NCBI GenBank assembly: GCA_017546845.1
Contig: JAFYRS010000172.1
Location: 1 to 33,486 of the forward strand
DNA length: 33,486 nucleotides
Reading direction: 5' to 3'
DNA from: Akkermansia sp.
Lineage (GTDB): Bacteria > Verrucomicrobiota > Verrucomicrobiia > Verrucomicrobiales > Akkermansiaceae
Under the pieces are notes generated by a model. It was given only the letters and a program-made list of their open reading frames with translations. It was not told the origin of the DNA and did no database searches. The position numbers were made by a program, and so were the translations under genes. This document shows, in pieces, positions 1 through 33,486 of this stretch. Each line of letters starts with the position of its first letter. Positions within the stretch are counted from its first letter, which is position 1.

Positions 1-1
1 C

Positions 2-634
2 TACACCAAGCGCTACCTGCCGCACCTGCGCAACCACTTCTCCACCATCGGTCTGAACGGCATGAACGAAATGCTGCGCAACTTCTCCAATGACACGATG
101 AACACGGCCGAGCCGCAGGGCATCGCCTTCGCTGAGGAAGTGCTCCACTTCATGCGCGAACGCATCCGCGGCTACCAGGAGACCACCGGCAACCTCTACA
201 ACCTGGAGGCCACCCCCGCCGAAGGTACGACCCACCGCTTCGCCCGCGAAGACCAGAAGCGCTTCCCGGACATCATCCAGAGCGGCACTCCCGGTCACCG
301 TTACTACACCAACAGCTCCCAGCTGCCGGCCGGTTACACGCACGACCTGTTCAAGGCTCTGCAGATGCAGGACAAGCTGCAGTGCTGCTACACGGGCGGT
401 ACGGTGTTCCACATGTACATGAACGAGGCCATCTCCTCCCCGGAGGCCTGCCGAGACATCGTACGCAAGGTGCTCACCAACTTCAAGATGCCCTACATCA
501 CGGTGACTCCGCTCTTCTCCGTGTGCGAGAAGCACGGCTACCTCCGCGGCCGCCACGACTTCTGCCCGCTCTGCGACCAGGAGCTTATCGACCGCGCCCG
601 CACCGAGGAGCAGCCTGAGCTGCCGCTCTTCTGA
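2..634 (+). CDS. nrdD: Anaerobic ribonucleoside-triphosphate reductase NrdD, C-terminal part (5' end outside window)
   Basis: This is the last ~210 residues of the class III ribonucleotide reductase, which makes deoxyribonucleotides without oxygen. The reading frame is open from base 2, so the true start lies upstream. The sequence shows the family's HFSTIGLNG stretch, a YTNSSQLP segment, and a metal-binding end of form CxxHGYLxG...CPLC that matches the NrdD zinc site. The frame then stops with ELPLF, without the glycyl-radical loop that normally follows the zinc site in the same chain. That loop is encoded separately 43 bases downstream (678-890), and the activase NrdG follows. Identity is confident; the split is the odd feature. 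Confidence 0.93.
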   Translation, partial: YTKRYLPHLRNHFSTIGLNGMNEMLRNFSNDTMNTAEPQGIAFAEEVLHFMRERIRGYQETTGNLYNLEATPAEGTTHRFAREDQKRFPDIIQSGTPGHRYYTNSSQLPAGYTHDLFKALQMQDKLQCCYTGGTVFHMYMNEAISSPEACRDIVRKVLTNFKMPYITVTPLFSVCEKHGYLRGRHDFCPLCDQELIDRARTEEQPELPLF

Positions 635-677
635 AGCTGATTTCAACCAACCCCAAACCAATAGAAACAACACGAAC

Positions 678-890
678 ATGAGCAACCCGGAAGTAAAACC
701 CGTATACAAGACTGACGAGCAGATTCTCGCCGAGCATGCCGAGGAGCGCACCAAGTGCACCGTGTACACCCGCGTGATGGGCTACCACCGCCCGGTGGAA
801 ACCTTCAACGCCGGTAAGCAGGGTGAGTTCGAGGAACGCGCCCACTTCGAAGAGCCCTGCGGCTGTGGCTGCGACGCCATTCTCAAGTAA
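678..890 (+). CDS. Stand-alone NrdD glycyl-radical domain (split class III reductase)
   Basis: This 70-residue protein carries the end of NrdD. Residues 32-39 read RVMGYHRP, with Gly35 the expected radical glycine, followed by a FNAGKQGEFEER segment typical of NrdD C-termini. It ends in a cysteine-rich CGCGC tail. In most known NrdD proteins this loop belongs to the same polypeptide as the catalytic barrel. Here it has its own ATG, lies in a different frame from the upstream gene, and is preceded by an A/C-rich spacer without a Shine-Dalgarno. I infer that it docks into the truncated NrdD and is activated by the NrdG encoded next. An alternative is a frameshift, natural or from sequencing, because its frame stays open across the spacer. 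Confidence 0.85.
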   Translation: MSNPEVKPVYKTDEQILAEHAEERTKCTVYTRVMGYHRPVETFNAGKQGEFEERAHFEEPCGCGCDAILK

Positions 891-912
891 TTCGCGTTGC
901 GAACCATAGGTT

Positions 913-1614
913 ATGCGTCACCCCGCAGATATCACCCCGCTTACCTTTCTGGATTACCCGAAAAAAGCGGCCTGTATCTTCTGGTACACCGGGTGTAATC
1001 TGCGCTGTCCCTACTGCTATAACCCGGAACTTGTTCTGAGTCATGGCGGTGGGCGGGATGAGATGGCTTTCCTCCGGGAGCGCGCCGGCTTCTTAGATGC
1101 CGTTGTGCTCTCCGGGGGAGAGTCCACCCTCAACCCCGATATTGCTGAAGTCTGCCGGGAAATCAAAAAACTCGGCTACCTTATCAAGGTAGACACCAAC
1201 GGCAGCAACCCGCATGTCATTCGTGGCCTGCTGGAAGAAAAACTCATTGATTACGTGGCTCTTGATAACAAGATGCCCGCAAACCGCAGCTGGCGCGTCC
1301 CCGGAGGCGCGCTGCTGTTCGAGCGTTATCAGGAAACGCTCACCACATTGATTCAATATGGCGTGCAGCACGAAGTGCGCACCACCGTACACCCCGATTT
1401 GCTGGACGAGGCCGATATCCTCCGCATGATTCGCGATACCCACGCCCTCGGCTACACCGGCAACTACTACCTCCAGTTCTTCTTTGAGCCCGACAAGGGC
1501 AAGACCCTCGGCAACCTGGAGCCCCCGAAGCGCCGCTACGACCGCCGCCTGCTGGACGACATGAGTCCGCTCACGATTGGCTACCGCAATTTCCCGGAAG
1601 ACAGGTATCGTTGA
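913..1614 (+). CDS. nrdG: Anaerobic ribonucleotide reductase activating protein (radical SAM, NrdG2 type)
   Basis: A radical-SAM activase of 233 residues that would install the glycyl radical on NrdD. Near residue 28 it carries CNLRCPYC, the CxxxCxxC motif binding the 4Fe-4S cluster. This is preceded by LTFLDYP and TGC, as in the longer NrdG2-type activases, and a glycine-rich SGGE motif follows. It lies 22 bases after the glycyl-radical domain gene in the same direction, so the three genes form one operon. The start at 913 leaves a typical N-terminus. Homology to pyruvate formate-lyase activases is expected, but the NrdD context decides the substrate. Confidence 0.92.
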   Translation: MRHPADITPLTFLDYPKKAACIFWYTGCNLRCPYCYNPELVLSHGGGRDEMAFLRERAGFLDAVVLSGGESTLNPDIAEVCREIKKLGYLIKVDTNGSNPHVIRGLLEEKLIDYVALDNKMPANRSWRVPGGALLFERYQETLTTLIQYGVQHEVRTTVHPDLLDEADILRMIRDTHALGYTGNYYLQFFFEPDKGKTLGNLEPPKRRYDRRLLDDMSPLTIGYRNFPEDRYR

Positions 1615-1626
1615 TTTTTTTTGGGT

Positions 1627-2238
1627 ATGAAACGGTGTTTCTTTACCTGTCTGACCGCTTCCTGCCTACTGAGCAGCTGCGTGCTGGATACGCACACGCG
1701 CATTGCTGACTATGGACGCGAGTTTGAGTGTGTGCAGCCGGAGGGAAAACGCTGGAATGTTTTCAGAACCAACCCATGGGGCAAGCTGATAGATTCGGTA
1801 TACATCGAAGGCCGTGCCGTTTACTTTACTCGGCGTTCGGCATGGACTCAGGATCCATTTGCTCCGTCGCGGGATGCCGCCTACACTCTGATTCCGGAAG
1901 AGGAACACCAACCGCTCCTCACGTATCGGATGACGACAATGGAACCCGCAGAGTTGCCTGAGCATGCTGTGCTGTCAGGGGTGGACTACCGTCCGGATTC
2001 TATACCTACCGGAAAATCCCGTTGCACGCTGCATGCTGTATGGGCGTATCCTCTCTCCGCTGTCAGTCTGGTGATGTTAGATGTACCCTCCGTGCTGGTG
2101 TATGGCCTTTATTTCAAGCTGGCAACGCCGTTTATCGAAATGGGAATGAATCCATTTCCTGATTTATGTACACAGGACCAGAACACCTCTGAAATGCCCT
2201 CCCCATTTAAGCTTGTACTTCTACCTCTGCAGAAATAG
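1627..2238 (+). CDS. Predicted lipoprotein, paralog of the gene at 3497
   Basis: I do not recognise this 203-residue protein. It has a lipoprotein signal: a basic start, a hydrophobic stretch, then LLSSC with the lipidated cysteine at about residue 18. An in-frame TTG at 1621 would add two residues; the ATG at 1627 is preferred because the next residues (MKRC) fit a signal peptide. It shares TRIADxGR just after the cysteine and a HAxWAYPL...DVP block near residue 140 with the lipoprotein at 3497, so the two are diverged paralogs. The second block is hydrophobic and may insert into or lie on the membrane. It follows nrdG by 12 bases. Confidence 0.8.
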   Translation: MKRCFFTCLTASCLLSSCVLDTHTRIADYGREFECVQPEGKRWNVFRTNPWGKLIDSVYIEGRAVYFTRRSAWTQDPFAPSRDAAYTLIPEEEHQPLLTYRMTTMEPAELPEHAVLSGVDYRPDSIPTGKSRCTLHAVWAYPLSAVSLVMLDVPSVLVYGLYFKLATPFIEMGMNPFPDLCTQDQNTSEMPSPFKLVLLPLQK

Positions 2239-2261
2239 TAGTCCCTCTGTCTTGTAAAGTG

Positions 2262-2290
2262 TTGACATCGCAGATTTTTTTGCGCATACT
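2262..2290 (+). promoter_or_regulatory. Sigma70-type promoter, nearly leaderless, for the gene at 2300
   Basis: TTGACA (2262-2267), a 17-base spacer and CATACT (2285-2290) form a good promoter. Only nine bases separate the -10 box from the ATG at 2300, so transcription would start about three bases before the start codon. Confidence 0.7.
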
Positions 2291-2299
2291 GCCAGAGAT

Positions 2300-3037
2300 A
2301 TGAGCAAACTGCCTTATTACCTTGCCGCTTTTGCTACAGGCTTATGTTTCTGCATGGCTTCTGAGGATTCGGCCTTTGTATGTCGCTTGCAATCGCTGAC
2401 CCGTGAGTTTCCCGTTGAGGCCGAGGAAACATCGCTTCCGCGCTGGCTTCGCAGTGTGCCTTTGTCGGTAGAAATCCAGCTGCTGCCTGCGTCTGAGAAG
2501 ATAACAGTTCTTGCTATTAGGGCGGATGATGTTTCCATTACCGACGCGGAGGGCAACGCGCTTGAGTGGTCGCTCGATGAAATCTTTGATCAAAGCGGAG
2601 ATGTGATAGAGTTCAATGTCAATACTGTTCCGCAAGGTGAATGGGTAGAAATCAAGGGCAATCTGACGGTTAAGTCAGGCTGCGGGATTGTTTCCCATCC
2701 TGGTCAGACGGTAAAAATGGGAGAAAAGGGTAAACTGGATATCCCTGGCTGTGACATATCCTACGAATGGGATGTAAACGGAAATTTGAGGATTTCCATG
2801 AGCAATAGTGATGCCAGCGTGCTTGACGATTTTATTTTTAAGACACCAGCAGGTGATGATGTAAAAATCATCAGTACCTCTCAGTCATCCGGCGAGGGGG
2901 AAGTGCATCTACGATTTAAATTTGAGGAGGAGGTAAAAACTGTATCTGTTATAGTAAAGTCATACAGTGAGCTGAAGAGTGATACGGTGGCCGTTTATAA
3001 ACGAATTGGTTTCAGTGGAGAACTGAAAGCTGAGTAA
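2300..3037 (+). CDS. Secreted protein of unknown function
   Basis: A 245-residue protein with a likely signal peptide (about residues 1-20, ending near CMASED). The rest is predicted to be soluble and rich in acidic and beta-prone segments, with no transmembrane helix. It has four cysteines beyond the signal region or near it (around residues 28, 127 and 150 among them), which could form disulfides if exported. I recognise no domain. It has its own promoter directly upstream, and its stop is one base from the start of the nuclease gene, which suggests co-transcription. The GC content is visibly lower than in neighbouring metabolic genes, which may reflect weaker codon selection or a more recent arrival. 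Confidence 0.7.
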   Translation: MSKLPYYLAAFATGLCFCMASEDSAFVCRLQSLTREFPVEAEETSLPRWLRSVPLSVEIQLLPASEKITVLAIRADDVSITDAEGNALEWSLDEIFDQSGDVIEFNVNTVPQGEWVEIKGNLTVKSGCGIVSHPGQTVKMGEKGKLDIPGCDISYEWDVNGNLRISMSNSDASVLDDFIFKTPAGDDVKIISTSQSSGEGEVHLRFKFEEEVKTVSVIVKSYSELKSDTVAVYKRIGFSGELKAE

Positions 3038-3038
3038 A

Positions 3039-3500
3039 ATGCCTGATAGCGCCAAAGATAGTGAACATCCGAGGCCGGTACTGGAGGGTATCTGCGTTGG
3101 GGTGGCAGATGGTGATTCGCTGCTGCTGGAGTTGCCCGGTGGTGAGCGCGTGCGAGTGCGCCTGTTCGGTATTGACGCGCCGGAAAAAGACCAGGAGTTT
3201 GCCCTGCCTGCGCGCAAGAAACTGACCCGCCTGGTGTACGATAAGCCTATCCGTGTGGAGGTGCAGGATATCGACAAGTACGGACGCTACGTGGGCAAGG
3301 TCTATGCCGGGGCTCGCTATGTGAACCGCTTTATGCTCAAGGAAGGACTTGCATGGCACTACCGCCATTACGCGGCTGATGATGAATTGCTGGCAGCAGC
3401 AGAGGCTCGAGCCCGAGCGGCGGGCAGGGGGATATGGGCTTCTGATTCTCCCTGCCGCCCACGCAATTTCCGCAGCGAACACAGAAAGGAGGACTCATGA
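3039..3500 (+). CDS. Staphylococcal-nuclease-like (thermonuclease family) protein without signal peptide
   Basis: A 153-residue SNase-fold protein, expected to cleave DNA or RNA with calcium. The catalytic set is recognisable by alignment to the Staphylococcus enzyme: VADGDS (metal aspartates near 24/26), RLFGIDAPE (Arg41, Asp46, Glu49) and DKYGRYVG (Arg83). The C-terminal helix segment AGRGIW is also typical. Most bacterial members are secreted or membrane-anchored, but no signal peptide is visible from this ATG. It is either cytoplasmic or starts elsewhere. It begins one base after the preceding stop, and its own stop overlaps the next ATG (ATGA), so translational coupling across the cluster is likely. 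Confidence 0.88.
   Translation: MPDSAKDSEHPRPVLEGICVGVADGDSLLLELPGGERVRVRLFGIDAPEKDQEFALPARKKLTRLVYDKPIRVEVQDIDKYGRYVGKVYAGARYVNRFMLKEGLAWHYRHYAADDELLAAAEARARAAGRGIWASDSPCRPRNFRSEHRKEDS
3486..3492 (+). promoter_or_regulatory. Canonical Shine-Dalgarno for the lipoprotein at 3497
   Basis: AAGGAGG lies four bases before the ATG at 3497. It is worth noting because nearly all other genes in this window lack a recognisable Shine-Dalgarno. Confidence 0.75.
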
Positions 3501-4105
3501 AGCGTCTGGTTTTTACATGTCTGATGGCTTCATTGGCAAGCTGCCAGTTCCAGACGAGTACCCGCATTGCCGATTGGGGGCGCGTTCACAAGGGTATTGC
3601 CATCAAGGCTGATTCTCTCTTGCAGGACGAAGAACGCCGCCTGTATGCCAAAGGCAGAACCGCCACCTATAAACGCCGGGGATATCCATTATGGAAATGG
3701 GCTATGGAACAGCCCAGCCATGGGCGGCTTACCCAGGTGGAAGATGTTTTCGAGTCCACCGAATGCCTGGTTTCTCTCAACCTGTGGAGGCAAATGGCAT
3801 GGGAGGAGAATGTCTCTCTGGAAAACAAGCAACCGGCAGGAAAACTCCTCGGAGATTGGGTTGGTGACGCTGTATACCCGATGGGAGAGGATAAAGCAAC
3901 CGCTCATGCCTGGTGGGCCTACCCGCTGGCGGGCGCCAGCTTTGTGGCGGTGGATGTTCCTTGTACTGCTGTCAGCCTGGGGAGTTATGTTCTGCTGATA
4001 CCCGTGGCGGCTGTAGTGGCGGGAATTGATGAGCTGACGCACGATATCTGCCGCCAGATTGCTCCGGTACAGACGTCTCCTGTTGTGGAGACTACTCAGA
4101 AATAG
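3497..4105 (+). CDS. Predicted lipoprotein, paralog of the gene at 1627
   Basis: A 202-residue unknown with a lipoprotein signal (LASC, cysteine at residue 16). It shares with the 1627 protein the TRIADWGR block right after the lipidated cysteine and a HAWWAYPLAGAS...DVP block near residues 138-155. That block is followed by a hydrophobic stretch rich in alanine and valine that could be membrane-associated. The start is well supported by the strong Shine-Dalgarno and by the four-base overlap with the nuclease stop. I cannot assign a function; the conserved blocks suggest a small lineage-specific lipoprotein family. Confidence 0.82.
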   Translation: MKRLVFTCLMASLASCQFQTSTRIADWGRVHKGIAIKADSLLQDEERRLYAKGRTATYKRRGYPLWKWAMEQPSHGRLTQVEDVFESTECLVSLNLWRQMAWEENVSLENKQPAGKLLGDWVGDAVYPMGEDKATAHAWWAYPLAGASFVAVDVPCTAVSLGSYVLLIPVAAVVAGIDELTHDICRQIAPVQTSPVVETTQK

Positions 4106-4128
4106 CGCAATGCTGTTGTGAATGGTAA

Positions 4129-4830
4129 TTAGTCTTTATCGGCGGCATCCACCTTTTTCTTGAAGCGCAGGCGGGCAGGGTGGTTCTGGAAGCGGGAATA
4201 GGCGTCACCGGGCAGTTCAATCCAGCATCCCTGGTATGAGGTTTCCACTCCGCCCCAGCCGGCTTTCACGAAATTCAGCTCTTTGCCTTTCTCCTTTCGG
4301 TTGAAATCATAGCTGATGCTGAGGAGTTCTTCTCCCTTTGCGTTTTGCAGACTGAGTTTGTCAATCTGCAAATCCGCCCAGGGCGGCATGATAATCATGG
4401 GTGCCGGTTCCAAATTCATCTGCCATCCGGTTTCTTCATGCCACATGGCAGAGGCCAGTTTTTCCGGCTTCATATCCTCGCGCCTGGGTGCCGGTTCTGC
4501 CTGCGCCTGGGAAAGCAGCTCTACCACTTCTCTGAATTCCTTTTTCGAAAGGGGAGAGGGGGAAAGCGGGTCGAGTTCTGCCCCCGTGCAGCAGCAATCT
4601 CCGCGTTCGCGCACCCATGAGGCTTTTTCTGCTTTGGCCAGCAGGTTTCTGAATGCTGCATAACTTTCCCTGTGAGTTTTGACTGCATTGGCATGAAGCT
4701 CGTTGATATGGGCGTCATTATAGTGGATTACTTCTGCCATCACCAGGTCATGCTGTTGCTGCTGCTGGTAGAAGCAAGAACTCAGACTCAGCATCAGTAA
4801 CAGAACAGAGATGTTGCGGAGGTTTTTCAT
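4129..4830 (-). CDS. Predicted lipoprotein of unknown function
   Basis: A 233-residue protein with a clear lipoprotein signal: MKNLRN, a leucine-rich core, then LSSC with the lipidated cysteine at residue 19. A run of glutamines follows immediately, probably a flexible linker. The mature part is charged, with an early helical segment and a lysine-rich end (RFKKKVDAADKD). There is no homology that I recognise and no relation to the two TRIAD lipoproteins. It converges with the gene at 3497, and it has its own consensus promoter 21 bases upstream. Confidence 0.8.
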   Translation of the reverse strand: MKNLRNISVLLLMLSLSSCFYQQQQQHDLVMAEVIHYNDAHINELHANAVKTHRESYAAFRNLLAKAEKASWVRERGDCCCTGAELDPLSPSPLSKKEFREVVELLSQAQAEPAPRREDMKPEKLASAMWHEETGWQMNLEPAPMIIMPPWADLQIDKLSLQNAKGEELLSISYDFNRKEKGKELNFVKAGWGGVETSYQGCWIELPGDAYSRFQNHPARLRFKKKVDAADKD

Positions 4831-4851
4831 GGTGTTTTTTTCAGCTGGCGC

Positions 4852-4880
4852 ATTCTAATGAGCTCATTCTGCTTTGTCAA
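4852..4880 (-). promoter_or_regulatory. Consensus promoter for the lipoprotein at 4129-4830
   Basis: Read on the minus strand: TTGACA (4880-4875), 17 bases, TAGAAT (4857-4852), then 21 bases to the ATG. The predicted leader is about 15 bases and has no Shine-Dalgarno. Confidence 0.75.
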
Positions 4881-4914
4881 GGTTTATTAGTTACACTCAC
4901 GGCGGTGGGAGCAG

Positions 4915-5082
4915 CGCGTATTGCCTCGAAATAAAATCGAACCCAAGGGGGTGGTTGCCTCAAAATTAATCGAACCTCAGGGTACTCATTTTGAGTGATA
5001 TGTGTATATGTAAGTGCCTGATTTTTGAGGCATCCAGCTTTTCTCGTGTCAGTTCGGTGACTGGATTTTTGAGGCAATGCGC
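4915..5082. repeat. Nested inverted repeats, possible MITE-like or insertion-sequence remnant
   Basis: Within the 329-base gap between 4831 and 5159, the motif TTGCCTCnAAA occurs four times. It is on the plus strand at 4921 and 4955 and on the minus strand at about 5020-5032 and 5063-5076. The outer copies are both flanked by GCG-rich bases (gcgcgtattgcctc versus gtgcgcattgcctc on the other strand), so they pair as terminal inverted repeats. The inner copies pair too. A short palindrome (ACTCAttTTGAGT-like) sits near 4984. I see no convincing coding sequence inside. Confidence 0.6.
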
Positions 5083-5117
5083 ACCCGGAGTAAGCTGCAA
5101 CATGCCGGAAAGAAACC

Positions 5118-5145
5118 TTGCGCCGGGAGGGGGCAGGGGTATAAT
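5118..5145 (+). promoter_or_regulatory. Promoter for hisC
   Basis: TTGCGC (5118-5123), 16 bases, perfect TATAAT (5140-5145), then 14 bases to the ATG at 5160. The predicted leader is about 8 bases. The weak -35 box is offset by the perfect -10. Confidence 0.65.
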
Positions 5146-5159
5146 GGGTTGCAAGAGAT

Positions 5160-6257
5160 ATGAGCATTATTCCCTTTGCTAATTCGAATGTGTATGAGCT
5201 GGTGGCCTACCAGCCCGGCAAACCGATTGAGGAGACGGCGCGCGAGCTGGGGCTGCGCCCGGAGGACATTGTGAAGCTGGCTTCCAATGAGAACTCCATG
5301 GGTCCCTCGCCCAGGGCGGTGGAGGCTATGCAGCAGGCGGCTGCCGGGGTGCATATTTACCCGGATGGCGCATCCTTTGCGCTGCGAAGCCGTGTGGCGG
5401 CGGAGCATGGGGTGGATTTTTCCAACACGGTGGTGGCCAATGGCAGCAGTGAGCTGATTGAGCTGCTGGGGCATGCCTTGCTGCGCCCCGGTACGCAGGT
5501 GATAGCCGCGGATTACGCCTTTACGCTGTACCCGATTGTGGCTAAACTGCTGGGGGCGGATTATGTATCCATCCCGAACCGCGATAAGTGGACGCACGAC
5601 CTGGATGCCATGCTGGCGGCTATCACCCCGCAGACCCGCCTGGTGTTCATTACGAACCCCACCAACCCAGTGGGTACCATGGTGAGCCAGGAGGAGCTGG
5701 AGACTTTTATTTCCCGCGTGCCGGAGCATGTGGTGGTGGCTATTGATGAGGCCTATATCGAATTTGCAGGACTGCCGACGGATAGCGTGAAATTGGTGAA
5801 GGAGGGCAGAAATGTGGTGGTGTTGCGCACATTCTCCAAGGCTTATGGGCTGGCTGGTGCCCGCTGTGGGTATGCCATTACCTCCCCGGAGATGGCGGAT
5901 TTGCTCAATAAGGCTCGTTCCCCATTCAATGTCAATTCTTTTGCGCAGGTGGGGGCTCTGGCTGCGCTCGATGATAAGGAGCACATTGCCCGCTCGGTGG
6001 AGATGGTTTGCCGCGGCCGCCGGCAGTATGTGGAGTTCTTCGAACAGCTGGGGCTGGAGTATGTGCCCAGCCATACCAATTTCATCCTTGTGAATGTAGG
6101 GAACGGGGTGGAGGTTTTCAGACAAGCTCTTGCCCAAGGTGTTATCATGCGCCCCATGGCGGCTTATGGCTTGCATGAATATATTCGCATTACTATTGGT
6201 AATGACCGCGAAAATGCCCGCTGCATCGAGGTTCTGAATGAAATTCTACAAAAATAG
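5160..6257 (+). CDS. hisC: Histidinol-phosphate aminotransferase
   Basis: A PLP-dependent fold-type I aminotransferase of 365 residues, the usual HisC length. It converts imidazole-acetol phosphate to histidinol phosphate in histidine synthesis. Visible motifs are LASNENSMGPS near residue 40, NPTNPVG near 167, DEAYIEF at 196-202 and FSKAYGLAGARCGY, with the PLP-binding lysine at residue 227. It is not next to other his genes here, so histidine genes are scattered or this enzyme also serves aromatic amino acids, as some HisC-like enzymes do. The start at 5160 is fixed by the close upstream promoter. Confidence 0.93.
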   Translation: MSIIPFANSNVYELVAYQPGKPIEETARELGLRPEDIVKLASNENSMGPSPRAVEAMQQAAAGVHIYPDGASFALRSRVAAEHGVDFSNTVVANGSSELIELLGHALLRPGTQVIAADYAFTLYPIVAKLLGADYVSIPNRDKWTHDLDAMLAAITPQTRLVFITNPTNPVGTMVSQEELETFISRVPEHVVVAIDEAYIEFAGLPTDSVKLVKEGRNVVVLRTFSKAYGLAGARCGYAITSPEMADLLNKARSPFNVNSFAQVGALAALDDKEHIARSVEMVCRGRRQYVEFFEQLGLEYVPSHTNFILVNVGNGVEVFRQALAQGVIMRPMAAYGLHEYIRITIGNDRENARCIEVLNEILQK

Positions 6258-6279
6258 TGTAATTTTATCAGAATCCCCC

Positions 6280-6307
6280 TTGACATGATAGGATAATTTG
6301 ATATAAT
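6280..6307 (+). promoter_or_regulatory. Near-perfect promoter upstream of argJ
   Basis: TTGACA (6280-6285), 16 bases, TATAAT (6302-6307). Both hexamers are perfect, making this the strongest promoter in the window. Transcription would start near 6314, about 150 bases before argJ, leaving an unusually long leader for this genome. Confidence 0.85.
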
Positions 6308-6313
6308 GCAGAC

Positions 6314-6400
6314 GTACTCGCGAGAGCGAGGTTCAGTAAAAGAGAGAGAAAAGTTGACACCACCCCGGTTGACTCGATGAGACAGCCGGGGTGGTTCATG
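6314..6400 (+). ncRNA. Candidate structured leader or small RNA
   Basis: Downstream of the strong promoter, the transcript would contain a small hairpin (CTCGC/GCGAG at 6317-6330), a purine-rich single-stranded stretch (about 6339-6353) and a perfect 10-base stem (ACCACCCCGG 6359-6368 with CCGGGGTGGT 6386-6395, loop 17). Only a few U residues follow, so the hairpin is terminator-like but not canonical. It could be a free small RNA or an argJ attenuator. I do not recognise a known riboswitch fold. Confidence 0.5.
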
Positions 6401-6464
6401 TTTAGGCTTGAAAAAATGCGTAAAATATGGCAAAGTAAGCGGGTACAAAATTATTCCTTTCACT

Positions 6465-7721
6465 ATGTCCGTTGGTACAATGAAAAGCATTGAGGGTGGC
6501 GTAACAGCCGCCAAGGGGTATGTGGCAAATGCACTGAGCTGCGGTATCAAGAAACCGGAGGCTACGCGCCTGGATCTGGCACTGGTGTATTCTGAGCTGC
6601 CGACCACTTCTTCCGGCACGTTTACGACAAACCGGGTACGCGCTGCCTGTGTGCGTGTGAGTGAGCACCACCTCACCCGCGGCAATATCCGCGCCATTGT
6701 GGCAAACAGTGGCAATGCCAATGCCTGCACCGGCGTGCGCGGGGTGGAAGATGCCCGTACCGAATGCCGCGTGGTGGCTGAGCAACTGGGGCTTGCACCC
6801 AGTGAGGTTGCCGTGTGCTCTACTGGCGTGATTGGTCTGCCCATGCCCATGATGCGCATTACGCCGCGACTGCCGGAGCTTTGCGCGAATCTTTCTGCCG
6901 AAAACGGGCACAAGGTGGCCTCCGCCATCATCACCAGTGACACGCGCGAGAAGGAAGTTGCGGTGGAAATCACCATTGGCGGCAAGGCGGTGCGCATTGG
7001 TTCCTGCTGCAAGGGAGCCGGCATGATTTCTCCCTGCATGGCTACGATGATCTGCCTCATTTGCACGGATGCCGGAGTTCCCCGCGAGCATCTGGATGCC
7101 ATTGTGCGCCACGGTGTGGAACATTCGTTCAACCGCATTACCATTGACGGCGATATGAGCACCAATGACACCACCCTGGTGCTGGCAAACGGGGCATCCG
7201 GTGTGCAGCTGGAGCCCGGTGCCGAGGGGTGGGATGAGTTTGTGGCTGCCCTGCATTATGTGATGCTGGAGCAGGCCAAGCGCATTGTGCAGGATGGCGA
7301 ACGCGTGACCAAGTTTGTGACGGTGAAGGTGCAGGGAGCCCCCACCCAGGAAGAAGCCCGGAAGGTGGCAGAGGGCGTGGCCAAGTCCAACCTGGTGAAG
7401 AGCTCCTGGAATGGTGGCGACCCGAACTGGGGCCGCATCATTCACGCCGTGGGTTATTCCGGCGCGCTGGTGGTGGAAGAGAAGGTGGATATTGATATTG
7501 CCGGTCTGCCTGCCTGCCGCGGTGGTGAACAGACGGATACCCCCAGCGATGACCTGCGCGAGCGTGTGCAGGCCCGCGAGTTCGAGATTATCATCAATCT
7601 CAATCTGGGGACGGAGGATTACGTGGTCTACACTACCGACCTTTCTCCCGAGTATGTGGATTTCAACCGCTCTGAGTACGCCTATTGGAACCAGGCCAAG
7701 CGAGATGGCCTTACCCGCTGA
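6465..7721 (+). CDS. argJ: Bifunctional glutamate N-acetyltransferase / amino-acid acetyltransferase ArgJ
   Basis: ArgJ transfers acetyl groups between ornithine and glutamate (and often also uses acetyl-CoA) in arginine synthesis. The protein shows GGVTAAKGY, FTTNRVRAA, NSGNANACTG and, at residues 183-195, KGAGMISPCMATM. Cleavage between Ala193 and Thr194 would give the alpha and beta chains, with Thr194 the nucleophile. It ends with the typical EYAYWNQ-like region. With the start at 6465 it has 418 residues, normal for the family. A TTG at 6408 would add 19 non-conserved residues, and the ATG at 6480 is also possible. No other arg genes are near. Confidence 0.93.
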   Translation: MSVGTMKSIEGGVTAAKGYVANALSCGIKKPEATRLDLALVYSELPTTSSGTFTTNRVRAACVRVSEHHLTRGNIRAIVANSGNANACTGVRGVEDARTECRVVAEQLGLAPSEVAVCSTGVIGLPMPMMRITPRLPELCANLSAENGHKVASAIITSDTREKEVAVEITIGGKAVRIGSCCKGAGMISPCMATMICLICTDAGVPREHLDAIVRHGVEHSFNRITIDGDMSTNDTTLVLANGASGVQLEPGAEGWDEFVAALHYVMLEQAKRIVQDGERVTKFVTVKVQGAPTQEEARKVAEGVAKSNLVKSSWNGGDPNWGRIIHAVGYSGALVVEEKVDIDIAGLPACRGGEQTDTPSDDLRERVQAREFEIIINLNLGTEDYVVYTTDLSPEYVDFNRSEYAYWNQAKRDGLTR

Positions 7722-7727
7722 TCCGAT

Positions 7728-8885
7728 ATGAAATTACTGCACTTACTACTTGCCGGCCTGATGCTGCTGACGCCGCTTTCTTATGTGGCATCGGCCTCAG
7801 ATGACGATGCTCCCGCCAGGACAAAACGTTCCGCCAAGGACAAGAAGGCAAAGGAGCGCGATGTGCGCAAGGCTGCCAGCCGCAAGAAGAAGGAGCTGCG
7901 CGAAATGGGGGTGAAGAATGTTCGCGTGAAGAACCCCGGCGATTGGCCTCGCAAGGTTTCTGTGCCGAAGGACACGGAGCTTACCCCGGGAGCTCAAGGT
8001 GGAACGGGCTTTTCCTATACCTCCAATCATTTCCAGTATGTGTCTCCGGTAAAGCTGGATGCAGCAGCCCAGAAAACCGTGGCTCGACTTTGTGAGTGCG
8101 CCTATGCGGCTAACAAAGCCATCGGCGAGGAGATTCCCGTGCCGCGCGCCACTGCTGACCGCGGTGATAAGAAGTTCCTTGTGCAGCTGCAGCCCACGAT
8201 GGAGGCATACTATGCGGCGGGCGGCCCGCGCAATTCAGCCGGTGTGTTCCTGGGGGCGTTCCGCAGACCGGCTAATGTAGCCCCTGGCACGCCCCAGGTT
8301 ATCAAAGAGGAACACATCGCCATGGATAAGGTGATGATTCCGTTCCCCTCGCTGGGCATCGGGGCCAATGGTTCTGTCGTGAAGGATGATATTGACACCC
8401 ATGCCCTGGTGCATGAGCTGACTCACCAGCAGTTCCTGCTCAATAATCTGCCTATATGGGCAAACGAGGGCTGGGCTGAATACGTGGGCTATGTTCCGTA
8501 TGTGGGCGAAGACCTGGACTTTGACCGCGGGTTCTCGCTGATTCTGCATGCGGCTAAGCAGCGTGCAGACCGCGGTGCATTGGATTTCGACTTCTCGCTG
8601 GAGGATTTCTTCACCATGGACCAGCAGACCATGTATGGTTATATGCCGCAGGGCAAGGATACATACATGCTTTCAGTGATGACGGTTGCCTTCTTTGTTC
8701 ACCTGGATGGTAAGAAGGGAGTGGACGCCATGAAGGCGTACCTGCAGGCCCTGATTGATGGCAAGCCGGCAGATGAGGCGGCCCAGGAGTTGATTAAACC
8801 GCACCGGAATGTCGCCCGCTTGCAACAGGATTTCATCCGCGCCTGGAAGAGCAAGAAGGTGAAGGTTTCCTTCCCTAAGAAGTAA
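7728..8885 (+). CDS. Secreted gluzincin-like metallopeptidase
   Basis: A 385-residue exported protein: signal peptide at about residues 1-23 (ending ASAS), then a very lysine/arginine-rich segment (about 31-60) likely to be disordered or to bind polyanions. The catalytic-looking part holds HELTH at 229-233 (two zinc-ligand histidines and the general-base glutamate). NEGWAEYVGY follows about 15 residues later and provides the expected glutamate ligand, as in peptidase MA-like and DUF1570-like proteins. Substrate unknown. It starts six bases after argJ and ends at a strong hairpin, so it probably shares the argJ transcript. Confidence 0.8.
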   Translation: MKLLHLLLAGLMLLTPLSYVASASDDDAPARTKRSAKDKKAKERDVRKAASRKKKELREMGVKNVRVKNPGDWPRKVSVPKDTELTPGAQGGTGFSYTSNHFQYVSPVKLDAAAQKTVARLCECAYAANKAIGEEIPVPRATADRGDKKFLVQLQPTMEAYYAAGGPRNSAGVFLGAFRRPANVAPGTPQVIKEEHIAMDKVMIPFPSLGIGANGSVVKDDIDTHALVHELTHQQFLLNNLPIWANEGWAEYVGYVPYVGEDLDFDRGFSLILHAAKQRADRGALDFDFSLEDFFTMDQQTMYGYMPQGKDTYMLSVMTVAFFVHLDGKKGVDAMKAYLQALIDGKPADEAAQELIKPHRNVARLQQDFIRAWKSKKVKVSFPKK

Positions 8886-8891
8886 TAATCA

Positions 8892-8922
8892 AAGCGCCGT
8901 TCCCGACAAGGGAACGGCGCTT
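8892..8922. terminator. Bidirectional hairpin terminator
   Basis: A perfect 13-base stem (8892-8904 with 8910-8922) with a 5-base loop lies between the convergent genes ending at 8885 and 8943. The flanks are A/T-rich on both sides but lack a long T run, so it could serve both strands. Confidence 0.85.
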
Positions 8923-8942
8923 GTATATTCTGCTATGCCGTA

Positions 8943-9134
8943 TCAGTTCTTCTTGCGCCAGAGCGGGAGGGAAATGATACCGGCATACACGAAGTCGAAC
9001 ACGCCGATACCTGCCCAGAGCCAGCGCTCTGAACCTTCCAGACAAGCAAGGCCATAGCCAAGCAGTACCGCACCCAGCAGGGAGAACACTGCTACGCGGA
9101 TGATGGTGGTGCGACGGGATGAGTAGTCGGCCAT
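8943..9134 (-). CDS. Small two-helix membrane protein
   Basis: A 63-residue protein with two predicted transmembrane helices (about residues 12-31 and 37-57) joined by a short LEGSERW loop, and basic ends (SSRR, WRKKN). I recognise no family. It lies 21 bases downstream of the FKBP isomerase gene on the same strand and ends just before a strong terminator, so it is the last gene of that unit. Coding is supported by the clean helix pattern and position; it is otherwise short enough to leave some doubt. Confidence 0.65.
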   Translation of the reverse strand: MADYSSRRTTIIRVAVFSLLGAVLLGYGLACLEGSERWLWAGIGVFDFVYAGIISLPLWRKKN

Positions 9135-9155
9135 AGTGGTTCTGAAAGATGAGGG

Positions 9156-9791
9156 TTACTTGGTGAGACCCAGCAGCTCCATTTCGAAGATGAGCGTGCT
9201 GTTCGGCCCGATGCTGCCGGGACCATTGGCACCGTATGCCAGGTTGGCGGGAATGGTTACGCGCCACTTGGCCCCTACGGGCATGAGTTTGAGGGCTTCC
9301 GTGAAGCCGGGAATCACCTGGCGGATGTTGAACTTGACCGGAGCCTGGCTCTGGTCGAACACGGTGCCGTCCACCAGTGTGCCTTTGTACATCACTTCAG
9401 CAGTGGGGGCTTCGCCATGCTTGGCGGCGTCGTAGCTTTCACCGGTGCCAGGGGTGATTACCTCGTACTGCAGGCCGGATTCCGTGGTGGTCACGCCCTC
9501 GCGCTTGCCATTTTCCGCCATGTACTGCTGGCCGATTTCCAGGTTCTTCTGCGCCTTTTCATCGCCGCGCTTCTGGAGCATGGAAAGGAAGGTCTGCTGG
9601 TATTCGTTCACGTGCTCATCAATGAGGCTCATGTCCATGTTGCCGGAGAGGCCGTCCTGGAATCCCTTGCCCAGCATTTCTGCAAGCACATCCTCCCCCT
9701 GCAGGCCGGGAAGCATCTGCGGCATCACCTGACTCCCCACGCGGTAACCGATGAGGTAGGACATCACTTTAATCATTTGTTCGTTATCCAT
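9156..9791 (-). CDS. FKBP-type peptidyl-prolyl cis-trans isomerase (Mip/FkpA-like)
   Basis: A 211-residue prolyl isomerase and probable chaperone. The N-terminal ~90 residues resemble the helical dimerisation part of Mip/FkpA proteins (repeated Q, E and M residues, VNEYQQTF). The C-terminal half is the FKBP barrel: DGTVFDQS, QVIPGFTEAL, IPANLAYG and the ending LIFEMELL. Family relatives act in the periplasm, but I see no signal peptide from this start, so it may be cytoplasmic. The promoter immediately upstream argues against a longer N-terminus. It lies downstream of ftsQ but has its own promoter. Confidence 0.9.
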   Translation of the reverse strand: MDNEQMIKVMSYLIGYRVGSQVMPQMLPGLQGEDVLAEMLGKGFQDGLSGNMDMSLIDEHVNEYQQTFLSMLQKRGDEKAQKNLEIGQQYMAENGKREGVTTTESGLQYEVITPGTGESYDAAKHGEAPTAEVMYKGTLVDGTVFDQSQAPVKFNIRQVIPGFTEALKLMPVGAKWRVTIPANLAYGANGPGSIGPNSTLIFEMELLGLTK

Positions 9792-9797
9792 GAACCC

Positions 9798-9826
9798 ACC
9801 TTAGCATGACCTTGCATTCATTTCAA
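9798..9826 (-). promoter_or_regulatory. Leaderless promoter for the FKBP gene
   Basis: Minus strand: TTGAAA (9826-9821), 17 bases, TAAGGT (9803-9798), then exactly six bases to the ATG, so the predicted first transcribed base is the start codon itself. The -10 box is weak (three of six matches). Confidence 0.5.
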
Positions 9827-9854
9827 GCCGGTGAAAAGTCATACCTCTGCGCCA

Positions 9855-10763
9855 TCAGTTTTCCCCGGCGTAAATGACGGTGGGGTTGATGCGGGGAATG
9901 ACGTTGATGCTGCGCGCGTGGCGGCGAGTGGCGCGGCAATGCTCCAGAATCATGGCCAGCCGTTCCATCTGCCCCTTGATATCGTACACCTGCATGAGGA
10001 CTTCTGCCTCATTTTCCAGGGTGATGATGATTTTCCACTCCTTAGGGCGGAAGATTTCGCGTATAGCGGGAATTTCCAGCAGCGAATAATGGTTGGCTGC
10101 TGCCACAAGCTCGACAATGGGGCGGCGGCGTTCTTCCGGGACTTCTGCTCCAGAAGCAAATTCCGGTACGTCGCCAGGTTGCAGATACCACACCGGAACA
10201 CCCATGAAATTGCGGTGGTATTCCGGCATGACCGGGAAGAGTTTGCCGCCGGGGTCCATGAAGTAGCGCACGCGGTTGCCGGTATCTGTGCCGCTTTCCT
10301 GCTCTACATAGACCACGGGGATACGCTCATTGATTTCAATGTGGAGCGTATCGGGCAGTTCTGCGCGGATGTGAGCAGATTTGATACAGGGGTTCTCCTC
10401 TAACTTCTGCTGCATGGCGGTTGTGTCCAGCGTCGCCATGTTGATGGCGCCCTCTATGCCCAGAATCTTCATGGCCTGTTCCTTGGAAATGAGATTCTGG
10501 CGGGCATCAAAGCTCACCTTGTCCATGCTCAGGCTGTACGCCTTTTCCACAGCCGTCTTGCCACCCCAGAACAGCGCTGCCAGCAGTGGCAGAACAATCA
10601 GCAGGATGATAGCCCAGCGGCGCAGGCGTCGCAGACCGCGGCGCAGCGCCACAATGCTGAAGAGACGGTCCTTGATGGAAAGAGCTGCCTCCAGCAGCCT
10701 CACATTGGCGGAGGCTGCCTGTTGTTCCCGGTGGTGGCGTCTGTATTGGTTGCGGCTCTTCAT
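9855..10763 (-). CDS. ftsQ: Cell division protein FtsQ/DivIB
   Basis: FtsQ links early and late division proteins at the septum. The 302-residue protein has a basic cytoplasmic tail (residues 1-50), one transmembrane helix (about 50-67), a POTRA-like domain (about 78-150, with LISKEQAMKIL and LPDTLHIEINERIPV) and a longer beta domain. It ends in INPTVIYAG. Sequence identity in this family is low, and the call rests on this architecture and on the gene order murCB-ddl-ftsQ, the classical division and cell-wall order. It starts 25 bases after ddl and has no separate promoter that I can see. Confidence 0.85.
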   Translation of the reverse strand: MKSRNQYRRHHREQQAASANVRLLEAALSIKDRLFSIVALRRGLRRLRRWAIILLIVLPLLAALFWGGKTAVEKAYSLSMDKVSFDARQNLISKEQAMKILGIEGAINMATLDTTAMQQKLEENPCIKSAHIRAELPDTLHIEINERIPVVYVEQESGTDTGNRVRYFMDPGGKLFPVMPEYHRNFMGVPVWYLQPGDVPEFASGAEVPEERRRPIVELVAAANHYSLLEIPAIREIFRPKEWKIIITLENEAEVLMQVYDIKGQMERLAMILEHCRATRRHARSINVIPRINPTVIYAGEN

Positions 10764-10788
10764 GCAGGCACTGCGGGCAGCGGTGAAA

Positions 10789-11712
10789 TCAGCCTCGGGG
10801 CTGGTTCAGAGACACCTCTGCAATGCGGGTGCAGAGCTGGCCGTAGCTGATACCGGCAGCTGCGGCTGCCTTGGGGAAGAGCGAGGCGCTGGTCATGCCT
10901 GGAATGGTGTTGATTTCCAGCACATAGGGCTTGCCATCATCGGTGAGCAGCACGTCCACTCGACCATACACTTCCACATTCAGTGCATTGTAGGCAGCCA
11001 CGGCAGCAGCCTGAACTGCGGCGGTTTCCTCAGGTGTGATGTCGGCCGGGCAGATGTAGTCTGAGCCCACACCCCCGTAAAGCGAGGGGTATTTGTTGTT
11101 CATATCATAGAACCCGCTGCGCGGGCAGATATGGACAACCGGCAGAGCCTCGCCGTTGAAAATGGCAACAGTGAGTTCCTTGCCTTTGATGTATTCTTCC
11201 ACCAGAATCTCCTTGCCGTATTTAGCGGCATCTGCCACGGCGGCGGGAAGCTCTGCGGCTTCATACACGATGTGCACACCCACGGAAGAGCCTTCGCACG
11301 GCGGCTTGATGACACAGGGGACGGGCAGGGTGGGCATTTCACCTGGAGCGATGGTTTCGCTCATCGGGGTGGGCACATTGCCTGCAATAAAGAATTTCTT
11401 GGTCAGTACTTTGTCGAAGCAGTTGCGGCTGGTGACGGACCCGGCGCCGGTGTAGGGGATACCGAGTTCTTCCAGATAAGCCTGCAGGCCGCCGTCCTCG
11501 CCGTAGGTGCCGTGAATCATGTTGTAGCACAGCTCGGTGCCGGCAGGAATTTCGGGGCGTTCGCAATCAACGATAACCGGGGTCACGGCGGTGAAGCCCT
11601 CCTGGCGCAGGGCTTCGAGCACGCCATTACCGGAGGCAAGGGACACCTCTCGCTCCGAACCGGGACCACCCATCAGCAGGGCAATCTTAGTATCCTTTTG
11701 AAGTTCTTTCAT
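10789..11712 (-). CDS. ddl: D-alanine--D-alanine ligase
   Basis: Ddl joins two D-alanines for the peptidoglycan stem peptide. At 307 residues it has normal length and an ATP-grasp fold: GSEREVSLASG near residue 18, VIKPPCEGSSVGV near 135, EEYIKGKELTVA near 170 and the C-terminal EINTIPGMTSASLFP, where Glu and Asn bind magnesium. It lies 18 bases after the murCB fusion and 25 before ftsQ. Chlamydiae fuse Ddl to MurC; here Ddl is separate and MurC is fused to MurB instead. Confidence 0.94.
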   Translation of the reverse strand: MKELQKDTKIALLMGGPGSEREVSLASGNGVLEALRQEGFTAVTPVIVDCERPEIPAGTELCYNMIHGTYGEDGGLQAYLEELGIPYTGAGSVTSRNCFDKVLTKKFFIAGNVPTPMSETIAPGEMPTLPVPCVIKPPCEGSSVGVHIVYEAAELPAAVADAAKYGKEILVEEYIKGKELTVAIFNGEALPVVHICPRSGFYDMNNKYPSLYGGVGSDYICPADITPEETAAVQAAAVAAYNALNVEVYGRVDVLLTDDGKPYVLEINTIPGMTSASLFPKAAAAAGISYGQLCTRIAEVSLNQPRG

Positions 11713-11730
11713 GTGTAGGGGAATATGTAT

Positions 11731-14037
11731 TTAGAATTCAAGTTCGCGGTTGCCGATAACCTGCACCTCTTCGTGCAGGGTGATGCCTCGTTCCTTCTGC
11801 GCGGTGCGCAGCACGTGGTTAATCAGTTCGGTCACATCGGTGGCTTTTGCATCGCCCTTGTTGATGATGAAATTACCGTGCTTGGTGGAAATTTCTGCAC
11901 CGCCGATGCTGTAGCCCTTGAGACCGAGCTCATCAATCAACTTGCCAGCGGGAATTTCTGCCGGATTGCGGAAGGTGCAGCCTGCACTGGGTTCAATCGG
12001 CTGGCTGGCCTTGCGGCGGGCGCGGAATTCTTCCATCTTCTGCTCGATATCGGCTGTGTTGCCACGGGTGCCGCTGAATGTGGCCAGCATCACCATGTTG
12101 TGCTCAAAGTCCGGGATGCTGCGGTAGCGGGCGGGCTCCATGTCATGCTTGCACATGGTGATGATTTCGCCATCTTCATCCAGCGCGGTGGCGGAGACAA
12201 AGTTTTCCCACATTTCGCCGCCCATGCTGCCGGCGTTCATGCGCAGGCTGCCGCCCACGCAACCGGGGATGCCGTCCATCCACTCAAATCCGGCAATGCC
12301 GTGGCGGGCAGCAAAGGCTGCCAGTTTCTTGAGCTTGACGTTGGCGCCAGCCAGAATTGTGGTGGAATCCATCAGCTCCAGCTTGTCAAAGTCGCCGCCG
12401 CAGGGGTGCACCACCGCACCGCGGATGCCGCCGTCGCGCACGACAAGATTAGAACCACGCCCCACCACATGTACCGGGATGTTGTGGTCCTTGAAATAAT
12501 TGACCACTTCCTGCATGCATTCCAGCGTATCCGGCTCTACCCAGTACTGGGCAACGCCGCCTGTGCCAAGCGTGGTGTGTTTGCGCATCGGTTCATACAG
12601 GCGGGCAGGGAACTCGCGTCCGCATTCGGCCTGCATCTCGGTGAGCACACGCAAATCCTGCGCGATTTTTGCACCAGCCACATGCACGTTACCGGCACCC
12701 AGGGTCAGGAAGAGGTCGCCGGGGCGCAGCTGGTTGCCCACCACATAATGAGCCATGCTCATATCCGGCAGGAAAGTGGCATCTGCCTCCGGGGCATGTT
12801 CGTGCACGGCGTCTACAATGGTCTGACCGGAAATGCCGGGAATCGGCAGTTCACTGGCCGGGTAGACATCTGCTACAAAAAGCTTGTCTACATTCTGAAG
12901 AACCCGGCCGAAATCATCACGCAGCAGCTTGGTGCGTGTGTAGCGGTGCGGCTGGAAGAAGATGACCAGGCGTTCCGGGTTGAGACTCTGTGCGGTTTGC
13001 ACGGTGGCTGCAATTTCCGTTGGATGATGACCGTAGTCGTCCACGATGCGGTAATCGTAGCTCATGAACTTGGTTTCAAACCGGCGGCGGGCACCAGCGA
13101 ACGAGGCGAGACCTCGGGCAATGCTGGCGAAATCTGCTCCCATTTCCAGCGCTGCAGCTGTGGCTGCAAGCGAGTTGAGGACGTTGTGCTTGCCGGGAAT
13201 GCCGAGTTCGACACGGCCCAGTTTCTCACCCTTGTAGTTGATGGTGTAGAGGGTGCGGCCGCGTTTCACGGTTATGTTTGAGGCGGTGTAATCGGCATCT
13301 TCCCAGCCATAGGAAATGCTGTTCGGGTACTGGCTGCACACATCTGCTGCGCCGGCATCGCTCTTGCAGTAGAAAATCTTGCCCTTTGTCTGGCGGCAGA
13401 GCGTGTGGAACACCTCCTTGATATGGTCCAGGTCGCGGTAGAAGTCAAGGTGTTCTGCCTCCACGTTCAGCACAATGCTGTGCTCCGGCACGTAGTTGAC
13501 CAGTGTGCCGTCGGATTCATCACCCTCTGCCACCAGGTAGTCGCTGTCTGCGTTCCAGTGAGCATTGGCCCCCAGCACCGGGATTTCTGCGCCCACGTAG
13601 TGGCAGGGGCGCAGCCGTGCTTCGCGCAGCAGGTGTGCTGTCAGTGCAGAGGTAGTGGTTTTGCCATGAGTGCCGGCAACTACCACGCCTTTCTTGTTGT
13701 TCAGAATGGCAGCCAGACACTCTGCGCGGCGCATGCACAGACTGCCCAGTTTGCGGGCTGCAGCCAGGGCCACGTTATCTTCGCGAATGGCGCTGGAATA
13801 AATGACAATTTCTGCATCTGCCACGGCTTCTGCTGTGTGCGGGCACGCAAACGCGAGACCGCTCTGCTGCAGGCGCTCGGTTTCCTCACTGGTGACGCGG
13901 TCGCAGCCGCTCACTCTGTGCCCCATTTCCAGGAGCATGCGTGCAATGCCGCTCATGCCGGCACCGGCCACGCCGATAAGATGAATACGCACCGGGTTTT
14001 CCCGGTCCAAAAGTCGTTTGCGCAACTGGTCAATCAT
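11731..14037 (-). CDS. murC/murB: MurC-MurB fusion: UDP-N-acetylmuramate--alanine ligase / UDP-N-acetylenolpyruvoylglucosamine reductase
   Basis: One 768-residue protein joins two consecutive cytoplasmic peptidoglycan steps. Residues 1-460 are MurC: GVAGAGMSG near 22, ATP loop GTHGKTTTS at 122-130, EAEHLDF near 193 and DDYGHHPTE near 333. Residues 475-768 are MurB: FAD-binding GRGSNLVV at 526-533, GIPGCVGG at 589-596, and SAGCTFRNP at 684-692. The usual proton-donating serine of MurB is Cys687 here. The final HEEV supplies the glutamate. The ATG at 14037 is chosen over one at 14073 because a TATAAT box lies between them. First gene of murCB-ddl-ftsQ. MurB/MurC fusions have been described in Verrucomicrobium. 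Confidence 0.95.
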   Translation of the reverse strand: MIDQLRKRLLDRENPVRIHLIGVAGAGMSGIARMLLEMGHRVSGCDRVTSEETERLQQSGLAFACPHTAEAVADAEIVIYSSAIREDNVALAAARKLGSLCMRRAECLAAILNNKKGVVVAGTHGKTTTSALTAHLLREARLRPCHYVGAEIPVLGANAHWNADSDYLVAEGDESDGTLVNYVPEHSIVLNVEAEHLDFYRDLDHIKEVFHTLCRQTKGKIFYCKSDAGAADVCSQYPNSISYGWEDADYTASNITVKRGRTLYTINYKGEKLGRVELGIPGKHNVLNSLAATAAALEMGADFASIARGLASFAGARRRFETKFMSYDYRIVDDYGHHPTEIAATVQTAQSLNPERLVIFFQPHRYTRTKLLRDDFGRVLQNVDKLFVADVYPASELPIPGISGQTIVDAVHEHAPEADATFLPDMSMAHYVVGNQLRPGDLFLTLGAGNVHVAGAKIAQDLRVLTEMQAECGREFPARLYEPMRKHTTLGTGGVAQYWVEPDTLECMQEVVNYFKDHNIPVHVVGRGSNLVVRDGGIRGAVVHPCGGDFDKLELMDSTTILAGANVKLKKLAAFAARHGIAGFEWMDGIPGCVGGSLRMNAGSMGGEMWENFVSATALDEDGEIITMCKHDMEPARYRSIPDFEHNMVMLATFSGTRGNTADIEQKMEEFRARRKASQPIEPSAGCTFRNPAEIPAGKLIDELGLKGYSIGGAEISTKHGNFIINKGDAKATDVTELINHVLRTAQKERGITLHEEVQVIGNRELEF

Positions 14038-14049
14038 AGCAGTACGTCC

Positions 14050-14077
14050 ATTATATACGAAACCGCCCCACAAGCAA
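14050..14077 (-). promoter_or_regulatory. Promoter of the murCB-ddl-ftsQ operon
   Basis: Minus strand: TTGCTT (14077-14072), 16 bases, perfect TATAAT (14055-14050), 12 bases to the ATG at 14037. The predicted leader is about 6 bases, and the boxes lie inside the longer reading frame that begins at 14073, which rules that start out. Confidence 0.7.
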
Positions 14078-14390
14078 GCAAATATCGGTTTGTAATCCTA
14101 GAAAATTGCCATTTGAGACTGCAACTTGTGTTCAGCCGTCACCTCCCGCTCGTGCCTGCCGGATTCCGTACGCAGGCCTTTTTGAATGGAGCGCTCTGGC
14201 GATGGTATGGGACGCAGCGAAACTAAATGATGTGGCACTTACATGGGTGCCACCTTATCGTCTGTTTCCCAAATCTGTCAGGATAAACAGATTAAACGGT
14301 TCTGGGGGACTAGTTGCCAGCTGGAAGCCATTTCAATCGCTCCTTTCTGTGGCGTAAAATGGCTTCCAGATAATGATGCTGATCGAAATC
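14078..14390. other. Non-coding gap with four inverted repeats
   Basis: No convincing gene is visible in this stretch between nhaC and the murCB promoter. It holds four hairpins: GCCTGC/GCAGGC (14154-14177, followed by five T on the plus strand), GTGGCAC/GTGCCAC (14232-14253), AATCTGT/ACAGATT (14272-14293) and a perfect 13-base stem (14321-14333 with 14357-14369). The region could be a structured nhaC 3' end or an unannotated RNA. Confidence 0.45.
14321..14369. repeat. Perfect 13-base inverted repeat downstream of nhaC
   Basis: CTGGAAGCCATTT pairs with AAATGGCTTCCAG across a 23-base loop, starting 22 bases after the nhaC stop. No T tract follows on the minus strand, so it may be a processing or stability hairpin, or a protein site, rather than an intrinsic terminator. 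Confidence 0.65.
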
Positions 14391-15701
14391 CTACTTCTTT
14401 TCGGCAAGCCCGAAGAGGATGAAGATGAGGGCAGAGATGCCCATGACAAAGGGATAGAACAGGTAGGGAATGATGGCAAAGGCGGTGATGCCAGCAAGGG
14501 CAGAGCCCATGAGCAGCTGTGCGCCGTATGGCAGGATGCCCTGGATGACGCAGGACGCTGTGTCAAGCAAGCTGGCGGAGCGGGGGGCTGAGATGCCGTA
14601 TTTCTGCGCAACGCTGCGGGCAATGTTGCCGACGGCAACGATGGCGACGGTATTGTTGGCGGTGCAGAAGTTGGCGAGGGCTGCCATTAGGGCAATGCTG
14701 CATTCTGCCCCGCGTTTGCCGCGGATGCAGGCGGTGAGATGCTTGACGATGTAGGTGAGGCCTCCATTGTAGCGGATGAGTTCGAGCATGCCTGCTGCCA
14801 TGAGGGTGACAATGATGAGCTCACCCATGCCGGTCATGCCGTTGCCCATGGAGCTGACCCAGTCCATGAGGGTGAACTTGCTGCCGATGGTGGCCACGGT
14901 GCCGGTGGAGATGATGCCGAGAATGAGCACCTTCATGACGTTCATGCCGCAGAGAGCTGTGCCCAGCACGAGGAGGTAGGGCAGCACCTTGAGCCACTCT
15001 GTTTCCTGGGTGATAGTGACGGGGGCAAGGTCCCAGCCGAGGTAGACATAGAGAGCAAGCACGAGGAGGGCTGCGGGGAAGACGATGGCAAAGTTGGCCT
15101 TGAATTTATCCTGCATGGCGCACCCCTGGGTGCGGGTGGAAGCAATGGTGGTATCCGAGATGAAGGAGAGATTGTCGCCGAAGAAGGCACCACCAATGAC
15201 GCCGCCAGCCATGAGCGCGAGCGGGGCTCCAGCCTTATCTGCCAGACCCACCGCCACAGGCATGAGCGCCACGATGGTGCCCACGGAGGTGCCGATGGAG
15301 AGAGAGATGATGCAGGCGGCAAGGAATACCCCGGCCAGTACCATGTTGGCCGGGAGGAGGGAAAGGGTGAGATTGACGGTCGCATCCACTGAACCGATGT
15401 ATTTGGCAGATTGCGCAAAAGCTCCGGCAAGTACAAAAATCCACACCATCATCATGATGTTGCTGTGCGCAGCACCTCGAGAAAACCGTTCGATGCGTTC
15501 GCTGAACCGGCGGGGACGGCACACGATGAAAGCCCAGGTGCAGGCAGCCATGAATGCAACAGTGACGGGCATCTTGTAAAAGTCACCCACCGCCACAGAT
15601 GTGGTGACATACAGGAGGAAGAAGACGAGCAGGGGGCTCAGAATCCACAGCCCGCGGGTGTGGGATACGTAGGGAATTTCGTTTTCTGTTTTGCGGCTCA
15701 C
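14391..15701 (-). CDS. nhaC: Na+/H+ antiporter, NhaC family
   Basis: An inner-membrane ion antiporter of 436 residues with about ten to eleven hydrophobic helices. The NhaC signature is clear: GGAFFGDNLSFISDTT near residue 180, followed by RTQGC, and SIGTSVGTIVALMPV near 140. Family members exchange protons for sodium in sodium and pH homeostasis; some relatives carry lactate/malate or arginine/ornithine-type substrates, so the exact substrate is not certain. The start is a GTG at 15701; no close consensus promoter is obvious. It is monocistronic as far as I can see, divergent from recJ. Confidence 0.9.
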   Translation of the reverse strand: MSRKTENEIPYVSHTRGLWILSPLLVFFLLYVTTSVAVGDFYKMPVTVAFMAACTWAFIVCRPRRFSERIERFSRGAAHSNIMMMVWIFVLAGAFAQSAKYIGSVDATVNLTLSLLPANMVLAGVFLAACIISLSIGTSVGTIVALMPVAVGLADKAGAPLALMAGGVIGGAFFGDNLSFISDTTIASTRTQGCAMQDKFKANFAIVFPAALLVLALYVYLGWDLAPVTITQETEWLKVLPYLLVLGTALCGMNVMKVLILGIISTGTVATIGSKFTLMDWVSSMGNGMTGMGELIIVTLMAAGMLELIRYNGGLTYIVKHLTACIRGKRGAECSIALMAALANFCTANNTVAIVAVGNIARSVAQKYGISAPRSASLLDTASCVIQGILPYGAQLLMGSALAGITAFAIIPYLFYPFVMGISALIFILFGLAEKK

Positions 15702-15784
15702 GGTGGTGGGTCAGTGGTTTGTTATGCCAGAGTGTAGCAGGACAGAGAGGAAAAGTCACGCCTTTTGTGTTTGTTATTTCCAGC

Positions 15785-15813
15785 TTGACGCTGGGCAGTG
15801 CGGGTGGTAGAAT
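15785..15813 (+). promoter_or_regulatory. Leaderless promoter of recJ
   Basis: TTGACG (15785-15790), 17 bases, TAGAAT (15808-15813), then exactly six bases to the ATG at 15820. The predicted first transcribed base is the A of the start codon. Confidence 0.75.
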
Positions 15814-15819
15814 TGCGCC

Positions 15820-17532
15820 ATGAGTACTAAGTTCAGTTGGGAACTGCGCCCGACTGACGGGAGTGTGGATTTCGGTGAGGAACTGAACCAGCAGTTGCCG
15901 CTGCTCGTTCGTAAATTGCTGGCACAGAGAGGCATTTCCGGGAAAGAAAGGGCGCTAAGATTCCTGAAACCCAGGCTATCAGATTTAGGCGACCCTTTCG
16001 CGATGCGGGAGATGGATGCGGCCGTTGAGCGCATCTTCCGCGCGGCAGACAACGGCGAGCACGTTTGCATCTATGGCGATTATGATGTGGACGGCGTGAG
16101 TTCTGTAACCCTGCTGTACACGATTCTGAGGGCTTATGATATACGCACGGATTACTTCATCCCGGTGCGTACGAAGGAGGGCTATGGCCTGAGCGAGGAA
16201 GGTATGGCGCATGCCATTGAGCGTTGCGGCGGCAAGCCTGATGTGATTATTGCCGTGGATTGTGGCACTTCTTCTGTAGAGGAAGTGGCGTGGCTGCAGA
16301 CCCAGGGAATTGATGTGGTGATTCTGGACCACCACGAAGCGAGCACGCTGGGCCGTCCGCCCGCGGTGGCCGTGGTGAATGCCAAGCTGGAGGAGTCCAG
16401 CCCGTTTACCTATTTGTGCAGTGCCGGTGTGGTGTTCAAGCTGGCGCATGCAATGTTGAAGCAGCGCCGCCTGCCGCAGTTTGATTTGAAGCAGCACCTG
16501 GATGTGGTGGCCATTGCCACGGTGGCGGATATTGTGCCGCTGGTGGAGGAGAACCGCCTCTTGACGCGCCATGGCCTGCGGGTGATGGAAAACGGGGGAA
16601 ACATAGGCATACAGGCGCTTAACCGGGTGACCAATCTGAACCGACGTCCGAGCGCGAGTCATGTTTCGTTCCGTATTGGGCCGCGGTTGAATGCTGCGGG
16701 GCGTATGGATAATCCGATGGATGCGCTGAATCTGCTGATGACGCGGGATACCGCCGTGGCGCAGGACTTGGCGGAACGCCTGGAGGCGCACAACCGGGCC
16801 CGCCAGCAGGAGGAGGAGAAGATTCGCAACGAAGCCATGGAGATGCTCGCTAAAAACTTTTCTCCCGGCCGGGACAATGTGATTGTGCTGGGCTCCCGTA
16901 CCTGGCATCCGGGGGTGGTGGGTATTGTGGCTTCTTTGCTGATGCGCCGTTTCCATAAGCCTACCTTTGTGATTTCGCTGGATGAGAACGGCATCGGCAA
17001 GGGCAGCGGGCGTTCGATTCCCGGCGTTTCCCTGGTGCAGGCCATTCATGCCTGCGCCGATACGCTGATTTCCGGCGGTGGTCACGATATGGCGGCCGGG
17101 CTGGTGATTCATGAGGACATGATTGATGCATTCCGCGAGCGTTTTGATGCCTTTGTGCGCGAAACCGTGGACCCGGAACGGCTGAATCCGGTGCTGAACA
17201 TCGATGCAGAGGTGACCTTCCCGGAACTGACTCTGGATTTGCTGGATAGTTATGAGCTTTTAGAACCATTTGGTAATTCAAATCCTCAACCTGTTTTCAT
17301 GAGTCGCAATGTGATGCTGACGGATGCCCCGCGGCATTTGCAGGGCAATCACCTGCGTCTCGGTCTGCGCCAGGGCAGCTGCGAGTGCGATGCCATGTAT
17401 TTCAACGGAGGCAGCCGCAAGCTTCCGGACCCGCCCTGGGATATTGCCTATACGATTGACCGCAACGTATGGCGAGGGCGCACGACATTGTCTATTTCGA
17501 TTCAGGATATCCGCCCGGCTTCTGTGATATGA
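15820..17532 (+). CDS. recJ: Single-stranded-DNA-specific exonuclease RecJ
   Basis: RecJ degrades single-stranded DNA 5' to 3' in recombination and mismatch or base-excision repair. The 570-residue protein shows the DHH phosphoesterase set: YGDYDVDG at 85-92, AVDCGTSS near 146-152, and DHHE at 170-173. The DHHA1 part follows with RIGPRLNAAGRMD near 285 and SGGGHDMAAG near 420, then an OB-fold domain. Its stop overlaps the ATG of the membrane protease gene (ATGA), implying coupled translation. The start is set by the leaderless promoter. Confidence 0.95.
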   Translation: MSTKFSWELRPTDGSVDFGEELNQQLPLLVRKLLAQRGISGKERALRFLKPRLSDLGDPFAMREMDAAVERIFRAADNGEHVCIYGDYDVDGVSSVTLLYTILRAYDIRTDYFIPVRTKEGYGLSEEGMAHAIERCGGKPDVIIAVDCGTSSVEEVAWLQTQGIDVVILDHHEASTLGRPPAVAVVNAKLEESSPFTYLCSAGVVFKLAHAMLKQRRLPQFDLKQHLDVVAIATVADIVPLVEENRLLTRHGLRVMENGGNIGIQALNRVTNLNRRPSASHVSFRIGPRLNAAGRMDNPMDALNLLMTRDTAVAQDLAERLEAHNRARQQEEEKIRNEAMEMLAKNFSPGRDNVIVLGSRTWHPGVVGIVASLLMRRFHKPTFVISLDENGIGKGSGRSIPGVSLVQAIHACADTLISGGGHDMAAGLVIHEDMIDAFRERFDAFVRETVDPERLNPVLNIDAEVTFPELTLDLLDSYELLEPFGNSNPQPVFMSRNVMLTDAPRHLQGNHLRLGLRQGSCECDAMYFNGGSRKLPDPPWDIAYTIDRNVWRGRTTLSISIQDIRPASVI

Positions 17533-18458
17533 AACCCGCCCGCCAGCCCGTGAAACGCCGCCACCGACGCATGCCTGTGCCGGAGTTCGGGGATTGGCGT
17601 GTGCCGGTGGATAAGCCGCATGAGACGGAACATCTGCGCCCTCACTCTGTCAGCATGATACGCCGTCTGAAGGTGCAGGCTGCTTATTGGCAGGACCTGG
17701 AACCGGTGTATGGAGCGCAGGATGCCCCGGATTGGGAGCCGGTGCATGGGCTGAAGCAGCTTGTGCGCCTGGGAATCGGGTTGCTCGGGCTTCTTCCGCT
17801 TTCGGTGGTTATGGTTTTTGCCTTGCTGGTGCAGTTGCACCACGCCGCCCCAGTGGTGAGCGACCTCGGGTTCTGGCAGAGTGTGCCCGTGTGGTACAGC
17901 GTGCTGGGGGTGCTGGTATTTGCTGCGTTGAAGTATTTCCGCCTGGTGGATGCCGTTCTGGTGTTTTTGTATGTGCTGGGGCATGAGCTGACGCACGCGC
18001 TGGCTGCCGTTTTGTGTTTCGGAAAAGTGCAGGCCATGAGCGTGAATATGGAAGGCGGCTATGTGGATACCGACACGGATAATCTGTTTGTGGCCCTGGC
18101 TCCGTACTTTGTGCCGCTGTGGATGCTGGTCTGGATGCTGGTGTTCTTTGTGGCGAACTGGATTGCCCCGTTTGAGTCATACCTGCCGTGGTTGTTTGCC
18201 GGCTTTGGTTTCTGGTGGGCGTTCCATGTGTACTGGACCTTGTGGGTCATTCCGAGAGAACAGCCGGATTTGCTGGAGAACGGCGTGGTGCTTTCGTTCA
18301 TGATTATCATGCTGACCAACATTGCCGCCCTGGTGGTGATGCTGCGTTGCTTCGGTGTGCTGAGTTTCCGCGGGTACTGGCATGATTTCAAGTATTGTGC
18401 CCGGGAGATTTATGAGACCTATCATGCTCTTGCCCTGTGGCTCTGGCAGCAGATTTAA
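17529..18458 (+). CDS. Multi-pass membrane zinc metalloprotease, M50B-like
   Basis: A 309-residue protein with a basic cytoplasmic-looking N-terminus (residues 1-75) and about six hydrophobic helices. HELTH at 152-156 lies in or beside a helix, as in M50 intramembrane proteases. It is followed by a GG-Y-V-DTDTDN turn and APYFVPLWM, resembling the M50B-like (Peptidase_M50B) pattern rather than classical site-2 proteases with NPDG. Substrate unknown. The ATG at 17529 overlaps the recJ stop by four bases; an in-frame upstream start at 17469 would lie inside the recJ end and is rejected. Confidence 0.78.
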   Translation: MKPARQPVKRRHRRMPVPEFGDWRVPVDKPHETEHLRPHSVSMIRRLKVQAAYWQDLEPVYGAQDAPDWEPVHGLKQLVRLGIGLLGLLPLSVVMVFALLVQLHHAAPVVSDLGFWQSVPVWYSVLGVLVFAALKYFRLVDAVLVFLYVLGHELTHALAAVLCFGKVQAMSVNMEGGYVDTDTDNLFVALAPYFVPLWMLVWMLVFFVANWIAPFESYLPWLFAGFGFWWAFHVYWTLWVIPREQPDLLENGVVLSFMIIMLTNIAALVVMLRCFGVLSFRGYWHDFKYCAREIYETYHALALWLWQQI

Positions 18459-18478
18459 GTCAGTATAGGAGTTTTGCC

Positions 18479-18506
18479 TTGCATGCAGGGCGAATTGTGC
18501 CATAAT
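18479..18506 (+). promoter_or_regulatory. Promoter of the sufT-like gene
   Basis: TTGCAT (18479-18484), 16 bases, CATAAT (18501-18506), then 12 bases to the ATG at 18519. An in-frame TTG at 18474 lies upstream of the promoter and therefore cannot be the start of this transcript. Confidence 0.6.
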
Positions 18507-18518
18507 CTTGCGCGCGTC

Positions 18519-19058
18519 ATGTTGAATCAGGAAGTGATAACAGAGGCAGAAACCGCTGCCATTCAGATTCCCGCGGGTAATGCAGTGCTGCTCCCGGAGG
18601 GTTCTCGTATCTATGTTACCCAGATGCTGGGTAACTCTATTACCGCTGCTACGGATGTGGGCCTGGTGCGCATTTCCCGGGAGGAGGCCGCCCGCGCCGG
18701 CATTATTGCTGCTTCCCAGGCTGTGCAGGAGAGCGATGAGAACCTGACTCTGGAAGAACGAGTCTGGAAGGTTCTGGGGAATATTTATGACCCCGAAATC
18801 CCGGTTGATATTGTGAATCTCGGTCTTATTTACGGAGTGGAGCTGATTCCCCAGATGGAGGGTGGCACGCACGTAAGCGTGCAGATGACGCTGACGGCTC
18901 CCGGTTGCGGCATGGGCCCGCACCTGATGGCGGAGGCCGAGATGGGCATTGCCGCGCTGGAGGGTGTCAAGAGTGTCGATGTTGAGTTTGTGTGGGATCC
19001 GCCGTGGAATCAGGGAATGATGACGGAGGAGGCCCGCATGCAGCTTGGGCTTGAATAA
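18519..19058 (+). CDS. sufT: SufT-like iron-sulfur assembly protein (MIP18/DUF59 domain)
   Basis: A 179-residue protein with a small N-terminal domain (MLNQEVIT, then LPEGSRIYVTQMLG) typical of SufT, and a MIP18-family domain at about residues 79-170. Key motifs are DPEIPVDIVNLGLIY (91-105) and TAPGCGMG (127-134), with Cys130 the conserved reactive cysteine. SufT proteins help mature iron-sulfur clusters; here the gene stands apart from sufBCDSU genes. This fits an anaerobic organism using NrdG-type iron-sulfur enzymes, though no direct link is visible. It precedes the 19066 gene by seven bases. Confidence 0.88.
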   Translation: MLNQEVITEAETAAIQIPAGNAVLLPEGSRIYVTQMLGNSITAATDVGLVRISREEAARAGIIAASQAVQESDENLTLEERVWKVLGNIYDPEIPVDIVNLGLIYGVELIPQMEGGTHVSVQMTLTAPGCGMGPHLMAEAEMGIAALEGVKSVDVEFVWDPPWNQGMMTEEARMQLGLE

Positions 19059-19065
19059 AACGAGC

Positions 19066-19542
19066 ATGGGCAAGGTAACTTTAGAGCTTTCCGAGCCGGA
19101 AATGCGCGACCTCGCAGAGGTGTGCGCCATGGCGCTCACTATGCTGGGCCAGGCGATGCCGGAGGGGCGCAACCCCCGGGCAGATTCCTGGCACAAGTTG
19201 CTGGTGGAGATTATCAAGGCCGGGCGTACAGTGCCGGGGATAGCGCGTGATATGGAACTGAACCCGGATTGCGGGTATTGGTTTTTCAAGCGTTCGTATG
19301 TAGACCAGGCTTTTTATTCGGATGTGATTGATGAATACCGGGATGCCTCCTTCTGGGAGGAACTGGTGGCGCGCCTGGCCGGGCGCACGCTTGTGGAATG
19401 CTACGGGCAGGATGCCGTGGATGCCATGAGCCCTGAGGAGCGCAGCACCTATGTGAGTGAAATGGAAAAGACGCTTTGGAAAGAAGTATCGCGCTATGGG
19501 GTGGACCGGCTGATGTTTATGCTTGCCCCTGAGGAGAGTTGA
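19066..19542 (+). CDS. Conserved-looking protein of unknown function
   Basis: A 158-residue soluble, acidic, mostly helical protein. It contains a WHKLLVEIIKAG segment, a CGYWFFKRSYVDQAFY segment and an ERSTYVSEME helix. No signal peptide, no transmembrane helix, no motif that I recognise. The ATG at 19066 is preferred over an in-frame TTG at 19045, which would overlap the sufT end. It follows sufT by seven bases and is closed by a terminator hairpin, so it is likely co-transcribed with sufT. Confidence 0.75.
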   Translation: MGKVTLELSEPEMRDLAEVCAMALTMLGQAMPEGRNPRADSWHKLLVEIIKAGRTVPGIARDMELNPDCGYWFFKRSYVDQAFYSDVIDEYRDASFWEELVARLAGRTLVECYGQDAVDAMSPEERSTYVSEMEKTLWKEVSRYGVDRLMFMLAPEES

Positions 19543-19549
19543 AATGAAC

Positions 19550-19575
19550 AACGCGCAAGGGAATCCTTGCGCGTT
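19550..19575. terminator. Hairpin terminator between convergent genes
   Basis: A perfect 11-base stem AACGCGCAAGG / CCTTGCGCGTT with a 4-base loop follows the stop at 19542 and precedes the convergent gene ending at 19601. The T tract is short. Confidence 0.8.
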
Positions 19576-19600
19576 TCGTCCATATTTATGAAGGTGATGG

Positions 19601-21478
19601 TCAGCCGAGAAGTTCCTGAGGGGTGACCCCGGCTGTGCAGGGGTGGTCCTGGTCACATTCATTGCGGTAGCAGGGGTGGCAGGGGGTATGGTTGCAGACA
19701 ACGTGATGTCCGGCACCCAGCGGGGAATAGACGGCTGCCAGGCGGCTGGCCATGAGAACATGGCACGGACACCCGGCCAGTGCTGCCAACTGGGGAAGCA
19801 GACCATCCACTGCGTACAATCTGCATTGTGCGCCCAGCATCTGGGGCACCTCTTCCGGCTGCACAAGGCATGCGGCAATTCCCAGCTTCTCAGCCATTTC
19901 CTCCGCCTTTGTTCTGTCTGCCTCCAGCGCCAGGAGTTCTGGCTGCTCAGGGAGCAGCGCGAGCAGCTGTTCCCATTTATCCAGAGGCCAGGAGTCCGCA
20001 CTGCCCAAGGTTGAGAACGGGGCGATATACAAACCGGTATTCGTCAGATTTCCCTGGGTGGGGGCGGCGTAGTCCATCCGCTCTCCGCCGATATGTCTGT
20101 CTGCGATGTCCTGGTAGATTTCTGACTTGTGGCGGGGTGCCTGGCCAACAGGAGGCACAGTGCGGGTGCGGAATTTGCGGGCAAGCGGGCTGGCTCCCGG
20201 CCCGCTTATGTACATGGGCATCAGTTTGCCAAGGTTGTTGAATACCTTACGGTTATCGCTGAGCATGAACAGGTAGTCGTATGGACCGTCCTTGTATAAT
20301 TCATCGGCCTCCAGCTGTTCAATGGGGCTGCTTGCTTCATCCGTGGTAACGGTATATGTTATATATTCCTGAGTTTTCCAGAAGTTTTTCTGCTCCTGGG
20401 GGCAGAGAACTGTGAGCTGCATGTCGGGTCTGCATGCTTTGACCCGTCGCATCATGGGAATGACCAGCAGGGCTTCTTCAAATTCCTCTGGTACGCAGAT
20501 GATGATGCGGAAAGGAAGCTTTGCGTGCTGCTGAATGATGGCAATTTGCTCAGCTTCACTTTCGGGGGCAAAACGCTGCGTTGGTTTCCAGCGATGGTGC
20601 ATCCAGAATCCATCCAGAATGCTCTTGCGCTGGGTTTCTTCCAATGCCTGGTTGACTGCGTGGGTAAGGGTATATAAATCCGAGCATCCCTCAGGTATGG
20701 GGATTTCGTGTCCTAAATCAGCTTCCCAGCGTCCGAGGCCGATGGTGCGATTGCCAACCGCATAGAGTCTGGCGCGCCCTTTACTGCGCTTCTGGATGAG
20801 AGCAGGGAGCGGTGTTGTGCCGGTTACTTTACCAAAATAGGGAACAAAGAGTCCCTGCTGGGTAAACTGGTCACTGAGTACGCCGAGCATGCCCCCTTCG
20901 CTCACGAGTCTGAATACTTCCTTGAGTCCCTTTTTGTTACTGAACATCTCGCATCCATAGCGGGTGCGACCCTCCAGCACAATTTGTTCAAGCGCAGGAT
21001 TGTCCAGCCGGCGGTACATGGAGCCAAAGCGTTTGACTTTGGGGAAATACGGGCGGATGCGAGCCAGAATTTCCCAGTTTCCGGCATGAGGAACGCAACC
21101 GATGACGCTGTTCCCATCAGATGCTTTCTCTTCAAATGAATCAGCCCCGACAACGGTGACGGCCCGCTTCAATTCCGCATCGGTAAGCATGCCTGTTTTG
21201 AACGTGCAGGCCATGTTCATACATGTGCGGACAATGTTTTCCCGCACCATGCTGCGGAGCTGTGGGCCGCGCAGCATGGGATTTTCAACAATACGCAGAT
21301 TGCGTGCCACAATCCGGCGGCGGGAGGGCATGATTGCCCAGACCAGATACCCCAGGATGCGTCCGAATAGTGCAACAACGCGTATGCTTACAAGCCCGAG
21401 CAGGGCACTGAAGCACCGGTACAGGACGACGATGATTCGGTCGCCTGCCGTAATCCGTCTGTCACGTTTCGAACTCAT
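19601..21478 (-). CDS. Fusion of a lipid A-type acyltransferase (LpxL/HtrB family) with a GT9 heptosyltransferase-like domain
   Basis: A 625-residue two-domain protein. Residues 1-300 match the LpxL/HtrB family that adds secondary acyl chains to lipid A: an N-terminal hydrophobic segment, HAGNWE at 131-136 (the HX4D/E catalytic pair, His131 and Glu136), SDQ near 202 and WMHHRWK at 292-298. Residues 322-625 resemble GT9 ADP-heptose transferases: an initial beta strand RIIICVP, PFSTLGSADSWPLDKW near 487-502, and a final cysteine-rich tail (C595, C600, C603, C608, C614). The usual catalytic GD at the GT9 start appears as EE, so transferase activity is doubtful. Last gene of the 22758-to-19601 operon. 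Confidence 0.85.
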   Translation of the reverse strand: MSSKRDRRITAGDRIIVVLYRCFSALLGLVSIRVVALFGRILGYLVWAIMPSRRRIVARNLRIVENPMLRGPQLRSMVRENIVRTCMNMACTFKTGMLTDAELKRAVTVVGADSFEEKASDGNSVIGCVPHAGNWEILARIRPYFPKVKRFGSMYRRLDNPALEQIVLEGRTRYGCEMFSNKKGLKEVFRLVSEGGMLGVLSDQFTQQGLFVPYFGKVTGTTPLPALIQKRSKGRARLYAVGNRTIGLGRWEADLGHEIPIPEGCSDLYTLTHAVNQALEETQRKSILDGFWMHHRWKPTQRFAPESEAEQIAIIQQHAKLPFRIIICVPEEFEEALLVIPMMRRVKACRPDMQLTVLCPQEQKNFWKTQEYITYTVTTDEASSPIEQLEADELYKDGPYDYLFMLSDNRKVFNNLGKLMPMYISGPGASPLARKFRTRTVPPVGQAPRHKSEIYQDIADRHIGGERMDYAAPTQGNLTNTGLYIAPFSTLGSADSWPLDKWEQLLALLPEQPELLALEADRTKAEEMAEKLGIAACLVQPEEVPQMLGAQCRLYAVDGLLPQLAALAGCPCHVLMASRLAAVYSPLGAGHHVVCNHTPCHPCYRNECDQDHPCTAGVTPQELLG

Positions 21479-21494
21479 CGGCGTTATGCTGATT

Positions 21495-21896
21495 TTAGTT
21501 GATGGTCATGAAACGGGGAACGTAGAAAGGCTTGCGGGTGTAGGGGTCCCACACCTTGTCGCCCACTTTGCTGTTGCGGTAGTCCAGCTGGTAGTGGGGT
21601 TCGTAAGGAGATACCAGAATGTCAGAAAACTCGCAGGGAAGACCATAAGGCAGACCATCATCTGCATGTTTGACCTGCCCTTCAAGATGCCCCGAGGGAG
21701 GAAGGTCATAGGGGTTTACCTTAATCCAGTTTTCGCTGGCGGGTTTACCACCTGCATCCGCAATAACATGAGGGGGACGATCGCCGGGGTATTCATCGCG
21801 GATGAATTTATCAGCCACCTGCTGGATGATGCAGGAGCTGAGTACAGTGGAGCAGAGAATGGAGATTAACCCGTATTTGATAGTGCGCTTATACAT
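21495..21896 (-). CDS. Small predicted lipoprotein
   Basis: A 133-residue protein starting MYKRTIKYG, with a hydrophobic stretch and LSSC (lipidated cysteine at about residue 22). The mature part is polar, rich in proline and tyrosine, and ends in YVPRFMTIN; it holds a DLPPSGHLEG segment. A reading frame extends upstream to 22022, but those 42 residues overlap the neighbouring gene's end and lack signal features, so the internal ATG is chosen. It lies between a membrane protein and the acyltransferase fusion on the same strand, so an envelope role is likely. Family not recognised. Confidence 0.75.
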   Translation of the reverse strand: MYKRTIKYGLISILCSTVLSSCIIQQVADKFIRDEYPGDRPPHVIADAGGKPASENWIKVNPYDLPPSGHLEGQVKHADDGLPYGLPCEFSDILVSPYEPHYQLDYRNSKVGDKVWDPYTRKPFYVPRFMTIN

Positions 21897-21921
21897 GTTT
21901 GTTGATATCGTTGTTGATTGT

Positions 21922-22758
21922 TTATGAAGGGGTGTATGGTTCAAGTTGTACGTAACTTTCGTTGCCGTTCTCGCCTTTGATGAAACGGGGGCAGTACCCG
22001 TATTCGGTGATAATGGACGCAAATTCGGGGTAACAGTTCAGCAGGGAATCCAGCGCTGGTTCCAGCATGCTGATGTGGCGCTCCGGGATGTTGAGCATAC
22101 CTATGCTGCCGCCTACGGGAAGATTGCCCAGCATGGTGTCTGTGCTCTTGAAATCGACTTTGAGCTGTGGCCGCCCGTGGGTGATTTCCTGGTGAAAGGA
22201 AAGATTGACGGCCGTTGTCTGGTGGATGTTGGCACCGATAAGCCGGTCGATGATGAACTCCGCATACCCGTTGTGAATGCGCACGCCAATGCCGGCACCA
22301 TGGGTAATGATGGAGAAAATGCCCGTCTGTCTCATGCGGCAGGTTTCGCGCAGATAGCGGTTGAGTTCAGCTTCGGTAAAGGAGATGGGTTGTCCGTTTG
22401 CATTGCGGAGCAGGGCGGTGAGGTCTCTGGCACTGCCCCGGTCTGCATACCCCGCAATGGAACTCATGTTCTGCGGAGTCCACATGCTGATGACTGTGGT
22501 AATGAGAATGATGGTGAACGCCAGGAATACGACTGTTGCCAGAAGACTCCAGAAATCAAAGCGTTGCCATATTTCGTGCAGGATGTTACGCGGCTTCTCT
22601 TGTTCGGAATCTGAGGATTCTTCCTCACCCCCCGGGGCGAAGAAAGAGGTTTTGGTAATATCCGCACCCTGGGTGTTTTTATCGAACAGGAATCCCCACA
22701 GAGAGGTATCTCCCTCTGCTTTGTTTTTATTCCTCTTTCTGTTCGACGTGTCCGCCAT
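21922..22758 (-). CDS. Single-pass membrane protein of unknown function
   Basis: A 278-residue protein with a charged cytoplasmic N-terminus (residues 1-65), one transmembrane helix (about 70-92) and a C-terminal extracytoplasmic domain of about 185 residues. The helix is preceded by IWQRFDFWS and followed by SMWTPQNMSS. The outer domain contains ALLRNANGQPISFTEAELNRYL and a NLPVGG segment, reminiscent of periplasmic lipid- or substrate-binding domains, but I cannot name a family. It is first in the operon leading to the lipoprotein and the lipid A acyltransferase fusion, suggesting a role in outer-envelope assembly. Confidence 0.75.
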   Translation of the reverse strand: MADTSNRKRNKNKAEGDTSLWGFLFDKNTQGADITKTSFFAPGGEEESSDSEQEKPRNILHEIWQRFDFWSLLATVVFLAFTIILITTVISMWTPQNMSSIAGYADRGSARDLTALLRNANGQPISFTEAELNRYLRETCRMRQTGIFSIITHGAGIGVRIHNGYAEFIIDRLIGANIHQTTAVNLSFHQEITHGRPQLKVDFKSTDTMLGNLPVGGSIGMLNIPERHISMLEPALDSLLNCYPEFASIITEYGYCPRFIKGENGNESYVQLEPYTPS

Positions 22759-22775
22759 TTTTACACTTCCGGGAG

Positions 22776-22804
22776 ATTATATCTATTTATGCCGCATAAG
22801 AAAA
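22776..22804 (-). promoter_or_regulatory. Possible promoter of the 22758-to-19601 operon
   Basis: Minus strand: perfect TATAAT at 22781-22776, 17 bases before the ATG, with a weak TTTTCT 17 bases upstream of it as the -35. Only the -10 box is convincing. Confidence 0.4.
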
Positions 22805-22872
22805 GGAAAAAACAAGACTTCAGTGGCATATTTAAGACATGGCTTCAGCCATACCGTGTACGATGCCCCTTT

Positions 22873-23145
22873 TCAGCGCAGAATCTGTTTTGCGGCGCTG
22901 AAGGTGAGGACTTGTCTGGCTGGAATGCTGCGGAGGGTGGCCGTGTTGATGTCGTATCCCTTGCGAGCCGGCCGCTGGAGGCGTTGGAATGTGCCGAAGT
23001 GCGCAATATGCAGCTTGTCGTCTGCCTCTGCCGTGGCCAGTTGAATGGAAGCGAGCACCGCCTCTACTGCGGCAGAGGCGGTGGCGCGGGTGGCTCCGGG
23101 GCCCATGTATCGCTGCACCCGGGCGATGAGTTGTTTTTTGTTCAC
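22873..23145 (-). CDS. HU/IHF-family DNA-binding protein
   Basis: A 90-residue nucleoid protein of HU type: starts (V)[10 protein letters not shown], has the HFGTF core at the position of the usual GFGTF, and ends with [18 protein letters not shown], all typical of the family. The arm region is KGYDINTAT. The start is a GTG at 23145 whose last bases overlap the mscL stop (GTGA), so the two are translationally coupled. Longer upstream starts would read through mscL in another frame and lack homology. Whether it is HU or a sequence-specific IHF-like relative cannot be told. Confidence 0.88.
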
Positions 23146-23570
23146 TTGTTTTTGAGAGCGTCGCGGATTTCTCGCAGCAGCAGAATGTCCTCCGGAGTGG
23201 GGGGCGGCTCGGGGGCCGGGGCAGGGGCTGCCGGTTCTTCCTTCCTGGCGCGCAGCTTGCACACCAGGCGCACGGCCCAGAAGATGGTGAGGGCGATGAT
23301 GAGGAAGTCCAGCACCGTCTGGCAGAATACACCGTATTTGATGACGGGGGCTCCTTCTTCTGCGCTGAGGGAGTAGGTGAGGTCGGCAAGGTTCTTGGTG
23401 TCGCCGGTGAGCATGGAGATGGCAGGCATGATGATGTCATTCACCAGGGAGGTGACGATTTTGCCGAACGCTCCGCCGATGATGACACCAACGGCCATGT
23501 CTACGACATTCCCCTTGAGGGCGAATTTCTTGAATTCGTCAATCCAAGCGGGTTTGAGTTTCTGAATCAT
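23142..23570 (-). CDS. mscL: Large-conductance mechanosensitive channel MscL
   Basis: A 142-residue inner-membrane channel that opens under membrane tension to relieve osmotic shock. The first helix [18 protein letters not shown] (about residues 17-34) and [16 protein letters not shown] are the family signature. A second helix (about 80-100) and a charged C-terminal bundle ([11 protein letters not shown], then [11 protein letters not shown]) follow. Length is close to the usual 130-150. It follows the phosphatase gene by nine bases and overlaps the HU start. Confidence 0.95.
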
Positions 23571-23579
23571 GGCGGAAAA

Positions 23580-24266
23580 TCAGATTTTCTTGAATGCCTT
23601 GGTGCCCCATTCGGTGCAGCTCCAGGTGGTGCCGTCTTCGCTGGTGAAGATGCAGACACCGCCGGTGGCTACTTTGATGTCGTGTTCGGCACAGAAGCCT
23701 GCGTAATCGCCCGTGATGACCGGCGCAAAGCGGATGGTGCCGTTGGAGGAGACGCAGAGCATGATTTCGCCGTCCTTGACCTCTGCGGCGAGGCTCATCC
23801 AGTTGTCTCGTATCTGCTGTACGTCCACTTTCCAGCCGGTGGGGACAGTGGCATCCGCGTTCCATTTGTCAATGATGGCGGCGCCTTTAGCCTCAATTTC
23901 GCCGGGAGAGAGGGTGGAGGGGTCAATGCCTTCGGCCTTGGCTGCTTCGGCACCGAGGCGGGCCATGACCTGTTCCTCCGTCTTGTTTTCATCGGGGCCG
24001 TAGTCGACTTCGATGAAGCGGTGGTCGGGCTCGACCGGGCAGGTGCAGCCGGCGGCTTCGGCTGCGAGGGCTGCAGTGCCCAGGGTGCGCTTGAGCGGGG
24101 CGGCCAGAATGCGGGTGGGCACCAGACCGAGCTTCTTGAGGTACAGGCCTACGCCTTTGCCGCGCTCTTCTTCTACGAGTTCCAGGTCGGTGTGGCAACC
24201 TACACGGGTGGGAGTTTCGCCTTTGGCAAAGGTGTTGCCGTGGCGGGCAATGATGAGTGTTTTCAT
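23580..24266 (-). CDS. Histidine phosphatase superfamily protein (variant with Asn at the second histidine site)
   Basis: A 228-residue phosphoglycerate-mutase-like protein. The N-terminal ARHGNTF (Arg8, His9, Gly10) carries the phospho-acceptor histidine, followed by a TR pair and LKRTLGTA near residue 58. At the place of the second catalytic histidine (usually SHGG-IR) it reads SSNGTIRF, with Asn175. Such SNG variants exist among histidine phosphatases, so it may still act, with altered mechanism or specificity. Substrate unknown. It has a consensus promoter and leads the unit phosphatase-mscL-HU. Confidence 0.82.
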   Translation of the reverse strand: MKTLIIARHGNTFAKGETPTRVGCHTDLELVEEERGKGVGLYLKKLGLVPTRILAAPLKRTLGTAALAAEAAGCTCPVEPDHRFIEVDYGPDENKTEEQVMARLGAEAAKAEGIDPSTLSPGEIEAKGAAIIDKWNADATVPTGWKVDVQQIRDNWMSLAAEVKDGEIMLCVSSNGTIRFAPVITGDYAGFCAEHDIKVATGGVCIFTSEDGTTWSCTEWGTKAFKKI

Positions 24267-24289
24267 GGTGTTAAATTGATATTACCGGT

Positions 24290-24318
24290 ATTTTAACGCA
24301 GGGGAGAGGTGCTGTCAA
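24290..24318 (-). promoter_or_regulatory. Consensus promoter of the phosphatase-mscL-HU unit
   Basis: Minus strand: TTGACA (24318-24313), 17 bases, TAAAAT (24295-24290), then 23 bases to the ATG. The predicted leader is about 17 bases and AT-rich, without a Shine-Dalgarno. Confidence 0.8.
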
Positions 24319-24348
24319 CAACGCAGGTGCAGGAATGGGGCTTTCTGT

Positions 24349-25350
24349 TCAGGATTTTTTCTTTTTCTTTTTGGCGGATACTGTTTTCCAGACGGGGGAG
24401 TCTTTGCTGTAGGCGGGGCCGGGTTCGCTGCCCGGCTGGGAGGCAGGCCAGTCTTCGTTGGTGCGGAAGAGCATGAGCGGGGCGTTCTTTTCCTTGGTGA
24501 TTTCCTGGGTCAGCAGGTAGTAGAAGCCGTGGCGGCCGCATTCACCGATGATGATTTCAATGGGGTAGTCACTGCCCTCTTTGACACTGACGGGGGTGCC
24601 GCCCACGAGTCCGCCGAAGGTATTATTGAAGAATCCGGCGCTTTTGAGCTGGAGTAGTTTGTAGTCTTTGTGCTTCGGGTCTTTGCCTGATCGGAGGTTC
24701 TGGATGTATTGTTTTTCCGTGCCTTTCGAAAAGGCTTCGTCGCTGTTGTTGCCTGTGAATACACTGGGGAGTACATAGCCGGATTCGAGGACGACTTTAC
24801 CGCCGAAGCGCACGATGATGGTATCATCTGCGGAACCGACGAAACGGAATTTCATGGTTCTGGGGGCTTTGACGCGCCCTTTGAAAACGCCAATCCAACC
24901 GCCGGGGATGGCTTCTGCGCTTTCGCTGATGAAATCGGCCGCTGCTTCGGTGGCTTTCCTGCCGGATGCAAGGTCGAGTTCGCCATCCATATTCACCCCA
25001 TAGCGGCGTTGCAGGTATAGGTGGCCGACAGCGCAGGGGGTTTTGTATTCATAGTTGTATTTGATGTCGCTATGGCGCCGGGCCATGATGTCCTTCATGG
25101 TTTCCATGTAGTCGTTGCGCACATGGTTCCACCAGTCTCCAGCGTGCTGCTGTACCTGGGGTTTAAGCTTGCCCCTGCGGTCTCGTTTGATGTCATATAT
25201 TGTACCGCGCAATAGTCCTCCGGGGTCTTTCTCTGCTTCTTCTGCTCCAGTCCATACATAGGCCACCGGGCGTTTTTCCCATTCGGCGGCGGCCGGGGAA
25301 ATCATAGAGATGAGAAAGACGCAGAGTAGGGAGACGGCGGGTTGGTACAT
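24349..25350 (-). CDS. Secreted PA14-like domain protein, paralog of the gene at 25371
   Basis: A 333-residue exported protein: signal peptide ending near PAAAEWE, then a region shared with the next paralog (AYVWTG...GTIYDIKRD). A PA14-like carbohydrate- or ligand-binding fold follows, recognisable from GWIGVFKGRVKAP...MKFRFVGSADDTIIVRFGGKVVLE at about residues 150-190 and YPIEIIIGE...FYYLLTQE near 265. It ends in a run of lysines, which may be a cell-surface or nucleic-acid contact. A GTG at 25362 is an alternative start. Function unknown; PA14 domains often bind sugars. It is the second of a tandem pair. Confidence 0.8.
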   Translation of the reverse strand: MYQPAVSLLCVFLISMISPAAAEWEKRPVAYVWTGAEEAEKDPGGLLRGTIYDIKRDRRGKLKPQVQQHAGDWWNHVRNDYMETMKDIMARRHSDIKYNYEYKTPCAVGHLYLQRRYGVNMDGELDLASGRKATEAAADFISESAEAIPGGWIGVFKGRVKAPRTMKFRFVGSADDTIIVRFGGKVVLESGYVLPSVFTGNNSDEAFSKGTEKQYIQNLRSGKDPKHKDYKLLQLKSAGFFNNTFGGLVGGTPVSVKEGSDYPIEIIIGECGRHGFYYLLTQEITKEKNAPLMLFRTNEDWPASQPGSEPGPAYSKDSPVWKTVSAKKKKKKS

Positions 25351-25370
25351 GTGTCTGTTCACGGGGAAAA

Positions 25371-26552
25371 TTAGAGCTTCTTAAATCCACTTATGGAGCT
25401 GGATGGTTTGGTCGTCTTTTTGGATTTTTTTGAGGAAACCACTTTCCAGATGGGGGAATCTTCTGCGAAATCCGGACCTTGTTCTCCATAATGCTTGCTG
25501 CTGTATTCTTTAAATGATGGGTGGTGGCTCGGTGATGCTTCGCTGGTGCGGAACAGTTGCAAGGGGGCATTGTTGCCGGGAGTCACTTCTTGCGTGAGCA
25601 GGTAAAAGAGTGTGCTTCCTCCGTTGTTACCAATGATGATTTCTATTGGGTAGACTTCACCTTCTTTTACCTTGATGGGATGCCCGCCAGTGATTCCCGA
25701 AAATGCATCGTTGCAGAACGGTGTGCTGCGGAGCTTTCTGACGACGTATCCTTTTTTATCCGGATGTATGCCTTCCACTACCTCTTTCTGGTATTGCTTG
25801 GTGTAGTACCAGTCGCATCCTTTATCCTTAATCCCGTTGCCTTTGTATAGTTCTGGCTTGAAGAAACCTGTTTCCAGTACCAGGTTATCATTAAAGCGGA
25901 CTGCTATGGCATCATCTGCTGCTCCGTAAAATCGGAAAGTCATGCTTTTCGGGGCTGTTACTTTGCCTCGGAATACCCCGAACCAGGAAATATGGTCATC
26001 GTAGGCCTTTGCTTTGCCTTTTGCAGGCTTGTTTCCTCCGGAAGATGCCTCATCGTCAGGAAGGAAGTCTGATTCGGGGGCTTTCAGGGTGTTACTGGCA
26101 GGTGCTCCATCTAATTCTGCTGCCAGGGATTTGAATGTGCAGGGCGCCAGGTATATATGCGGTGTGGCAACGGTGTATGGATATTTGTAGTAGCGTTTCA
26201 GGATGCTGTATTTGCCGTTCATCAATTCTTTGAGTGTATAGGCAAACTGACCGTGCACATCTGGGCTGTTAGTCGGATTTTTCGCACCCGTGCTACGTGT
26301 TTTAATGGCTGATTTGAGATCTCTTCTGGCGGGCCCTGTTTTGCCAGTGTTATAGATTCCGGAATAGGTGAAAAACTCGCCTTTCGGATTGCGGTTGTAG
26401 TCATACAAAACACCTGTGAGCATGTCATCAGGGACTTCTGCCGGTTTCTTGTCGCTGGTCCACACATAACACATGCCCCGTGGCTCCCATTCTGCAAAGG
26501 CAGAGAGGGAGAGAACGGCGGTTGCTGTCAAGGTAATGAGTTGGTGTTTCAT
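25371..26552 (-). CDS. Secreted PA14-like domain protein, translationally coupled to parE
   Basis: A 393-residue exported protein with a signal peptide (MKHQL..., ending AFAEWE) and the same domain plan as the gene at 24349: CYVWTSDK...[40 protein letters not shown] near residue 195, [11 protein letters not shown]...[11 protein letters not shown], then [14 protein letters not shown]. It has extra residues before the PA14-like part. Its start codon overlaps the parE stop by four bases (ATGA), an unexpected partnership between a secreted binding protein and a topoisomerase. The two paralogs probably arose by duplication. Function unknown. Confidence 0.82.
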
Positions 26553-28402
26553 GCTAAATCTTCTTCGATTCGGAGGTTATCAACGATGTACTGGCGGCGG
26601 TCATCGGTGTTGTCCCCCATGTAGAAGCGGAGGATTTCCTTGAGGTTGTGCGCGTTTTCGAGCGTTACTTCCTCCAGGCGTATATCTTCACCGATGAAGG
26701 CCTTGAATTCAGAGGGGGAGATTTCACCCAGACCCTTGAATCGGGTGATTTCCGGGTTGCGCCCCAGCTGTTTCACGGCGCGGTCGCGCTCGGCTTCAGA
26801 GTAGCAATAAAGCGTTTTCTGCTTGTTGCGCACGCGGAAGAGCGGGGTCTGGAGAATGAAGAGGTGACCCTCGCGGATGAGGTCGGGGAAGTACTGGATA
26901 AAGAACGTGAGCAGCAGCAGGCGGATGTGCATGCCGTCCACATCCGCATCAGTCGCGATGATGACCTTGTTGTAGCGCAAATCCTCCATGCTGCGGTCGA
27001 TGTTGAGCGCCAGGTGCAGGAAGTCCAGCTCTTCGTTGCGCTTTTCCTCGAAGAGGGCGGCGCGGTTCATGCCAAAACTGTTTGCGGGCTTGCCGCGCAG
27101 GGAGAAGACGGCCTGCGTCTCGGCATCGCGGGCGGTGGTGATGGAGCCGGAGGCGGAGTCACCCTCGGTGATGAAGAGCATGGTCTCCTTGGCGCGCTTG
27201 TGCTTCGTGTCGTAGTGCACGCGGCAGTCGCGCAGCTTGCGGGTGTGAATCTTGGCTTTCTTGGCGCGTTCCTTGGCCACCTTGCCGGTAACACCTGCCA
27301 CTTCCTTGCGGGTCTTTTCGCTTTCCTTGATTTTCTCCTCCATCGCCTCGCCGATTTCGGGGTGGCGGTGCAGGTAGTTATCCAGCTCACGGGCAAGGAA
27401 GTTGAGCACGAAGGTGCGGATGGTTTCCTTGCCGGGGCCCATGGTGTTGCTGCCCAGTTTGGTCTTGGTCTGGGATTCGAACACGGGTTCGATGACCTTG
27501 ATGCTGATGGCGGCCTGGATGCCGTTGCGGATGTCGGAGCCTTCGTAGCTCTTTTTGAAGTAGCCCTGCAGCGTCTTGACGATAGCCTCGCGGAAGGCGG
27601 CCTGGTGCGTGCCGCCCATGGTGGTGTGCTGGCCGTTCACGAAGGAGTAGTACTCCTCGCCGTAGTCATCACCGTGGGTGATGGCAATCTCAATGTCGCT
27701 GCCGGAAATGTGGATGGGCGCGTAGAGCGGTTCCTCCTTCATCTCTTCCTTGAGCAGATCCAGCAGGCCGTTTTTCGAGGAAATGTTGCGGCCATTCAGG
27801 TTGATGGTGAGCCCGGTGTTCAGGTAGCAGTAGTAGCGGCACATGCGCTCTACAAAGCTGAGGTTGTAGGCGGCATCGGCCGCAAAGATGCTGCGATCCA
27901 CCATGAACGCCACGCGCGTGCCATCCGGCTGGTCGGTTGCTTCGGTGACATCGCTGCCTTCTATCATTTCGCCTGCCTGGAACAGGATGCGGCGGGTCTG
28001 CCCCTCACGGTAGGCCTGAATCTCAAACGTTTCGGAAAGCGCATTCACCGCTTTGATACCCACGCCATTCAAACCAACGGATTTCTTGAAGGCTTCGCCA
28101 TCGTACTTGCCGCCGGTGTTGATTTTAGCGGCGCATTCGTAGAGCTTGCCCAGCGGAATACCGCGTCCGAAGTCGCGGATTTCGCTGCGGCCTTCCTTGT
28201 CTATGCTCACGAGTATTTTTTTGCCGATACCCATCACGAACTCGTCAATCGAGTTGTCGATGACTTCCTTGAGCAGTACGTACAGACCATCGTCCGGCAT
28301 GGTGCCGTCGCCCAGCTTGCCTATGTACATACCCGGGCGCAAGCGGATGTGCTCGCGCCAGTCCAGTGTTTGAATGTCGTCTTCTGTGTATTCGGCTTCC
28401 AT
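26549..28402 (-). CDS. parE: Type IIA topoisomerase subunit B (ParE-like)
   Basis: A 617-residue ATPase subunit of topoisomerase IV or a gyrase-like enzyme. In order: GHKL ATPase (RPGMYIG at about 23-29, [10 protein letters not shown] with the Mg-binding asparagine, GRGIPLG and [11 protein letters not shown]), transducer domain, then TOPRIM (EGDSASGS and [10 protein letters not shown]) and the end RRQYIVDN. At 617 residues it matches short ParE-type proteins without the E. coli GyrB insertion. The partner subunit A is not in the window. It has its own promoter and leads into two PA14-like genes. GyrB versus ParE cannot be settled without the partner. Confidence 0.92.
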
Positions 28403-28413
28403 GAATTGCGTCT

Positions 28414-28442
28414 ATATTACACTATCCTTAAACATTCTGCAA
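28414..28442 (-). promoter_or_regulatory. Promoter of parE
   Basis: Minus strand: TTGCAG (28442-28437), 17 bases, TAATAT (28419-28414), 11 bases to the ATG. The predicted leader is about five bases. Confidence 0.6.
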
Positions 28443-28508
28443 GCAAGAATCGGGTCAATGCAGAGATAATTTTCCTTGTCATGATGCGCTTTATGGCGGC
28501 TTGCAGGC

Positions 28509-28538
28509 TTGCGCGGTGAGGGCTTTGGAGCATAGAAT
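28509..28538 (+). promoter_or_regulatory. Near-leaderless promoter of the M50 gene
   Basis: TTGCGC (28509-28514), 18 bases, TAGAAT (28533-28538), seven bases to the ATG at 28546. The -10 box overlaps an upstream in-frame ATG at 28537, which excludes that codon and the TTG at 28501 as starts. Confidence 0.6.
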
Positions 28539-28545
28539 GGTCGCA

Positions 28546-29262
28546 ATGATACGGTTCTCGCTATTCGGGGTGCGGGTATGCATCCATCCCACGCTCTGGC
28601 TGACGCTGTCTTTTCTGGGCGGCGCGTTCATGATTTCCAGTGTGGTAGAGCTTTTCAGCGTGTTGCTTTTTATTCTGGCAGCCTTTGTCGTGCTGCTGAC
28701 GCATGAAATGGGACATGCTCTGGTGGGGCGGAAACTGGGCGGTGGCCAACCATGTGTGTATCTGGCATGGCTTGGTGGAGATTGCACGAATGAGACGGTC
28801 CGTCTCACCCGCAGACAAGGGGTGGCGATGACGGCATGCGGCCCGTTGTCATCTGCGCTGGTGGGAGTGCTGGCCTATGTCCTGCTGGGGGTGTACATAG
28901 GGGATTTCCGGAGTGCTGCTTCCTATGCCGCTCAATTTGTGCAGGGGTATATGCCAGCAGAGGCGGTGATGTCATACCCGCCGCTGGCCATGTTCCTGTT
29001 CTTTTTCCTGATTGAGTTGAGCTGCTGGTGGACTCTTCTGAATCTGCTGCCTATTTTTCCGCTGGATGGCGGGCAGATTATGCAGGGGCTCATGAAATCG
29101 CCCCGACAGGTGCACGGCATCAGCCTGGCGGCAGCACTGGCAGTTGCCGGGTTCGCTGTGGTTGTTCATCTGTGGTTGCTCTGTATCTTCATGGTGCTGC
29201 TGGCGGTGCTGAACCACAAATTGCGCCAGGAAACCCACCCCGGAGGAACTGATTTTCATTGA
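28546..29262 (+). CDS. Site-2-protease-like M50 family membrane metalloprotease
   Basis: A 238-residue intramembrane zinc protease with about five to six helices. HEMGH at 53-57 gives two histidine ligands and the glutamate; NLLPIFPLDGG at 166-176 gives the conserved Asp174 ligand, as in the SpoIVFB/Rip group without PDZ or CBS domains. Such enzymes cut membrane-anchored regulators, but no anti-sigma factor is next to it, so its substrate is unknown. Its stop codon lies inside the -35 box of proS. The start comes from the adjacent promoter. Confidence 0.88.
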   Translation: MIRFSLFGVRVCIHPTLWLTLSFLGGAFMISSVVELFSVLLFILAAFVVLLTHEMGHALVGRKLGGGQPCVYLAWLGGDCTNETVRLTRRQGVAMTACGPLSSALVGVLAYVLLGVYIGDFRSAASYAAQFVQGYMPAEAVMSYPPLAMFLFFFLIELSCWWTLLNLLPIFPLDGGQIMQGLMKSPRQVHGISLAAALAVAGFAVVVHLWLLCIFMVLLAVLNHKLRQETHPGGTDFH

Positions 29263-29287
29263 CTTTTTTAACCATAATCCATAAAAT
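29259..29287 (+). promoter_or_regulatory. Near-leaderless promoter of proS
   Basis: TTGACT (29259-29264) overlaps the stop codon of the M50 gene; after 17 bases TAAAAT (29282-29287), then seven bases to the ATG at 29295. This fixes the start and excludes an in-frame TTG at 29259. Confidence 0.75.
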
Positions 29288-29294
29288 CCCCGCC

Positions 29295-30818
29295 ATGGCA
29301 CAACAGAACGCTATTTCGCCCACGCGCGCACAGGACTTCCCTGAGTGGTATCAGCAAGTAATCAAGGCCGCCGACCTCGCCGAGAATTCCGAGGTGCGCG
29401 GCTGCATGGTCATCAAGCCCTGGGGCTACGCTATCTGGGAGCTCATCCAGCAGCAGCTCGATGCTGATTTCAAGCGCACCGGGCACACCAATGCCTATTT
29501 CCCCATGCTCATCCCTGTTTCCTATCTGGAGAAGGAAGCCGAGCATGCTGAAGGTTTTGCCACGGAATGCGCCGTGGTTACCCACCACCGCCTGGAGGCC
29601 GTGAAGGACCCGGAGACCGGTAAGACCCGCATGATTCCTTCCGGCGAGCTGACGGATAAGTATGTGATTCGCCCGACTTCCGAGACGGTGATTGGTGCTG
29701 CGTTCTCCCGCTGGCTGGAGTCCTACCGTGAGCTGCCCATCAAGGTGAACCAGTGGTGCAACGTGATGCGCTGGGAGATGCGTCCCCGCATTTTCCTGCG
29801 CACGGCAGAGTTCCTGTGGCAGGAGGGGCACACGGCTCACGAAACCCGCGAGGAGGCCGAGGAGGAAACCGCACTCATGCACAAGGTGTACGAGGAATTC
29901 CAGCGCGATGTGCTGGCGGTGGATGTGATTCCCGGCGAAAAGACCGAGCACGAGCGTTTCCCCGGTGCTGTGCGCACCTTCACGGTAGAAGCCATGGTGC
30001 AGGACCGCAAGGCCATTCAGGCCGGTACTTCCCACTTCCTGGGGCAGAACTTCGCCAAGGCTCAGAACATTTCCTTTGCCGGCCGCAACAATGAGCGCCA
30101 GTTTGCCTGGACCACCTCCTGGGGTGTGTCCACCCGCATGATTGGCACGCTGATTATGGCCCACTCTGATGACGATGGCCTGGTCTGCCCGCCCCGCGTG
30201 GCCCCGAAGCAGATTGTCATCATTCCCGTTACCCCCAAGGCCGACACCAAGGAGGCTATTCTGGCGCACTGTCAGGAGCTGGCAGACAAGCTCAGCGCCA
30301 TGAGCTTCCACGGCATGCCGCTGCGTGTGCAGGTCGATACCCGCGACCTCAACGGCGGTACCAAGAAGTGGGAATGGGTGAAGAAGGGCGTGCCTGTGCG
30401 CATCGAGATTGGTCCGCGTGACCTGGAGAAGGGCTCTGTATGCCTCTGCCGCCGCGACCAGCCCACCAACGAAAAGAGCTTCATCTCTGAGGCTGAGCTC
30501 GTGGAGAACGCAGTGAGCCTGCTGGAGGATATCCAGAACACGCTGCTGCAGCGCCAGCGCGCCTTCCGCGACAGCCACATCCACCCGTGCTCCAGCCTGG
30601 AGGAACTCAAGGAAAACTTCAACGGCGAGGGCGATGCCGACTGGCTGCTCTGCCCTTGGGACGGCACCCCCGAGGAGGAGGAAACGCTGGCCAAGAGCCT
30701 GCGCATTTCCATCCGCTGCGTGCCGCAGGGTGAAATGGGTTGCGCCGCCGAGGCCGCTCCCTGTATCCTGACCGGTCGCCCCACCACGCGCCGCGTGCTC
30801 TGGGCCCGTGCCTATTGA
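29295..30818 (+). CDS. proS: Prolyl-tRNA synthetase (eukaryote/archaea-like type)
   Basis: A class II aminoacyl-tRNA synthetase of 507 residues charging tRNA-Pro in the cytoplasm. It belongs to the shorter archaeal/eukaryotic-type form: it lacks the editing insertion between motifs 2 and 3 that typical bacterial ProS have. It shows RPTSETVIG, TAEFLWQEGHTAH and a C-terminal zinc-binding region with cysteines around CPWDGTPEEEE, RCVPQG, GCAAEAAPC, and ends RAY. This type occurs in several bacterial phyla. It is followed by a strong terminator, so it is probably a single-gene unit. Confidence 0.95.
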   Translation: MAQQNAISPTRAQDFPEWYQQVIKAADLAENSEVRGCMVIKPWGYAIWELIQQQLDADFKRTGHTNAYFPMLIPVSYLEKEAEHAEGFATECAVVTHHRLEAVKDPETGKTRMIPSGELTDKYVIRPTSETVIGAAFSRWLESYRELPIKVNQWCNVMRWEMRPRIFLRTAEFLWQEGHTAHETREEAEEETALMHKVYEEFQRDVLAVDVIPGEKTEHERFPGAVRTFTVEAMVQDRKAIQAGTSHFLGQNFAKAQNISFAGRNNERQFAWTTSWGVSTRMIGTLIMAHSDDDGLVCPPRVAPKQIVIIPVTPKADTKEAILAHCQELADKLSAMSFHGMPLRVQVDTRDLNGGTKKWEWVKKGVPVRIEIGPRDLEKGSVCLCRRDQPTNEKSFISEAELVENAVSLLEDIQNTLLQRQRAFRDSHIHPCSSLEELKENFNGEGDADWLLCPWDGTPEEEETLAKSLRISIRCVPQGEMGCAAEAAPCILTGRPTTRRVLWARAY

Positions 30819-30842
30819 TACGCGCCAATTCCTTCATGATGG

Positions 30843-30879
30843 AAAAATCCCCGGGCTGGATATCTGCCCGGGGATTTTT
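30843..30879. terminator. Strong bidirectional intrinsic terminator
   Basis: A 14-base perfect stem (30843-30856 with 30866-30879) has a GC core and A5/T5 flanks with a 9-base loop, so it works for proS on the plus strand and for lnt on the minus strand. Confidence 0.92.
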
Positions 30880-30898
30880 GTGTTATTGGGGAATTAAA

Positions 30899-32788
30899 TC
30901 AGTTCTGATTTCGCAGCCGGGTAACGAGCGCCGGCATGCTGGTCAGGATGACCACAATGACGCAGAGCGCAACCGCCCAGTCGCCCAGCAGGGCGTAGAG
31001 GGTGTAGCCGGCGTTCTTGTCCACCGGGAGCACGGCGTAGCTGTGGCCGGGCAGGTGGGGAGAACCATCCGCCTTTTGCAGAATGTCGATGAACGCACCA
31101 TTGGGTGCAATGGCGCAGGTGTAGCCCATGTTGGCCGCGCGCACCATGGGACGGCGCAGCTCAATGCAGCGGAAAGCGGCATTGCGGGCCTGCTGTTCGC
31201 CGCAGCTGGAATCGCGGAACCAGCCATCGTTTGAAATGTTGACGATGACCTGCGGGCCTTTGCGCACATATTTGGTGAGCAGGCGGCCCACGGTGTCCTC
31301 GTAGCAGATGGCGGGGATGACGCCGACGGTTTCACCTGTGCCCGGAACGGCTACAGGAATGGGTTCATCACCCGTGCCGGGGCGGATGCCTTCACCCACC
31401 TGGGTGCCGGTCAGTTCACTATAAATCTGGCCAATCCACTCGATTTCCTCTGCAAAGGGAATGTATTCTCCAAAAGGCATGAGGTGCTGCTTGGAGGTGG
31501 TGGTGATGGAATCGAACCCGCCGGGTATGATGGCCATGGAGTTGAACATGCCGCGCGGTTCGTATGCGCCGGGGGTGTTGGTCGGCTCGCAGCGGTTCTG
31601 ATCCACTCCGGTAAAGAGTACGAAATCCTGCCCACCCATTTCCCGCACTTGCTGGCGCACCAGCGGTAGTCCTTCGTCTCCGAAAAAGAGCTTCGTGGTG
31701 CAGTAGTCGGGGAGGAGTGTATTTGTTTCTGTGTTGAGATAGATGGGGCAGCCCATGGCGCTTTCCGGCCAGATGACCCAGAGCGGCAGCTGCTGGGTGA
31801 GTGCCACCTCCGGGTTGTCCATGGCTTTTTTGATGGTGGCCTTCTGCACGTCATTGAACGCCTGGCGCGTGGTGCGCAGAAATTCGCCGTACAGCCCCGG
31901 TTGTCTGCTGCCGCCTTCGATACGCTCCACCTGGTCCAGATTCAGCTGCACCCCCATGACTGGCAGCTGCAGCACTGAATCCCGCTTGAACATGGTCAGC
32001 GGCGAGTACATCTTGGATATGGCCAGGCCACCGGCAAACATGGCAAAGAGCACAATCACCACGCCGTAGAAATCCCACGGGCGGCAGCCCCTGCCGATGG
32101 CGCGGTACTGCAGCCAGGTGCGGCGGCTCGCACCCCAGAGAATGATGGCGGCGGCAGTGGGGAAGAAGGAGAGCGCCGCCGTGCCGATGAATTCGGCCCA
32201 CTGCACGAGCGAAAGCCCGTTGTATAGCGCCATGCCCATGCTGTTCCAGCTGAAACCGAGCGTGCCGTTGGCGCGCAACCATTCGATGCAGACCCACATG
32301 GCGCCGCCTCCTATGGCGCAGCGGACTGTGCTGCGCAGATCGGCAGATGCCCATTCGCTCCAGGCCAGGTCCTTGCGGGCGGTTTTCATTCCCGTGGTAT
32401 CGGGCACGGGAGCCAGGAGCGGGCGTAACAGTGTGTTGGTCAACCCTGCCCAGAGCCCGACCAGACACGAATAAAATGCCATGAGCGGCAAAAAGGCGAT
32501 GCCAAGGAATACGGGCAGGGGAATGCGGAATACGTATCCCACATTGTGAATCCACCAGAAGCTCACACAGTACCACCCCATGCCGTAGAGCCAGCCATAG
32601 CCCGCACCGCGCCAGAAGCCGGAGCGGCCGTTCCAGAGCACGCAGAGCAGGGGAATAAGCCCGACCCACACCAGGTTGCCCAGGTCATACGGTGGGAATG
32701 CAAGCGCCATGAACGCCCCGCCCAGAAGGCTGACGAGGATGCGCACAAGACGCCCGCGCCAACGCGGGGTGGTGGTATCAGAGGTCAT
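30899..32788 (-). CDS. lnt: Apolipoprotein N-acyltransferase
   Basis: Lnt adds the third acyl chain to lipoproteins in the inner membrane. The 629-residue protein has about six to seven N-terminal helices (residues 15-255) and a nitrilase-like periplasmic domain. The catalytic triad is visible as Glu342 (WPESAMG), Lys433 (SKQHLMPFGEY) and Cys495 (PAICYEDT), matching Glu267, Lys335 and Cys387 of the E. coli enzyme. It is longer than the E. coli protein (512), with an insertion between the helices and the catalytic part. The number of lipoprotein genes in this window fits a need for Lnt. Its start overlaps the upstream gene by 11 bases. Confidence 0.94.
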   Translation of the reverse strand: MTSDTTTPRWRGRLVRILVSLLGGAFMALAFPPYDLGNLVWVGLIPLLCVLWNGRSGFWRGAGYGWLYGMGWYCVSFWWIHNVGYVFRIPLPVFLGIAFLPLMAFYSCLVGLWAGLTNTLLRPLLAPVPDTTGMKTARKDLAWSEWASADLRSTVRCAIGGGAMWVCIEWLRANGTLGFSWNSMGMALYNGLSLVQWAEFIGTAALSFFPTAAAIILWGASRRTWLQYRAIGRGCRPWDFYGVVIVLFAMFAGGLAISKMYSPLTMFKRDSVLQLPVMGVQLNLDQVERIEGGSRQPGLYGEFLRTTRQAFNDVQKATIKKAMDNPEVALTQQLPLWVIWPESAMGCPIYLNTETNTLLPDYCTTKLFFGDEGLPLVRQQVREMGGQDFVLFTGVDQNRCEPTNTPGAYEPRGMFNSMAIIPGGFDSITTTSKQHLMPFGEYIPFAEEIEWIGQIYSELTGTQVGEGIRPGTGDEPIPVAVPGTGETVGVIPAICYEDTVGRLLTKYVRKGPQVIVNISNDGWFRDSSCGEQQARNAAFRCIELRRPMVRAANMGYTCAIAPNGAFIDILQKADGSPHLPGHSYAVLPVDKNAGYTLYALLGDWAVALCVIVVILTSMPALVTRLRNQN

Positions 32789-33359
32789 GGGGGAGAATGC
32801 TCAGGCGTCCCAGTTCTTCAGGTTCTCCGCCATCCGGGTGGCACGTTACCTGTACAGACCAGTATTTCTCTTTCTCATTGACCTGGTGTAACTTGTATAA
32901 ATCCGTCGTTTTGAATCCGTCCTCAAGGCGGATTTGTGCTTCTGTTTCCGTTACCTGCAGGCTGTTGCCTTGCGTGGGCTGGAACCGGCCGTTGTTGTAG
33001 TTGATGCGGACACGGTCGCCCATCTGGGTTCCGAAAGAATCAAACATGCGAACCGTGATGTAGCCCTGACCGCTTGCTTCAGAGAGCACCAGGCGGCAGG
33101 CCGGGTAACAATAGGCGCGGAGTTCCATGCGGGCATCGCCCTGAGAGCTTTTCCATGAGGCTTCCGCCCCGGTGATGCAGACTCCGGCTGCTTCCCACGG
33201 CAGTTTTGTATAGGCGTTGCGCCATTCTGCCTGGGGAGCTTTGTTGACGGTGCTCCAGAAGCAGATGGCACCCACCAGGAGTATGAGCAGGGCAATGCAT
33301 CCCCATACCATGTCTTTTTTCCTCTTTGCTAACACTTTTGTATCCTTCTGGTCTTGCAT
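32778..33359 (-). CDS. Membrane-anchored protein of unknown function, overlapping lnt
   Basis: A 193-residue protein with a basic N-terminus (KRKK at 12-15), one transmembrane helix (about 18-37) and an extracytoplasmic domain with four cysteines, rich in beta-like segments. It ends in LSILPHDL. I recognise no family. Its last 11 bases overlap the lnt start, implying coupled translation and perhaps a link to lipoprotein processing. It has its own leaderless promoter and is divergent from the gene starting at 33465. Confidence 0.75.
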   Translation of the reverse strand: MQDQKDTKVLAKRKKDMVWGCIALLILLVGAICFWSTVNKAPQAEWRNAYTKLPWEAAGVCITGAEASWKSSQGDARMELRAYCYPACRLVLSEASGQGYITVRMFDSFGTQMGDRVRINYNNGRFQPTQGNSLQVTETEAQIRLEDGFKTTDLYKLHQVNEKEKYWSVQVTCHPDGGEPEELGRLSILPHDL

Positions 33360-33365
33360 GACCCT

Positions 33366-33394
33366 ATTTTGGACTTAAAAATGCCGCGTTGCAA
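33366..33394 (-). promoter_or_regulatory. Leaderless promoter of the unknown-lnt operon
   Basis: Minus strand: TTGCAA (33394-33389), 17 bases, CAAAAT (33371-33366), exactly six bases to the ATG at 33359. The first transcribed base is predicted to be the start codon. Confidence 0.6.
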
Positions 33395-33464
33395 CAAAAA
33401 AGGATTGCATTCTGGGAAAAATAGGTCATAAATAGACGTAGTTATCAACCCCACATATACGACA

Positions 33465-33486
33465 ATGGCCGATATCGACGATAAGA
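33465..33486 (+). CDS. Start of an unidentified gene (truncated by window end)
   Basis: An ATG followed by seven codons (MADIDDK) runs off the window. A possible promoter lies upstream (TTGCAT at 33405-33410 and CATAAA at 33427-33432, 16 bases apart). Too short to identify. Confidence 0.4.

Follow-up and report, generated by a model that had tools for sequence, protein, structure and literature searches.

The IS481 family of insertion sequences (IS), modelled in NCBIfam as NF033577, has TG...CA tips and target duplications of mostly 6 bp, as given in the part of its description drawn on here (PMC10045372, 2023). A group of IS from related Akkermansia genomes, whose ends recur in the locus described below, is similar to IS481 in having a single-frame rve/DDE transposase and inverted terminal repeats, and one copy (L142; genomes, contigs and loci carry our own G, C and L handles) has a 6 bp target duplication. 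However, these IS differ from IS481 in their CG...CG tips, mostly 4 bp duplications and a subterminal repeat in most ends. Scored against NF033577, which has a curated cut-off of 224 bits, the transposase of L036 reached 44.6 bits (E 1.3e-11) and two further proteins 39 and 43 bits, the third protein coming from a more distant IS (L043). By model score the group would be placed as rve/DDE elements nearest to IS481, below its cut-off.

The ISAjo2 group of the IS1202 family, again from part of its description, comprises IS of ~1.5 kb with 5'-TGT/ACA-3' tips, one large DDE transposase of 441–457 aa and, close to either end, an additional repeat bound by the transposase (PMC10132070). The Akkermansia IS resemble it in size, in the single DDE transposase and in the extra end repeat, but have CG tips and a transposase of 384–404 aa; they are set apart by the description of IS1202 rather than by sequence. 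Membership of IS1202, for which TGT...ACA tips and duplications of at least 5 bp are expected, is not supported by the CG...CG tips and duplications of 4, 4, 4 and 6 bp. IS21 elements carry several end repeats at each terminus, and the repeated boxes at the ends initially pointed to this family. It was dropped, as full IS copies hold a single rve frame and no second gene lies between the ends of L036 or L037 that could complete an IstA and IstB pair; Mu-transpos_C_2 (PF22483) had no match in the genome studied. A search limited to publications returned no recognised listing of these IS in Akkermansia. Our study delimits a short Akkermansia IS group with CG tips, two boxes in most ends and mostly 4 bp duplications.

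The parent insertion sequences

The window, meaning the whole 33,486 bp stretch of Akkermansia DNA that was analysed, contains TTGCCTCnAAA boxes. In this IS group, whose members measure ~1.4–1.45 kb in related Akkermansia genomes, the boxes form the terminal and subterminal repeats. Contigs bearing its transposase are from Akkermansia sp., mostly ruminant-gut MAGs. Tips were picked by eye from the conserved sequence, and nine full-length copies were delimited in this way: relatives of the right half of our element at 1,452–1,453 bp (L036, L141 and L142), and further copies of 1,403 bp (L037, L143 and L144), 1,379–1,381 bp (L145 and L092) and 1,649 bp (L155). All nine have CG at the start and at the end and TGCCTC boxes at the tips, with a second, inner box in most ends. 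One transposase frame fills the space from tip to tip in L036 and L037. The L036 product (384 aa) scored 34 bits against rve (PF00665), above the cut-off of 32.6, and that of L037 scored 31.2, slightly under it; the type-A transposase had no match among PDB sequences at E up to 1. A transposase with matching ends, as envisaged by the original prediction, is present in the IS of related genomes, while a search of the window's own genome (G000; 2.03 Mb, 185 contigs, 82% complete) yielded no transposase of the group.

Exact target duplications were seen in four of the nine full-length copies, at 4 bp in L037 (CAGG), L141 (TATC) and L143 (CCAA) and at 6 bp (GAGAGG) in L142, a type-A copy at 391–1842 of G058:C45. 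The difference in length within one group may be real or may be chance. No duplication of at least 4 bp was found in the other five (L036, L144, L145, L155 and L092), nor in two shortened copies, L097 (1,106 bp) and L105 (233 bp).

Two end types are relevant to the window. In the full-length type-A IS (L036 and L141), either end is of A type. For type B, a 5' and a 3' end were found in each of G007 and G022, both B-type, and the type-B 5' ends of G018 and G061 are B-type as well, with no complete type-B IS recovered on one contig. The type-B transposase was seen in part, as its first 62 aa and its tail, and the former is weakly similar to the type-A protein (15/45 identical, E 2e-05). Pfam and NCBIfam searches with truncated N-terminal transposase pieces gave nothing useful.

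Decayed copies of the group are common in the genus, as indicated by a 233 bp element in G018 and by five solitary type-B 3' tips. The former, in a near relative whose HisC is 96% identical, is an internally deleted type-B element in which the transposase start is joined to the region behind the gene end. The solitary tips, of ~30–36 bp without IS interior, lie at L051 1776, L093 1445, L094 1495, L095 1494 and L109 187; those of L094 and L095 share the same sequence across the 60 bases shown, and that of L109 is 187 bases from its contig start. At L092 1630–1760 (G076:C68), one IS end of the group directly abuts interior sequence of a type-A 5' end, which looks like the insertion of one IS into another. 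Many of these assemblies break at this IS group, with IS ends located where contigs stop.

A probable joint of two IS ends in 165 bp

The original prediction had described four TTGCCTCnAAA boxes in two nested inverted pairs, within a gene-free stretch and without other copies in the window, and this description was borne out (Table 1). Three boxes are exact and one has a single mismatch. The outer pair (4916–4931/5067–5082) is 88% complementary over 16 nt and the inner pair (4952–4965/5023–5036) 93% over 14 nt. The three exact boxes are the only ones in the window, compared with a mean of 0.12 and a maximum of 2 in 100 shuffles, of which 0/100 reached three or more. No credible gene was found in 4915–5082; the open reading frames that overlap it are mechanical, the largest being antisense to hisC. 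Comparison with related IS copies refined the edges to 4917–5081 (165 bp), beginning CGTATTGCC and finishing GGCAATGCG. A promoter scan found no consensus promoter inside these limits, and a search of a plasmid collection gave no match.

Table 1. Features of the locus and their positions in the window
Feature	Position	Strand	Remarks
Lipoprotein-like gene, 233 aa	4132–4830	-	No Pfam family; 93% identical orthologue in G018
Left flank, lipoprotein-like gene promoter TTGACA-17-TAGAAT (4880–4852)	4849–4885	-	G018 homology stops at 4885
Type-B IS 3' end	4917–4985	-	Outer tip 4917; terminal box 4921–4931, subterminal box 4955–4965
Box	4921–4931	+	TTGCCTCGAAA, exact
Box	4955–4965	+	TTGCCTCAAAA, exact
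Junction of halves	4983–4985		3 bp microhomology TAC
Start and second codon (ATG AGT) of lost type-A transposase	4984–4989	-	Same as L036
Type-A IS 5' end	4986–5081	-	Outer tip 5081; subterminal box 5023–5033, terminal box 5067–5077; 22 bp deletion
Box	5023–5033	-	ATGCCTCAAAA, one mismatch
Box	5067–5077	-	TTGCCTCAAAA, exact
Right flank, hisC promoter region	5093–5160	+	Similar in relatives without such an element there
hisC-like aminotransferase gene	5160–6257	+	Aminotran_1_2, E 3e-60

The element was found to be a chimera of 68 bp from a type-B 3' end on the left and 94 bp from a type-A 5' end on the right. This was established by aligning window 4917–4984 and the reverse complement of 4988–5081 with 16 IS ends picked from the loci compared. 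The left part matched best on the type-B 3' ends of G007 (63/68) and G022 (62/68), followed by a C-type 3' end (53/68) and the type-B 3' end of G018 (52/68), while type-A 3' ends (G064, G075 and G023) gave 48–51 matches over 74–75 columns. The right part matched best on the type-A 5' ends of G075 and G007, with 90 matches in 116 columns, 22 of which are a single gap, so that 90 of the 94 bases are identical; the next-best end type reached 75/119 columns. On this alignment each half stands well clear of the remaining end types compared. The 22 bp gap is bordered by CTGACAC repeats, which would fit a deletion by slippage. Across the joint the sequence is GGGTAC|TCAT in the window, GGATAC|ACAG in the type-B 3' end and TTTAC|TCAT in the reversed type-A 5' end, with TAC, common to all three, as the microhomology. 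The type-A side ends just beyond the transposase start, after ATG AGT, and ATGAGT also begins the transposase of L036 and its relatives.

The element is present once in the window's genome, where a mobile miniature element would be expected in multiple copies. Among 39 relatives, 13 match it, all from the same genus (one of 12 genera), and a wider query (4830–5160) is matched in 40 of 76 genus genomes, some through the hisC flank only. Candidates were scored as the best up to 20 per genome for the 39 relatives and the best up to nine for the 76 genus genomes. Among the matches listed in both sets, the window's own excepted, none spans both halves; those inside the element cover either the left part (ending by 4992) or the right part (from 4983 on). 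Another joined copy could exist beyond the matches listed.

Taken together, we consider it highly probable that 4917–5081 is a dead, single-copy scar, in which the 3' end of a type-B IS and the 5' end of a related type-A IS became joined at their inner sides with the loss of both transposase genes. Both termini are homologous to the ends of transposase-bearing IS, and the nested inverted repeats arise because two double-boxed IS ends face each other. The terminal and subterminal TTGCCTCAAAA boxes, present in most ends of the group, are presumed to be transposase binding sites. Two IS that had inserted separately would have been joined, probably at the 3 bp microhomology, by illegitimate deletion or by a rearrangement of another kind. 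As such the scar is ordinary genome debris, an IS remnant, and represents neither a new element nor a MITE family; for annotation, a conspicuous structure is explained.

Probable origin of the scar, and its locus

The original prediction, the remains of an insertion sequence, was correct in kind, as both halves match IS ends, but not in number, as two IS are involved rather than one. A single unsampled IS with natural B and A ends and a deleted middle is an unlikely source. Such an IS may be carried by the window's own species, of which the assembly is incomplete, and type-B IS were nowhere seen complete within a single contig; yet full-length type-A IS (L036 and L141) are A-type at both ends, and the type-B 5' ends of G007, G022, G018 and G061 are B-type. 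The alternative proposal of a miniature inverted-repeat element did not hold up. Like MITEs and internally deleted IS derivatives, the element is short, non-coding and bounded by inverted IS ends. Its outer tips are intact and pair over 16 nt at 88%, while the inner end sequence comes from two IS types; a single transposase could still bind a 3' end and a 5' end of different types. We nevertheless regard it as decidedly unlikely that one hybrid IS was internally deleted and then mobilised in trans by its own transposase, given the single copy, the lack of listed matches across both halves in 76 genomes, the two IS types of the halves and the apparently mismatched ends without a target duplication. 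At the window AGCG stands on the left and CACC on the right, with no exact repeat of 2–9 bp, although this is weak evidence since five of the nine full-length copies and both shortened copies also have none of at least 4 bp. The MITE definition suits the 233 bp type-B element of the near relative G018 better than the window copy.

It is very unlikely that the joint was created by the assembler from two IS copies. In many of these fragmented assemblies contigs do terminate in IS ends, but the joint shares 3 bp only, the element occurs once in the genome, and it carries substitutions and a 22 bp deletion relative to the copies compared. A structured RNA or a regulatory element kept for hisC or the lipoprotein-like gene is the explanation to which we give almost no credence. 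The hairpin suggested by the original prediction is supported by its fold energy (-61.3 kcal/mol, z -4.1, with 0/200 shuffles equally good), and the element sits between two divergently transcribed genes. However, an Rfam search of the whole window matched no family, and an RNA is not needed, as IS ends explain the sequence; the fold is strong because the ends are inverted, and any nested inverted repeat would fold so. The element is absent upstream of hisC in G065, G049, G012, G062, G010 and G005, and the G018 lipoprotein-like gene retains its promoter without it. No role for the element is supported by the analysis; the hisC upstream region and the lipoprotein-like gene promoter persist in relatives without it.

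The scar occupies an adjacency that is not conserved. A hisC match was found in all 76 genus genomes, whereas a homologue of the lipoprotein-like gene (E <= 1e-10; the product is named from the apparent character of its N-terminus) was found in nine other genomes and beside hisC in none of them, the two genes being on different contigs in eight and ~250 kb apart in G064. On the hisC side, similarity begins at 5093 in G065 and at 5101–5102 in G005, G049, G012, G062 and G010, and the upstream sequences of these relatives differ from one another in most cases. In G018 the contig stops at 5118 on the hisC side, and the lipoprotein-like gene adjoins not hisC but, beyond the homology that stops at 4885, a gene that we take from its sequence to encode a TrkH-type potassium transporter. 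The window genome's own TrkH-type gene (contig C122) sits behind a small basic-protein frame with no IS end visible upstream, so that a reciprocal joint was not found there. A clean empty site was not found in the relatives, as no genome keeps the sequences upstream of hisC and of the lipoprotein-like gene together.

Since relatives do not have the two bordering genes side by side, the scar may mark a rearrangement junction. The non-conserved adjacency is only suggestive, since gene order varies widely in these genomes and coincidence is possible. Should it indeed mark one, scars of this kind could be of use in tracing gene-order change in the genus. It is distinctly improbable that a transposase of the group cross-reacted, pairing an A end with the B end of another IS and moving or rearranging the segment between, so that hybrid joints would reshape gene order.

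Two further observations were made in the window. The 780 aa frame at 11731–14073 (-) has three Mur_ligase domains, whose position suggests the MurC type, and after them MurB (FAD_binding_4 and MurB_C), and its product is predicted to be a MurC-MurB-like fusion. Two small lipoprotein-like proteins without a Pfam family, encoded at 1621–2235 and 3497–4102 (+), form a related pair (29% identity, E 2e-17) and flank an SNase-domain gene (3039–3500) on either side.

What the first reader, a model, noticed from the sequence alone, without database searches (positions are those of the whole stretch)
19601..21478. Lipid A acyltransferase fused to a GT9 domain lacking the usual catalytic Asp
An LpxL/HtrB-like domain with intact His131/Glu136 is fused to a heptosyltransferase-like domain whose GD start motif reads EE. 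Coupling acylation and core glycosylation in one protein would be unusual. If the GT9 part is inactive, it may bind sugar or position the substrate.
Basis: partly seen in the sequence, partly recalled or inferred. Interest (0 to 1): 0.6.

Follow-up and report, generated by a model that had tools for sequence, protein, structure and literature searches.

The report
Acyltransferase with decayed heptosyltransferase half
In the gut bacterium Akkermansia, the only late lipid A acyltransferase is one half of an old two-enzyme fusion whose sugar-transferring half has lost its catalytic and donor-binding motifs but is still kept, a natural series showing how a bifunctional endotoxin-building enzyme may turn into a single-function one.

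Summary
Window 19601-21478 (-) is one 625-aa ORF: an LpxL-type acyltransferase with intact catalytic residues, then a complete GT-B fold most like E. coli WaaC/WaaF (AlphaFold pLDDT 91, pTM 0.90). It is no artefact: the fusion runs through Akkermansia and many other Verrucomicrobiae families. In sister families the second half is a canonical heptosyltransferase II (TIGR02195 above its equivalog cut-off). In Akkermansia its motifs are gone (Asp to Glu in 60/64 rows; donor-site Lys and His in 0/52), yet it is under purifying selection. The genus also has a separate, intact GT9 that tracks the ADP-heptose genes (18/19 against 1/18 genomes); the fused half is present with or without them. Two lineages deleted the donor-binding lobe cleanly but kept the acceptor lobe. 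An Arg-x-Asp pair on that lobe is invariant in all 95 fused proteins aligned and rare in separate heptosyltransferases. Best reading: an ancestral LpxL-HepII bifunctional enzyme whose HepII half became a docking or structural module, which fits the single heptose published for A. muciniphila lipooligosaccharide. No held paper describing it was found. New variant of known kinds; function untested.

The parts
19601..21478 (-). Whole fused gene, 625 aa
   Evidence: ORF; full-length relatives; model pLDDT 91.1, pTM 0.90
20570..21478 (-). LpxL-type acyltransferase half, residues 1-303
   Evidence: PF03279 104.6 bits; LpxM 5kn7 Z 26.1
21071..21088 (-). HAGNWE, catalytic dyad His131/Glu136
   Evidence: H and E in 64/64 Akkermansia rows
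20069..20515 (-). GT-B N-lobe (acceptor lobe), residues 322-470
   Evidence: WaaC/WaaF fold match; kept even where the C-lobe is lost
20474..20479 (-). Glu334-Glu335 in place of the GT9 Gly-Asp
   Evidence: Residue 335 is E in 60/64 Akkermansia rows, D in 21/23 sister-group rows
20423..20431 (-). Arg350-Pro-Asp352, signature of fused proteins, candidate docking face
   Evidence: R and D in 95/95 fused rows, 1/22 and 3/21 in separate heptosyltransferase II
19604..20068 (-). GT-B C-lobe (donor lobe), residues 471-625
   Evidence: Fold match; absent in seven of 37 Akkermansia genomes and in G057
19994..19996 (-). Asp495 in place of the donor-site Lys of KRWP
   Evidence: K in 0/52 Akkermansia rows, 20/23 sister-group rows
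19790..19807 (-). DGLLPQ (558-563) in place of DTGTMH; Asp558 kept
   Evidence: D558 52/52, H563 0/52 in Akkermansia
19637..19681 (-). Four-Cys motif C600, C603, C608, C614, probable metal finger
   Evidence: Kept in 50/52 full-length Akkermansia rows; TibC has a four-Cys iron finger (PMC4358343)

Best explanation
The protein descends from a bifunctional enzyme of class Verrucomicrobiae in which an LpxL-type secondary acyltransferase was fused to LPS heptosyltransferase II (WaaF type). In Akkermansia the LpxL half still acylates Kdo-lipid A, probably as the genus's only late acyltransferase. The heptosyltransferase half no longer transfers ADP-heptose and is kept as a folded module docked on the LpxL half through the back face of its acceptor lobe (Arg350/Asp352). 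There it stabilises the enzyme and may still help seat the Kdo/inner-core part of the substrate. Shown by computation: the families of both halves, loss of catalytic and donor-site motifs, purifying selection, independence from the ADP-heptose genes, clean loss of the donor lobe in two lineages. Inferred: LpxL activity, loss of heptosyl transfer, the docking role, substrate seating.
For: Sister fused halves score 165-210 bits for TIGR02195 heptosyltransferase II, cut-off 134.6. Motif losses in Akkermansia. dN/dS about 0.07-0.35 in the GT lobes. A separate intact GT9 tracks gmhA/hldE (18/19 against 1/18) while the fused gene does not (18/19 against 17/18). A. muciniphila core: three Kdo, one heptose (PMC13135019, PMC12527988). 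Donor lobe deleted without remnant, acceptor lobe kept, in two lineages; the short form is predicted well packed, pTM 0.89. R350/D352 in 95/95 fused rows and rare in separate enzymes; back-face loops more conserved than cleft loops in Akkermansia, the reverse in separate enzymes. One LpxL-family gene in nearly every Akkermansia genome with a match.
Against: The Asp to Glu change is conservative and Glu is nearly fixed. Donor-site positions in Akkermansia, though altered, are more conserved than the rest of the C-lobe (0.64 against 0.43), so a new ligand is possible. The interface was not measured on coordinates. No activity is shown for either half.
Confidence: 0.62

Rival explanations
1. Repurposed pocket: the Akkermansia GT half has a new ligand (another nucleotide sugar, a nucleotide or an LPS intermediate), with Glu335 and Asp558 in the site, and either transfers another sugar or regulates acylation.
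For: The altered donor-site residues are themselves conserved in Akkermansia (G559 52/52, P562 50/52; 0.64 against 0.43 for the rest of the lobe); Glu335 60/64.
Against: Lys, Thr-Gly and His of the donor site are all lost; the donor lobe is dispensable in one Akkermansia clade and in G057; the strongest shared conservation is on the back face.
Confidence: 0.2
2. Still a heptosyltransferase: Glu335 serves as the base and the Akkermansia half adds the second heptose or the only one.
For: Conservative Asp to Glu; A. muciniphila core does contain one heptose.
Against: The gene is as common in genomes without gmhA/hldE as in those with them; a separate GT9 with all motifs intact is present where heptose genes are; donor-site Lys and His absent in 52/52.
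Confidence: 0.05
3. Passive vestige: the GT half does nothing and is on its way out.
For: It evolves faster than the LpxL half in Akkermansia, the reverse of sisters; donor lobe lost twice; in one Akkermansia genome (G080) an extra A in the linker breaks the frame after the LpxL half.
Against: dN/dS far below 1 in both lobes; invariant N-lobe residues across the genus; N-lobe kept even in shortened proteins, which are predicted well folded.
Confidence: 0.13

Closest known systems
LpxL/HtrB and LpxM secondary lipid A acyltransferases (PF03279; LpxM structure 5kn7)
   Same: Fold (Z 26.1), H-x4-E dyad and the conserved Arg and Asp
   Different: About 320 extra residues forming a GT-B half; NCBIfam LpxL/LpxM models match below their cut-offs
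LPS heptosyltransferase II (WaaF/RfaF, TIGR02195, GT9; structure 1psw)
   Same: Fold (Z 18.0), profile match E 7e-31; sister fused halves pass the equivalog cut-off
   Different: Catalytic Asp, donor-site Lys, Thr-Gly and His lost; covalently joined to LpxL
LPS heptosyltransferase I (WaaC, TIGR02193; 2h1h)
   Same: Fold match Z 18.3; Akkermansia's separate GT9 is closest to this family
   Different: The fused half descends from the HepII type, and the separate GT9 scores below the family cut-off
PnsB1 of plant NDH (7wff, 7f9o) and TibC (4rap)
   Same: GT9-like folds in the fold search, Z 12-13.6; PnsB1 is a GT9-like fold built into another complex, TibC has a four-Cys metal finger
   Different: Neither is fused to an acyltransferase; TibC is an active protein heptosyltransferase

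Membership tests
Lip_A_acyltrans (PF03279), LpxL-like | Pfam score above the curated cut-off | tested here: met
   104.6 bits against 22.3
Lip_A_acyltrans (PF03279), LpxL-like | Catalytic H-x4-E dyad plus conserved Arg and Asp | tested here: met
   H131, E136, R171, D203; E. coli counterparts in PMC6286764
Lip_A_acyltrans (PF03279), LpxL-like | Acyl transfer to Kdo-lipid A | not testable with these tools
   Needs an enzyme assay or complementation
LpxL/LpxP equivalog or subfamily models (TIGR02207 and others) | Score above the model's own cut-off | tested here: not met
   Best 88.4 bits against 297.8 for TIGR02207
LPS heptosyltransferase II (TIGR02195, GT9) | GT-B fold of GT9 type | tested here: met
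   WaaC/WaaF Z 18 over residues 323-625
LPS heptosyltransferase II (TIGR02195, GT9) | Model score above the equivalog cut-off | tested here: not met
   No match for the window protein; A. muciniphila-type L080 33 bits against 134.6; sister fusions 165-210 bits
LPS heptosyltransferase II (TIGR02195, GT9) | Catalytic Asp of the GD motif, donor-site Lys and His | tested here: not met
   E335, D495, Q563 in the window protein; tallies
LPS heptosyltransferase II (TIGR02195, GT9) | Heptosyl transfer from ADP-heptose | not testable with these tools
   Only indirect: the gene is present without gmhA/hldE
Verrucomicrobiae LpxL-HepII fusion (described here) | Both halves in one frame, same order | tested here: met
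Verrucomicrobiae LpxL-HepII fusion (described here) | R350/D352 signature of fused proteins | tested here: met
   95/95 fused rows

The most novel reading that the evidence does not exclude
The Akkermansia GT half is a ligand-binding regulatory module: it senses an inner-core or nucleotide-sugar signal through the rebuilt pocket (E335, D558, G559, P562) and controls how far the genus's single LpxL enzyme acylates lipid A, which could bear on the tetra- to hexa-acylation reported for A. muciniphila.
Probability: 0.1. Interest if true: 0.8.

Novelty: new variant of a known kind. Interest (0 to 1): 0.52.

Why it matters
Lipid A acylation shapes how strongly Akkermansia LPS stimulates TLR4, and its genetics is stated to be open: PMC12527988 notes a single divergent acyltransferase and no lpxM, although hexa-acyl lipid A was reported for another strain. 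The fusion is the likely enzyme and carries a second half not mentioned there. The class offers a natural series: unfused neighbours, intact fusion, fusion with dead motifs, fusion with a lobe deleted. That makes the change of a glycosyltransferase into a docking domain testable. It predicts a second heptose in relatives with the intact fusion, one in A. muciniphila, and none in the window's clade.

Tried and rejected
Assembly artefact: rejected, the gene matches in 57/59 relatives. Wrong fold: rejected. Remnant of the donor lobe downstream of the shortened genes: none, best tblastn E 0.07. The C-terminal extension of LpxL in L188-L190 as a shrunken N-lobe: no GT9 signal even with filters off. 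LPS operon around the gene in this window: not seen; neighbours with a Pfam match are RecJ, an FeS-assembly protein, a histidine phosphatase and a GyrB-type protein. Chlamydial extended LpxL (PRK05906, 454 aa) as the same kind of extension: it matches only inside the LpxL part. Literature: no held paper combines Verrucomicrobia, lipid A, heptosyltransferase and acyltransferase; no useful transposon study of Akkermansia lipid A genes and no paper on PnsB1 as an inactive GT.

Full report
What is there. The ORF at 19601-21478 on the minus strand encodes 625 aa. Pfam finds Lip_A_acyltrans over residues 6-298 at 104.6 bits and nothing else. NCBIfam finds LpxL/LpxM-type acyltransferase models, all below their cut-offs. 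An AlphaFold model on 53 relatives has mean pLDDT 91.1 and pTM 0.90 over both halves. The first half matches LpxM 5kn7 at Z 26.1; residues 323-625 match WaaC 2h1h at Z 18.3 and WaaF 1psw at Z 18.0. The family profile hits WaaF at E 7e-31.

Who has it. The nearest named loci are Akkermansia, many of them gut MAGs from ruminants, horse and rabbit. Of 59 relatives, 57 have a match, mostly over the full length. The fusion is present in Akkermansia, in other families of the order, and more widely in the class. In distant members L184 and L185 the two genes lie side by side in one frame with a stop codon between them; outside the class the GT9 hits are separate proteins. So the fusion is old and not an artefact.

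What the second half was. In sister families it is a canonical GT9: PF01075 at E 1e-30 to 4e-43 in most. In the three sister fusions scanned, TIGR02195 heptosyltransferase II scores 165-210 bits against an equivalog cut-off of 134.6. They carry SPNWLGD or SPNPLGD, AKRWP and NDTGTMH.

What happened in Akkermansia. Glu replaces the catalytic Asp in 60 of 64 rows. The donor-site Lys and the His are kept in 0 of 52 rows, while Asp558 is kept in 52/52 and the four Cys in 50/52. In the GT9-like enzyme TibC, Ala at the candidate base Asp-110 or at Lys-230 abolishes or largely diminishes activity, and the four-Cys iron finger is needed for structural integrity (PMC4358343). The equation of these residues with positions here rests on alignment and fold, not on coordinates. 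The half still evolves under purifying selection (dN/dS about 0.07-0.35 where dS could be estimated). It is less conserved than the LpxL half, the reverse of the sisters.

Why it is probably not a heptosyltransferase now. Among 37 Akkermansia genomes, strong gmhA and hldE matches occur together in 19. A separate GT9 with intact motifs, closest to heptosyltransferase I though below its cut-off, occurs in 18 of those 19 and in 1 of the other 18. The fused gene occurs in 18/19 and 17/18. The window's own genome (82% complete) has no strong gmhA or hldE match and no Pfam GT9. Seven genomes at 95-99% completeness and at most 5% contamination show the same absence (G002, G011, G019, G023, G025, G026, G031). 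Related genomes are not independent, so the p value of 2e-8 is a guide only. Published A. muciniphila core oligosaccharide holds three Kdo and one heptose (PMC13135019, PMC12527988), as expected if a HepI works and HepII does not.

Outside Akkermansia. G057, with no strong gmhA or hldE and no GT9 match, has only the N-lobe left. G046, with gmhA absent and hldE weak, has partly degenerate motifs. G051 keeps one intact and one degenerate fused-type gene although heptose genes are present. These few cases are suggestive only.

What is still used. One Akkermansia clade (seven of the 37 genomes) and, separately, G057 lack the whole donor lobe with no trace downstream, but keep the acceptor lobe. 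The shortened protein is predicted equally well (pLDDT 91.3, pTM 0.89). Arg350 and Asp352 are present in 95/95 fused rows and in 1/22 and 3/21 separate heptosyltransferase II rows. They sit in the loop after the first helix of the lobe, which in a Rossmann fold lies opposite the ligand cleft (general knowledge). Back-face loops are more conserved than cleft loops in Akkermansia, the opposite of separate enzymes. I read this as a docking face for the LpxL half. E. coli LpxL is about 6000-fold less active without Kdo (PMC6286764), and the N domain of GT-B enzymes, HepI included, binds the acceptor (PMC8124905), so help in substrate seating is possible but unproven.

Doubts. The altered donor-site positions remain more conserved than the rest of the C-lobe (0.64 against 0.43), so a new ligand is not excluded. 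The tree is a quick search with many open forks. The split into cleft and back loops was chosen by me from the model's secondary structure.

Link to literature. PMC12527988 names one divergent acyltransferase (23.7% identity to LpxL) and no lpxM in A. muciniphila HW07. This is probably the fusion, since nearly every Akkermansia genome has one LpxL-family gene, but the locus tag could not be matched to a sequence. The GT half is not mentioned in the passages read.

Noticed in passing
L191:3496-3650 (G080, single-contig Akkermansia genome): A run of eight A in the linker, where relatives L028, L074 and L076 have seven, breaks the frame between the LpxL half and the GT half. It may be a sequencing error, a fission or a slippage site.
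   Followed up: partly
L158:1828-4317 and L159:431-2926 (G020 and G033): Akkermansia proteins of about 830 aa with GT9-like regions, in L158 two in one protein.
   Followed up: no
L188, L189, L190 (class-level relatives): LpxL-type proteins with a C-terminal extension of roughly 100-130 aa that shows no GT9 signal; in the quick tree they group next to Akkermansia.
   Followed up: partly
Akkermansia genomes: ADP-heptose genes and a separate GT9 are present in about half of the species and missing together in the rest, so heptose may have been lost from the core in several clades, the window's included.
   Followed up: partly
L116:3717-4358 (G012): A second, divergent piece of the GT C-lobe in an open frame of 214 aa at a contig end; possibly contamination from another Akkermansia species.
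   Followed up: no
window 15820-17532, 18474-19058, 23580-24266, 26549-28402: Neighbouring genes with a Pfam match are RecJ, an FeS-assembly protein (PF01883), a histidine phosphatase and a GyrB-type protein; no LPS gene was seen among those scanned.
   Followed up: yes
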